In this document: positions 1-64,000 of the stretch, in pieces
Layout: every line of letters begins with the position of its first letter
Position numbering within the stretch: position 1 is the first letter of the stretch
From: Acholeplasma sp.
Lineage (GTDB): Bacteria; Bacillota_I; Bacilli_A; Acholeplasmatales; UBA5453
NCBI GenBank assembly: GCA_012839355.1
Contig: DUNK01000013.1
Coordinates: 1-64,000 of the forward strand
Direction of reading: 5' to 3'
DNA: 64,000 nucleotides
The notes under the pieces: generated by a model
The model's database searches: none
Seen by the model: the letters and a program-made list of their open reading frames with translations, nothing else
What the model was told of the DNA's origin: nothing
Position numbers and translations under genes: made by a program

Positions 1-118
1 TAATGATCTAAAAGGTAAAGGTTTTGACCCAAGAAAATTATTAAAACCAGGGACTGAAGCAATCATTGAAGTAGTTAAAGAAAAACTAACTATGTATGGC
101 TCAGTTAACAAGGCATAA
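1..118 (+). CDS. fba: class II fructose-bisphosphate aldolase, C-terminal end only (5' truncated by window)
   Basis: Frame 2 reads NDLKGKGFDPRKLLKPGTEAIIEVVKEKLTMYGSVNKA*, typical of the class II aldolase C-terminus. Confidence 0.7.
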   Translation, partial: NDLKGKGFDPRKLLKPGTEAIIEVVKEKLTMYGSVNKA

Positions 119-137
119 ATAGTTTTAAAGTAACAAT

Positions 138-170
138 AAGGCTTTGGTAAACCCAAAGCCTTTTATTTTT
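138..170 (+). terminator. Rho-independent terminator
   Basis: AAGGCTTTGG-loop-CCCAAAGCCTT followed by TTATTTTT. Confidence 0.75.
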
Positions 171-210
171 AAATATATAATGTAAAATAGAAGTGTAAGG
201 AGAAAAGGAA

Positions 211-756
211 ATGAAAGATGTAGTGTTTAATGACTATGCAAGTTGGTTAATTGAAAACGATGAGTTTTTAAAAGAAATAAAAGAAAAATCAATTTTTGTT
301 TATGAAAAATATGAATCTATATTTAAAGTGGTTGCTCATCTTTATGATTTAAAAGTTGCGAATCAAGAACTAACTTTAAATGAAGAAGAAATATTTGCAA
401 GCGGCTTCTATTTTTTATATATTCAAATAGAAAACATAAAACTAATTAAGAAATCTTTCTTTAATGAAAGTTTAAAAGAACTTAAAAAAGAAGAAAAAGC
501 GGTTAGCTTTTATTTAGATGTTCATGAGTTTATTAATATAATTGATAGTAATGTAGAAGATAAAGATATAACTAAACCTTTAATAGAAATTGAAAATGAA
601 ATACTTTTATGTTTTAAGGAAAAAAGACCTTTAAGAGAAGAAATATATGAAGAGTTTGATAATAAACTTGAAAAATTATATAAAGAAAATGATATAGAGT
701 TTTATTCAATTGCAAGCATCTTTTATTCAATAGCCGAAATATACGATTTAATTTAA
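211..756 (+). CDS. hypothetical protein (181 aa), charged, helical
   Basis: Complete ORF with upstream AAGGAGAAAAGG; no recognised family. Confidence 0.6.
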   Translation: MKDVVFNDYASWLIENDEFLKEIKEKSIFVYEKYESIFKVVAHLYDLKVANQELTLNEEEIFASGFYFLYIQIENIKLIKKSFFNESLKELKKEEKAVSFYLDVHEFINIIDSNVEDKDITKPLIEIENEILLCFKEKRPLREEIYEEFDNKLEKLYKENDIEFYSIASIFYSIAEIYDLI

Positions 757-772
757 AAGAAGAAGAATAAAG

Positions 773-798
773 AAAAACACAGCCGACGCTGTGTTTTT
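773..798 (+). terminator. Rho-independent terminator
   Basis: AAAAACACAGC-CGAC-GCTGTGTTTTT. Confidence 0.75.
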
Positions 799-811
799 AA
801 ATGAGTAAATA

Positions 812-951
812 TTAAATTTCTAAAAGCCAATCAATAATATTAACTACATTAATGCCATTATAATTGCCTAATCCTAATTTATCATTAGTTAAAATTGTTT
901 TAGGATAATTATCAATTAATAGTTTAATAGTTAATAGAGTTGTTCCATTTC
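812..951 (-). pseudogene. 3' remnant of a short gene (possibly PIN-domain-like C-terminus)
   Basis: Minus strand reads ...TIKLLIDNYPKTILTNDKLGLGNYNGINVVNIIDWLLEI*; no start codon, and the open frame stops within the hairpin repeat at 937-961. Confidence 0.35.
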
Positions 952-1001
952 AAACAACTCTCACAAAAAACAAGAAGACTTGTTTCATTCCAAACAACTC
1001 T
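937..1001. repeat. two ~24-bp imperfect direct repeats, each with internal dyad symmetry, period 40 bp
   Basis: AGTTGTTCCATTTCAAACAACTCT (938-961) and ACTTGTTTCATTCCAAACAACTCT (978-1001), 21/24 identical. Confidence 0.6.
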
Positions 1002-1030
1002 TAATAAAAAATATTTTAAGTTATGAAAGA

Positions 1031-1059
1031 AAAAAACACAGATTTAAACTGTGTTTTTT
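1031..1059 (-). terminator. terminator of the lysS operon
   Basis: AAAAAACACAG-ATTTAAA-CTGTGTTTTTT hairpin just 3' of lysS. Confidence 0.7.
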
Positions 1060-1064
1060 GCAGT

Positions 1065-2555
1065 TTATTTATATACTTTATGTCTCATGTGTGGGAATAG
1101 TATGATATCTCTTATGTTAGGAACATCAAGTAGTAACATAATGAATCTATCTATTCCAATGCCTAAACCACCAGTAGGTGGAAGGCCGTGTTCTAATGCT
1201 TCTAGATAATCATAATCCATTTCACTAGCTTCTAAGTTTCCAAGTTCTCGTTCCTTTAATTGAGCTTCAAATCTTTCTTTTTGATCGATTGGGTCATTTA
1301 ATTCACTAAAGGCGTTAGCGTATTCTCTACCATCAATAAAAAGTTCAAATCGATCAGCGAAACGAGAATCTTTCTCGTTTTTCTTAGCTAGAGGACTAAT
1401 ATCTGTTGGATGATGATAAACAAATGTAGGTTGAACGATTGTTTTTTCAACGAATCTATCAAAGAAAGCCTCAACTATGTGACCAACACGATAGTGTTTT
1501 TCAACAGTTATATCGTGTTCTTTAGCGATCTTTTTCGCTTCTTCTAAAGATTTAACATTTTTAAAATCAATATTTGTTTGTTCTTTGATTGCATCAGTCA
1601 TAGTAATGCGTTTAAATGGTTTTTTAAGACTTATCTTTTTATCTTGATAAGTAATCTCATAAGTTCCTAGTGTGTCATAGGCAACAAAACTAATACAGTC
1701 TTCAACTAAATCCATCATGCCTTCCATATCGCTATATGCTTCATATGCTTCAACAGTAGTGAATTCAGGGTTATGTTGTGGGCTCATGCCTTCGTTTCTA
1801 AATAAGCGACCAATTTCATAAACCTTTTCTAATCCACCAACGATTAATTTTTTAAGTGGAAGTTCAGTTGCGATTCTTAAATAGAAGTCCATATCTAATG
1901 TATTATGGTGTGTAATAAATGGTCTTGCGGTAGCTCCGCCCAAGATTGGTTGTAAGATTGGGGTTTCTACCTCTACAAAGCCTTTTCCATCAAAAAACTT
2001 TTGGAAAGAACGAATGATTTTAGGTCTTGCAAGAGCGATGTTTTTTGAGTTTTCATCAACGAGCAAATCGATGTATCTTTTTCTTCTAATTTCTTCAATA
2101 TCTTGTAAACCGCCCCACTTATCAGGAAGTTGTTTTAAAGCTTTTGATAGGTGTGTGTATTTTAAAACTTTAACAGTTAATTCACCCATATTAGTTCTAA
2201 ATAATACTCCTTCAACACCGATGATATCGCCTAAGTCAGAAAGTAAAAAAACTTCATAAGCGTGTTCGCCTATTTGGTCTTTTCTTACATAGATTTGTAG
2301 TTGTGCATCTCTATCTTGGATAGTTAAAAAAGCGACTTTTCCTTGCAGTCTTTTTCTCATTATCCGGCCAGCGATAGTAACACTAACGTTCAATTCTTCA
2401 AGAGCGGCTTTATCTAAGTCTCCATACTTATTTATAATTTCAGTGTTTGTATGAGTTCTTTTAAAAGCATGTCCAAAAGGATCTACGCCTAATTCTTTAT
2501 ATTTTTTAAGTTTATCTCTTCTTACTTGTTCTTGTTCAGAAAGTTTAATATCCAT
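1065..2555 (-). CDS. lysS: lysyl-tRNA synthetase (class II)
   Basis: Full-length class II LysRS including GRLFRNEGMSPQHNPEFTTVEAYEAY and GLGIGIDRFIMLLLD. Confidence 0.97.
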   Translation of the reverse strand: MDIKLSEQEQVRRDKLKKYKELGVDPFGHAFKRTHTNTEIINKYGDLDKAALEELNVSVTIAGRIMRKRLQGKVAFLTIQDRDAQLQIYVRKDQIGEHAYEVFLLSDLGDIIGVEGVLFRTNMGELTVKVLKYTHLSKALKQLPDKWGGLQDIEEIRRKRYIDLLVDENSKNIALARPKIIRSFQKFFDGKGFVEVETPILQPILGGATARPFITHHNTLDMDFYLRIATELPLKKLIVGGLEKVYEIGRLFRNEGMSPQHNPEFTTVEAYEAYSDMEGMMDLVEDCISFVAYDTLGTYEITYQDKKISLKKPFKRITMTDAIKEQTNIDFKNVKSLEEAKKIAKEHDITVEKHYRVGHIVEAFFDRFVEKTIVQPTFVYHHPTDISPLAKKNEKDSRFADRFELFIDGREYANAFSELNDPIDQKERFEAQLKERELGNLEASEMDYDYLEALEHGLPPTGGLGIGIDRFIMLLLDVPNIRDIILFPHMRHKVYK

Positions 2556-2614
2556 TTTAACAACTCCTTATAGTTAGTGATTATAACAAAATGTCTTATA
2601 AAAAGCCACAACAA

Positions 2615-2863
2615 CTACGTTGTGACTTTTTCTTCTTTGATAAGTTTATACATTAAATCATCTTTAAGAAGAACAAGGCTAGTTACCTCTACAATTATTA
2701 TTTTTGCTGCAAACATAATTTTAATGGTATCGCCTATTTTAACTTTGTATCCTGGTTTTTGGATTTTATCATTAACATAAACAAACTCATTAGTTGTTGC
2801 CTCTTTAGCAACTGTACGCCTTCTTATTAATCTTGATACCTTTAAATATTTATCAAGTCTCAT
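2615..2863 (-). CDS. rqcP: S4-domain RNA-binding protein, RqcP/YabO-like
   Basis: [22 protein letters not shown]..., S4 fold; ATG at 2861-2863 overlaps the ftsH stop, shorter than the ORF-track start. Confidence 0.75.
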   Translation of the reverse strand: MRLDKYLKVSRLIRRRTVAKEATTNEFVYVNDKIQKPGYKVKIGDTIKIMFAAKIIIVEVTSLVLLKDDLMYKLIKEEKVTT

Positions 2864-4778
2864 CGTTAGTTTTTTCTTCTTGTTTAGCTTCTTCAACTTC
2901 CTCTTCTACAAGGCCGTTATTTTTATCATATCTACTTAAGCCGCCAGTTTTTACAATCTCATCAATGTCTTGTTTAGTGAGTGTTTCAACTTTCATTAAG
3001 TAATCAGCAATTGTATCTAGAAGTTTTCTGTTTTCTTTTAAAACTTTATGTGCCAATTCATAGGCTTCATTCATAATTTTTCTAACTTCAGTATCAATTT
3101 CTAAGGCAACTTGGTCAGAGAAATTTTTAGTTTGGAAGTAATCTCTACCTAAGAAAACATCGCCTGAGTTAGCCTCGTATTGAATAGGACCTAAATCGCT
3201 CATACCATATTCCGTAACCATCGCTCTAGCGATTCTTGTTGCTGTTTGGAAGTCTTGATAAGCTCCAGTAGTAACATCACCAAACACTATCTCTTCGGCA
3301 ACACGACCACCTAAATAACCCACAATTTTAGCGGTTAATGATTGTTTAGATTGTAAGAATGTTTCTTCTTCAGGAATCATTAAGTTATACCCGCCAGCTC
3401 TACCTCTAGCAACGATTGTAACTTTTTGGACAATATTTGAATGTTCAACTTTTAAGCCGATTACGGCGTGTCCTGCTTCGTGATAAGCGATAATTTCTTT
3501 TTCTTTTTCTGACATTTTACGACTTCTCTTTGCAGGCCCTAACATAACTCTATCTGTTGCTTCATCTATATCGTGTACTTCAATAACTTTTCTATTAGCT
3601 CTTGCTGCAAGAAGAGCCGCCTCATTTAATAAGTTTTCTAAGTCAGCACCGCTAAAGCCTGGTGTTCTTTGAGCAATGTGGGCAAAATTAACATCTTCAG
3701 CAAAGTTTTTATTTTTTGCGTGAACATTTAAAATTGCTTCTCTACCGCGAACATCTGGTAAGTCGATTGTAATAGTACGGTCAAATCTACCTGGTCTTAA
3801 TAAAGCTGGGTCTAAAATGTCTGCTCTGTTTGTTGCAGCCATAATGATAATGCCCACACTTTGGTCAAACCCATCCATTTCAACAAGAAGTTGGTTAAGT
3901 GTTTGTTCGCGTTCATCGTGTCCACCACCTAAACCTGCCCCTCTTTGTCTACCGACTGCATCAATTTCATCGATAAAGATGATACATGGGGCGTTTTGTT
4001 TAGCAGCTTTAAATAAATCTCTAACTCTTGATGCACCGACCCCAACAAACATCTCAACGAAGTCAGAACCACTAATTGAGAAGAAAGGAACGCCAGCTTC
4101 GCCTGAAACGGCTCTTGCCAGTAATGTTTTACCTGTTCCAGGATCACCAACTAGTAAAACACCACGTGGGATTCTTGCACCAATATCGCGGTATTTTTTT
4201 GGATATTTTAAGAAGTCCACGATTTCTGCCAACTCTTCTTTTTCTTCATCAACCCCAGCAACATCCGCAAATGTTGTTGTTTTCTTTGTTGCTACTCTTG
4301 CTGGTGATCTAGCGAAGTCAAAGGCTTGTTTGTTTGCTCCGCCACCACGCATTGTTCTATATAAAAACACACCTAGTGTAATAAGTAGAATTATTGGGAA
4401 CAATATTGATAAAATGTCCCAAAAAGACACACTAGATTTTTCTTTGTAAACAGCGATGTTGTTTTCGGTTAACACTTGTTCAACTAATGCCCAGTTTTGA
4501 TTGTGTAAAACGAAGTTATATTTGAGAGAGCCTTGTTCATAAACTTTAATTCTATAAGAATTAGTGTCTGTACCGATTGGCTCCCAAGTAATTGTATGAT
4601 TATTAAACTCGCCATTTTCAATCATCTCTACAAACTGAGAATAGTTTAAGGCATCGGGTGCTTTAGGTGATGTTAATCTTTGGATAAAGAAAAATGAACC
4701 AAATAGAATTAACGCAAAAACTATATATATTCCGAACCCCTTTAATGGGCCCTTGTTTTCGTTTGGTTTCTTTTCCAT
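2853..4778 (-). CDS. ftsH: ATP-dependent zinc metalloprotease FtsH
   Basis: Walker A GDPGTGKT, Walker [12 protein letters not shown] region, HEAGH zinc motif, N-terminal TMs. Confidence 0.98.
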
Positions 4779-4784
4779 TAAGTA

Positions 4785-5342
4785 TTACTCCTCATCTTTC
4801 ATATAATAATGTTCTTTTAATACGCCTACATATGGCAGATTCCTATATAACTCATTAAAGTCTAAACCATAACCGACTACAAAATATTTAGGTATGGTTA
4901 CACCTATATATTTAGGTTCAAAAGGAATAACTCTTCCTTCAGGTTTATCTAACAGAGTTACAACTTCAACGCTTTTTGCGCCTCTGTGTAAAAGTAATTT
5001 TGCGACAACATTTAATGTTTTGCCTGTATCAACGATATCTTCGCAAATTAAAATATCACGATCAACAACAGAAGTATTAATATCCATTAAGATTTTAATA
5101 TCTCCTGAAGATGAGATACCGCCTTTATAACTCGAAACGTCCATAAATTCTAGTTGAACAGGCAAATCAACATATCTCATTAAATCAGACATAAAAGGTA
5201 TACAACCATTTAAAAGACCTAATAAAATTAAATTATCAGAATCTTTATAGTCTTCAGTAATTTGTTTGCCGAGTCTTTTACAAATCTCATTAATTTCATC
5301 TGCTGAAACTAAAACTTTTTCAATTGCTTTGTCTAAATTCAT
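4785..5342 (-). CDS. hpt: hypoxanthine phosphoribosyltransferase
   Basis: PRTase motif ILICEDIVDTGKTL; conserved tilS-hpt-ftsH order. Confidence 0.95.
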   Translation of the reverse strand: MNLDKAIEKVLVSADEINEICKRLGKQITEDYKDSDNLILLGLLNGCIPFMSDLMRYVDLPVQLEFMDVSSYKGGISSSGDIKILMDINTSVVDRDILICEDIVDTGKTLNVVAKLLLHRGAKSVEVVTLLDKPEGRVIPFEPKYIGVTIPKYFVVGYGLDFNELYRNLPYVGVLKEHYYMKDEE

Positions 5343-5343
5343 G

Positions 5344-6621
5344 TCACTTTCTCCTATAAATTAGTATTAGTTTATCCGTTAAATCTGGATGATTGTTAGT
5401 ATATTTTCCTAGCACTGCTAAGATATTATCATCATTATCAACAATCAAAATATCATTATCTCTTTCGTTTAGTGGAACCTTTTTATCAATATAAAAATCT
5501 TTTAATTTTTTATGGCCATAGGGGAAGTATAACTTATCGCCATCTTTTCGTGTTCGTGCATATAGTGGTTGTACCTTATTATTATAACATAAATATAATG
5601 GATTGCTTATGTTTTCCTCAATTTTATTATTTAAAATAATAACTTTACCATTTGGCAAAATGTTTTCTTTATCAAAATAAAGTTGTTGTTTAAAAGGAAG
5701 TATCTTTGATTTTAAAGCGATATGTGCGCTATCATAAACTTTAATAAATTCTAAGTTATCGCCTAAATCAAGTGTAGCGTTTGGGCCAGAAGAAGCAAGA
5801 AAATCAGTGATCATCATAATCTTTTCTGTTGAGATGTTTAAGTTATGCTCTTCTAGCATATACGCAATAACATCAACTTTTAATGCCTCATCTAACTTTA
5901 AAAACTCATCAATATTAAAAGAAAGAGAACCATTTAAAAATTTAATTGTTTCATTTCTAATAAAATTAAAAGCATCAGAAAGATTTTTGTTGTATTCGAT
6001 TACTTTAGTTAAAAAGGCACTATTATCTTTAATTAGATATGGGATAACATTATGTCTAATTTTATTTCTTGTATAGTCTTCTGATAAGTTTGATTGATCA
6101 AAAAAGTATTTAATGTTGTGTTTTTTTGCGTAATTAATGATTTCATCTTTAGCAACATATAATAGAGGTTTAATGAAATACATATAATATTTATAATAGC
6201 TTTGTTGCATTCCTGCATAACCTAAGAGGTTTGATCCGCGTGAAAGTTTTAAAATAATTGTTTCAGCTAAATCATTTAAATGATGAGCAGTAACAATTAC
6301 ATCAGTATGATACTTTTTCGCAACATCAATTAAATGTTTCCTTCTTAAATCGCTAGCAACGCTTTGGAAGTTTTCGTTTTCATCTATATTTAAAATAAAA
6401 TATTCAAAAGAAATATTATTGTTTTTACATAAATCTTTAATGTAGTTAGCTTCAGTTACTGATTCTTTTCTTTGTTGGTGATTAAAATTAACAACAACCA
6501 AAGAATAATTTAATTCCATTAAAATATCTAACAACACAAGAGAATCAATGCCGCCGGAGACACTAATAACGATTTTTTTCTTTTTGTGGGGTGCTAAAAT
6601 TTTGCTTACTGTATCTTTCAT
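5344..6621 (-). CDS. tilS: tRNA(Ile)-lysidine synthetase
   Basis: PP-loop VISVSGGIDSLVLL, THAHHLND-like AHHLNDLAET; operon context. Confidence 0.95.
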   Translation of the reverse strand: MKDTVSKILAPHKKKKIVISVSGGIDSLVLLDILMELNYSLVVVNFNHQQRKESVTEANYIKDLCKNNNISFEYFILNIDENENFQSVASDLRRKHLIDVAKKYHTDVIVTAHHLNDLAETIILKLSRGSNLLGYAGMQQSYYKYYMYFIKPLLYVAKDEIINYAKKHNIKYFFDQSNLSEDYTRNKIRHNVIPYLIKDNSAFLTKVIEYNKNLSDAFNFIRNETIKFLNGSLSFNIDEFLKLDEALKVDVIAYMLEEHNLNISTEKIMMITDFLASSGPNATLDLGDNLEFIKVYDSAHIALKSKILPFKQQLYFDKENILPNGKVIILNNKIEENISNPLYLCYNNKVQPLYARTRKDGDKLYFPYGHKKLKDFYIDKKVPLNERDNDILIVDNDDNILAVLGKYTNNHPDLTDKLILIYRRK

Positions 6622-6776
6622 ATAACCACCTTGTTTATGTTATTATAACATAATCAAAAGGAATAAATTAGAGTTGAGATTATAAATTTTAAAGAAATGT
6701 AAATTTTAAAAAAACAACTCAATTTATATTTTTATTATTAAATTCTATGTTATAATAACTTGAAACGGAGGTATGT

Positions 6777-7331
6777 ATGTTAATACTTGCAAGTAATTCA
6801 GAGCGTAGAAAAAAGTTGTTATCTGATATTGGACTTGAGTTTAAAGTTGTTAGTAATGCTGTTTCTGAAGAAATTGACGAAAAACTAAAACCAGAAGATA
6901 CGGTTATTACTTTGTCAAAAAGAAAAGCATATGCAGCCTTTAAACAAAATCCAAATGATACAATAATTGCCGCTGATACAATGGTTTGGGTAGGCGATAC
7001 CCCTATTCACTCTCCTAAAACAGAAGAAGAAGCATACGAAGCGTTAAAAAAACTCTCTGGTCAAAGCCATAAAGTTTATACTGGTGTGACAATTATCAAT
7101 AAGGATAAAGAGATTTCTTTTTACGAAGTTTCAACTGTTTATATGAAAAACTATAATGACATTCAAATATATGAATATATTAAAACAGGCGAACCATACG
7201 GTAAGGCTGGCGGATATGGAATCCAAGGCGAAGGTGGGAAGTTAGTAGAGAGTTATGAAGGGGACTTTTTCACAATCGTTGGTTTACCACTTAAAAAACT
7301 CCAAAAAGAATTAGAAGCATTTAACTATTAA
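6777..7331 (+). CDS. maf: Maf-family nucleoside triphosphate pyrophosphatase
   Basis: MLILASNSERRKKLL, IIAADTMVW, GKAGGYGIQG. Confidence 0.93.
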   Translation: MLILASNSERRKKLLSDIGLEFKVVSNAVSEEIDEKLKPEDTVITLSKRKAYAAFKQNPNDTIIAADTMVWVGDTPIHSPKTEEEAYEALKKLSGQSHKVYTGVTIINKDKEISFYEVSTVYMKNYNDIQIYEYIKTGEPYGKAGGYGIQGEGGKLVESYEGDFFTIVGLPLKKLQKELEAFNY

Positions 7332-7355
7332 AACGCGAGAGACTCGCGTTTTTTT
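7332..7355 (+). terminator. Rho-independent terminator after maf
   Basis: AACGCGAG-AGA-CTCGCGTT followed by T run. Confidence 0.85.
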
Positions 7356-7398
7356 AAAAAACAAAACGATGCGCACTAAAAATATGACGAATGAGTTT

Positions 7399-7430
7399 GA
7401 TTCGTTTAAAAAATCAAACGAATCTTTTTT
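7399..7430 (+). terminator. second hairpin/T-run downstream of maf
   Basis: GATTCGTTT-loop-AAACGAATC followed by TTTTTT. Confidence 0.55.
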
Positions 7431-7473
7431 ATCCGTTGACAAAGGAAAAAACACTATGGTAGAGTTAATCATT

Positions 7474-7501
7474 AAAAAACAACCACTCAAGGTTGTTTTT
7501 T
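7474..7501 (-). terminator. terminator of hslO
   Basis: AAAAAACAACC-loop-GGTTGTTTTTT overlapping the hslO 3' end. Confidence 0.6.
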
Positions 7502-8362
7502 GGTTACTATCTCTGTTAACTCTTTTTCAGTAAAGTTATAGACCTTTTTACAATACTGGCAAATAATCTCTGCTTTTTTATCTTCCTTAATGATTGTTTC
7601 TAATGCTGTGATATCAAGTTTTTGGAGGAGGTTAGAAAAGTATTTTTTAGTGCACTCACAATGATATTTTAGCTCATGTTTTTCTAAGATGTTTTCCGTA
7701 CCATTCGCGAGTAAGGTTAAAAGTTCATTTGTTGATTTGTTGTTGTCAAAGAAGTTTGTTACTGATGTTAGTTTTTGTAAGGCACCTTCAATTTGAATGA
7801 TTGTTTCTTCTGTTGCTTGTGGGAGTAATTGGATGATAAACCCACCTGCGTGTTTGATACTTGTATCTTCATTAACTAAAACACCCAAACCAACAGAAGA
7901 AGGAACCTGTTCAGAAGAACTAAAATAGTAAGTTAAGTCTTCAGCTATTTCACTAGTAATTAATTCTACAGTGGAAGAATAAGCGTTTTTTAAATGAGGG
8001 TTTCTAATAATAGTTAGATGCCCATTTCCAATTGCTAATCCTACCGCAAGTTTATTGCTATCATTATATTTAAGATAAACATCAGGCTTATCAACATTAC
8101 CTCTTACTTCGCCTTGTGCATTTGATTCAGCTAAGAGCCAACCAATAGGTCCATCTCCATCAATTCTTAAGGTAAGAGAACTTTCGTCTTTATTAAAAAA
8201 ACTCATCATTGATGCAGCGGTTAAAAGTCTCCCAAGAGCAGCAGTAGCAGTTGGCCAAGTCTTATGAATTTTTCTTGCTTTTTCAACTAATGTTTTTGTG
8301 TAACTGACATATATTCTTGCTTCGTTATTATAGGCAGTTGCGATTAATAAATGATCTTTCAT
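7487..8362 (-). CDS. hslO: Hsp33 redox-regulated chaperone
   Basis: CxC (CECT) and CxxC (CQYC) near C-terminus plus Hsp33 core. Confidence 0.95.
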   Translation of the reverse strand: MKDHLLIATAYNNEARIYVSYTKTLVEKARKIHKTWPTATAALGRLLTAASMMSFFNKDESSLTLRIDGDGPIGWLLAESNAQGEVRGNVDKPDVYLKYNDSNKLAVGLAIGNGHLTIIRNPHLKNAYSSTVELITSEIAEDLTYYFSSSEQVPSSVGLGVLVNEDTSIKHAGGFIIQLLPQATEETIIQIEGALQKLTSVTNFFDNNKSTNELLTLLANGTENILEKHELKYHCECTKKYFSNLLQKLDITALETIIKEDKKAEIICQYCKKVYNFTEKELTEIVTKKQP

Positions 8363-8423
8363 TTTTTATTTTCCTTTCAATAAATATAAGTATAATATAT
8401 GATATAATCAAATAGGTGTTATT

Positions 8424-9398
8424 ATGAAATTAAAAATTGGGAATGTAGTTTTAGACAATAATTTAATCTTAGCTCCGATGGCAGGTGTATCAAATAGTGC
8501 CTTTAGAGAAATAGTTAGAAAGCATGGTGCAGGGCTCACTTATTCAGAGATGGTTTCTGATAAAGGAATCCTTTTTGATAATGCTAAAACTATCTCCCTT
8601 TTATATAGTAGAAAAGAGGAGCATCCATATGCTCAACAAATCTTTGGAGCCGATATAGAATCGTTAGTAAAAGCTGCTAAGTATGTTAATGATAATACGG
8701 ACTGTGACATCATTGATATAAATATGGGATGTCCCGTACCTAAGGTATCTTCTAGGGCTCAAGCGGGAGCCGCACTACTTAAAGACCCCAATAAAATTTA
8801 TGAAGTAATTAAAGCCGTTAAAAGAGTAATTACTAAGCCTCTAACAATTAAAATTAGAAGTGGTTGGGATGGTAATTCTATTAACGCAGTTGAGGTTGCA
8901 AAAATTGCTGAAAAAGCAAAAGTAGATGCAATAATAATTCACGGCCGAACACGCAAACAAATGTACTCAGGAAGTGTTGATTTAGAAATTATTAAAAAAG
9001 TAAAAGAAGCTGTTAACATTCCTGTGATTGGCAATGGTGATATTATTGATGGTCCTACTGCTAAAAGGATGTTAGATTATACTAAGGTTGATGGTATCAT
9101 GATTGGTAGGGCAGCACTAGGAAACCCATGGATTTTTAATGAGATTAACCATTATTTAAAGACTGGTGAAACATTAGATAGACCAACGCTTGAAGAGATT
9201 AAAAATGTCTTAATAGAACATTATGAAAAGTTAATTAAAATTAAAGGTGAGCATTTAGCGAACTTAGAGATTAGATCTATTGGCACTCACTATTTTAAAG
9301 GTCTTCCTAATGCTAAAGAGACAAAAGTAAAACTTAGTAGGGTTAATGGAAGAGAAGAGTTTTATGAAATAGTTAATAATTATTTTGAATTATTATAA
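8424..9398 (+). CDS. dusB: tRNA-dihydrouridine synthase
   Basis: LAPMAGVSNSAFR, DINMGCPVPKV, IHGRTRKQMYSG. Confidence 0.95.
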   Translation: MKLKIGNVVLDNNLILAPMAGVSNSAFREIVRKHGAGLTYSEMVSDKGILFDNAKTISLLYSRKEEHPYAQQIFGADIESLVKAAKYVNDNTDCDIIDINMGCPVPKVSSRAQAGAALLKDPNKIYEVIKAVKRVITKPLTIKIRSGWDGNSINAVEVAKIAEKAKVDAIIIHGRTRKQMYSGSVDLEIIKKVKEAVNIPVIGNGDIIDGPTAKRMLDYTKVDGIMIGRAALGNPWIFNEINHYLKTGETLDRPTLEEIKNVLIEHYEKLIKIKGEHLANLEIRSIGTHYFKGLPNAKETKVKLSRVNGREEFYEIVNNYFELL

Positions 9399-10627
9399 CT
9401 ATACAAATAATCTTTATAAGTCTCTAATTGTTTTTGAAACATTTTGACTTCTAAATAAACATAATCATTTAGATATTGTGTATCTAAGACTCGTGTTTTA
9501 GCGTTTAATTCTGAAACGATATTTTGTTTGTTGTATGGAAGTCTCAGTTTAACTATAATAATTTCACCAAATATATTTTTATAAAGATGATTAATTAAAA
9601 GATCAATGTTTTCATTTGTTTTATTAGAAATCCAAAAACCATCTAAATCATTTTTATCATTAATTAAATCAAGCCTTGTATAAACCTCAAGGGAATTAAT
9701 ATGTTCACAGTTTAAATCTTTTAAAACAGACTTAGTAGTTTTTATATGTAAGTCTTTTTCTTTACTTGTGCCATCAACAATGTGAATAATTAAATCACTA
9801 TTTTCAATTTCTTTTAATGTTGATTTAAAGGAGTTAATAAACTCGTGTGGCAGTCTTGTAAGAAAACCGATAGTGTCTGATAAAATAAAATCAGGATAAC
9901 CATTTTTAGAGATTCTTCTAGCTGTAGTATCTAGTGTGGCGAATAAAACATCTTCTTCATAAACTAAATTAGAATCTAATTCTAAATGTTTAATTAAGGT
10001 GTTTAATGTTGCGCTCTTGCCAGCGTTAGTATAACCAACTAAACTTACAAGCGGGACTCGGTTAATCGTTCTCGCTTTTCTTTCAACTTTTCGTTGTATG
10101 TCTAGTTTTTTAATGGCCTGTTCGGTTTTAGAAATAGTAGTTTGAATTACTCTTCTATCTAATTCTAATTTGGTCTCACCAGGACCTTTAGCATTATATG
10201 TTCCACCACCTTGGCGCGATAGACTAGAACGCATCCCAACAAGTCTTGGAAGAAGATATTTTTGCTGGGCTAAAGAGACTTCTAACATTGCTGATTTAGT
10301 CTTGGCTCTTTCAGCGAATATAGATAAGATTAAAAAACTTCTATCGATGATTTGCGTGTCTAATTCTTTTTCTAAATTTCTAATTTGTGCAGGAGTTAAT
10401 TCTTCATCAAAAATAACCATTGTCGCATTTGTATGCTGAACTATATTTTTTAGTTCTTGAACTTTACCACTACCGATACATGTTTTTATGTTGGGTTTAT
10501 CCAATCTTTGAGTAATTTTTTCAATTACTTCAATGTTTAAGGCAGAAGCAACATTTTCTAATTCCTCTAAGGAATATTCCATATTATATTTTCCTAAATC
10601 AATACCAACTAAAATTGCTTTATCCAT
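9380..10627 (-). CDS. hflX: ribosome-associated GTPase HflX
   Basis: GSGKVQEL, GGGTYNAKGPGETKLELDRR, GYTNAGKS. Confidence 0.95.
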   Translation of the reverse strand: MDKAILVGIDLGKYNMEYSLEELENVASALNIEVIEKITQRLDKPNIKTCIGSGKVQELKNIVQHTNATMVIFDEELTPAQIRNLEKELDTQIIDRSFLILSIFAERAKTKSAMLEVSLAQQKYLLPRLVGMRSSLSRQGGGTYNAKGPGETKLELDRRVIQTTISKTEQAIKKLDIQRKVERKARTINRVPLVSLVGYTNAGKSATLNTLIKHLELDSNLVYEEDVLFATLDTTARRISKNGYPDFILSDTIGFLTRLPHEFINSFKSTLKEIENSDLIIHIVDGTSKEKDLHIKTTKSVLKDLNCEHINSLEVYTRLDLINDKNDLDGFWISNKTNENIDLLINHLYKNIFGEIIIVKLRLPYNKQNIVSELNAKTRVLDTQYLNDYVYLEVKMFQKQLETYKDYLYSYNNSK

Positions 10628-10749
10628 TACGCACCTCGAATATATTATACATCAAAAAATAATAATTGATTAACAAAGTTAATTCCACTCACTAAAACAT
10701 AAAAACATGTGGTATAATATACTATGTAATAAAAAGGAGTTTGATAGAG

Positions 10750-11481
10750 ATGAATGTATTAAAAATAATTTTAGAAGCGTATATTATATGGACGGTAGTA
10801 TACTTTTTACTTTCATACTTTTTTAAATCAAAAAGACTATTTAAATTATTTTTAGTCGCGCTTTTTATTATTTCTATATATTTATTAACTGTTTGGTTGA
10901 AATTACCAGTTGCTTCAAGAGTAATGCGAATGGTTGTTGCAGTTTTACCGATTGTGATTGTGGCGTTAATATCTGTTGATTTAAGAAGAGGGTTTGATTC
11001 TGCTTGGTCGACAGACTTATTAGAAGTAGCAGCAATCGGATCAAGAGAAACGAAAACACATATTGTCGAAGCTGCACTTGCGTTATCTAAAAACAAAATA
11101 GGCGCTTTAATAACAATTGAAAAACACACTTCGCTTGATGTGTATGCTGAAAGGGCAATTACGCTAGATGCAGTAGTTTCAAAAGAATTATTAATGAACA
11201 TCTTTACACCTAATACACCACTCCATGATGGAGCAGTAATCATTAAAGGTGATACGATTAGAGCTGCTGGTGTATACTTTGATTTAAGTGAGAGAAATAA
11301 AGAAGATAAAACAATGGGTTCACGTCATAGAGCAGCTTTAGGTATTAGTGAGACAACAGACTCACTTACAATTGTTGTATCAGAAGAAACAGGCAACATT
11401 ACTTTAGCAATTGATGGAATTATGATTAGAGCTAATGATGCCGAGAAGATGTATGAATATATCAATATGTATTTAAGGTAG
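10750..11481 (+). CDS. cdaA: membrane diadenylate cyclase CdaA (DAC domain)
   Basis: N-terminal TMs; catalytic TPLHDGAVII and GSRHRAALGISE; ATG at 10750 is better spaced from GGAG than the TTG at 10741. Confidence 0.95.
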   Translation: MNVLKIILEAYIIWTVVYFLLSYFFKSKRLFKLFLVALFIISIYLLTVWLKLPVASRVMRMVVAVLPIVIVALISVDLRRGFDSAWSTDLLEVAAIGSRETKTHIVEAALALSKNKIGALITIEKHTSLDVYAERAITLDAVVSKELLMNIFTPNTPLHDGAVIIKGDTIRAAGVYFDLSERNKEDKTMGSRHRAALGISETTDSLTIVVSEETGNITLAIDGIMIRANDAEKMYEYINMYLR

Positions 11482-11490
11482 GGAAGAAGA

Positions 11491-11673
11491 ATGAGTAAAG
11501 TTAAAGGATTTTTTATTTGGTTAGGCAAATTAATAGTAACACCATTAAAAGCAATCGTAGCGATTCCCATTTCTGACCGTTTCATTACAATTATGAATAA
11601 ACACTTTTGGTTAAGAATGATACTTGCAGCAATTGTTACTGCAGTAATAATGATGATTGGTTATTGGATATAA
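11491..11673 (+). CDS. small membrane protein (60 aa), unknown
   Basis: ORF with GGAAGAAG RBS between cdaA and the next gene; hydrophobic segments. Confidence 0.6.
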   Translation: MSKVKGFFIWLGKLIVTPLKAIVAIPISDRFITIMNKHFWLRMILAAIVTAVIMMIGYWI

Positions 11674-11685
11674 GGGGTTGATAGT

Positions 11686-13260
11686 TTGTCGTTAGTACCA
11701 CTTGTGCCATTATTTGTAGCACTCATAGCAGTAGTTATTGTAATAATAATTAATATAATGGATGATAAAGTTCATCCAGTTCTATTTGTAATAGCACTAT
11801 TAAATGCTGGTGCTTTTTTAGCATACTTACCTTTTTATGAAAAGTATATAAATGAAGACTGGTTTAATAATCTGTTTTTAGCGCACACTATTTTTGCGGG
11901 TTTATTACTTTTATTCATGTTATACATCCAACTTAAAAAGATTTTGTTTTTCAAATCGCATTATCAGAGTTTTATAAGTTCAATTAAAGTTTCTGAATGG
12001 GATGCTTACTATGTGCTTGATCATAAAGATAGAATTAAAGAAATGAGCGCAAGCATTTTAGAAGAGTTAGGATTTATGTTTTCAGATGTTAAAGGAAAAA
12101 ACTTTTATGAAATTTTAAATAAATCAATTAGGGTAACAAGTTTAGATGATGTGGAAACAAATAATAGACTTTTAGAAAGTTATTATGCAGATTATGCAAA
12201 AAGAGCAACTAAACATCAGTTAGATGTTCATACATTAATCTTTCAAAATCATCAAGGTAAAACGACACTATTAAGAACAACAGAACAACCAATCTTTATT
12301 TTAGGAAGATATCGCGGAAGAATTAATATTGGTGAGAAAAGAACAGACTTTAATTTAGTCGAGATTGAAAGAAAACTTAAACAAAAAGACCGTGAATTAG
12401 ATTCTTTAAGATTTAAGTATGTTGCGACATTGGAGTTAATTAATGAAGGTTTATATTATATTGATTTAGATGAACATACTATTTGGGCAAGTGATGCATT
12501 ATTAAAAAAACTAGGGTTTACTAGTAATGTAATAGAATTAAAAGATTTTTATAGTTATATTTATGAAGATGATTTAAAGAGTTATTTAGGAACATTGTCA
12601 TCATTAACTGAACGCAAACAAACCTATAAGACAAGATATAGAATGTTAATTGATGGTCAGTATGTGTGGGTAGATGATCGCGGTAAAAGAATATTTGAAG
12701 ATGTCACATCTAATTTAATTGTTGGGTTTTTAGACATAGTTGATACACGTGGTTATTATAAGACTGATAATGAATTATTAGATAGCCTGCAAACAGAAAA
12801 AGAACTACACTTTCACCTTGAAGATTTATACAGAAAAAACAAAAGATTTCAACTCGCTTTATTTGAACTTAAAAACATTCCTGAGATTAATAAGGAATAT
12901 GGAAGAGAAATCGGTAATATGTTAATTAGCGAGTATGTTAAGAAACTAGTTAATTCATTTATGAGTGAATCAAGTGGAATTTTTAGAATTACAGGTTTAA
13001 CATTTGCGGTAACATTAATTGACCCACAAAAGATGCAAGTATTAAAAAAAGGTGCAGTAGCTAATCCTAAGTTTTTAAATATGGAAATGAGCTATGGAGC
13101 AATTAATGCTGAAGTAGATGTGATAATGGGTGTCGGTGCATCGTATGCCGGAGCTAGAAATGCGAAAGAATTATATAACGAAGCCGAACAAGCCCTTAAC
13201 TTAACTAAGCATAAAGAATATAAGAGTAATGTGTGCTATTATGAAGACATTGAGAAGTAA
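11686..13260 (+). CDS. membrane protein with PAS-like regions and a degenerate GGDEF-like domain
   Basis: N-terminal TMs; PAS-like MLIDGQYVWVDDRGKRIFED; FELKNIPEINKEYGREIGNMLI...IFRITGLTFAVTL resembles GGDEF with the signature lost. Confidence 0.65.
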   Translation: MSLVPLVPLFVALIAVVIVIIINIMDDKVHPVLFVIALLNAGAFLAYLPFYEKYINEDWFNNLFLAHTIFAGLLLLFMLYIQLKKILFFKSHYQSFISSIKVSEWDAYYVLDHKDRIKEMSASILEELGFMFSDVKGKNFYEILNKSIRVTSLDDVETNNRLLESYYADYAKRATKHQLDVHTLIFQNHQGKTTLLRTTEQPIFILGRYRGRINIGEKRTDFNLVEIERKLKQKDRELDSLRFKYVATLELINEGLYYIDLDEHTIWASDALLKKLGFTSNVIELKDFYSYIYEDDLKSYLGTLSSLTERKQTYKTRYRMLIDGQYVWVDDRGKRIFEDVTSNLIVGFLDIVDTRGYYKTDNELLDSLQTEKELHFHLEDLYRKNKRFQLALFELKNIPEINKEYGREIGNMLISEYVKKLVNSFMSESSGIFRITGLTFAVTLIDPQKMQVLKKGAVANPKFLNMEMSYGAINAEVDVIMGVGASYAGARNAKELYNEAEQALNLTKHKEYKSNVCYYEDIEK

Positions 13261-13765
13261 AGTTGAGGTTAGAAATTACGCCCAGAAAAAAGTAAAAGAA
13301 TTAAGTGAAAAAGCTAAAGAAAAAAGGACTTTTGAAATCATTGAATTATTAAAGAAAAATAAAGCATTTTTAAACGCTCAAAAAGTGGGATTATATTACC
13401 CGTTAAAAGATGAGGTAAACATCTTAAAAATAATGGAAATATTTAAAGATAAAAAGTACTATTTTCCAAAGATAAAAAATGAAAATATGGATTTTAGAAA
13501 AGTCAATGATTCAACTAGTTTAGTTATAGGAAAATTTAACATAAAAGAACCAACTTCAAGTATGGAAATTGAAGAAGAAATAGATGTATATTTGATTCCT
13601 TGTTTAGCTACTAGTGGTAACTATAGAATTGGACATGGGAAAGGATATTATGATAGATATTTTAAGAGGTTAAAAGGTTATAAAATTGGGATAGTTTTCA
13701 GTGAGTTAAAAGACTTAAATGTTAAGATTGATGAATATGACATTCCAATGGATATAATCTTATAG
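13229..13765 (+). CDS. 5-formyltetrahydrofolate cyclo-ligase family protein
   Basis: GLYYPLKDEV, RIGHGKGYYDRYF; start may instead be ATG 13241. Confidence 0.88.
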   Translation: MCAIMKTLRSKVEVRNYAQKKVKELSEKAKEKRTFEIIELLKKNKAFLNAQKVGLYYPLKDEVNILKIMEIFKDKKYYFPKIKNENMDFRKVNDSTSLVIGKFNIKEPTSSMEIEEEIDVYLIPCLATSGNYRIGHGKGYYDRYFKRLKGYKIGIVFSELKDLNVKIDEYDIPMDIIL

Positions 13766-13772
13766 GAGTAAG

Positions 13773-14870
13773 ATGTATACAGCAATTATTTTAGCAGCCG
13801 GAAAAGGCGCAAGAACAACATTATCAGTAAATAAAACTAATCTTTTATTAGACCATAAACCCTTATATAAACACTCGGTTGATGTGTTTAAAAGTGCGGG
13901 AGTTAATGTTGTTTTAGTAATCAATAAAGATGATGAAGAATTTATCAAAAAATGGAGTAACAACACTCTTTATACATATGGAGGAGAAACGCGTACCGAT
14001 TCTGTTAATGAAGGATTAAAATTAGTAAAATCTAAGTATGTGTTTATCCATGATGCAGCTAGACCATTTATAAATAAAAAAATGATAGAAGACATTAAAG
14101 AATTATTGAACAAATATGATGCAGTTTTAACGTGTAAAAATGTAGTTAATACTATCTATGATAAAGAATTAAATGTGATAGATAGAAACACACTTTTAGA
14201 AGCGGAAACCCCACAAGCTTTTTCAACGGAAAAAATCAAAAAAGCTTATGAAGAAAAAGGCGTTAAAAACTACACTGATGATATAAGCGTTTTTAAAGAT
14301 TATTTTAATGATGAAATTGGCCTTTATTTTCATGATTATAACAACATTAAAATTACAACAAAAAAGGATGTAGAAAAGTATCTTATGCCAAACTATAAAA
14401 TCGGTCATTCATTTGATATTCATCAAACAGACAAAAACAGAAAGTTAATCTTAGGCGGAGTAGAAATAAAAAGTGATTTTGGACTTTTAGGATATAGTGA
14501 TGCTGATGTAGTTTTACATGTTGTGGCGGAGTCTATTTATGGTGCTTTAGGTATTGGAGATTTAGGGACTCACTTTCCAGATACAGATAATAAATATAAA
14601 GATTTAAATTCTCAAAAGCTAGTTATATTTGCCTTAGAAAAGTTAAAAGAAAAAGGCTATGTTTTAGAAAACATGGACATAACTGTTTTTTTAGAAAAAC
14701 CGAAGCTAAGTATGTATATTAATAAGATAAGAAAAAATATTGCTGAACTTTTAAATGTTAATGAATCTAATATAAATGTTAAATCTTCAACATATGAAAA
14801 ACTTGATGCAATAGGTAGTGGTAAGGCAATTGCAGCTGAAGCGGTTTGTTTAATAAAAAGAAGTAATTAG
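13773..14870 (+). CDS. ispDF: bifunctional IspD/IspF (MEP pathway)
   Basis: IspD: IILAAGKGAR, FIHDAARPFI; IspF: KIGHSFDIHQ, GYSDADVVLH, GDLGTHFPDTD. Confidence 0.93.
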   Translation: MYTAIILAAGKGARTTLSVNKTNLLLDHKPLYKHSVDVFKSAGVNVVLVINKDDEEFIKKWSNNTLYTYGGETRTDSVNEGLKLVKSKYVFIHDAARPFINKKMIEDIKELLNKYDAVLTCKNVVNTIYDKELNVIDRNTLLEAETPQAFSTEKIKKAYEEKGVKNYTDDISVFKDYFNDEIGLYFHDYNNIKITTKKDVEKYLMPNYKIGHSFDIHQTDKNRKLILGGVEIKSDFGLLGYSDADVVLHVVAESIYGALGIGDLGTHFPDTDNKYKDLNSQKLVIFALEKLKEKGYVLENMDITVFLEKPKLSMYINKIRKNIAELLNVNESNINVKSSTYEKLDAIGSGKAIAAEAVCLIKRSN

Positions 14871-14879
14871 AGGTGGGAA

Positions 14880-15161
14880 ATGAAAAAGAATATAGTTGAG
14901 ACAACAGCAGGAACATACGAATTAATTAAAAATCACAAAGAAGCTTTTGATATTGTTAAATTTCAAGAAAGATATGTTGAAGAGATTTATGATAAGTATG
15001 AATATATCGTTGGCGATGTATCTAGTGAAATATTAAGAATCAAAGGTTTTTATGCTGATTTAAATAAAGAACCAAACATTAAAGAGATTCCAACTCATTT
15101 AAATGAAACTTGCAATTATAATACTGCCTACTTTATTCTAAAAAGAATAAATGAAAAATAA
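14880..15161 (+). CDS. YutD-like protein
   Basis: YELIKNHKEAFDIVKFQERYVEEIYDKYEYIVGDVSSEILRIKGFY matches the YutD pattern. Confidence 0.7.
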   Translation: MKKNIVETTAGTYELIKNHKEAFDIVKFQERYVEEIYDKYEYIVGDVSSEILRIKGFYADLNKEPNIKEIPTHLNETCNYNTAYFILKRINEK

Positions 15162-15219
15162 TTAGTGTTTTAGTTGAGTTAAAAGTTATAAATGATAAAA
15201 TGATTTTGGAGGCGATTTG

Positions 15220-15447
15220 ATGAACGAAACAGAAAGACTAGTTCGTGAGTTAACAGATAAAGTACAGCCATACTTAAAAAGTCATGGTGGCGGAGTAGAA
15301 GTTGTAGCGGTTGAAGATGGCGTTGTCTATGTGAAAATGTTAGGCGCATGTGTCGGCTGCCCGTTAATTGATGTGACACTTCGCGAAGGAATTGAAGAGA
15401 TGTTGTTAGAAAACGTCCCTGGAGTTGTAGCGGTTGTTGAGGTGTAA
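15220..15447 (+). CDS. NifU C-terminal (Nfu) domain iron-sulfur protein
   Basis: LKSHGGGVEVVAVEDGVVYVKMLGACVGCP with CxxC. Confidence 0.9.
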   Translation: MNETERLVRELTDKVQPYLKSHGGGVEVVAVEDGVVYVKMLGACVGCPLIDVTLREGIEEMLLENVPGVVAVVEV

Positions 15448-15536
15448 CCTCAAGCCGCTTTTATATTTTATCTATATTTTAATTTTAAAATGTGTTATTA
15501 TCAAAGTAGGTTGATTTTATATTATGGAGGAAATGA

Positions 15537-17390
15537 ATGGATAATAATCACATATATGAACCGGTAAACGAATACGATAAAAAATATCGCGACCTTCATA
15601 AAAAAAATGTAGAAGAATATTTTGAAGATCTTGTTAAAAAGTCAGGCGTAAATACTGAAGAAAACGTAGTAACAGTTAAAGAGGTTAAGAGACTTAGTAA
15701 ATTAGTTAAAGCTGAAAGCGAGAAGATTAAAAAGTTTAAGCGGATTAAAATGGCTTTAATTATTGGAATTATTATTACGTTTATTGCTTCTTTTGTTATG
15801 GTGTTTAGAATGACAAGACCTGATTATAGTGGTAATCTAGGTGTTGAAATAGTTGTTACTATTTTACTATTAGGTCTTGGTATAGGCTTTATCTTCTTGA
15901 TATTTAAAAAGATTAATGTAATTATTAAAGAATCAGAACGAATAAGCGCAGAGTTAAAGAGTAAGTTAAGAGAAGAGATTCAAAAAGGTTTTAATCAAAT
16001 GCGCCCACTAAATGATCTTTTTGATTGGGGTATGCCAGCAGAACTAGTTCAAAAAACATTACCGATGTTGGTGATGGATCCGTACTTTAATCCAAAAAGA
16101 TATGATGTTTTATACAATAAGTATGGTTTAATGGATAATTCACCAATTGATACATCAGTAACATTTGTTCAAAGTGGTGAAATTAAAGGTAATCCATTTG
16201 TCTTAGGCAAAATGGTAAATCATCAAATGGTAGACTATCCTTATCGCGGTTCAAAAACTATTAGTTGGACTGAAAGAGTTTCTGATGGTAAGGGTGGTTA
16301 TAGAACAGTTACTAGAACGCAAACACTTTATGCGACACTTATGAAACCGAAACCAGCATATTTTAGAAAGAGTTTCTTAATGTACGGAAACGAAGCTGCG
16401 CCAGATTTATCATTTTCAAGAACTTCAGCTAATGTTGATGATTTATCAGAAAAAGAAAGAAATAGAAAACTAGCTAGAGGCAAGAAGAAACTAGAAAAGA
16501 AAGCGAGAAAGAGTGTACATAAAGGTGGTTCTTTCACAGCATTAACTAATAGTGATTTTGATGTATTATTTGGAGCGACAAATCGTGACAATGAGGTTCA
16601 GTATCGACTTTTATATACGCCACTTGCGCAAAAAGAAACATTAAATATCATTTTAGATAATAAAGTTGGATTTGGAGATGACTTTGATTTTATTAAAAAG
16701 AAAATGATGAATATCATCATTCCTAAACATTTAGAACAAACAGACATTAACACGAATCCAAAAAGATATATTCACTATGATTTAGAAGAGATAAGAAGAA
16801 TCTTTAATGATTATAATAATTTATATTTTAAATCAGTATTCTTTAGTTTTGCACCACTATTTGCTATACCTTTATATCAACAACATAAGCCAAAAGAGTA
16901 TATTTATAAATCAAAATATAATTCTAATGTCTGTTCGTGGGAACATGAAGCAATTGCTAATGGATTTAGTCAAGGAATTTTAAAACATCCACTATCAGCG
17001 ACATTTAATATGATTAAAACTCGCTTAATCAGTTCTAGAAAAGGTGCAGATGAAGTGAGAATTACAGCCCATGGTTATGAAGAGTTTAGGGAAGTAGAAT
17101 ATGTGCCAGTTAGAGGTGGAGATGGATTTATGCATGATGTGCCAGTTGTTTGGTATCGTTATGAGCCTGTTAGTCAGGATACAGATATAGTTATTAAAAC
17201 CGCTGATACATTAAAGAGAAACGAATACATTAAAGATGTAATGAATAATGCAGATTGGCAAGCTTATTTAGATAAGAATTTAAGCGCCGGAAAAGAAGTA
17301 CTTTATAGAAGAAATATTATTGCATATACTTCTCATAAAGATGCAGGATTAGCAAGTATCGATGATCTGAAAAAGATTTTAGATAGATAA
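15537..17390 (+). CDS. membrane protein, unknown, upstream partner of LemA
   Basis: Two N-terminal TMs then a long soluble region; immediately upstream of lemA. Confidence 0.6.
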   Translation: MDNNHIYEPVNEYDKKYRDLHKKNVEEYFEDLVKKSGVNTEENVVTVKEVKRLSKLVKAESEKIKKFKRIKMALIIGIIITFIASFVMVFRMTRPDYSGNLGVEIVVTILLLGLGIGFIFLIFKKINVIIKESERISAELKSKLREEIQKGFNQMRPLNDLFDWGMPAELVQKTLPMLVMDPYFNPKRYDVLYNKYGLMDNSPIDTSVTFVQSGEIKGNPFVLGKMVNHQMVDYPYRGSKTISWTERVSDGKGGYRTVTRTQTLYATLMKPKPAYFRKSFLMYGNEAAPDLSFSRTSANVDDLSEKERNRKLARGKKKLEKKARKSVHKGGSFTALTNSDFDVLFGATNRDNEVQYRLLYTPLAQKETLNIILDNKVGFGDDFDFIKKKMMNIIIPKHLEQTDINTNPKRYIHYDLEEIRRIFNDYNNLYFKSVFFSFAPLFAIPLYQQHKPKEYIYKSKYNSNVCSWEHEAIANGFSQGILKHPLSATFNMIKTRLISSRKGADEVRITAHGYEEFREVEYVPVRGGDGFMHDVPVVWYRYEPVSQDTDIVIKTADTLKRNEYIKDVMNNADWQAYLDKNLSAGKEVLYRRNIIAYTSHKDAGLASIDDLKKILDR

Positions 17391-17412
17391 ATAAAAAAAG
17401 GAGGAATTACAG

Positions 17413-18078
17413 ATGGGTAACCAATTAGACGAATTAACTGGACCAGTAAATGAACAGGGAAGAGACGTTAATGTCATTCATAAGCAGATTAGAGTAGAAG
17501 TAGGAGTTGGATCTTTAATATTTGAAATATTCTTATGGATCTTTATTATTCCAGGCTTAATCTTCTTATATAAGAAAGTTAAAGCTAGAGACTATTTCAA
17601 TAAACTTGAACAAAAACTTCAACATAATGCTTCACAGATTGACAACTATCTTGAGCAACGTGTTGTTATTCTGGAAAATGTTGTTGGTTTAGTTAACAGA
17701 TCAACAAAATTAGACAAAGAAGTAATGACATCAGTTGCAGCTCTAAGAGGTGGCGGTAAGGTTGTTAGCGATGAAGATAGAAATAATGTCGCTGAACAAG
17801 TTGATTCAACATTTAATAGAATCAATGTTGCATTTGAAGCTTATCCTGAACTAAAGAGCCAAAATGTAATAGCAGACGCTATGCAACAAAATAGTTATCT
17901 CCAAAGAGAAATAACTGCTGCTAGAGAAGTTTACAACGACACAGTTAGACAGTGGAACCAAGATATCTTTACATGGCCAACTAAGAGAATTGTTGCAGCT
18001 AGACTTAAATATACTACAAGAATTCCATTTGCGACCGCTCAAGAGATTAAAGGAAGAGCTAGACAAGCATTCTTTTAA
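17413..18078 (+). CDS. lemA: LemA family protein
   Basis: N-terminal TM plus LemA helical core (NKLEQKL..IDNYLEQRVVILENVV..., FNRINVAFEAYPELKSQ). Confidence 0.88.
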   Translation: MGNQLDELTGPVNEQGRDVNVIHKQIRVEVGVGSLIFEIFLWIFIIPGLIFLYKKVKARDYFNKLEQKLQHNASQIDNYLEQRVVILENVVGLVNRSTKLDKEVMTSVAALRGGGKVVSDEDRNNVAEQVDSTFNRINVAFEAYPELKSQNVIADAMQQNSYLQREITAAREVYNDTVRQWNQDIFTWPTKRIVAARLKYTTRIPFATAQEIKGRARQAFF

Positions 18079-18107
18079 TAGATAAAAGATATATCCACAA
18101 AAAATTA

Positions 18108-18135
18108 AATACCCCATCTGTGGGGTATTTTTTTT
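18108..18135 (+). terminator. Rho-independent terminator after lemA
   Basis: AAATACCCCA-TCTG-TGGGGTATTT followed by T run. Confidence 0.85.
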
Positions 18136-18165
18136 GCATAAAAAAAGCACAACAATTGATGTGCT

Positions 18166-18630
18166 TTAATCTCTTTCTATTAATCGTTTGTAGACGTTTT
18201 TGCTGTTTTCAATTGGAACAGCGTTACATTTTTGTTTGTAAAACTCAAGGGCGCCTCTTACTCCGCCAATGATAGCGTAACTATAACCGTCATATAACAT
18301 CGCTTCTAAACAGTGCATTAAAAGTGCCGTACCGATGCCCTTACCTCTGTGTTCTTCTAGTACACCTGTTGGACCGAAGAAACCTTTTGCTGTTGCGTCA
18401 TAACATGCAAAACCAACGAGTTGTTTATCGATTACTGCGATATAACAAGTTGGATGGGGTTTATAAAGGGCAGCTTTAATTTCACTCGCCCAAGAAACAT
18501 TAAAGTTTTCAGCAACAAACTTAACGATTTTATCGATGTTTGGAGAGAGTGCTCTTTTAATAGCGGCACCACATTCCTTTTTTGAAAAATCAATAGTATA
18601 TAAATCTACTAATAAGTCATAAGATTCCAT
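18166..18630 (-). CDS. GNAT-family N-acetyltransferase
   Basis: GVLEEHRGKGIGTALLMHCLEAM acetyl-CoA binding motif. Confidence 0.85.
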   Translation of the reverse strand: MESYDLLVDLYTIDFSKKECGAAIKRALSPNIDKIVKFVAENFNVSWASEIKAALYKPHPTCYIAVIDKQLVGFACYDATAKGFFGPTGVLEEHRGKGIGTALLMHCLEAMLYDGYSYAIIGGVRGALEFYKQKCNAVPIENSKNVYKRLIERD

Positions 18631-18774
18631 AGAACCCTCCTAAATAATCATTAAACATATTATACCATGTATAAGTGAAATTGCAGTAATAAAAGTAAGT
18701 TTTATGTAAAAAACAAGTAAATCGAAATAAAAAGTATATACTTTAAATTATAATTGTTTTGAAGAGGTGTTAAA

Positions 18775-19707
18775 ATGATTAGAGTTAGAAATTTACATAA
18801 GACATATAAAAATGGAGTTAAAGCTGTTGATGGCTTAAGTTTTAAAGTAAAAGAGGGCGAAATATTCGCTCTTTTAGGCCCTAATGGAAGTGGTAAATCA
18901 ACTACGATTAATATTTTGCTTTCGTTACTTACTTATGATGAAGGCGAAGTATTAGTTTTTGGTAGTGAAATGAAGCCTAGTAGTTATGATAAAAAGAAAG
19001 ATATCGGTTTAGTTAGTCAAGAGGTGGCAGTATTTAATGAATTAACTGTATATGAAAATACCGATTATTTTTGCAGTTTGTATATTTCTGATAAAGAAAA
19101 AAGAAAAGAACTGGTGATGAAGGCGCTAAAACTTGTGGGACTAGAAGATTATTTGAAGTTTAAACCTAAAAAGTTATCAGGCGGATTATTAAGAAGATTA
19201 CATATTGCTTGCGGGATTGCGCATGAACCGAAATTAATTATCTTTGATGAACCAACTGTTGGGATTGATCCACAGTCAAGAAACCATATCTTGGAAGGAA
19301 TTAAAACATTAAACAAAGAAGGTGCAACAATTATTTATACTTCTCATTATATGGAAGAAGTAGAAATGATTAGTGACTATGTTTTAATTATGGATCATGG
19401 TAAGGTCGTTGCGGAAGGAACTAAAGAAGAATTAAAAGATATGATTTCATTAGGTGAAACAATTACTGTTTCTGTACTAAATATTACAGATGAGTTTTTA
19501 AAAGAATTAAAGGGTTTAAAAGGCATTTTAGAAACAACAACAAATAAAGATAAGTTAACAATCAAAATTAAGAAAAACACAACTAAAATTAAAGATATTT
19601 TAGCGTTATTAGAAAAACATAAACTAGAGTATGATGAGTTTCATAGTTTAGCACCAACATTAAATGACGTCTTTTTAGAGTTAACAGGTAAGGAGTTAAG
19701 AGATTAA
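18775..19707 (+). CDS. ABC transporter ATP-binding protein
   Basis: Walker A GPNGSGKST, signature LSGGL, Walker B LIIFDEPTVGID. Confidence 0.95.
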   Translation: MIRVRNLHKTYKNGVKAVDGLSFKVKEGEIFALLGPNGSGKSTTINILLSLLTYDEGEVLVFGSEMKPSSYDKKKDIGLVSQEVAVFNELTVYENTDYFCSLYISDKEKRKELVMKALKLVGLEDYLKFKPKKLSGGLLRRLHIACGIAHEPKLIIFDEPTVGIDPQSRNHILEGIKTLNKEGATIIYTSHYMEEVEMISDYVLIMDHGKVVAEGTKEELKDMISLGETITVSVLNITDEFLKELKGLKGILETTTNKDKLTIKIKKNTTKIKDILALLEKHKLEYDEFHSLAPTLNDVFLELTGKELRD

Positions 19708-20831
19708 TGATTAAACACTTATTTAAAATCACATTATCTGATAAGATATCAATTTTTTGGGTGTTATTGTTTCCAATTATTTTAGGAACATTTTTTATGT
19801 TTGCTTTTGAGGGACTTAAAAACAAAGATAATTTTACTAGTATTAAAGTTGCGTTTGTTGGGGATGTAGATAAATCTGAATCATCTTTGTATTCTATAAT
19901 GGAAGACTTGCCGTATGAATCTGAACAAAGTGAAGTAACAAATATGTTTTTGTTGTCTGAAGTAGCAACTAAAGAAGAAGCTGAACAACAATTAAACGAT
20001 AAAGAAATTAAAGGCTATATTTATAATGATGAATTATATATTTATAAAAACGGAATGAGTGAAACAGTTATTAAAACAGTTATGGAAATTTACTATAAAG
20101 CATTCGATCAAGCAACCGCCCTAGTGGAAAACACGGCGCTTACTTACCCTGAAGCTTTTGCGAGAGTGTTTAAGGAAAATAATCTTTTTGAAGAGACAGG
20201 CGAAAAGACTTCTTCACTACTAGAAAGTTATTACTATTCAGTTTTAGGAATGGCTATAATGCTCGCTTCATCATTCTCGCTTGTAGGGACAGCTTTCATT
20301 TTACCGAATCAAACAGAGATTGGTAAAAGGATTGCAATTAGTCCACAAAGCAAAATTAAAAAGTTGTTGCTAATTCTTTTTGTAAACTTTGTTATAATGA
20401 TGAGTATTTTTATTTTAATATTACTTTATTTTAAGTTTGTTGTAGGGATTCCTTTTCATTATCCAGTAAGAGTTATTATAATAACTTTTTTAGGAGCGTT
20501 ATTTGCCTTAGCGTTGGGATTTTCCGAAAACATCTTGATGTCTAAACTATCGTTTAATACGAAGGTAGGAATTAATACTACAATCGGTGTTTTTGGTGGG
20601 TTTTTAAGTGGAATGATGTTTCAGCCGATGAAGTATTTTACTGAAAAATATATACCGTTTTTAAAGTATATTAATCCAGTAAATTTAATTACTGATGGGC
20701 TATTAAGTATTGAACAGTATGATCATCATATTAGATATTATATTAATTTAGGATGTTTAGCGTTATTTACTATTATTTTAATAACGCTTAGTGCATTAAA
20801 GTTTAGGAGGGAAAAATATGAGAGTCTTTAA
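19707..20831 (+). CDS. ABC-2 type transporter permease
   Basis: Multi-TM; start overlaps the upstream ATPase stop (TAATG). Confidence 0.85.
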   Translation: MIKHLFKITLSDKISIFWVLLFPIILGTFFMFAFEGLKNKDNFTSIKVAFVGDVDKSESSLYSIMEDLPYESEQSEVTNMFLLSEVATKEEAEQQLNDKEIKGYIYNDELYIYKNGMSETVIKTVMEIYYKAFDQATALVENTALTYPEAFARVFKENNLFEETGEKTSSLLESYYYSVLGMAIMLASSFSLVGTAFILPNQTEIGKRIAISPQSKIKKLLLILFVNFVIMMSIFILILLYFKFVVGIPFHYPVRVIIITFLGALFALALGFSENILMSKLSFNTKVGINTTIGVFGGFLSGMMFQPMKYFTEKYIPFLKYINPVNLITDGLLSIEQYDHHIRYYINLGCLALFTIILITLSALKFRREKYESL

Positions 20832-21957
20832 ACTATTTTTACGCCTATCTAAAGAAAATAAGGCAGGCATTATAATGACTTTACTATTAACAGCACTTAT
20901 GATTGTTTTATTTTACGCTCTCCCTAGAGAACAACAAGCAGGTTATGCTGCACAAAAAATAAGAGTTTCATATCATATTGAAAACGAATCTCCTTTAACT
21001 GATAATTTAAAAGAGTATTTGTCTAATTATGTTTATGAAAGCAAATTAAGCCTTGACGAGATAGAAGATGCACACTATTTCCAAATAGTTACTTTATCAA
21101 TTATTATTGAAGGTAATTTAAGTGAAGATTTAAAAAACGATAATGCGAAGATTGAATTATACTCTAAAAATGCAGAAGAATTTATTAATGCGGCCGTCAT
21201 AACAGAGTTATACAATTATTTGAATCTTTATCAAGCCTTTATTGAAAACGGGATAATTGAAAGTGAGGCAATTGAACTCACTAATGAAACATTAACCAAC
21301 AGCCATGTTGAAACACATCTTGTTCAACAAACTCAAGATTTTAAAGTGATTGCTTTTAGGGCGATGAATTATCTAAGTTACATAGTAATTCTTATTGGTT
21401 TAACGATAGTAGTTCCAATAATGATTAAAATGAAGGAAGAAAAAGTTTTAAAAAGAACTTTAGTTAGTCCATATAAAAGAAAGAAATACTATTTAGAATT
21501 ATACTTAGGAGCAATATTATATACTATTATAGCTTCATTTATTATATTTTTGTTAGTGACAGTACTATTTAGGGATATGTTAACAGTAAAAGAAATATTA
21601 TTGTACGCCCTTAATATGCTTATGTATACACTACCAATAATAGCGATTAGTGTATTTACAGGAGTATTATCAAAAAAAGAAACAATAAGTTCAATTGTTT
21701 CGAATGTCTTTGGTCTTGGTCAATCGTTTTTAGTTGGAGTGTTTATTGGAAGAGAATATTTAGATCCAAGTATGAAGGTTATCGGTAGATTATTACCAGG
21801 CAATTATTTAGTTAACGCAAATGAATTTATTAGAGATGGAACATATACAGTAAACAATTTAATGGGAGAATATTTAATGTTAATCTTGTTTGCGGCAATA
21901 TTTGTTGGACTATTAATAGTTATTAACATTTATAAGAAGCATAAAAGAGTTGTGTAG
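20818..21957 (+). CDS. ABC-2 type transporter permease
   Basis: Multi-TM protein overlapping the preceding permease. Confidence 0.85.
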   Translation: MRVFKLFLRLSKENKAGIIMTLLLTALMIVLFYALPREQQAGYAAQKIRVSYHIENESPLTDNLKEYLSNYVYESKLSLDEIEDAHYFQIVTLSIIIEGNLSEDLKNDNAKIELYSKNAEEFINAAVITELYNYLNLYQAFIENGIIESEAIELTNETLTNSHVETHLVQQTQDFKVIAFRAMNYLSYIVILIGLTIVVPIMIKMKEEKVLKRTLVSPYKRKKYYLELYLGAILYTIIASFIIFLLVTVLFRDMLTVKEILLYALNMLMYTLPIIAISVFTGVLSKKETISSIVSNVFGLGQSFLVGVFIGREYLDPSMKVIGRLLPGNYLVNANEFIRDGTYTVNNLMGEYLMLILFAAIFVGLLIVINIYKKHKRVV

Positions 21958-21989
21958 AAGTTTAAATATCAATAAATATTTAAAGAAAT

Positions 21990-22021
21990 AGAGCGCGAAA
22001 TTAAATTCGCGCTATATTTTT
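21990..22021 (+). terminator. Rho-independent terminator
   Basis: TAGAGCGCGAA-TTAAA-TTCGCGCTATATTTTT. Confidence 0.75.
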
Positions 22022-22060
22022 AGATTAAAAGTATGATGAGTGTTATAATATTGTCAGTGG

Positions 22061-22393
22061 GTGATACTTGTGATAAAAAAAGGCGATATTATTTTAGTAG
22101 AGGTAACAGGTCTCGTAGATTATGGAGTATTTGTAAAAAAGGATGATTATGTAGGTTTAATCCATATTTCCGAAATATCAAATAGATTTGTAAAGGATAT
22201 TAATATGTTTGCCAAGGTTGGCGATTCAGTCAGCGTTTATGTGTTAGATGTTGATGAAGAAAAGAAGAAACTAACATTATCTTATAAAAGATGTGGAGCG
22301 AAAAAGAAAATAGTTGTTCCGAAGTCAGAGATAGGGTTTGATGGATTAAAAAAAGAATTACCAAAATGGATTAGTAATGCGAAAAAGAAATAA
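22061..22393 (+). CDS. S1-domain RNA-binding protein (CvfD/YugI-like)
   Basis: KKGDIILVEVTGLVDYGVFVKKDDYVGLIHISEIS, single S1 domain; start uncertain (GTG 22061 or 22070). Confidence 0.82.
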   Translation: MILVIKKGDIILVEVTGLVDYGVFVKKDDYVGLIHISEISNRFVKDINMFAKVGDSVSVYVLDVDEEKKKLTLSYKRCGAKKKIVVPKSEIGFDGLKKELPKWISNAKKK

Positions 22394-22402
22394 AAGGAGT
22401 GT

Positions 22403-23716
22403 ATGAATATGATTAAAGTTAATGAAAAATATGCTTTGCCTTATATTAAGAAGCGTTATGCGACGAAAGAAGATGTAAAAAGAATACATAAAAGTATTCA
22501 TGAAAAAACAGGTAAGGGTAACGATTTTTTAGGTTGGGTTGATCAACCAAACAATATCGATTTAGAAGAGTTAAAAAGAATAAAAGAAGCGGCCGAGCTT
22601 ATACGACAACAATCAAAAGTTTTACTAGTAATTGGTATTGGCGGATCATATTTAGGAGCTAAGGCGGCGCTTGAGTTTTTAAAGACCCCTTTTAGAGAAA
22701 ACGAACTTGAGGTTATTTTTGCAGGTTATCATATAAGCGGCGCTTATACGAACGCTCTTGTTAATTATTTAAAAGATAAAGATTTTTCTATAAATGTTAT
22801 TTCTAAAAGCGGTACAACAACAGAATCAGCAATCGCTTTTAGAATCTTTAAAGATTTGTTGTATGAAAAATATGGTGAAAAAGAAGCTGATAAAAGAATC
22901 TTTGTAACAACAGATAAAGAAAAAGGAGCTTTAAAGATGCTTTCAAACGAAAAAGGTTATCCAACCTTTGTCGTACCAGATGATATTGGCGGAAGATATA
23001 GTGTTTTATCAGCTGTTGGTTTGCTGCCGATGGCTGCGGCTAATATCAACATAGATGAAGTGTTAGAAGGCGCTAAAAAAGCTTATCATGACTTATCTAA
23101 GGTTGATAATGAAGCGTATAAGTATGCATTATTAAGATATGATTTTTATATGAGTGGAACACCAATTGAAATGCTTATTAATTATGAACCGAGTTTATTA
23201 TATTTAAGCGAATGGTGGAAACAATTATTTGGTGAATCAGAAGGGAAAGATCATAAAGGCTTATTCGTCAGTAGTGCTTCGTTTTCAACTGATTTACACT
23301 CGCTTGGTCAAATGATTCAAGATGGGCCTAGAATTATGTTTGAGACAGTTTTAAAGATTAAAGAGACTGATGGTGATTATAAGATACCTTATGATGAAGA
23401 AGATTTAGATGGCTTAAACTATATAGCAGGTAAAACATTAACAGCTGTAAATGAAAAAGCATTTTTAGGAACGCTACTTGCCCATAATGCTGGTGGTGTT
23501 GGTAATATAATTATTGAGATTAATAAACAAGATGAATTTAACTTTGGTTATTTAGTATATTTCTTCTTCAAAGCGTGTGCGATGAGTGCATATTTATTAG
23601 ATGTGAATCCTTTTGACCAACCAGGAGTTGAATCATATAAAAAGAATATGTTTGCGTTATTAGGCAAGCCAGGATTTGAAGAGTTAAGGAAAGAATTAGA
23701 GAAGAAGTTAAAATAA
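22403..23716 (+). CDS. pgi: glucose-6-phosphate isomerase
   Basis: [32 protein letters not shown]. Confidence 0.97.
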
Positions 23717-23731
23717 CTATCGGTGATTTAA

Positions 23732-24178
23732 GTGAAGGAAAAACTAACGAAAAGTGAAATAGAAACAATTAATTTAGGCTTTTCTTTTGGTAAGTTGTTA
23801 GAACCTGGAATGGTTCTCTTATTAACAGGTGATTTAGCAAGCGGCAAAACTACTTTTACTAAAGGAATTGGTAAAGCTTTAAACATTAAAGAGACTATTA
23901 ACAGTCCAAGCTATACAATAATGAAATCGTATCATGCAAACAATCAAGATTTTTATCATTTTGATTTTTATCGTTTAACTGAAGAAGGTGTAGATTTTGA
24001 CTTTGAAGATTATATTCATAGTTCAGCAATAACAGTTATTGAATGGCCCTTTAATGTTAAGTCTTTATTACCAAACGAATATATCTTAATTAACATAGAA
24101 ATAACAAACGATAATGAAAGAAAGTTTACCTTTAGTAGTGTCGGTGAACAATATGAAAAGGTGATTAACAAATTATGA
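23732..24178 (+). CDS. tsaE: tRNA t6A synthesis ATPase TsaE
   Basis: LTGDLASGKTTFTKGIGKAL, HFDFYRL; operon context. Confidence 0.93.
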   Translation: MKEKLTKSEIETINLGFSFGKLLEPGMVLLLTGDLASGKTTFTKGIGKALNIKETINSPSYTIMKSYHANNQDFYHFDFYRLTEEGVDFDFEDYIHSSAITVIEWPFNVKSLLPNEYILINIEITNDNERKFTFSSVGEQYEKVINKL

Positions 24179-24756
24179 AAAGATTATTGTTAGACTCTTC
24201 AACAAACCTCTTATATGTAGGTATAGCAGAAGATGAAAAATTAATAGATCAATTAACAAGAATTGGCAAGAATGACCACTCTAGACATTTTGTTGAGAAG
24301 GTTCATGAACTACTTAAAAGAAATAATATTTCTATTGGCGAAATAGAAGAGATTATTGTCGGTTTTGGGCCTGGTTCATATACTGGTTTAAGGGTGTGTG
24401 TAACAGTTAGTAAAGTTTTAGCATATACTAAAAATATTAAGCTTTCTGCAGTCTCAAGTTTATACTTTTTATCAAGCGGTATAGAAGGGAAAAAAGCACC
24501 GATGATTGATGCGAGAAACAACAATGTTTTTTGTGGGATTTATAACGGTAAAAAAACAATTTTAAAAGACGCGTTAAGAGACATTGAAACATTTAAAAAA
24601 GAGGCAGAAAAACACCAGGCTGAATTAGCGCTTTTAAGTGGCGAAAATTATAATGTTTCAGTAGCAGAAATTTTAAAGAAAAAAGAAGAAGTAAAAGATG
24701 TTCATAACTTCACCCCAAACTATTTAAGAAAGTCGCAAGCAGAGAGAAATTTATGA
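24175..24756 (+). CDS. tsaB: tRNA t6A synthesis protein TsaB
   Basis: LLLDSSTNLLYVGI, GFGPGSYTGLRV. Confidence 0.94.
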   Translation: MKRLLLDSSTNLLYVGIAEDEKLIDQLTRIGKNDHSRHFVEKVHELLKRNNISIGEIEEIIVGFGPGSYTGLRVCVTVSKVLAYTKNIKLSAVSSLYFLSSGIEGKKAPMIDARNNNVFCGIYNGKKTILKDALRDIETFKKEAEKHQAELALLSGENYNVSVAEILKKKEEVKDVHNFTPNYLRKSQAERNL

Positions 24757-25178
24757 TTAGATATGCAACTTTAAATGACTTAGATTTTATTTATGAATTA
24801 AGTAAGAAAACCTTTGAGACATCTTTTAGTAAGGAAACATTAAAAGAGTATATAGAAGCAAGAGAAACTTTTCATGTTTTTGTGAGTGAAGAAGATGAAC
24901 TAATAGGTTTTATTATTTTATGGGTTAGCGATATTTATTCACAGTTAATAGATGTAGTTGTTAATGAGAATTCTAGAGGTAAGGGATATGGAAAAAAACT
25001 CTTAGAGTTCGCTTTTAACTTTCTAACTAAAACAAGCGTAAAATCGCTTAGTTTGGAGGTTTCACAGAACAACAAGAATGCGATTAAACTATATGAAAGT
25101 GGTGGTTTTAGAAAAGAAAAAACACTTAAAAATTATTATAAAAATGCTGATGCACTTTTATATATAAAAGAGTTTTAA
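24753..25178 (+). CDS. rimI: GNAT acetyltransferase, RimI-like
   Basis: VVNENSRGKGYGKKLLEFAF; position between tsaB and tsaD. Confidence 0.82.
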   Translation: MIRYATLNDLDFIYELSKKTFETSFSKETLKEYIEARETFHVFVSEEDELIGFIILWVSDIYSQLIDVVVNENSRGKGYGKKLLEFAFNFLTKTSVKSLSLEVSQNNKNAIKLYESGGFRKEKTLKNYYKNADALLYIKEF

Positions 25179-25214
25179 AAGAGATTGTTTTTATTATTAG
25201 GAGATAGTTAGAAG

Positions 25215-26588
25215 ATGAAAAAAGCGTGGAGAGCTTTTGCGAATTTTTGGAAGGGAATATGGGAAATAGTTAAGTCAATGGGTAATTGGCGAGGAGTATT
25301 ATCTTTGTTGATTGTTTGGCTTATAATAAGTGGGTCAGGAATATTTGTTTTAGGATTCGTTTTTAACAACACTCTACTTAAAGGAATCGGTATCGCAATG
25401 TATGCTTTTTGGCTTGGGCCATTCACACCTTTAATCCCATTAAATATCGCTCTTGCGATGGTCGTGCAAAGGTTCGTTTTTTTAGATAAAAATGTCTCTT
25501 GGAAATCGATTAAAGAAAAGTTTAGAGGGGCCTTTAAAGAAGATAAAGAAATTATTAAAAAAGAAGAGTTTATAAAAGGTGAAAATGATATGCTAATTTT
25601 AGCAGTAGAAACGAGTTGTGACGAGACGAGTGTAAGTATTACTAGAAACGGTAAAGAAGTCTTAAGTAATATTGTCTTATCGCAAATAAAAATTCATCAA
25701 GAGTTTGGTGGTGTAGTACCAGAGGTGGCGAGTAGAAATCATGTATTAAATATTACTCGTGTTTTTGATAAAGCAATTAAAGAAGCGAATGTTAAAATTG
25801 ATGATATTGATTTAGTTGCGGTTACAAAAGGTCCAGGATTGATTGGCGCACTTTTAGTTGGCATAAACGCAGCGACCGCGTTTGCATTTGCCCATGATAA
25901 ACCACTAGTTGGTGTCAACCATTTAGCCGGTCATATTTATGCTGCCAATATTGAAAATGAGTTAAAGTTTCCATTGATTGCGTTAGTGGTTAGCGGAGGT
26001 CATACATCGTTAGTTTATATGGATGATCATATGAGTTTTAAAACTTTAGGAGAAACATTAGATGATGCTGTTGGAGAAGCATATGATAAGGTTAGCAGAA
26101 TGATGGGCGAAGGTTATCCTGGTGGACCGATTTTAGATAAATTAGCAAAAGAAGGTAAAGACATTTATAATTTACCAAGAGCATATTTAGATAAAAACGA
26201 TTATAAGTTTAGTTTTTCAGGTTTAAAGAGTGCGGTAAACAATTTAATTTACCACTCAAATCGTAAAGGAGAAACGATTAATAATAATGATTTAGCAGCA
26301 AGTTTTCAAGAAGCGGTAATTGATGTTTTAATTCATAAACTAAAAACAGTTATAGAAGAATATCCAGTTAAACAAATAGTAATTGCTGGTGGTGTTGCAG
26401 CCAATTCTAGACTCCGTGAAAGAGTTTATGAAGAAATTAAAGATATAGAAATAATAATGCCATCGTTAAAGTATTGTACGGATAATGCAGCGATGATTGG
26501 AATCGCAGCGTACTATACATACAAAAAAGAAGGAAGTTTAGAAAACTATCAATTAGGCGGTTATTCAACATTAAATTTAGATGAATAA
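25215..26588 (+). CDS. tsaD: TsaD with an in-frame N-terminal membrane domain (~125 aa)
   Basis: TsaD part: [35 protein letters not shown]; upstream part is hydrophobic; internal RBS AAAAGGTGA before ATG 25590. Confidence 0.92.
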
Positions 26589-26649
26589 ATATTTCACTTA
26601 AAAAGTGAAAAAGATAGATAGATGATATATAATATAAGCGGTGATAAAA

Positions 26650-28269
26650 ATGAAAGATCAATCTAATTTTATTAAAACGATTATGATTCAAGATTTGGAA
26701 AGTGGGAAGCATAAAGAGATTCTTACAAGGTTTCCACCTGAGCCAAATGGTTTTTTACATATCGGCCACGCTAGAGCTTTAACAATTAACTTTGAACTAG
26801 CAGCTCTTTTTAATGGTAAAACGAACTTAAGGTTTGATGATACAAATCCTGAAGCGGAAGATGTTAGATATGTAAATTCAATTATTGAAGATATTAACTG
26901 GTTAGGTTTTAAGCCTGATAAAGTTTTATATGCAAGCGATTATTTCCAAGAGATGTATGAAAGAGCTGTGCTATTAATCAAAAGAGGTTTGGCTTATGTT
27001 GATGATCAAACAGCTGAAGAAATATCAGCAACTCGTGGAAATGTTACTACGCCAGGAGTAAACTCACCTTATCGTGATAGAACTGTTGAAGAGAACTTAA
27101 AACTCTTTAATGAGATGAAAGAAGGCAAATATGCTGAAGGTGAAAAGGTTTTAAGAGCGAAAATTGATATGGCTAGTCCAAATATGAATATGCGTGATCC
27201 TGTAATTTATAGAATTACATTTGCTGAACATTATAGGACAGGCAACAAGTGGTGCATTTATCCACTTTATGATTTTGCACACCCAATTGAAGATGCGATT
27301 GAAGGCATTACGCACTCATTATGTAGTTTGGAGTTTGAAGACCATAGACCTTTATATGATTGGGTTGTAGAAGAAACGCAAATGGAGAGTGTTCCTAGAC
27401 AAATTGAATTTGGTAGATTAAATATCGAAAATACAGTGATGAGCAAAAGATATTTAAAGATATTAGTTGATGAAAAAAGAGTTACAGGTTGGGATGATCC
27501 AAGAATGCCTACACTTTCAGGTTTAAGAAGAAGAGGTTATACACCTGAAGCGATTAAAAACTTTATTATCTCAACAGGCTTATCAAAAAACAATTCAACT
27601 GTTGCGGCAGATATGTTAGAAGCTGCACTAAGAGATGATTTACAACTTAAAACACCAAAGATTATGGGTGTAATTAATCCGCTTAAAGTTACTGTAACTA
27701 ATTATCCTGAAGGAAAGGTTGAAAAACTAACAACCTTCTTAAATCCTCAAGATGAAAGCATGGGAGAAAAAACTATTTATTTTTCAAGACACTTATATAT
27801 TGATAGAGATGATTTCATTTTAGAAAAACCAAATAAACATTGGAAGAGACTCGCAAAAGGAATAGAAGTTAGACTTTATAATGCTTATTTTATTGCTTGT
27901 CATGATGTAGTTTATGATGAAGATGGAGAGATAGTAGAAATTTTAGTGACATATGATGAAAAAACAAAGAGTGGCACAGACTTTAATGAAAGAAAGCCAA
28001 ATGGAACAATTCAGTATGTTGAAGCAACTACAGCCTTAAAAACAACATTTAATTTATTTGGACCATTAGTGTTTGATGGTGAAGAATCATTCTTAGAAAG
28101 AATTAACCCTAATTCTTGGGAAGTAAAAGAAGGTTATATTGAGCACGCTGCTAAAGATATTAAAGAGCAGATGCAGTTAATGAGAATTGGTTATTTCATT
28201 CAAGATAGCAAGAGTGAAGAGAGAGTTTTAAATAGAATTGTTGAACTAAGAAGTTCATTTAAAAAATAA
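26650..28269 (+). CDS. glnS: glutaminyl-tRNA synthetase
   Basis: [23 protein letters not shown], GlnRS/GluRS catalytic core and GlnRS-type C-terminal beta domain. Confidence 0.95.
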
Positions 28270-28563
28270 AAAAAGGTGCGAAAGCAACCCTTAAATCTGG
28301 AGAGATTTTTAAAAACAACATAAATAAGGTATAATTAATGTAGAAAAGTATAATTTACATAAATAAAAAAAGAAACATTGTAACTTGAACGTTAATTACT
28401 GCAACATTGAATAATTTAAACAATAGCATTTATTATAAATATTTAAATTGTGATTTTGTAGTATTGTAAAGGTACATTGTTTTTTTATAAATAAGCGTTC
28501 ATTCAACAAAGCATACGCATTTGTATTAATAGTAAACGAATTATAGTTTCGGAGGTACAATAA

Positions 28564-28837
28564 ATGATTAAGAAGATTATAAGATTAATAATAAGCATTT
28601 TAGTTACAATGGTATTTATATTTATATCAATGGGAACAATATTGTTTTTTAAACAAAAACCATTATTAAAACAGGCTAATTTATTAGAACCAAAAGTAAT
28701 GTGAGTATATTTATAGCATTAAAATAAATTGTGATTGCTTCTATTTTTCAACTATTGTTGAAGTTGACAAGTCAAAAGTAATAGATATTTCAGAAGTTAA
28801 AGATGAAATAGAGGATGTAAAGGAATATAAAGATTAA
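28564..28837 (+). pseudogene. decayed gene of an unknown membrane-anchored family (copy 1)
   Basis: MIKKIIRLIISILVTMVFIFISMGTILFF...LLEPKVM* then, in another frame, CEYIYSIKINCDCFYFSTIVEVDKSKVIDISEVKDEIEDVKEYKD*. Confidence 0.5.
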
Positions 28838-28864
28838 AGCAATAAAGCAGAGGGAGAAAAGGAA

Positions 28865-29574
28865 ATGTTAATAAATAAAAGAAAACAAATCAAAAGTTAA
28901 TTATAGTGAAAATGATTTTAAAGAAAAGTTTAGTAAATATGATAAAAAGTTTTTTAAAAAGCATATGTTATTGTATTATTACCGATTAGAACCAAAGGTA
29001 ATTTCAAATTATGTACATTCTATAAAAAGAAAAGTTTAAAGGTGTTAATGAATGTAATGTAAAAATTAGAACTGTGAGAGATTTTCCAATCTCTGTGATA
29101 TTTTATGTTAAAGAAGAACACATGATTGATTATTATTTAAATGTTACAGAAGATTATTTTGGAAACATTAACAATGTTGAGTCAATTAAATGTTTTAAAG
29201 TGAAAGTTAGTTTAATTCTTTCGGTTAATAATACTGCGCTATTAGACGAAGAAATGAATCAAATAGTTGAAAGATTAAAAGCGTCACCAAATGTTAGTGA
29301 AGCAGTTATAGCTTATGGCACCTCTAATAAGATAAAAGTTACATTGAGTGAAAGAATAAGTGTTAAAATTGCTGATAACACATTAAAATTAGAAGATTTT
29401 ATTGATAGTGACCTTATTAACAATTACGATTTTGAGATGGAAATAACAACAAAAAGTTTATTTGGATGTGTAAAATTTAAGTTAGTAGAAACAGGAAGAG
29501 GCAAAGCGGCAGAGCTTAAACAAATTATTAAAGAAAGAAATTATCCGTTTTTAGATTTTGATCATAATGAGTAG
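28865..29574 (+). pseudogene. decayed paralogue (copy 2); the intact-looking ORF 29074-29574 is its 3' part
   Basis: NYSENDFKEKFSKYDKKFFKKHMLLYYYRLEPKVISNYVHSIKRKV* in one frame and KFKGVNECNVKIRTVRDFPISVIFYV... in another; LEPKV..Y..SIK shared with copy 1. Confidence 0.5.
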
Positions 29575-29593
29575 AAAAAGAGTTTTTAGAAGG

Positions 29594-29633
29594 AAAGAGA
29601 TTGAACGAAAAAAAGTGTTCAGTCTCTTTTTAT
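29594..29633 (+). terminator. Rho-independent terminator
   Basis: AAAGAGATTGAAC-loop-GTTCAGTCTCTTTTT. Confidence 0.8.
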
Positions 29634-29759
29634 TTATTCGTTAATGTATGGTATAATTATATTAGTTTTAGTAAGAATAGTTTTAAAGGAAGTAGAAGTA
29701 AACTATTAGAAGATTTTAAGAGAAAAATAAATTCTTTTGAAGTTTCGTTTAGAAAATAA

Positions 29760-29780
29760 AAAAAGGGTTAATCCCTTTTT
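29760..29780 (+). terminator. short hairpin with T run upstream of pcrA
   Basis: AAAAAGGGTTAATCCCTTTTT. Confidence 0.55.
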
Positions 29781-29796
29781 GTTTAGGGGATAAATA

Positions 29797-31878
29797 ATGT
29801 TAGATTTAACAAAACTTAACAAACAACAACAAAAAGCCGTAGAAACGATTAATGGTCCTGTTAGTGTCTTAGCAGGCGCAGGTACCGGTAAGACTAGAAC
29901 GCTCACATATCGAATTGCGTATATGATTTATAGCGGAATTAATCCTAGCGAGATTGTTGCGGTTACTTTTACAAATAAAGCTGCTTTTGAGATGAAAAAA
30001 AGAGTGATTGAGTTAGTAGGTCCTTATGCAGAAGAATTAAGTGTATCTACGTTTCACTCTTTTTGCGCGAGATTTTTAAGAAATGAAGCAGAGAAACTTG
30101 ATGAAAGATATACGAGTAGATTTTTAATAATCGACGAAGAAGACTCTAAACAAATAATAAGAGATACAGTTGGGGAGTTAGAGTACGATACAAATAAATA
30201 TAATTCAATTAGATTAAAAAATCTCTTTTCGATGTATAAAAATAATCAAATAGATTTTTTAGAAGGAGCAGAACTAATTATTTATAATGCTTATAATAAG
30301 TATTTAAAAGATAATAATTCAATGGATTTTGATGATTTAGTTAATAATACAGTTGAGTTATTAAAGAAAAATGAAAAGGTAAGAAGTTATTATCAAGATA
30401 GATATAAATATATATTAGTTGATGAGTTTCAAGATACGAACCTTGCTCAATATGAGTTAGTAAAATTATTATCAGGAAAGAATAATAATATCTTTACTGT
30501 TGGTGATCCTGATCAGAGTATTTATTCTTTCCGTGGAGCTAATTATGCTAATCAACAAAGATTTATTAAAGAATATAACCCAAAAGTAATATTTTTAGAA
30601 GAAAACTATCGTTCAACTACTAATATATTAGCCGCGGCAAATAAATTAATTGAAAATAATCAAAGCCGTGTTGGTGAAAAAGAACTGACGAGTTCTTTAG
30701 GCGAAGGCAGCGAAGTTATGTTTGTAACTAGAAGTTCTGATCGCGATGAAGCGTATTTTGTTGCAGAAGCGATTAAAATAATGGTTGCAGGCGGATATGA
30801 TTATAGTGATATAGCAGTTTTATATAGAAGTAATTCAATTAGTAGAATATTTGAAGAAGCTTTTTTAAAAGCGGGAATACCTTATGTTATTTATGGAGGT
30901 TTATCATTCTTTGCGAGAAAAGAAATAAAAGATATTTTAGCGTATATTAGAGTAGTATTAAATCCGCATGATACTATTTCTTTAAAAAGAATAATTAATG
31001 TTCCAAGAAGAATGATTGGTAATACAACAGTAAGTAAAATTGAAAGTTACGCAAAGCTAAATAACATAAGTATGTATGAAGCAATTAGTGAAGGTGATTT
31101 TGGTGCGGCAACTAATAAACGTTTAAGATCATTTCAAACAATAATTGAAGCGCTAAAAGAAGAAATAGGGAAAGTTAATAACTTAACAGATATTATTGAT
31201 ATAGTTAATAACATAAGCGGCTATCGTGAGATGTTAGAAAATGAAGGAGAAGAATCTAAAGATAGATTAGAAAACATTCAAGAGTTAAAAGCGATCTTTT
31301 ATAATGCTAGATTAGAAAACGAAAAAGCTACTAATATAGAAGTATTAGAAGAATTATTAATTGATTTAGCATTGATGACTAACCTTGATAAAGATGATAC
31401 AGTTAATACAGTTAAAGTAGCGACAGTTCATCAGGTGAAAGGACTAGAGTTTAAAACTGTTTTTTTAGTAGCGATGGAAGAAACAATTTTCCCTGCTCAA
31501 GCATCGATGATGAGCACTTTTGATTTAGAAGAAGAAAGACGAGTTTGTTATGTGGGAGTGACACGCGCTAAAGAAAGATTAATTATCTCAAACGCAATTG
31601 AAAGGTTTCGTTTTGGAATGGTTAAAAGGTTAGAACCTTCAAGATATATAAACGAATTAAAAATAGACGCACAACCAATTAAAATTAAAAAAGTTGAAGC
31701 ACCTAAAAAAGAAGAGATAGGAGAGTTAAAAATAGGTGATAAAGTTAGTCATGATTTTTTTGGAAATGGTGTAGTCGTTCAAGAAGATGAAGAGATAATT
31801 AAAGTAGCATTTACTCATCCAGTAGGAATTAAAATAATTAAGAAAAATCATCCGGCCTTAAAGAAAATAGAAAAGTAA
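29797..31878 (+). CDS. pcrA: ATP-dependent DNA helicase PcrA/UvrD
   Basis: GAGTGKT, VDEFQDTN, GDPDQSIYSFRGAN, TVHQVKGLEF, EERRVCYVGVTRAKE. Confidence 0.96.
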   Translation: MLDLTKLNKQQQKAVETINGPVSVLAGAGTGKTRTLTYRIAYMIYSGINPSEIVAVTFTNKAAFEMKKRVIELVGPYAEELSVSTFHSFCARFLRNEAEKLDERYTSRFLIIDEEDSKQIIRDTVGELEYDTNKYNSIRLKNLFSMYKNNQIDFLEGAELIIYNAYNKYLKDNNSMDFDDLVNNTVELLKKNEKVRSYYQDRYKYILVDEFQDTNLAQYELVKLLSGKNNNIFTVGDPDQSIYSFRGANYANQQRFIKEYNPKVIFLEENYRSTTNILAAANKLIENNQSRVGEKELTSSLGEGSEVMFVTRSSDRDEAYFVAEAIKIMVAGGYDYSDIAVLYRSNSISRIFEEAFLKAGIPYVIYGGLSFFARKEIKDILAYIRVVLNPHDTISLKRIINVPRRMIGNTTVSKIESYAKLNNISMYEAISEGDFGAATNKRLRSFQTIIEALKEEIGKVNNLTDIIDIVNNISGYREMLENEGEESKDRLENIQELKAIFYNARLENEKATNIEVLEELLIDLALMTNLDKDDTVNTVKVATVHQVKGLEFKTVFLVAMEETIFPAQASMMSTFDLEEERRVCYVGVTRAKERLIISNAIERFRFGMVKRLEPSRYINELKIDAQPIKIKKVEAPKKEEIGELKIGDKVSHDFFGNGVVVQEDEEIIKVAFTHPVGIKIIKKNHPALKKIEK

Positions 31879-31919
31879 TTTTCACCCTATCTTTTTAATT
31901 ATTATATAGGGGTGAAAAA

Positions 31920-33131
31920 ATGTTAAACAAACAACAGTTAAAAGTGGTCAATTCAAACGACCACTTTATCTTTTTATTAGCAGGCGCTGGTACCGGTAAA
32001 ACAACAGTGATTATCAACAAAATTAAATTATTGTTAAACAAGGGCGTAATGGCTGAAAATGTCCTAGTCTTGTCGTTTACTAGAAAAAGCGCTAATGATT
32101 TAAAAGTTAAATTAAAGGGATTTGAAGAAGTTGTTATTACGACTTTTCATGGACTCTGTTATAACTTATTAAAGGATGAAATTAAGATTAAAATTGTTGA
32201 AGAAGAATGGTTGGTTTCTAATGGCTTTTCTTTAAATGATTTAGTGAAAATAGGTCTGTATAAAAGGAATAATAAAGAGTCTAAATTAGTTAAAAAATAT
32301 AATCATTTTTTAAGAGAAAATGGACTCTTAGATTATACTGATTTAGAACACTTGTTAGTTAAAAAACTAAAGAGCGATAGAGCATTTAAAAATAAAATTT
32401 CTAGTAAGTTTAAATATATTTTTGTTGATGAGTTTCAAGATACATCAATCATTCAATATGAACTTTTAAAAGAACTTATAGGAAGTGATTCTAAATGCTT
32501 TTGTGTGGGTGATCCGAACCAGAGTATTTATTCGTTTAGAGGCGCCTCAGAAAAGGTAATTAGTAAGTATAATAAAGATTATAAAGCGAGCCTTTATCTA
32601 TTAAATATAAACTATAGAAGTGATAAAGAAATTTTAAGAGTTTCTAATAGATTAATTAGTTATAATAAAGGGGCTTATAAATTTAATTTGGTGCCTAAAA
32701 AGAAAGATGAAGGGATAGTAATTTATAAGTGTTTTGATAATGGAAAAGATAAGGTAGAATACATTTTAAATGAGATAAGAAAACTATTAGATTTAAATAT
32801 CTTCCAAGAAGAGATTGCGGTTATTTATCGTAATCATCATTTTGCGAATGAATTAAAAAGAGAACTATTTAAAACATATTTTGACAGGGTAAATTTTTTA
32901 ACAGTTCATCAAGTGAAAGGCTTAGAGTTTGACTGTGTGTTTTTCATTGGTTTAGAAGAAGAAAAACTACCTTTTAAAGGTGAAAACATAGAAGAAGAAA
33001 GAAGGCTCTTTTATGTTGGTATAACTAGAGCTAGACATAGACTTTATTTACTTTCAAAAAATAAAAAGAAAATATCAAGATTTATCATAGAAGCATTAAG
33101 AAGAAAAAAGGGCGATAAAAAACATCTATAA
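31920..33131 (+). CDS. compact UvrD-like SF1 helicase (403 aa)
   Basis: GAGTGKTT, VDEFQDTS, GDPNQSIYSFRGA, NYRSD, TVHQVKGLEFD, EERRLFYVGITRAR; short interval between NYRS and TVHQ. Confidence 0.88.
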   Translation: MLNKQQLKVVNSNDHFIFLLAGAGTGKTTVIINKIKLLLNKGVMAENVLVLSFTRKSANDLKVKLKGFEEVVITTFHGLCYNLLKDEIKIKIVEEEWLVSNGFSLNDLVKIGLYKRNNKESKLVKKYNHFLRENGLLDYTDLEHLLVKKLKSDRAFKNKISSKFKYIFVDEFQDTSIIQYELLKELIGSDSKCFCVGDPNQSIYSFRGASEKVISKYNKDYKASLYLLNINYRSDKEILRVSNRLISYNKGAYKFNLVPKKKDEGIVIYKCFDNGKDKVEYILNEIRKLLDLNIFQEEIAVIYRNHHFANELKRELFKTYFDRVNFLTVHQVKGLEFDCVFFIGLEEEKLPFKGENIEEERRLFYVGITRARHRLYLLSKNKKKISRFIIEALRRKKGDKKHL

Positions 33132-33162
33132 AACATATAAAACTGTTTTAAATATGATATAA

Positions 33163-37984
<4,822 letters not shown>

Positions 37985-38491
37985 ATGGACGAAAAAGACA
38001 AAAAAGAAGAAGAGAAAAAAACTGAAGAAGAATTAAACGAAGAACTCAATTCTTTTTTAGAAGAGGAAAGAGAAAAAAACAAAAACCCTTGGCTTTTGTA
38101 TTTTAATGTGGGCTTACATAAAAACTATTATATTCATCTTCTTTTAATGATTCTTGTAAATATGTTTTGTTTATCGGCTGTAATTGGTTTAATCGGTTAT
38201 GGTATGTTAGAAGATATCGTGTTATATTTATTTAGTGTTATTTTATTTACATTATTGGAAATGATATTTAAACTATTAACATTTAGATATCTAACTAAAA
38301 TTGTTGTTAAATCTTTTGGGGCAATTCATTTAGTTTATTTGATTCCTCTTTATTACTTTACAATTTGTTTTCTTGGTAAAGTAAGTTTTGGTGGATTTTT
38401 TAAATATATACTTATTTTTGTAAGTTTCTTATTGATAAGATTATTTGTAATGCATTATATAAAAAGAATTAGTTTTAGGGGGGAATTATGA
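37985..38491 (+). CDS. membrane protein, unknown
   Basis: Acidic N-terminus then several TMs; between uvrA and hprK. Confidence 0.7.
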   Translation: MDEKDKKEEEKKTEEELNEELNSFLEEEREKNKNPWLLYFNVGLHKNYYIHLLLMILVNMFCLSAVIGLIGYGMLEDIVLYLFSVILFTLLEMIFKLLTFRYLTKIVVKSFGAIHLVYLIPLYYFTICFLGKVSFGGFFKYILIFVSFLLIRLFVMHYIKRISFRGEL

Positions 38492-39438
38492 AAGGGATTA
38501 AAGTTATAAAGTTAATCAATGATAATCAGTTAGAAATCATTGCTGGACTTGATGGGATACATGAACTAGTTACTGAGACAATGATTTCAAGGCTAGGAAT
38601 TGAACTCGCTGGTTATATGGATTTTTATGATAGTAAAAGAGTTGTTTTAATGGGTTCAAAAGAAGCATCGTTTTTTAACTCTTTTGCTGAAAAGGTTCAA
38701 GAAGAAAGATTAAGAAAAATCTTAAGTTTTAAACCTCCAGCGATAGTCTTTTCTAAAAATGTTGAGATAAGCAGTTTGTTTATTCGTTTAGGTAATGAAT
38801 ATAAAGTGCCAATTTTAAGAAGCGATTTAAAAACGACTGCAATTAATTCAAAACTCTATAATTATTTGCAAGAGCATTTATCTTTAAGACAATCAATTCA
38901 TGGTACATTATTAGATATTAATGGGATGGGGACATTAATCATTGGTGAAAGTGGTATCGGTAAAAGTGAGACAGCTTTAGAATTAATTAAAAAAGGCCAT
39001 ATGTTAATTAGCGATGATCGTGTTGATATCTTTCAAAAAGATGTTGGACTTCTAATGGGCGAACCACCACAAATTCTAAAAAGATATTTAGAAGTTAGAG
39101 GGATTGGAATTGTTGATGTAGTCTCAATGTTTGGGATAAGTTCGTATCGTGAATTTAAACGAATCAATCTTGTGGTAGAGTTAGAAAAATGGGAATCGTT
39201 TAATAACTATGATAGATTAGGATTGGAAAACGAAACAATCAAATATTTTGATACAGAAATACCTAAGGTAACAATCCCTGTTTCACCCGGTAGAAATATC
39301 GCCTTATTAGTTGAGGCGGCAGCATTAAATGAGAAGTTAAAAATGTTAGGATATCATGCAGCATTTAACTTAACAAGAGAAGTAGCAAGGAGCATAAAAG
39401 AAAATGAAAAAAAAGAACAAGAAAAAAAGACAAAATAA
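38488..39438 (+). CDS. hprK: HPr kinase/phosphorylase
   Basis: Walker A GESGIGKSE, LEVRGIGIVDV, VSPGRNIALLVE. Confidence 0.96.
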   Translation: MKGIKVIKLINDNQLEIIAGLDGIHELVTETMISRLGIELAGYMDFYDSKRVVLMGSKEASFFNSFAEKVQEERLRKILSFKPPAIVFSKNVEISSLFIRLGNEYKVPILRSDLKTTAINSKLYNYLQEHLSLRQSIHGTLLDINGMGTLIIGESGIGKSETALELIKKGHMLISDDRVDIFQKDVGLLMGEPPQILKRYLEVRGIGIVDVVSMFGISSYREFKRINLVVELEKWESFNNYDRLGLENETIKYFDTEIPKVTIPVSPGRNIALLVEAAALNEKLKMLGYHAAFNLTREVARSIKENEKKEQEKKTK

Positions 39439-40516
39439 TAAGAAAAAAGCCCCACAAGTAGAGGCGCAAAAAACAGAAGTTATAGTAGCAGAAAAAACAT
39501 TTAAAGAAAAGTTAAAAGAACACTTTCTTAAGTACCGTCAGCCATATGTGATTGGAACTATAATGGTTGGTTGGTTTTTGCTGCTTTTAATATTTGCAAC
39601 TGCAGGTAAAAAAGCACCTTATAGTAATGTTGCGTTCAAGATAGGAAGTCTTGAAATTGCATGGTATGCAGTCTTTATTTTAACGGGTGCAGTGTTTGCG
39701 ATAATTTTAGCATATAGAGAAGCGTTTTTTCTTAACATGAACAGAGAACATTTAGTTGATGGCGGACTAATCGGAATCCTTGTAGGGATAATTGGAGCAC
39801 GGCTTTACTACGTAATTTTCCGTTCTGTAGGTGGATTTAAAGAAATTTTTAATTTGCGTGGTGGTGGACTAGCAATTCATGGTGCAGTTATAGTAGGGAT
39901 TATCTATGCAATTATCTATACGAAAATTCGTAAAATGGACCTTTTTCAGCTCTTAGATTTACTGGCTGTAGGTTTTTTAGTTGGTCAAATTGTAGGCCGT
40001 TGGGGAAACTTTATGAACCAAGAAGCACATGGTGGTCCAATGAGTGCAAACGCCCAACAAGTTTTAAGTGTTATATTACCTAACTTTATCTACAACAATA
40101 TGATTATTGATGGAGTAGTTTATCACCCTACTTTCTTGTATGAAAGTTTATGGAATTTTGTTGGGTTGATTCTCTTGTTAATTATTAGAAGAAAACGCAT
40201 ATTTAAAGTTGGCGATATGATGGGTTTATATTTAATGTGGTATGGACTTGGAAGAGGCTTATTAATTGAACCGTTTAGAACTGATCCTTTACTCTTTGTT
40301 GAGAGTGCTGGAATGGGCAATATATTTAATAGAGTGAATGTTGTTTTCTCGCTAACATTATTTTTAATTGGCGGACTGCTTTATATTATCGTTAAGAATA
40401 AAATCAAACCTGATATTCCATACTATTATGATGTAGTTTTAGAAAACAAAGAAGAGGCTTTATACTTATTATCTAAAGAAGGAAGACAGAAACGTAGAGA
40501 AGAAAAAAACAAATAA
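39404..40516 (+). CDS. lgt: prolipoprotein diacylglyceryl transferase
   Basis: GARLYYVIF, RGGGLAIHGAV, GRWGNFMNQEAHGGP, HPTFLYESLWN. Confidence 0.96.
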   Translation: MKKKNKKKRQNNKKKAPQVEAQKTEVIVAEKTFKEKLKEHFLKYRQPYVIGTIMVGWFLLLLIFATAGKKAPYSNVAFKIGSLEIAWYAVFILTGAVFAIILAYREAFFLNMNREHLVDGGLIGILVGIIGARLYYVIFRSVGGFKEIFNLRGGGLAIHGAVIVGIIYAIIYTKIRKMDLFQLLDLLAVGFLVGQIVGRWGNFMNQEAHGGPMSANAQQVLSVILPNFIYNNMIIDGVVYHPTFLYESLWNFVGLILLLIIRRKRIFKVGDMMGLYLMWYGLGRGLLIEPFRTDPLLFVESAGMGNIFNRVNVVFSLTLFLIGGLLYIIVKNKIKPDIPYYYDVVLENKEEALYLLSKEGRQKRREEKNK

Positions 40517-40532
40517 AAGGAACGAAGATTAA

Positions 40533-41471
40533 ATGACTTTTGCGAGAAGCATTAAAGAAGAGTTAGTTCATTTAAAAACGGATGATGATGAGAGGTTAGC
40601 TGAACTATCTGCTTTAATACAATTGAACGGGGAACTGATTATAAATAATGATGGGATGACGATTAAATTTAAGTCTGTTAATCATGCGATTACGAGACAC
40701 TTTTTTAAGATGGTTAAAGAATTATATGATGCAGAGATGGAAATAGTCTCGCAAACAAATACATTTAACAAAAAAGAATTAAACGTTATTATTTATACTA
40801 AGGCAGAAGAGATTGCTTCTGAGATGGGTTTATTGTCTGTTGGGATGGACGAGTATGAGTTTTTAACTCCTTCAACAATTACTAAGCAAGCCTACTTAAG
40901 AGGAGCGTTTTTAGCCAGCGGTTCAATTAACGATCCAATTACAGCTAATTATCATTTAGAGATTTTTGTTAAGTCGGCAGATAGTGCTATATTTGTCCAA
41001 AGGATGTTTAATAGTTTTAATTTAAACGCTAAGATTACTAAAAGAAGAAATGGTTTTATCGTTTATTTAAAAGAAGCAGAAACGATTAGTGAGTTTTTAA
41101 AAATCATTGGAGCTTATGAGGGTGTATTTAAATTTGAAGATTTAAGAATTCAAAGAGATTTTACTAACTCAATTAATAGAGTGATGAATTGTGAGATAGC
41201 TAATGAAAAGAAAACATTAAAGGCGGCTAAAGATCAATTAAACCAAATAAAGTTTATTAAAAAGTATCGCGATATTAACTTATTAGAACCAACACTTAAG
41301 GAAATTATTGAATTAAGAGAAACTAACCCTTCGGCATCTTTAAATGAACTCTCGCTCGCTTATTATGAAAAGACTGGCGATAAGATGAGTAAGAGCGGGA
41401 TTAATCACCGTCTCCAAAAGATTAGAAACTTAGCGTTTGAGATAGCGAAGAGTTTAGAGAAAATAGAATAG
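40533..41471 (+). CDS. whiA: WhiA-family DNA-binding protein
   Basis: AYLRGAFLASGSINDP LAGLIDADG-like region and C-terminal HTH. Confidence 0.94.
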   Translation: MTFARSIKEELVHLKTDDDERLAELSALIQLNGELIINNDGMTIKFKSVNHAITRHFFKMVKELYDAEMEIVSQTNTFNKKELNVIIYTKAEEIASEMGLLSVGMDEYEFLTPSTITKQAYLRGAFLASGSINDPITANYHLEIFVKSADSAIFVQRMFNSFNLNAKITKRRNGFIVYLKEAETISEFLKIIGAYEGVFKFEDLRIQRDFTNSINRVMNCEIANEKKTLKAAKDQLNQIKFIKKYRDINLLEPTLKEIIELRETNPSASLNELSLAYYEKTGDKMSKSGINHRLQKIRNLAFEIAKSLEKIE

Positions 41472-41537
41472 TATACATACTAAAATTGCACAAAATAAAA
41501 AAATTATGTATAATGATAAAGGCTAGGGGGGAGATTA

Positions 41538-42170
41538 ATGTCTCAACAAAAAAGAAAAACTCAAAAAGGACCGAATAAAGGGCCTCAAAGAATACAACAA
41601 AGAGGAACTCAACAAAAAGAACCAATGAAGGAAGTTCCTAAAAAAGTTAGAATGATTGCGTGGATTATTATGGGCGTAATTGTTTTAGGTGTGGTTGGTG
41701 TATTATTATGGATGGAATTACGTCCTAAACCGAAAGAACCAGAACTACCAGAAAGATATGAAAACATGGCAAATATTTCTACAGCAATTTATGAGGTTAT
41801 TTTAGGAGATAAGTTTTCTGATGAATTAAACGAAGATGATTTAGAAGTTTGGAATGAGATTAAAGATGATTTAGAATACAATGTATATGTATTTATATAT
41901 AATCAAGATTATGAAGTATCAGAAGAAAGCGAAAATTTAGAAAGTTTAGTTAAAGAATTATATAATAAAGAAGGTAAAAACTTTACAATATTAGTTTTAA
42001 ACTATCTTAAAAACGAAGGAATTACTGAACTATTAAGTGAATATAATGTTAGTTTACCAGTTAGCCCTGTCTTAGTTCACATTGAAGGAGACAAGGTAGC
42101 TTTAGGTGGAGTAGCAAAAACATATTTAACAATTTTATCTAAACTAACAAATTTAAAGGGAGCGCAATAA
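41538..42170 (+). CDS. membrane-anchored protein, unknown
   Basis: Basic N-terminus, one TM, acidic exterior domain; GGGGGAG RBS. Confidence 0.65.
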   Translation: MSQQKRKTQKGPNKGPQRIQQRGTQQKEPMKEVPKKVRMIAWIIMGVIVLGVVGVLLWMELRPKPKEPELPERYENMANISTAIYEVILGDKFSDELNEDDLEVWNEIKDDLEYNVYVFIYNQDYEVSEESENLESLVKELYNKEGKNFTILVLNYLKNEGITELLSEYNVSLPVSPVLVHIEGDKVALGGVAKTYLTILSKLTNLKGAQ

Positions 42171-42174
42171 AATT

Positions 42175-44358
42175 ATGGATGCGAACTTAATTAAAGATGT
42201 AGCGATAAAGACAAAAATTAAAGAAAGACAAATTGAAGAAGTATTAAAAATGTTAGATGAGGGGAATACAATTCCCTTTATTGCGAGATATCGTAAAGAG
42301 GTTACAGGCGGGTTAGATGAAGAGCAAATTCAAGCAATTCATCAAGAGTGGAGTTATAGTGTTAACTTACAAGAAAGAAAAGAAGCGGTTATTAGATTGA
42401 TTGCTGAAAAGGATATGTTGACACCAGAACTTGAAAAGCAAATTAATGATGCAACAAAGCTTGTTGAAGTAGAAGACCTTTACAGACCATTTAAAGAAAA
42501 GAAAAAGACAAAGGCAACTGAAGCGATTAAAAATGGTTTAGAACCTTTAGCAGATTGGATTTTAACATTTCCAACCGAAGGTACGATTGAAGAAGAAGCA
42601 GAAAAATATTTAAACGAAAATGTTAAGACAACTAAAGATGCAATTGAAGGGGCAGGCTTTATTATTGCTGAAAGAATAAGCGATAATGCCGATTACAGAA
42701 AAGCACTTCGCGAAGAAATGTATAATAGCGGTAGTTTAGTTAGTAAAGCGAAAAAGGAAGCAAGAGAATTAGATCCTAAAGGTGTATATGATCAATATTA
42801 TGATTATAGTGAATTAGTTAAAAATGCACCTCACCATCGTGTACTTGCGATTAATCGCGCTGAGAAACAAAAGGTTGTTACAGTTAAAGTTGAATTAGAT
42901 ACAGAAATTATGCAAGACTTTTTAGAAGCGAAAATAATAACTAACAATGAATCATATGTAAATAGTTATGTTAAAGAGTTTATTGCTGATTCAATTAAGA
43001 GATTAATTTACCCTTCTATTGAACGCGAAATTAGAAGTATGTTAACTGAAAGTGCTGAAGAAGGTGCAATCTTAATCTTTGCGGTAAATTTAGAAAATTT
43101 ATTATTGCAAGCACCACTTAAAGATAAAGTTGTTTTAGGTGTGGACCCTGCGTTTAGAACAGGTTGTAAGTTAACTGTTGTTAATGAGTTAGGGACAGTT
43201 TTAGAAAAAGATGTTATTTATCCACATGAAAAGTTTATCGGTGAACAAGATTATGAAAGAAGAATACCCGATGCGATGAAGACAGTTGTTCAACTAATTA
43301 AAAAATACAATGTTGATATTATCGCAATTGGTAATGGTACAGCTTCACGAGAAACTGAAGCGTTTATTGCTGAGACGATTAAAGATTATAAATTAGATGT
43401 TAAATATGCAATTATTGATGAGTCAGGTGCATCAGTCTATAGTGCGAGCGAGTTAGCAAGAGCTGAGTTTCCTGATTATAGTGTTGAAGAAAGAAGTGCA
43501 GTTTCAATTGCTAGACGTCTTCAAGATCCTTTATCAGAGTTAGTGAAGATTGATCCTAAGTCAATTGGTGTTGGTCAGTATCAGCATGATGTTAACGAGA
43601 AAAAACTTTCTGACCAACTTGACTTCGTAGTCATGAAGGCAGTTAATAGTGTAGGCGTTAATGTTAACACTGCAAGTGTACCACTTCTTAATTATGTTTC
43701 AGGAATCGATAAGACAGTAGCGAAAAACATTGTTGATTATAGAGAAAAAAACGGGCCATTTAAAAACAGACAACAATTATTAAAAGTTCCTAGATTAGGT
43801 GAAAAAGCTTTTGAACAATCAGCAGGTTTCTTAAGGATATTAGACGGCGATGAACCACTTGATATGACTTCAATTCACCCAGAGAGTTATGAAACAACTA
43901 AAGAAATCCTTAGACAAGCGAATTTAGGTGAAGATGCGATTGGGAAACCATCAACTAAACTTTGGATAGAATTAATGGACAGAAGAGAATTAAAAGAAAA
44001 AGTTAATGTAGATAGTTATACATTTAATGATATTTTAGATGCAATCGTTCAACCATTAAGAGACCCAAGAGATGAGTTTGATGCTCCACAATTAAGAGGA
44101 GATATCTTAAAGTTAGAAGACTTAGAAATCGGTATGGAATTAGAAGGTACAGTTAGAAATGTTGTTGATTTTGGAGCATTTGTTGACTGTGGTCTTGAAC
44201 AAGACGGATTAGTACACATCTCTGAGATGAGCACAAGATTCGTCAAAGATCCAAATGAGTTTGTCTCAGTTGGTGATATTATTAAAGTTTGGGTGTTAGA
44301 TGTTAATAAGAGTAAAGGTAAAATCTCTTTAACAATGATTCCGCCTAGCAAAAGATAA
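42175..44358 (+). CDS. tex: Tex-like RNA-binding protein with S1 domain
   Basis: GNTIPFIARYRKEVTGGLDE, GVDPAFRTGCKL, C-terminal S1. Confidence 0.96.
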   Translation: MDANLIKDVAIKTKIKERQIEEVLKMLDEGNTIPFIARYRKEVTGGLDEEQIQAIHQEWSYSVNLQERKEAVIRLIAEKDMLTPELEKQINDATKLVEVEDLYRPFKEKKKTKATEAIKNGLEPLADWILTFPTEGTIEEEAEKYLNENVKTTKDAIEGAGFIIAERISDNADYRKALREEMYNSGSLVSKAKKEARELDPKGVYDQYYDYSELVKNAPHHRVLAINRAEKQKVVTVKVELDTEIMQDFLEAKIITNNESYVNSYVKEFIADSIKRLIYPSIEREIRSMLTESAEEGAILIFAVNLENLLLQAPLKDKVVLGVDPAFRTGCKLTVVNELGTVLEKDVIYPHEKFIGEQDYERRIPDAMKTVVQLIKKYNVDIIAIGNGTASRETEAFIAETIKDYKLDVKYAIIDESGASVYSASELARAEFPDYSVEERSAVSIARRLQDPLSELVKIDPKSIGVGQYQHDVNEKKLSDQLDFVVMKAVNSVGVNVNTASVPLLNYVSGIDKTVAKNIVDYREKNGPFKNRQQLLKVPRLGEKAFEQSAGFLRILDGDEPLDMTSIHPESYETTKEILRQANLGEDAIGKPSTKLWIELMDRRELKEKVNVDSYTFNDILDAIVQPLRDPRDEFDAPQLRGDILKLEDLEIGMELEGTVRNVVDFGAFVDCGLEQDGLVHISEMSTRFVKDPNEFVSVGDIIKVWVLDVNKSKGKISLTMIPPSKR

Positions 44359-44417
44359 AAAACTATTAAATATATTGACAAAAAGAATTAAATAAGATAT
44401 TATGGAGTGGCACGTTT

Positions 44418-44508
44418 GGAGTAGTACTCAAGAGGCTGAAGAGGCGCCCCTGCTAAGGGTGTAGATCGGTAAAACGGTGCGAGGGTTCAAATCCCTCCTA
44501 CTCCGCCA
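44418..44508 (+). tRNA. tRNA-Ser(GCT)
   Basis: GGAGTAG/CTACTCC acceptor, loop CTGCTAA, long variable arm, GGTTCAAATCC T-loop, encoded CCA. Confidence 0.95.
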
Positions 44509-44527
44509 TTTCATAAATATCATAGTA

Positions 44528-44603
44528 GGCCGATTGGAGAAGCGGTTAACTCACAAGCCTTTCACGCTTGCATACAGGGGTTCGAATCCCCTATCGGTCG
44601 CCA
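44528..44603 (+). tRNA. tRNA-Glu(TTC)
   Basis: GGCCGAT/ATCGGTC acceptor, loop CTTTCAC, GGTTCGAATCC, encoded CCA. Confidence 0.95.
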
Positions 44604-44615
44604 TTTAAAAGTAAT

Positions 44616-44642
44616 AATGCTGCAGTGTTGCAGCATTTTTTC
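44616..44642 (+). terminator. terminator of tRNA-Ser/Glu unit
   Basis: AATGCTGCA-GTGT-TGCAGCATTTTTT. Confidence 0.85.
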
Positions 44643-44768
44643 ATTTTTAGAAAAAATTGAAAAATAAAAAAACACACCGAATTTTTAGTGTGTAATTTTA
44701 ATAAAAATTATATATATCTTTTTTCTCATAGATATTTTTAAGTATATGGTGTAAAATAGTAGCAATTA

Positions 44769-45362
44769 TTATAAATTATTTTTTGGTTTGCCAGGAACTT
44801 CATGATGTTTTCTTGAGCGTGGTTCATATGATTCAGAACCTGCAACTAAAACGATTGGATCATTATAATTTGCTGGTTTACCATCAATTAATCTTTGAGT
44901 ACGAGTAGCGGGTTCGCCAGACTTCACGCAAATGGCAGTTAGTTTATCAACCTTTTCAGCGATTGCAAGTAGTTGTGGCATTGGGCCAAAAGGCTCACCT
45001 CTAAAGTCAGAATCAAGACCACCAATTATAACTCTTAAACCTGAGTCTGCTAAGTGTTGGGCAACATTAACGATATCATCGCTGAAGAATTGTGCCTCAT
45101 CAATTACAACACAATTAGTGTCAGGTTTAATGTAGTTTAAAATTTCTTTAGGTTGGTTAATGTTGATTGATGATTGTTCGCGTTTATCATGAGAGACGAT
45201 TTTTGTTTCAGAATAACGATTATCAATGGTAGGTTTAAAAACTAAAACATTTTGTTTAGCGTATTCCATACGCTTAATTCTTCTTATAATTTCTTCAGTT
45301 TTACCTGCGAACATCGGTCCGCAAATAATTTCTATCCAACCACTTGTTGTTTGCTTAGCCAT
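44769..45362 (-). CDS. tdk: thymidine kinase
   Basis: [26 protein letters not shown]; start MAKQTTSG preceded by GAGGAG. Confidence 0.95.
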
Positions 45363-45492
45363 AAGTTTCACACTCCTCATAAAGAGTATATATGTTTATA
45401 AAATAAAAAACAATAATTTAAAGGTAATGTGGGATATTTAAAATAATCCCAAAAAAAACACCGGAATATGATAAAATTAGTATGGTGGTATA

Positions 45493-46401
45493 ATGAAGGT
45501 TTGTTTCATCTGTAATCCCGAAAGCGGTTCGGGAAAAATAACTTCATATTTAACATGGATAGAAGAAGAGTTTAAAAAATATGATCATGAAATTACTCTT
45601 TATAAGACCGAAAAGAAGAAAGATGCTTATCATCAAGCCCTTTTAACAAGCAGTTATGATATGGTACTTGTTGCGGGCGGAGATGGGACTTTAAATGAAG
45701 TTATTAATGGGGTTATGGAGTTAGAAAAAAAACCGGTTATTGCATATATCCCTACAGGAACAGTTAATGATGTTGGTCATTTAATCGGAATGAAAAAAAG
45801 AGTTAAGAAAACAATTAAGATTATTTTAAGAAAACCTGTAGTTAAAGAATTAGATATTTGTAAGATTAATGATAAATACTTTGTATATGTTGCGGCTGCT
45901 GGGAAGTTTACGAAAAGCAGTTATGATATAAGTAGAAAGTCTAAAAAGTATTTAGGTAGAACAGCTTATTTCTTAAGAGGTTCAAAAGAATTATTTAAAG
46001 ATTATAATATTCCAATTAAAGTAACATCTAATATTAAAGTTTATGAAGAGACAAGTGCTTTAATATTAATTATGAACGGCAGAAGAATTGGTGGACTTAG
46101 TTTGTATAATTTAAAAAACAAGTTAGATGATGGATTAATGTCGTTAAGAAGTTTTAAAAGAGAAAGATTTATGTTTTTAAGAGTAATGTTGTTTTTTATG
46201 ACTGGTGGATTATATGATACTAGAAAAAATAGAACATTTAGAGATTCATATTTTAAAATAGAAACGAATGATGATGTTAGTTGGAACATCGATGGAGAAT
46301 ATATGGGTAAAGGATCAATAGAAGTAAAGGTTGTTCCTAGAGCAGTTAAGTTTATAGTAAATAAAAGAAAGTTAAAGAGAAGTTTTGTAAAAGAAAAGTA
46401 G
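45493..46401 (+). CDS. diacylglycerol/lipid kinase (DagK-like)
   Basis: CNPESGSGK, AGGDGTLNEVINGV, PTGTVNDVG. Confidence 0.92.
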   Translation: MKVCFICNPESGSGKITSYLTWIEEEFKKYDHEITLYKTEKKKDAYHQALLTSSYDMVLVAGGDGTLNEVINGVMELEKKPVIAYIPTGTVNDVGHLIGMKKRVKKTIKIILRKPVVKELDICKINDKYFVYVAAAGKFTKSSYDISRKSKKYLGRTAYFLRGSKELFKDYNIPIKVTSNIKVYEETSALILIMNGRRIGGLSLYNLKNKLDDGLMSLRSFKRERFMFLRVMLFFMTGGLYDTRKNRTFRDSYFKIETNDDVSWNIDGEYMGKGSIEVKVVPRAVKFIVNKRKLKRSFVKEK

Positions 46402-46415
46402 TAAGGAGGGGTACC

Positions 46416-47714
46416 ATGAATAAAGATTCAAAGAGACATCTAAGAAGCGAAAACATTTATCAAGTATTTTTAAGACAACATCCAAAAGATGGTACTTTTA
46501 AAAGTTTAATTTCTGATCTCCCAAGAATTAAAAGTTTGGGTATGAATTATATTTATTTAATGCCTATTCATCCAATTGGAAAAGTAAATAGAAAAGGTTT
46601 AATAGGCAGTCCATATTCTGTTTCAGATTATATGGAAATTAATCCTGAATACGGAACAATGGAAGACTTTAAAAAGTTTATGAAAAAGGCGCAAGAATTA
46701 AACTTAAAAGTAATGCTTGATATGGTCTTTCATCACACGAGTCATGATGCAGTTTTATATCAAAAACACCCTGATTGGTATTATAAGGAAAACGGCTTAC
46801 CTACAAGAAAAGTATATGATTGTCAAGACATTATAGATTTAGATTTTAGAAATGAAGATTTGCATGAGTATTTGATTGATGTTTTACTTTTTTGGACAGG
46901 TTTAGGAGTTGCAGGTTTTAGGTTTGGTTCTGCTTCATTAATACCGATTTCGTTTTGGAAAAAAGCGAAAGAAAAAGTGCTCGCAAAACACCCTAATGTT
47001 TTATTTTTAGGAGAATCATCACATCTTAAATTTATTAAAGAAAAAAGAGATGAAGGTTATTTAGTTTTAAGTGATGGAGAGTTATATGAAGTGTTTGATA
47101 TTTTATATGATTATGATGTTTATACTGAGTATAACAATTATTTAAAAGACTATTCTAAATTAAACATTTGGCTAACAGCTATTAATAATCAAGAATCACT
47201 CTACCCAAAAGATTATGTTAAGTTAAGATTTTTAGAAAACCATGATATAAATAGAGTGGCAAGTTATATTGATGACGAAAATAGACTTTTGAATTTAACA
47301 GCGATGTTAGGTTATTTAAAAGGGGCAATGATGATTTTTGCTGGGCAAGAATATAAAGTTAAAAAGAGGCCATCGCTTTTTGAAATTGATAGAATTAAAT
47401 TTTTAGAAGAAGAAAAAGAAATATATGATTTAATCCATAAGATGAGTCATATTAGAAAAGACGAGTTATTTCAAACAGGAGTGTTTAGAGTTCATCTTCA
47501 AGATAAAGAAGTAGCGGTATTTAGTTACGAGAATGAGATGTCAATTGCTTATGGGATATTTAATTTAGGTAGTGTTCAAGGCGAGATTGATTTAAATTTA
47601 AAGGATGGAATCTATCAAAATATTTTATATCCTAACCAAGTAAAAATTAGCGAAGGCAAATTACAATTGGCAGATAAACCGATGATTTTATTTGCGATGA
47701 AAAGATTAATTTAA
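46416..47714 (+). CDS. GH13 alpha-amylase-like protein, nucleophile position substituted
   Basis: GH13 barrel motifs MLDMVFHHTS, FLGESS, FLENHDINR; expected GFRxDxA reads GFRFGSA. Confidence 0.85.
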   Translation: MNKDSKRHLRSENIYQVFLRQHPKDGTFKSLISDLPRIKSLGMNYIYLMPIHPIGKVNRKGLIGSPYSVSDYMEINPEYGTMEDFKKFMKKAQELNLKVMLDMVFHHTSHDAVLYQKHPDWYYKENGLPTRKVYDCQDIIDLDFRNEDLHEYLIDVLLFWTGLGVAGFRFGSASLIPISFWKKAKEKVLAKHPNVLFLGESSHLKFIKEKRDEGYLVLSDGELYEVFDILYDYDVYTEYNNYLKDYSKLNIWLTAINNQESLYPKDYVKLRFLENHDINRVASYIDDENRLLNLTAMLGYLKGAMMIFAGQEYKVKKRPSLFEIDRIKFLEEEKEIYDLIHKMSHIRKDELFQTGVFRVHLQDKEVAVFSYENEMSIAYGIFNLGSVQGEIDLNLKDGIYQNILYPNQVKISEGKLQLADKPMILFAMKRLI

Positions 47715-47752
47715 GTGAGATTTTGTAAAAAAAATTAATAATGTTGTTCACT

Positions 47753-47781
47753 TGATTATGTTAGAGCCATTACTTATAATG
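47753..47781 (+). promoter_or_regulatory. sigma-A-like promoter of the class III RNR locus
   Basis: TTGATT - 17 bp - TATAAT. Confidence 0.65.
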
Positions 47782-47827
47782 GAAATGTGGAAATTTCGAA
47801 AAAAAATAATTTAAAGGAGCGAGAAAA

Positions 47828-50173
47828 ATGATTAGACAAATTAAGAAACGCGACGGTAGGCTGCAAAAGTTTGATCCATCAAAAATAGCGGTTGCGATTA
47901 ACAAAGCTTTTGGTGGGACAAAAAACGTTGAGTCATTCACTTACGCGATGCACATAACTGAAAAATTAAACAAATTAGAAGTAGATGTTATTGATATTGA
48001 GGATGTACAGGATGAAGTTGAAAAATATTTAATGACTGTTGATCCAGAAGTAGCGAAAAAATACATCTTATATCGCCGTGACAGAGAAAGAATGCGTCAC
48101 GCGAAAGAAACAGTGTTTAATTATAAAAAGACAGTTGAGGACTATTTAAAGATTGAAGACTGGCGAGTTAAAGAAAACTCAACAGTTAACTATTCGCTTG
48201 GCGGATTAATCTTAAACAACTCTGGAGCAATTACTGCTAACTATTGGTTATCAGAAGTATATGATGAAGAAATAGCTGAAGCACATCGCCGTGCTGATAT
48301 TCATATTCATGATTTATCAATGTTATCAGCTTATTGTGCTGGTTGGGATTTAGAACAAGTTATTAAAGAGGGCGTTGGTGGAGTTGAAGGCAAGATTACT
48401 TCAAAACCAGCAAAGCATTTATCAACATTGTCTAATCAATTAGTTAACTTTTTAGGTATTATGCAAAATGAATGGGCAGGCGCGCAAGCATTCTCATCAT
48501 TTGATACTTATTTAGCTCCTTTTGTAAAAGTTGATAATTTAAGTTATGAAGAAGTTAAACAAGCAATCCAATCATTCGTGTTTGGAGTAAACACACCGAG
48601 CCGCTGGGGTTGTCAGGCTCCGTTTTCTAACATCACACTAGACTGGACTGTACCAGCAGACTTAGCTGAAAGACCAGCATTAGTTGGTGGAGAAGAGATG
48701 GACTTCTTATATAAAGATTGTCAAAAAGAAATGGATATGGTTAATAAAGCATTCTTAGAAGTAATGATTGAAGGGGATGCTAATGGTAGAGGATTCCAAT
48801 ATCCAATTCCAACATATTCAATTACTAGTGAATTTGATTGGTCAGAGACTGAAAACAATAAATTATTATTTGAAATGACAGCTAAATATGGAACACCTTA
48901 TTTTTCTAACTATATCAATTCTGATATGGAACCATCAGATGTTAGATCAATGTGCTGCCGTTTACGTTTAGACTTAAGAGAATTAAGAAAGAAATCAGGC
49001 GGATACTTTGGTGCAGGTTCTAATACGGGTTCAATCGGTGTTGTAACAATCAACTTACCAAGAATTGCATACTTAGCAACAGATGAAGAAGATTTCTATA
49101 AACGTTTAGGTCATTTAATGGATATTTCAGCGCGTTCACTTAAATTAAAACGCGATGTTGTAACACAATTATTAGAGGCGGGATTATATCCTTATACTAA
49201 ACGTTATTTAGGACACTTTAATAATCACTTTTCAACAATCGGTTTAATCGGTATGAACGAAGCAGGCTTAAACGCTTGTTGGTTAAAGAAAGATTTAACA
49301 CACATCGAAACACAAGATTTTGCTGAAGATGTCTTAAACTTTATGAGAGAAAGATTATCAGACTATCAAGAATTATATGGAGACTTATATAACTTAGAAG
49401 CAACTCCAGCTGAATCTACAACATATCGTTTAGCTAAGCATGACCGTGCAAGATATAGTGATATTATTACAGCTTCAGAATTTGGAGATGTACCATATTA
49501 CACTAACTCTTCACACTTACCAGTTAGTTATACTGATTCAGTATCAAAAGCACTTCAAATCCAAGATAGATTACAAGTGTTATATACATCAGGAACAGTA
49601 TTCCATGCGTTTTTAGGTCAAAAACTTCAAAGCTGGCAAGCAGCGATGAATGTAGTTAGAAGAATTGCTGAAAACTTTAAGTTACCATATTTCACATTAT
49701 CTCCAACATATTCTATTTGTCCAGAACACGGATATATTACAGGAGAAGAACCAAAATGCTTAAAGTGTGGAGCGGAAACAGAAGTGTATTCAAGAATTAC
49801 AGGTTACTATAGACCACTTAAAAACTGGAACGATGGTAAACAAAAAGAATATGCAGATAGAAAAGAATATGTAATTAGTGGTCATGGCGTTGTTGAAGAT
49901 GCATTAGCAGAAGTAGATCAAGGATTAAAGTTAAGTGATTTAAAAGATGTTAAACTATTATTATTCACTACACACACTTGTCCAAACTGCGATATGATAA
50001 AAGAGTTCTTACAAAAAGAAAAAGTAGAATACGATATAATCGTTGCTGATGAAAATACGGAACTAACTACTAAATATAATATTAAACAAGTTCCAACATT
50101 AGTAGTTGAATCAAAAGACAGTGTAGAAAAATATAATAACTTTTCTAACATTATAAGTTTTATAAATAACTAA
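47828..50173 (+). CDS. nrdD: anaerobic ribonucleoside-triphosphate reductase with N-terminal ATP-cone and C-terminal redoxin domain
   Basis: ATP-cone IKKRDGRLQKFDPSKIAVAI; SAYCAGWDL; SMCCRLRLD; Cys4 CPEHG..CLKCG; glycyl-radical SRITGYYRP; redoxin CPNCDMIKEFL..VPTLVV. Confidence 0.93.
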   Translation: MIRQIKKRDGRLQKFDPSKIAVAINKAFGGTKNVESFTYAMHITEKLNKLEVDVIDIEDVQDEVEKYLMTVDPEVAKKYILYRRDRERMRHAKETVFNYKKTVEDYLKIEDWRVKENSTVNYSLGGLILNNSGAITANYWLSEVYDEEIAEAHRRADIHIHDLSMLSAYCAGWDLEQVIKEGVGGVEGKITSKPAKHLSTLSNQLVNFLGIMQNEWAGAQAFSSFDTYLAPFVKVDNLSYEEVKQAIQSFVFGVNTPSRWGCQAPFSNITLDWTVPADLAERPALVGGEEMDFLYKDCQKEMDMVNKAFLEVMIEGDANGRGFQYPIPTYSITSEFDWSETENNKLLFEMTAKYGTPYFSNYINSDMEPSDVRSMCCRLRLDLRELRKKSGGYFGAGSNTGSIGVVTINLPRIAYLATDEEDFYKRLGHLMDISARSLKLKRDVVTQLLEAGLYPYTKRYLGHFNNHFSTIGLIGMNEAGLNACWLKKDLTHIETQDFAEDVLNFMRERLSDYQELYGDLYNLEATPAESTTYRLAKHDRARYSDIITASEFGDVPYYTNSSHLPVSYTDSVSKALQIQDRLQVLYTSGTVFHAFLGQKLQSWQAAMNVVRRIAENFKLPYFTLSPTYSICPEHGYITGEEPKCLKCGAETEVYSRITGYYRPLKNWNDGKQKEYADRKEYVISGHGVVEDALAEVDQGLKLSDLKDVKLLLFTTHTCPNCDMIKEFLQKEKVEYDIIVADENTELTTKYNIKQVPTLVVESKDSVEKYNNFSNIISFINN

Positions 50174-50235
50174 TAAATAATTAACTAAAAATAAAAGTGG
50201 CATATAAATGCCTCTTTTAGTATCTAGGGGCTAAT

Positions 50236-52944
50236 ATGATAACTAAAATTAGAAAACGTGATGGACGTTATGTAAAATTTAATGAAGATAAAATAACAGA
50301 AGCTATTCAAAAAGCTATTTTAGCCGTGGATGCAGAAGTCACGTTAAATAAAGTTTATGAAATGACAAAAGAGGTTGTGAAAATAGTAGAAGCTGAAACC
50401 CCAGAAGGTAGAATTCCAACAGTTGAAAATGTCCAAGATATTGTTGAAAAAGTGTTGATGAATTCAAAGTTAACAGAAGTAGCGAAAGCTTATATTTTAT
50501 ACCGCGAAGAAAGAAGTAAAGTTCGTGAACAAAAATCTAAATTAATGAAGACGTTTCAAGCGATAGAATTAGATAAAAAAACAGTCTCTAACTTCTTATC
50601 AAGAAGAGATGTTTTTCACTATGAAAATCCAACGAAATCAATACTCGCTTATGGACGCGAAGGTGCGAAAGAATACAACAAGATGTTTATGGTTGATAAT
50701 GAGTATATTAAGTTGCATGAAGAAGGCGATATATTTATTAAAGAAATAGAATACTATACAGCCTCTTTTAACACTCTTCAATTAGACAGCGTTAAATGTG
50801 TAGAAAACCGCACACTTAAAGGAAATATCATAGCTAAAAACTTAAAAACAATCGATGATTATTTAATGTGTTTAACGTATATAATTGCGAAGGCTGAAGA
50901 TGATTTATATGGTGGAGTTTCGATTTCTGATTTTGATTATTTACTTGCAAAAGTAGTTGAAAAAAACCATTTAGAGATTTATTTAAGTAATGTTAAAAAA
51001 CACTTATTAGTAAATAAAACAAATTATCATTTTGAAGATGTGAAGAGTATAGAAAACATTGATGAAATTTTAACTAGTTTAGGGATAGAAAAAGAGATAG
51101 TTAGAAACTTAAAAAAACTTGCTGAAAACGAGTTAGAAGAAAATCTTTTTAATGCTCTATCAAAGTTTTTGTTGAACATTAAAATGATGCCTACGAAAAA
51201 CCAATGCGGAATCATTAATGCCTCTATTGCTTATGGGACAGATGAAAGTGTATATGGACGATTAGTAACTAAAAATATTTTACTTGCAACTTTAAAAGGT
51301 TTAGAAGGACATTTATATACTACACCTGTTCAAATCTTTAAAGTAAAAGAAGGGATTAATTATAATAAGGAAGATAAAAATTATGATCTCTTTCAATTAG
51401 CGATTAAAACACAAAGTTTAAAGATGTATCCTAACTTTATGTTTTTAGATGCTGAAAGTAATAAAATAAAAGGAGTTAATAATGTTCGCGAATTAACTTA
51501 TGGTGCAACTAGAAATAGAACTATAAATAATAAAACATCATTAGGTAAAGGAAGTATTAGTGAAACTGTGATTAATTTACCTAGGGTAGCGTTAAGTTCA
51601 AATAATATTGATGAGTTTTATGAAAACTTAAAAAATATTTTAAATAAAGTAGTTAACCAACAATTAGAAAGATTTAATCTTTTAAGCAATTTAAGAGCTG
51701 TCCACTTACCGTTTTTAATGATTGATAAAGCGTGGGCAGGTTCGGATAACTTAAAGACTAATGATAGTATAAGAGAAGTTATTAAAAATGGTTCGCTTGA
51801 TGTAGGGTTTGTTGGTTTAGCTGAAGCGCTTGTGGCGTTATGTGGTAATCATCATGGTGAAAATAATGAGGCAGAAAAGTTAGGTTTAGAAATAATTAAG
51901 TTTATGAACAAGCATTTAAGCGAAGCATCAGACAAACATCAACTTAACTTTCAACTAATCGCATCTTCAAAAGTAGATTTGCTTGAAAATTTCGTTTTAA
52001 AAGATCAAAGAAAATATGGAATTATTAAACATGTTACTGATAAATCATTTTATACTGATTCATTTCATATCCCTTCTAATTTTAAGATAAAAGTTGAAGA
52101 TAAGATTAAAATTGAAGCGAAGTATCACTCTTTAGTTTCTGGTGGGCATATTACATATGTAGAGTTAGGTGGTAGGCAAGAAGATAAAGAATCTGCAATT
52201 TTAACTATCTTACAACTGATGAAAAAATATGGAATAGGTTATGGAGCAATTAATCATCATTTAGATTTTGATGCAGAGTGTGGGTTTTTAGGGAAAATAG
52301 AAGAAGGCAAGTGTCCAAGTTGTGGAAGAAAAGAATCAAGTTTAAAACCATTCTTTAATTACCGGCGTATTAATGATTTATTAATAGCGCCAATTAATTT
52401 GGAGATGATTGCACACGAAGAAGTAGACTTAAGGGTTACTAATATTAATAATGTTATTCGTATCTCAGGCGTTGTTAATGATTCAATTGTTGATGGACCA
52501 GGAATGAGATTTGTAGTATTTACGCAAGGCTGCCTATATGCTTGTCCAGGGTGTCATAATCCTGAAACATGGGACTTAGAAGGCGGATATTTAGTTGAGT
52601 TAGATGATATTGCAAGAATGTGGAAAGATAATCCATTAATTGAAGGTATTACGATGAGTGGCGGAGATCCGCTCTTACAACCAGAAAAAACACTATATCT
52701 TATCAAAAAGGCGAAAGAAGAAAATCTATCGGTCGTAATATATAGTGGTAGTTATTACGAAGAATTAGTTAATAAAAATGATCCGCTCATTAATCAAATA
52801 TTGGAACTATCTGATATTTTAATTGATGGACCATTTGAGATAGATAAATTAAATTTAGAATTGCCATATCGCGGCAGTGAAAATCAAAGAGTTATTGATT
52901 TAAAAGAGACAAGAAGTAGCGGTAAAGTAAAGATGTATAAGTAA
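50236..52944 (+). CDS. fusion of ATP-cone, degenerate NrdD-like domain and NrdG radical-SAM activase
   Basis: ATP-cone IRKRDGRYVKFNEDKITEAI; NrdD-like INLPRVAL, TDKSFYTDSFHI, SGGHITYVE; NrdG CLYACPGC and MSGGDPLLQ; glycyl site reads RRINDLL. Confidence 0.88.
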   Translation: MITKIRKRDGRYVKFNEDKITEAIQKAILAVDAEVTLNKVYEMTKEVVKIVEAETPEGRIPTVENVQDIVEKVLMNSKLTEVAKAYILYREERSKVREQKSKLMKTFQAIELDKKTVSNFLSRRDVFHYENPTKSILAYGREGAKEYNKMFMVDNEYIKLHEEGDIFIKEIEYYTASFNTLQLDSVKCVENRTLKGNIIAKNLKTIDDYLMCLTYIIAKAEDDLYGGVSISDFDYLLAKVVEKNHLEIYLSNVKKHLLVNKTNYHFEDVKSIENIDEILTSLGIEKEIVRNLKKLAENELEENLFNALSKFLLNIKMMPTKNQCGIINASIAYGTDESVYGRLVTKNILLATLKGLEGHLYTTPVQIFKVKEGINYNKEDKNYDLFQLAIKTQSLKMYPNFMFLDAESNKIKGVNNVRELTYGATRNRTINNKTSLGKGSISETVINLPRVALSSNNIDEFYENLKNILNKVVNQQLERFNLLSNLRAVHLPFLMIDKAWAGSDNLKTNDSIREVIKNGSLDVGFVGLAEALVALCGNHHGENNEAEKLGLEIIKFMNKHLSEASDKHQLNFQLIASSKVDLLENFVLKDQRKYGIIKHVTDKSFYTDSFHIPSNFKIKVEDKIKIEAKYHSLVSGGHITYVELGGRQEDKESAILTILQLMKKYGIGYGAINHHLDFDAECGFLGKIEEGKCPSCGRKESSLKPFFNYRRINDLLIAPINLEMIAHEEVDLRVTNINNVIRISGVVNDSIVDGPGMRFVVFTQGCLYACPGCHNPETWDLEGGYLVELDDIARMWKDNPLIEGITMSGGDPLLQPEKTLYLIKKAKEENLSVVIYSGSYYEELVNKNDPLINQILELSDILIDGPFEIDKLNLELPYRGSENQRVIDLKETRSSGKVKMYK

Positions 52945-52986
52945 AAAGGCTTGAAATCAATTAAACATTGAATCAAGCCTTTTATT
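52944..52986. terminator. bidirectional terminator
   Basis: AAAAGGCTTGA-loop-TCAAGCCTTTT between convergent genes. Confidence 0.8.
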
Positions 52987-52991
52987 TAGGT

Positions 52992-54338
52992 TTATAAAAA
53001 TATAGTCATATATACAGGCAAATAAATAATGTTATTTTTTATAGTTAAATCTTTTGTGTGAATTAAATATTTGTTGCCTAATTTATTATTAAATTTGTTA
53101 GTAAATTTATTTAATGAAGAAATAGTGTAGTTTTTACCAGATTTCACTTCAATTGGAGAAATTTTAGCAGGGTTTTTAAAATCTCTTATTAAAAAATCAA
53201 TTTCCATTGTGTTTTGACTTGATTTTTTATCATATCTAGAATAAAAGTATAATTTTTTGCCTTTTGCTACTAACATTTGTGCAACTATATTTTCAAAAAT
53301 CATACCATTGTTAATTGATAGTTTATCTGTTATTATTTTCTTAGAAATTTCTGCTGACATTTCGCTTTCTTCATCAAAAGCGTGACTTAATAATAAACCA
53401 GTATCGCCCATATACATTTTTAAGGTTAATCTATCTTTGTATAGAGATAAGCCTACATTAGGATCTGTTGCATTATAACACGGGTTGGTTATCATTGCTT
53501 TGTTAAGCCACATGAAAGCATCTTCATAATCTCTAAAACGAGCAGATTTTTCAATTGAGTTAAGAGTAAATTTTTTCTCGTGTTTAGAAAGTTGACTAGG
53601 AATTTCATCAAAGATACTTAAAACTTTATGCTCATAGCCATTTGCATATTTAGCAATATCATTTCGGTAAAGCGTCAAAATATCTCGTTTAATTCTATCA
53701 ACATTGTTATAGTCGTTGGTATTAATATATTCTAAAACTGCTTGTGGCATTCCGCCTATCAATATATATGTTCTAAATAGTTTCATTATTGTTGAGTGTA
53801 GTTCTTTTAATGGTTTTAATTCATTAAAATGTTTTTTTATTATAGCGAACAACTCTTCTTTTTCTAAAGCCCAACAAAATTCTTCAAAATCAAGTGGGTA
53901 CATTTTTATGGTTCTTTCTTCAGATGGAATTAGTATATCTTTTACATTTCTTTTTAAACCTAATAGAGAACCAGTTTGAATATAATCATAGCGATTATCG
54001 TAAACTAAATGTTTAATTAGTTGCCTTGCTTCAGGAAACAGCTGAACTTCATCAAAAATAATTAAAGAATCTCTTTCATATAATGTTACACCACTTATTG
54101 CTGACAATAAAAAGAAAAACTCATCTAAGTTAGATGCGTATTTATTAAATAGTGATTTAATTTCATCGCTTGCAATACTAAAATCAATAAGTATAAACGA
54201 TTTATACTCGTTTTTTGCAAATTCTTTAACGACTGTTGTTTTTCCAACGCGTCTAGCACCTTCAATTAATAGCGCGGATTTACCATTTTCTTTTTTCCAA
54301 TTAACTAAAGTATCATAAATTTTCCTTTTTAGAAGCAT
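52992..54338 (-). CDS. AAA ATPase of the AAA_14/DUF4143 type
   Basis: IEGARRVGKTTVV, LIIFDEVQLFPEA, C-terminal IDFLIRD...PIEVKSGK nuclease-like region. Confidence 0.88.
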   Translation of the reverse strand: MLLKRKIYDTLVNWKKENGKSALLIEGARRVGKTTVVKEFAKNEYKSFILIDFSIASDEIKSLFNKYASNLDEFFFLLSAISGVTLYERDSLIIFDEVQLFPEARQLIKHLVYDNRYDYIQTGSLLGLKRNVKDILIPSEERTIKMYPLDFEEFCWALEKEELFAIIKKHFNELKPLKELHSTIMKLFRTYILIGGMPQAVLEYINTNDYNNVDRIKRDILTLYRNDIAKYANGYEHKVLSIFDEIPSQLSKHEKKFTLNSIEKSARFRDYEDAFMWLNKAMITNPCYNATDPNVGLSLYKDRLTLKMYMGDTGLLLSHAFDEESEMSAEISKKIITDKLSINNGMIFENIVAQMLVAKGKKLYFYSRYDKKSSQNTMEIDFLIRDFKNPAKISPIEVKSGKNYTISSLNKFTNKFNNKLGNKYLIHTKDLTIKNNIIYLPVYMTIFL

Positions 54339-54364
54339 AAAAACAACCTCCTCTAATTATATTA

Positions 54365-54450
54365 TACACGAATCCCAAGATTTTAAAAGGGTAAAAATAC
54401 ACGAATCCCAACTTTTTGAAGAAGGCTTTTTGCACGTTTCCCAGGTTTTT
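54365..54450. repeat. three direct repeats at exact 33-bp spacing in the ATPase promoter
   Basis: TACACGAATCCCAA at 54365 and 54398, TGCACGTTTCCCAG at 54431; core CACGNNTCCCA. Confidence 0.85.
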
Positions 54451-54591
54451 GATTATAAATTGCCAATTTTATTAATTAATGATCATTCTAAAACATCAAA
54501 TGGTGGTGCTATAGTATTTAAGGATAATCAAATCTTAAAACAATTAAAGATGGGAACAGTTGGAGTTTTAACGTATAATATAAACAAATAG
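54451..54591 (+). pseudogene. 3' fragment of an unidentified gene
   Basis: DYKLPILLINDHSKTSNGGAIVFKDNQILKQLKMGTVGVLTYNINK* with no start codon; abuts the repeat block. Confidence 0.4.
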
Positions 54592-54603
54592 GAGGTTATT
54601 TTT

Positions 54604-54807
54604 ATGTTAAAGAGAATGTTAGGCAAAAAGGTAAGTATAAGAGTTGCGAACTGTGCAAACAATGGTGACCCGCGCACATACAGAGGTGTGTTAGTCGAAG
54701 TTGGTGAAGATTTTTGTATATTACAATTAATGGAATATGCAAATGCTGAAAGAATATTAATATCGCTAAAATACATAATAATGGTTGAAGAAGTTAGTAA
54801 TATATAA
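54604..54807 (+). CDS. small protein (67 aa), possibly LSm-like fold
   Basis: AGGAGG RBS; KKVSIRVANC..RTYRGVLVEVGEDFCILQL..ILISLKYIIMVEE beta pattern. Confidence 0.6.
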   Translation: MLKRMLGKKVSIRVANCANNGDPRTYRGVLVEVGEDFCILQLMEYANAERILISLKYIIMVEEVSNI

Positions 54808-54832
54808 CTAATAAAAAACGAGAGTAAAAAAC

Positions 54833-56167
54833 ATGACAAAAATTAAGAACTCGCTTAAAACAATTAATTATAAGATGTTTTTTGCATTGTTAATGTTTGG
54901 GTTGATTCCAACATTGTACATGACTGTTAGAATTTATTTAATTGGTCAATTGCCGAACACATATAGTTTTTCTATCGCTGGTCAACTTCAATGGGTAAGC
55001 CTTTTTTATGAAGTGCTTCAAGAGGCATTAATATTGCCCTTGTTTTATTTTATTGGGGCAGTTTTAACAAATCGCGAAGCTTTAATTAATAGAATTAGAA
55101 GCGGTCTACTTTTTACGTTTATTGCATATACGACCCTTTCTTTTCTAATAATTTTATTTGCCAGACCTTTAGTTGTATTTATGGCGCAAGATAGTTCAAT
55201 AGTTACAGAAACGGTTAATTATATAAGATTAGAAACAATCTCAATGATTTTTTCTACTTTAGTTAAATATTTAATAGTTGTTCTAGTCACATTAAAACGA
55301 GATAAAAACCTATATATTTTATTGATAGTTCAATTAGTATTAACAATAATTTTTGACTTTTTCTTTATGTCAACATATAGTTTTTCATTGAATTTAGGTG
55401 TTAATGGTATGCCGATAACTAATATGATTGTTAATCTACTATCATTTGTTGTATTAATAGTAATACTTTATAAAAATGATTTGCCAATATTTAATTCGTT
55501 TAAATTGGATTTTTCTTGGTTTAAAGAATTATTTAAAAAAGGTGGATTATCAGGGTTAGAAAGTTTAATAAGAAATGTAGCTTTTATGTTGATGATAGTC
55601 AGGATGGTTAATGTTGTAGGTGAACAAGGAACATTTTGGGTAGCAAATAATTTTATTTGGGGTTGGCTTTTATTGCCAGTTTTACAATTAGGCGAATTAA
55701 TTAAATCTGATTGTGCGGAAGAAAAATTTATAGCAGTTAAAAATAAAAGTCTTGGATATTTCAACCTAACTCTTATCTTCATAATTCTTTGGGGAGTAAC
55801 GCTTCCTTTATGGGAGCCGTTTATGAAACATGTCTTACAAATTTCTAATTATAAAGATGTTTTATATATAGTTTTAATTAGTGTTGGATTTTATGTATTG
55901 TTTGCGATAAATAATGTAGTTGATAGTATTTTTTATGGTTTAGGCAAAATAAATTTAATGTTGCTTCAATCAATAGTTGTAAACTCCATTTATTACGGAA
56001 CAGCCTTTATTTTATTTCAATTAGGCGTATTCCAACCTAACCTTACATTAATAGCGTTAATGTTCGCTATTGGAACAGCGTTTGACAGCATTTTAACAAT
56101 GGTTCTTTACTTCATTATGTTAAAAAAAGAAAATATTAACATTTTTGATTTTGAGATAGCAATGTGA
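54833..56167 (+). CDS. MATE-family efflux transporter
   Basis: Twelve-TM-like protein with MATE features (QLQWVSLFYEVLQEALILPLFY). Confidence 0.8.
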   Translation: MTKIKNSLKTINYKMFFALLMFGLIPTLYMTVRIYLIGQLPNTYSFSIAGQLQWVSLFYEVLQEALILPLFYFIGAVLTNREALINRIRSGLLFTFIAYTTLSFLIILFARPLVVFMAQDSSIVTETVNYIRLETISMIFSTLVKYLIVVLVTLKRDKNLYILLIVQLVLTIIFDFFFMSTYSFSLNLGVNGMPITNMIVNLLSFVVLIVILYKNDLPIFNSFKLDFSWFKELFKKGGLSGLESLIRNVAFMLMIVRMVNVVGEQGTFWVANNFIWGWLLLPVLQLGELIKSDCAEEKFIAVKNKSLGYFNLTLIFIILWGVTLPLWEPFMKHVLQISNYKDVLYIVLISVGFYVLFAINNVVDSIFYGLGKINLMLLQSIVVNSIYYGTAFILFQLGVFQPNLTLIALMFAIGTAFDSILTMVLYFIMLKKENINIFDFEIAM

Positions 56168-56250
56168 AAATATTTGTAGTTGTAAATATTAATAGCGGAA
56201 AAAGTTTTGCTGCAAACAGATTAAAAAGCAAGTTAATCAACGATTTTTAA
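56164..56250 (+). pseudogene. truncated N-terminus of a DagK-like gene
   Basis: GTG start reads VKIFVVVNINSGKSFAANRLKSKLINDF*, like the DagK N-terminal VNPxSGK; 28 aa only. Confidence 0.5.
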
Positions 56251-56330
56251 TGGTTAATTTGCAAAAAAGAAGAAAAAGTGCAAATTAACTTGCTAAAAAC
56301 ATAGTTTAATTTGCACTTTTATTATATTTG
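56227..56330. terminator. nested, mutually exclusive inverted repeats; distal 15-bp stem probably terminates MATE and serpin genes
   Basis: AAAAGTGCAAATTAA (56274-56288)/TTAATTTGCACTTTT (56306-56320); GTTAATTTGCA/TGCAAATTAAC; AGCAAGTTAAT/ATTAACTTGCT. Confidence 0.7.
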
Positions 56331-56343
56331 GTTATAGTTGAGT

Positions 56344-57630
56344 TTATTCTTGAATTTGTGTTAGAGCGCCGATGAAGATAGGTAGATTCGTTTCATTATC
56401 AAGTATCATATATACGAAAGGCCTATCTAACTTAACATAATGACATAACGGATCAATGCTTGTAGTCTCTACTCCAATGCCTGTGACAGCGGCAGCTTTA
56501 GTGCCTTCTTCATCAACTTCAATAAATGTTTTGTGTAAAACTGTGCCGATGTGGAGATTATTACCTACAAGTTCTGCCATATTCTTAAAGTTTGCTGATA
56601 AAGGATTAAATGCTGTTGGCATACCCATATCTGTTAGCATTTTATTCATTGTTATTGAGTAATCATAACTAAATTTAGGAATAGCAGCATAGACCATTGC
56701 ATCTTCTACATTGTTTAAAATGTTAGATAGTGATTCAGTAGTTAGTGAATTAATAAAATCATAAATATCTACATCCATGTTAGGAAGAAGTGCTGCAAAA
56801 CTATATTTATTATCTTTGTAAGGTTTAATGAAGCCTTGAGCAGTAGGACAAGATAAATATTTTAATTCTCGAGAATTCATCATTTCAACGGCTTGTCGTA
56901 TGTTAAGGATATTAGTAAATTCATCATCAGATATTTGATTACTAGTATACTTTTCTTCCCACTTAGAATTAAATACTAACGCATTAATTAAATAAAGCAT
57001 AGCGTCAGGAGAAATGGAGTCTAATATTTTTTCGATCATTCCATCTGTGTTTTTATTAACCCACTTATTAATATCTTTTAAAGTAGTATCGTTAAACGGT
57101 GATTTATATAGTTCGGCATTATAATAGTTCACTGTGGTTTGCAGGAATGTTGGTTTTACATAAAGTCCATTCATTTCACGATACCAAATAGAATTGGCGA
57201 TTTTGAGTTTGTATTGGTCGCTTGACGGTAGTGAGTTAACATAAGCGTAAAGATACTCATTTAAGTCTTCGATTGTAATTCCACCACCTAATAATGCTTC
57301 CATTTCCGTTTTTGTTTGTCCATCAGCACCATTAGCAGTCATTGATAACGCAAGAAGAATTGATAGAGGTGAGATTAAGACGTTCTCTTTTTCTTCTACG
57401 CTTTCATTAACGCTCGCTTTAAACAACTTTAATGCTAAATCTAATTGAGCATCAATGAAAATTTGATCAGCTGCTTTACCAGCTACTTTTTGAGAGGTAA
57501 CTCCATCTAAGAGATTTTCTGCTTGGATAGTTATGTTTGAAACAGGTTTACAACTTGTTAGAGTAAAGATAACTCCTAACACCAGTAAAAATATAGTAAT
57601 TATTTGAAATTTCTTTTTCATATTTTTCAA
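56344..57630 (-). CDS. serpin-family lipoprotein
   Basis: Lipobox LTSC; NVLISPLSILLALSMTANGADGQT; KTFIEVDEEGTKAAAVTG hinge; DRPFVYMILDNETNLPIFIG. Confidence 0.94.
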   Translation of the reverse strand: MKNMKKKFQIITIFLLVLGVIFTLTSCKPVSNITIQAENLLDGVTSQKVAGKAADQIFIDAQLDLALKLFKASVNESVEEKENVLISPLSILLALSMTANGADGQTKTEMEALLGGGITIEDLNEYLYAYVNSLPSSDQYKLKIANSIWYREMNGLYVKPTFLQTTVNYYNAELYKSPFNDTTLKDINKWVNKNTDGMIEKILDSISPDAMLYLINALVFNSKWEEKYTSNQISDDEFTNILNIRQAVEMMNSRELKYLSCPTAQGFIKPYKDNKYSFAALLPNMDVDIYDFINSLTTESLSNILNNVEDAMVYAAIPKFSYDYSITMNKMLTDMGMPTAFNPLSANFKNMAELVGNNLHIGTVLHKTFIEVDEEGTKAAAVTGIGVETTSIDPLCHYVKLDRPFVYMILDNETNLPIFIGALTQIQE

Positions 57631-57695
57631 CTCCTTTACTAATAATACGAATAATATATCGGTTTTGTCCGCTTTTAATTTTAATTAATAGTTGT

Positions 57696-58869
57696 TTATT
57701 CTTCTGAAACAACAAAACTATACTCTAAAACTTCACCTGTAGCTAGCGTTTTATTTCCGCTTCTAACATATATTTCTTGGCCTGTATAAAGTAAAATTAC
57801 AGGATTTGTTTCAGCAAGCGATACTTCAATAGTATAAGTGTTTCCTGCTTCTGTTTCAGTAACATCGTTTCCTTCAGCATCTTTAATACTTAAGATAGTT
57901 ACTGAAAAATCAGCACCATATAAGTAAACTTGTGCAGCACCACCAATAGTTAATTGAGCAGGTGCATCTTCAGGTACATTTATAGTTGCTGCAAAGTTAT
58001 TTGAAAGATCAAATTCATTTTTTATATACATGAAACGGAAATTTTCCATTTGTTCTTTTGTAACGCCGCTAAATAAAGCATCAACAGTTTCACCTTTATT
58101 TGCTTGTGTAACAGTTAAGTTGTTTACTATTAGTCCAATTGGAGTTACTTCAATGTCTTCTTTGTGGTTATAGAGCATATCATCTACATGTAAAGTTCCT
58201 AGAAGAACTTTCATCACAACAACTACTCCACGACCAGAGATAAAGAAAGTATCTATTTCTTGAAGTAATAGTTTTTCTTCATAAACAGCAGTTAATGTAA
58301 GTGCTTCTTCAATTACGTAAGTCATACTATCAAAAGTTTCACCCGCTAATTGCCATTCAGCAAATTTCATTTTATCATCTAATAATTCAGGCCCAGCAAG
58401 TTCTCCGATTGTTGTACCATAACTAATAGAAAGTGGTGCAAGTGGAGCGCCAATTTCGCCAACATCAAGTGTTACAGCGATCTTTTCAGGTTCAAAAGTT
58501 ACTTCAATAGTTAAGCCAACAACTACTGTAATAGTTAATTTATTATCAACTAAAGCAGCCTTTCTTTTGAATTAATTAATAAAGAGGCTAATTCTTTATG
58601 TTCAGGAACTGTAACTAGTAATTCTATTTCTGTATTAGCTTCTAAGTCTGCAGGGTCTAATGTAGCATCTGTTAAACTTATGCCTTCAGGTAATTCTACA
58701 CTTACTCTTGCGTTTTCGTATACTACTTCAATAACCATATCTTCAGCAACTGTGATAGTAATCTTATTGTCAACTAAATCAGTCTTTCTTTTTCATCACC
58801 ACAAGCAGCCATTAGCAGAAGAGTTAATGAACTCATTATAACTAATGCTAATTTAAAAATCCTTTTCAC
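57696..58869 (-). pseudogene. repeat-containing lipoprotein interrupted by two -1 frame changes (ORFs 57696-58370 and 58550-58738 are parts)
   Basis: GTG 58869 reads VKRIFKLALVIMSSLTLLLMAACGDEKERLI*; continuation in other frames as LVDNKITITVAEDMVIEVVYENARV... and LVDNKLTITVVVGLTIEVTFEPEK... Confidence 0.7.
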
Positions 58870-59013
58870 AATAAAACCTCCAATTTAAATTTAAATTTGT
58901 TAAAATTGCATAATAGACAAATCACAAGATAATTATACTCTTCAAAAAAACTTTAAGCAATTAAATAGGTTATATCATAATTTTATAAAATTTATCTCTT
59001 TTATAGGAAATAA

Positions 59014-60222
59014 TTAATTCTCGTCTCCCATTAGCCACCTAGCTAAATCGAATATTTTTACACCATCTTTTATTGTCATTGGGTATGTTGTATTTGCTAA
59101 GATGATTTTAGGATAGGCATCTTTTATAGAAATTAGAGGGGCAAGTTCTCTTTTTAGTGTTTCCTCTCTACTTATATTATCTGATACTTGAATATAGATT
59201 TTTTCACTACCTTTAAGTGCTATAAAATCTATTTCTTTTTCATAAAGTTTGCCAACATATACATCATATCCACGTCTTAATAATTCGATTGCTACTATAT
59301 TTTCATAAGCTCTTCCGTAATCCATATTTCTAACCCCTAACATAGAATAACGGAAAGATAAATCAGATAAATAATACTTGTCGTTTATTTCTAAATGTTT
59401 TTTCCCTCTAATATCGTATCTTTTTACTTTATAAAACATAAAAGCATTGCATAAATATTTGATGTAATTTCCAATAGTTACATGATTTGTTTTAATTTTT
59501 TTGTTATTAAATATGTTAGATATATTATTAGCAGTTGTAAGATTGGATATGTTATCCATTAAAAATTTTGTTAGTGTATCTAATAGTGAAATATCTTCAA
59601 TATTATATCTATCAACCAAATCTCTTTTAATTAAAGATGTATACACATTTTTTATATATGCATTAGAATCTTCTTCGTTTTCATATAGATATGAACCTGC
59701 TAATCCTCCCGCTTTTAAGTAATTTTCTAAATGATTAGAAAAATTATCCTTTATATCAAAATATTCTAAGTATTCCTTAAATGAAAAAGGGAAAATCGGA
59801 ATTTCTATAAATCTTCCGGTAAATAACGTAGACAAATCTGAACTTAATAAAAAAGCGTTAGATCCGGTCAAGTAAATATCATATTTTTTACTATTATGAA
59901 GACTATTAACAGCAATCTCAAATTTATGACAAAGTTGCACTTCGTCAATCATCAAAACATTTTTTGTATTAGGCTTGTAATTGTTTTCGACATATGAATA
60001 TAAACTTTTGTAATCTTTTATATCATCATATTTTAAATTACCATAATCAATTTCTATTAAATTTGTTTCTGGTTCAGTTTCTTTAATGTGTTTTAAATAC
60101 GCCCTCATAAGCTCAGACTTACCAGATCTTCTAATACCAGTTATAATTTTAATATCTGGAGTATTTCTAACTCTTTTAATTCTATCTAGATATAAAGTTC
60201 TTTCGATAAGCTTCATAACCAT
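59014..60222 (-). CDS. AAA ATPase of the AAA_14/DUF4143 type (second copy)
   Basis: ITGIRRSGKSELMRAY, VLMIDEVQLC, C-terminal EKEIDFIALKGSEKIYIQVSD; start may be 60216. Confidence 0.88.
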   Translation of the reverse strand: MVMKLIERTLYLDRIKRVRNTPDIKIITGIRRSGKSELMRAYLKHIKETEPETNLIEIDYGNLKYDDIKDYKSLYSYVENNYKPNTKNVLMIDEVQLCHKFEIAVNSLHNSKKYDIYLTGSNAFLLSSDLSTLFTGRFIEIPIFPFSFKEYLEYFDIKDNFSNHLENYLKAGGLAGSYLYENEEDSNAYIKNVYTSLIKRDLVDRYNIEDISLLDTLTKFLMDNISNLTTANNISNIFNNKKIKTNHVTIGNYIKYLCNAFMFYKVKRYDIRGKKHLEINDKYYLSDLSFRYSMLGVRNMDYGRAYENIVAIELLRRGYDVYVGKLYEKEIDFIALKGSEKIYIQVSDNISREETLKRELAPLISIKDAYPKIILANTTYPMTIKDGVKIFDLARWLMGDEN

Positions 60223-60227
60223 ACCTC

Positions 60228-60313
60228 ACTTTCAAGAAAACAAAAATATTGTTATCTCGAAAGTATTATACTTTAGACTTTCAACTTTTGCAAGTTTTTT
60301 AAATCTTGAAAGT
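60228..60313. repeat. two 37-bp inverted-repeat units at 49-bp period flanking the promoter of the second ATPase
   Basis: ACTTTCAAG..CTCGAAAGT (60228-60264) and ACTTTCAAC..CTTGAAAGT (60277-60313). Confidence 0.8.
60264..60292 (-). promoter_or_regulatory. sigma-A-like promoter of the second DUF4143-type ATPase
   Basis: Minus strand TTGCAA - 17 bp - TATAAT. Confidence 0.65.
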
Positions 60314-60363
60314 CAATATTGTTCTAATTTTATAGGTATTAACACATCTAATTGAATAATGAA

Positions 60364-60480
60364 TTCAGTGGTCCGCATTTTTAGGACAACTGACCTCAGT
60401 ATACTTATACATTCAACCGCAATTCCTTGTTTTTCATGGATTTTATTCCAGATTTTTCAGATTTGTTAATTTCTACATTA
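60364..60480 (-). mobile_element. possible IS-element end remnant
   Basis: Minus strand: ...KSEKSGIKSMKNKELRLNV* followed by GTCAGTTGTCCTAAAAATGCGGACCACTG, resembling a transposase 3' end plus terminal sequence. Confidence 0.3.
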
Positions 60481-60523
60481 GAATATCTCGACTTAAACTA
60501 AATTTTTATAGTTCTTTTCTATA

Positions 60524-60549
60524 AAAAAAATAGCTCGACGAGCTATTTA
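60524..60549 (-). terminator. terminator of tRNA-Gln/His unit
   Basis: AAATAGCTCG-A-CGAGCTATTT with T run on the minus strand. Confidence 0.75.
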
Positions 60550-60566
60550 CTAACCAAATATTTAAA

Positions 60567-60641
60567 TGGCAGGCCCAGCTGGATTCGAACCAACGAGTGA
60601 CGGAGTCAAAGTCCGTTGCCTTACCGCTTGGCTATGGGCCT
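60567..60641 (-). tRNA. tRNA-Gln(TTG)
   Basis: Minus strand AGGCCCA/TGGGCCT acceptor, loop CTTTGAC, GGTTCGAATCC, encoded CCA. Confidence 0.94.
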
Positions 60642-60651
60642 AGATTTAATT

Positions 60652-60728
60652 TGGGGCGGCCAAAGGGACTCGAACCCTCGAATGCTGGAGCCACAATCCA
60701 GTGTGTTAACCACTTCACCATGACCGCC
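60652..60728 (-). tRNA. tRNA-His(GTG)
   Basis: Minus strand G-1 plus GCGGTCA/TGGCCGC acceptor, loop ATTGTGG, GGTTCGAGTCC, C73 and CCA. Confidence 0.94.
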
Positions 60729-60868
60729 GTGTGCCTGTAAACTATTATACAATAAATTTTTTTTATGTAAAGGAAAATTATTGGTATGTTATTTCATAAA
60801 ACCTTTTTTTAGTGGTAAAAGATTAGAGATTTTGATATTATAATAATGGTCGAAAAGAGGAATGAGTA

Positions 60869-61684
60869 ATGAAAATACTATTAAAGGTGTTTTTTGTAGG
60901 CTTTTTAATCTTTATGGGGATGCAGTTATATTCTTGTGCGAGTAGAAGAGCGTATGAAAGAGAATTAATTAAACAAGGTAATGTTGCGTATCAAGAAGGC
61001 GATTTTTCGTTGTTTAAGGAGATTTTTGAATATTATAAGGATGAACCTCATGTTGAAGGTTCATTTACGCTAGAAAACGCTGATAATCGTCATAATATTG
61101 AAAATAAAACGATTAAGTTTGATTTGGTCGTTTTTCTGCAAGCGGAAAAGGGTAAAAACCACCTGACGGTTATTTTAACTAATTTAGAGATGGAAAGGCC
61201 TGATTACACTTTAAGGACTGTGCTTAAAAAGGATGGCGGAGATAAAGTTTTAGAAGAGCGTTTGGTAAGGCTCAGTAAACACAATTGGTATATACAGTAT
61301 TTTGAGTTTGATTGTAATACGATTGATGAACTGATAATAACTCATACAGGTATTACTAGTATTGAACCAATTGTTTTATATAGTTCAAAAGAGAATCCAG
61401 CGTTTAGTGAACATTTTTTAGCTAAACCAGAAGATGATATGGTACAGGCAATTAAAGATAATAGATTAGAAGAAAACGGAATAGTTAAAAGGGCTAAAGA
61501 TCCTTTTCAAGGTAAAGGAGCATCTGTTTTAATAGTGTTAGCTATTTATACGCTTTTTGCGGGATTATTAATGTATGCAGTTTTATTTACTAAAAAGGGA
61601 ATTAGAAAACCTATTAAAAAAGAAGAACTCAGTAAAGATTTAAAAGAAGAAGTTAAAGAAGAAAACAAGAAAGAAGAAGCTTAA
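60869..61684 (+). CDS. membrane protein, unknown (tandem paralogue 1)
   Basis: N- and C-terminal TMs; QGNVAYQEGDFSLFKEIFEYYKDEP shared with next gene. Confidence 0.7.
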   Translation: MKILLKVFFVGFLIFMGMQLYSCASRRAYERELIKQGNVAYQEGDFSLFKEIFEYYKDEPHVEGSFTLENADNRHNIENKTIKFDLVVFLQAEKGKNHLTVILTNLEMERPDYTLRTVLKKDGGDKVLEERLVRLSKHNWYIQYFEFDCNTIDELIITHTGITSIEPIVLYSSKENPAFSEHFLAKPEDDMVQAIKDNRLEENGIVKRAKDPFQGKGASVLIVLAIYTLFAGLLMYAVLFTKKGIRKPIKKEELSKDLKEEVKEENKKEEA

Positions 61685-61697
61685 AAGGGGAATTTAA

Positions 61698-62888
61698 ATG
61701 AAAATATTTGGTAAAGTAATTTTAGGTATAGTTGCAGTATTTTTTGGGATGATGATATTTAATTATTTAAATAGCATTGGAGTTCATAAGGCTGTAGGCG
61801 AACAAGGAGATGTTGCCTATTTAAATAATGATTTTTCATTTTTTAAAGATAGATTTGAATATCATCAAGATACACCGCTGCTTGAAAAACATGTTGAGTT
61901 TATGTTAGATGATGAGTATATAGAAAGAAAAGAGTTAGGTGAAGTAGAAGACAAAACTGTTAAATTTGATTTATATATGTATCATTCAGCTAATGTAAGT
62001 AAAGATAAAGGTAATTATTTAACAGTTTTAGTAAAGGATTTAATCGTTCCAAAAGAATTAGAAGAAGCCCCATATTTAGAAACTATATTTAAATATAACG
62101 CTTATAGACCTAGAAAAAATGAAGCAATCAATATTGTAAAAATAGGTAAAGAAAACTGGTATTTACAGTGGATTAGAATAACATTAGATAATATTAATAG
62201 TTTTATGTTAATTCACGATGATTTATTATTGTATGAACATGATTTAACAGAACCATTTTTAAGAGCGGAAGATCATGACCTTATTCATAAGATAGAGAAA
62301 AAAGATGCCGCTTACTGTGTTGTAGAAGGTTTAAGTGAAGGTGAAGAAGAACTAACAATGGCTGATAGAGAGTCAACAGAAGGGTTAGAATTAAAAGAAT
62401 ATTTAATTGATTTTAAACTCCGCCTAGACGGGAACTTAAGCAAAAAAGAAGAATTATACTTAAGCGGAGAGTTTAATGATTGGGCGATAGCTGATGAAAG
62501 ATATAAACTAACAAAAAATAGTGAAGAAGTCTTTAGCACTAAAATCAATTATGATTCATACTATGATGAGGTCTATTACACTATCACAACCAAAGATGGT
62601 AGATGTGCATTGGATAGTGAAGGTAATGTTAAATACTACAAATATGAATTTTTAAACAAAGATTCTACAATGGCTGATTATGACATAGTTAAATCAGGCA
62701 TTGTTAAATTTAACAAATACGATTATTATAAATGGATAGGCATTAGCGTATACGTTTTAATTATCGGTAGCATCATCACAACAATCTATCTAGTAAAAGC
62801 ACACAAAGAAAGAAAAGAAAACGTATATACTAGCTTCGCAGACACTAAACAAGAAAAAGAAACAGAAGATAGTAGTAAAGAGTTGTAA
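61698..62888 (+). CDS. membrane protein, unknown (tandem paralogue 2) with CBM48-like insert
   Basis: QGDVAYLNNDFSFFKDRFEYHQDTP; insert ELYLSGEFNDWA..YKLTKN..VFSTKI. Confidence 0.7.
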   Translation: MKIFGKVILGIVAVFFGMMIFNYLNSIGVHKAVGEQGDVAYLNNDFSFFKDRFEYHQDTPLLEKHVEFMLDDEYIERKELGEVEDKTVKFDLYMYHSANVSKDKGNYLTVLVKDLIVPKELEEAPYLETIFKYNAYRPRKNEAINIVKIGKENWYLQWIRITLDNINSFMLIHDDLLLYEHDLTEPFLRAEDHDLIHKIEKKDAAYCVVEGLSEGEEELTMADRESTEGLELKEYLIDFKLRLDGNLSKKEELYLSGEFNDWAIADERYKLTKNSEEVFSTKINYDSYYDEVYYTITTKDGRCALDSEGNVKYYKYEFLNKDSTMADYDIVKSGIVKFNKYDYYKWIGISVYVLIIGSIITTIYLVKAHKERKENVYTSFADTKQEKETEDSSKEL

Positions 62889-62929
62889 AAAGAGGAAACA
62901 TGTGTTAATATTTTTAATGCATGTTATGC

Positions 62930-63004
62930 GGGGACATGGTGTCAACGGCAGCACAACGGTCTCCAAAACCGTTGGTCCGGGTTCGAATCCTGGTGTCCCT
63001 GCCA
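62930..63004 (+). tRNA. tRNA-Trp(CCA)
   Basis: GGGGACA/TGTCCCT acceptor (one G-U), loop CTCCAAA, GGTTCGAATCC, encoded CCA. Confidence 0.93.
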
Positions 63005-63015
63005 TTAAAAAAATT

Positions 63016-63043
63016 AACGCCTTTCGGTTGAAGGGCGTTTTTC
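63016..63043 (+). terminator. Rho-independent terminator after tRNA-Trp
   Basis: AACGCCTTTC-GGTT-GAAGGGCGTT followed by T run. Confidence 0.8.
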
Positions 63044-63190
63044 TATTTAAGTGTTCTTCCGTAATGAGGTACGGTTTATAAAAGTTTATAGGATACGAAA
63101 TATTAGTATGTAAAAAGATAGTAGGCGCTCAAAGATTCCAAGAATCAAAAATATATTCATAGAGGCTGAAATTGGTGAGGATGAAAAAAA

Positions 63191-64000
63191 ATGTACAAGA
63201 TAAATGTGGGAAAATTTGACTTTTTGTGGGGGGTTATAATTGAAGAGAATATGACAGTTGAGGAAACACATCAAACAGTTTATACGATAACGTATAGTAT
63301 TAGTAGTGTAATCCATATTTATCAAAAAGTTTATCCGAACCAGATGGTAACAAAAGACTTTATTAATGGCGAGGTTGGAAACTTTGATTGGAAACTCAGT
63401 GGCCTCATAGATCGAAGCTTCCCGTTCCAATATACATATGGTAGTTCAATTACATTAACTACTGAACTTGCTCCATTATCAAGTGAAAACATAGATTATA
63501 CAAAAATTATACAACTTGGAGGAGCATATATAAATAAAATTACTAACCCAGTTGGTCAAAAGGCAATAATTATTCCTAACCAACTTGGTGGTTCAGATGT
63601 TAAAGGTATAACAAACTCTCTTACTGACTCTGTGTTTGTTAATAAAAATGAAGTTGCATATATTGCTCTAGCAGCAACAGCGAATGACAACTTTGAGCTT
63701 ATCGGTTCGCGTGCTTTCTATAATGAAGCGAATCTTAAACAAGTGTTTGTACCAGGTAATGGTTTAACTAGAATCGGCGCTTCAGCGTTTGCAAATTCAG
63801 GTTTAACTAGTTTCAACATTAAAGCAAACTTAGGAAATATTAGTGCAACCGCCTTCAATAACACGCAAAACTTAATGAACTTTACAGTAAGCGCAACGAA
63901 CACTAAATTTAAAGCAGTCAATGGAGTGTTATACTCAAAAGATGGTGAAAAATTAGTTCACTTACCTGCTGGTAGAACAGGCACTTATAAAGTTAAAGAA
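63191..64000 (+). CDS. LRR_5/BspA-like surface protein, 3' truncated by window
   Basis: Open frame to window end: FELIGSRAFYNEANLKQVFVPGNGLTRIGASAFANSGLTSFNIKANLGNISATAFNN...NGVLYSKDGEKLVHLPAG. Confidence 0.8.
   Translation, partial: MYKINVGKFDFLWGVIIEENMTVEETHQTVYTITYSISSVIHIYQKVYPNQMVTKDFINGEVGNFDWKLSGLIDRSFPFQYTYGSSITLTTELAPLSSENIDYTKIIQLGGAYINKITNPVGQKAIIIPNQLGGSDVKGITNSLTDSVFVNKNEVAYIALAATANDNFELIGSRAFYNEANLKQVFVPGNGLTRIGASAFANSGLTSFNIKANLGNISATAFNNTQNLMNFTVSATNTKFKAVNGVLYSKDGEKLVHLPAGRTGTYKVKE

Follow-up and report, generated by a model that had tools for sequence, protein, structure and literature searches.

A probably decaying lipoprotein gene of Acholeplasma sp. with frame changes at two homologous repeat linkers and a C-terminal module resembling EF-Tu domains II and III

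Is a lipoprotein gene that changes its reading frame twice, at the same point of two homologous repeats, recoded, switchable, wrongly read or broken? The question was raised by the minus strand of the window, the stretch of 64,000 nucleotides of Acholeplasma sp. DNA that was analysed. A lipoprotein leader with a lipobox opens at GTG 58869; this start, its coordinates and its frames had been given in the preliminary description and were confirmed by reading the sequence and its frames. The GGAGG ribosome-binding site, read directly from the sequence, lies shortly upstream, and a signal peptide with a lipobox ending in Cys (MKRIFKLALVIMSSLTLLLMAAC), recognised by reading and not with a signal-peptide predictor, places the product among bacterial lipoproteins. 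The zero frame from GTG 58869 reads MKRIFKLALVIMSSLTLLLMAACGDEKERLI-stop, that is, 31 codons followed by TAG 58776-58774. The first -1 frame (LVDNKITITV...) is open past this stop and runs to KERLL-stop at TAG 58552-58550, which is preceded by the same AAAAGAAAGRCTGMTTTAG motif as the first stop, and the second -1 frame (LVDNKLTITV...) is open for 291 codons up to TAA 57698-57696. The earlier claim that in both repeats the zero frame ends at KERL(I/L)-stop, with LVDNK(I/L)TITV going on in the -1 frame, was borne out. Apart from the two frame changes, no further stop was found in about 370 codons.

Table 1. Coordinates of the lipoprotein gene, its parts, its neighbour and related modules
Feature	Position	Strand	Basis or remark
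Lipoprotein signal peptide, lipobox LMAAC, zero-frame start	58771..58869	-	sequence; zero-frame stop TAG 58776-58774
Frame-change site 1, AAAAAGAAAGACTGATTTAGTTGA; also joint of leader and half repeat unit	58770..58793	-	relatives carry full unit here
Repeat unit 1, -1 frame, LVDNKITITV...ELASLLINSKERLL, divergent InlB-type	58553..58777	-	relative's repeats match PF18998
Frame-change site 2, AAAGAAAGGCTGCTTTAGTTGA	58546..58567	-	ranked first of the ab initio frame switches in 658 kb
Repeat unit 2 start, second -1 frame, LVDNKLTITVVVGLTIEVTFEPEK	58482..58553	-	sequence comparison
Listeria-Bacteroides (Flg_new) repeat-like region, DVGEIGAPLAPLSISYGTTIGEL...FAEWQLAG...TLTAVYEE	58281..58481	-	resemblance judged by eye
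EF-Tu domain II-like module	58017..58280	-	intact homolog above Pfam cut-off
EF-Tu domain III-like module	57723..58001	-	intact homologs above Pfam cut-off
Serpin, intact, own lipoprotein signal; neighbour gene, downstream	56344..57621	-	PF00079 E=5.7e-88
EF-Tu II-III-like modules lacking a GTPase domain, within lipoproteins that carry repeats; at least four genomes of the order	window 57723-58280 (-); L070:6744-9596 (-); L071:6576-10235 (-); L072:5538-8873 (+); L137		

Both sites share the pattern AAAAGAAAG-R-CTG-M-TTTAGTTGA-Y-AATAA, with 27 of 30 bases identical. The two copies had been described as homologous and ~84% identical; the homology stands, and the identity has to be replaced by about 90% over this core, falling to 24 of the next 39 bases. 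In the 964-kb genome searched, the exact shared motif occurs at two places only, both in this gene; a third copy, with 3 mismatches, lies at C15:37174. Homology between the sites begins exactly at the A-run, site 1 being preceded by the signal-peptide leader and site 2 by the final part of a repeat unit; since it starts there, with the leader upstream, site 1 is a joint between leader and repeat as well. The distance from motif to motif is 224 bases, which is not a multiple of three. The A-runs at the sites are A5/A4 and A3, the longest run in the gene is 6, and the longest exact word common to both sites measures ~10 bases.

Both -1 frames are truly coding. Out-of-frame stops occur in the neighbouring intact genes at 0.129 per codon, one every 7.7 codons; at this frequency the chance of 70 open codons is P = 6e-5 and that of 285 open codons P = 7e-18, so that the openness is not fortuitous. 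A codon model derived from 294 long ORFs gave the -1 frames scores of 0.52 and 0.49 per codon, against 0.26 for the serpin and 0.28 for the AAA-ATPase next to the gene. An ab initio scan of 658 kb of the genome ranked site 2 first of nine frame switches, and the coding signal there begins well before the first downstream start codon. The same scan picked up two IS3-type orfA/orfB pairs in -1 overlap (L084 7729 and 13706, G000:C15), which are expected natural frameshift genes and serve as a useful positive control; the remaining switches include the two broken-looking genes described at the end and apparent ordinary gene boundaries.

The repeat unit is of the divergent InlB type, and a relative in genome G005 matches PF18998 (Pfam). 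Lipoproteins with divergent InlB B-repeats (Flg_new_2, PF18998) in G001, G005 and G042 likewise start with a lipobox leader, have a repeat length of 72-79 codons and share the motif pattern LPEG...TEV.LTV.VPEGKEL..L.VNG...NNKYTF at about 22-43% identity. In eight related genes from the same-genus genome G001 and from G005, 27 units were counted, none with a broken frame; the unit spacing was mostly 72-79 codons, with about double gaps in one gene. Among the relatives the linker length differed by 1-2 residues, so that a comparison of loop lengths did not distinguish the loss of one base from the gain of two. In the leader-bearing relatives, including all four G001 genes seen, the lipobox is soon followed by a full unit. 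Unlike the lipoproteins of G001, G005 and G042, the gene described here has one and a half units, with the leader on the half unit and the frame lost at two linkers; only the last ~27 residues of a repeat unit follow its leader. At least four such genes are present in G001, and one copy was found in this genome. A scan of the relatives' contigs returned no ortholog of the lipoprotein.

The C-terminal ~185-190 residues appear, by alignment, to be homologous to EF-Tu domains II and III, the GTPase domain being absent. Residues 31-216 of the C-terminal 224 align with both domains in order, and comparison with EF-Tu (PF03144, PF03143) gave about 22-29% identity over ~185 residues. Pfam matches of the window protein had E = 0.004 for EF-Tu domain III, 0.016 for EF-G domain 2 and 0.03 for EF-Tu domain 2, below the cut-offs when the protein is taken alone (17.9 vs 27; 15.1 vs 30.3), and the best match to solved EF-Tu chains had E = 0.001. 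The module found a match in 129 of the 160 genomes of the order, mostly the EF-Tu gene as judged by length and sequence. Its best match (E = 9e-14) was not EF-Tu; it was a 951-residue lipoprotein of G147 with InlB-type repeats, in which both EF-Tu domains score above their Pfam cut-offs (49.7 and 47.4 bits). A single-sequence structure model, with pLDDT 37, was too poor for a comparison of folds.

Intact lipoproteins of G147 (951 and 1220 aa), G137 (1024 aa) and G057 (1112 aa) likewise consist of a repeat array followed by EF-Tu II-III; their repeats are List_Bact, and signal and lipobox were seen in the G147 and G057 proteins. They differ from the window protein in their intact frames, in their greater length and in belonging to a different family of the same order. 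By eye, positions 58281..58481 of the window seem to resemble the Listeria-Bacteroides (Flg_new) repeat, and Flg_new matches precede the EF-Tu module in the homologs (Pfam). Pfam gave no GTPase domain match in the C-terminal 224 aa, upstream of which lie leader and repeats, and none in the homologous lipoproteins scanned, a set that did not include the G137 protein.

EF-Tu is among the best-known proteins found on the bacterial exterior without any secretion signal. Parts of its domains I-III bind fibronectin in Mycoplasma pneumoniae (PMC5593925). Unlike EF-Tu, the module described here lacks the GTPase domain I, is strongly diverged and belongs to a secreted lipoprotein. We propose that such surface-displayed EF-Tu II-III modules may perhaps be a dedicated version of the moonlighting of EF-Tu in mycoplasmas (PMC5593925). 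Related bacteria carry EF-Tu II-III in proteins that bring a lipoprotein signal of their own; these would amount to a dedicated surface form of the moonlighting part, whose function outside the cell would be directly testable. In open-access papers we found no description of EF-Tu II-III lipoproteins.

Among the explanations to be weighed, an error of consensus or assembly, by which the population would be intact and the draft wrong at both homologous linkers, is unlikely. The genome is a draft of 41 contigs and 85.9% completeness, and the remaining frames are perfectly open with a strong coding signal, as expected of an intact gene; however, about 62,000 residues aligned by homology to the same-genus G001 contained no true frameshift and no other convincing one in this genome, and therefore a generally bad assembly is unlikely (the 3 hits that the comparison gave in this genome were set aside as antisense shadows of a ribosomal-protein operon or low-complexity matches). 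The runs involved are short (3-5 A), and the window contains 16 copies of AAAGAAAAG that read normally. Loss of the motif by sequencing bias was likewise considered and rejected, AAAGAAAAG being present at 3.8 times its expectation in the window and not depleted. The spread of contig sizes suggests an assembly from short reads, for which the shared word of ~10 bases is probably too short to be confusing. The systematic sequencing error offered as one explanation in the preliminary description is thus improbable in the light of the 16 normal readings, of the homology comparison and of the probable short-read assembly. Reversible on/off switching of a surface lipoprotein by short changes of A-tracts, caught in the off state, would suit an apparently wall-less lineage, and both changes do lie in A-rich stretches with intact frames downstream. 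We nevertheless regard it as quite improbable: neither site has a run of 7 or more bases, the length taken as a mark of phase variation (PMC3711429), or a long simple repeat, and expression would require both of the gene's switches to be on at the same time. The suggested A-tract phase variation accordingly found no support, the runs of A5/A4 and A3 being below that length.

That each linker undergoes programmed -1 ribosomal frameshifting or transcript slippage, yielding full protein at a low level, is very improbable, even though both sites have, like those of the IS3 family, A_AAA followed by G in the correct phase, ordinary -1 frameshifting is probably at work in the two IS3-type transposase pairs of this genome, and a gene recoded for a long time would be consistent with the 3 differences between the patches and with the open frames. 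Unlike IS3-family sites, the gene has no X_XXY_YYZ heptamer at either site and no strong stimulator, and it is not a transposase; the sites offer no more than A_AAA, and re-pairing of the codon that follows is not possible. Among the tetramers prone to shifting in E. coli, A_AA.A ranks lowest; such tetramers depend on a strong stimulator, and with the IS3 pseudoknot their shift frequencies ranged from 0.26% to 5.6% (PMC4066793). Two A_AA.A shifters in series would therefore have a vanishing yield. Folding at site 1 gave z about 0 or above and at site 2 was weak (z about -1.7); inspection by eye of the 6-17 nt upstream of either site found no SD-like stimulator of the kinds given in PMC4066793. 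Moreover, intact neighbours with 3,298 codons in all contain 14 in-frame instances of A_AAA_GAA, no run is long enough for polymerase slippage, and the eight homologous genes show no frame change in their 27 units. Of the recoding at A-AAA-G that had been put forward, the phase of the tetramer holds at both sites; recoding itself is poorly supported, given the lack of a stimulator at site 1 and the 14 in-frame contexts nearby. It is highly improbable that the lipoprotein is functional with an undescribed heptamer-less -1 recoding signal at each linker, which would produce a ladder of lengths ending in a surface EF-Tu II-III. Separate genes, the downstream parts of which would be started by re-initiation or translational coupling, are scarcely credible. 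Downstream start codons do exist (ATG 58738 and ATG 58370), but their distances from the preceding stops are about 36 and 180 bases, and starts there would split repeat domains mid-way without a secretion signal. At site 2, moreover, the coding signal sets in well ahead of the first start codon that follows this site; no ribosome-binding site was noticed by eye before ATG 58738.

A real but broken lipoprotein gene, its frame lost at two A-rich linkers between repeats, is the probable explanation. It agrees with the coding character of both -1 frames by openness and codon score, with the lack of recoding signals, with the 224-base spacing as against 27 relatives' units that are all in frame, and with the half unit behind the leader where leader-bearing relatives have a full one. 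The single copy, compared with at least four in G001, fits a loss of the family in this genome, and other broken genes (secreted phosphoesterase-like and nucleotidyltransferase-like) are present there. Against it stands the absence of a further stop in about 370 codons, which would require the decay to be recent, whereas copying old enough for 3 differences in a 30-base patch would be expected to have left more damage. Independent hits at homologous linkers would be roughly a 1-in-64 coincidence (65 A/T runs of at least 3), and no orthologous gene was found in the relatives examined.

The frames and stops, the motif common to both sites, the homologies of the repeats and of the EF-Tu module, and the half unit were all observed; from them we infer the status of a pseudogene, in which the frame loss removes most of a conserved protein, and the following order and mechanism of events. 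The ancestral product would have been a lipid-anchored surface protein composed of a signal peptide, divergent InlB-type beta repeats and a C-terminal EF-Tu II/III module. Both frame losses probably had one cause, with short-homology recombination or slippage taking place at the linker (AAAAGAAAG...). Site 1 probably marks the joint left by a recombination or deletion, because the relatives have a full unit where this gene has a half; about half a repeat would have been removed behind the leader in an internal deletion. Site 2 may have arisen by copying of the linker between repeats or by a second hit. Among the four options originally offered, gene conversion, or else mutation of the shared linker, is the best. 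As the sequence stands, translation would give a leader peptide of 31 residues, and the remainder would not be made as a lipoprotein. The double frame change is most likely ordinary decay in a small genome, and it is worth recording lest it be mistaken for recoding. The relatives at the level of the order include many genomes of 0.5-0.9 Mb; together with the use of UGA as a stop codon in this genome, this suggests Acholeplasmatales.

Two further genes of the genome appear damaged: a secreted metallophosphoesterase-like gene, apparently broken, in which the frame changes close to a T6 run (L081 about 3915; G000:C13:23915), and a nucleotidyltransferase gene, AbiEii-like by eye, with several stops and a frame change (L083 about 13213; G000:C13:73213). 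Of 40 relatives searched, G005 and G015 alone have close orthologs of the serpin, with 58-61% identity, and neither of the two has the lipoprotein beside it; this distribution suggests gain or patchy loss of the serpin. Two AAA_14/DUF4143 ATPase genes (52992-54338 and 59014-60222, minus strand) flank the lipoprotein-serpin region, and the one at 52992-54338 is 80% identical to a gene beside the serpin in G005.
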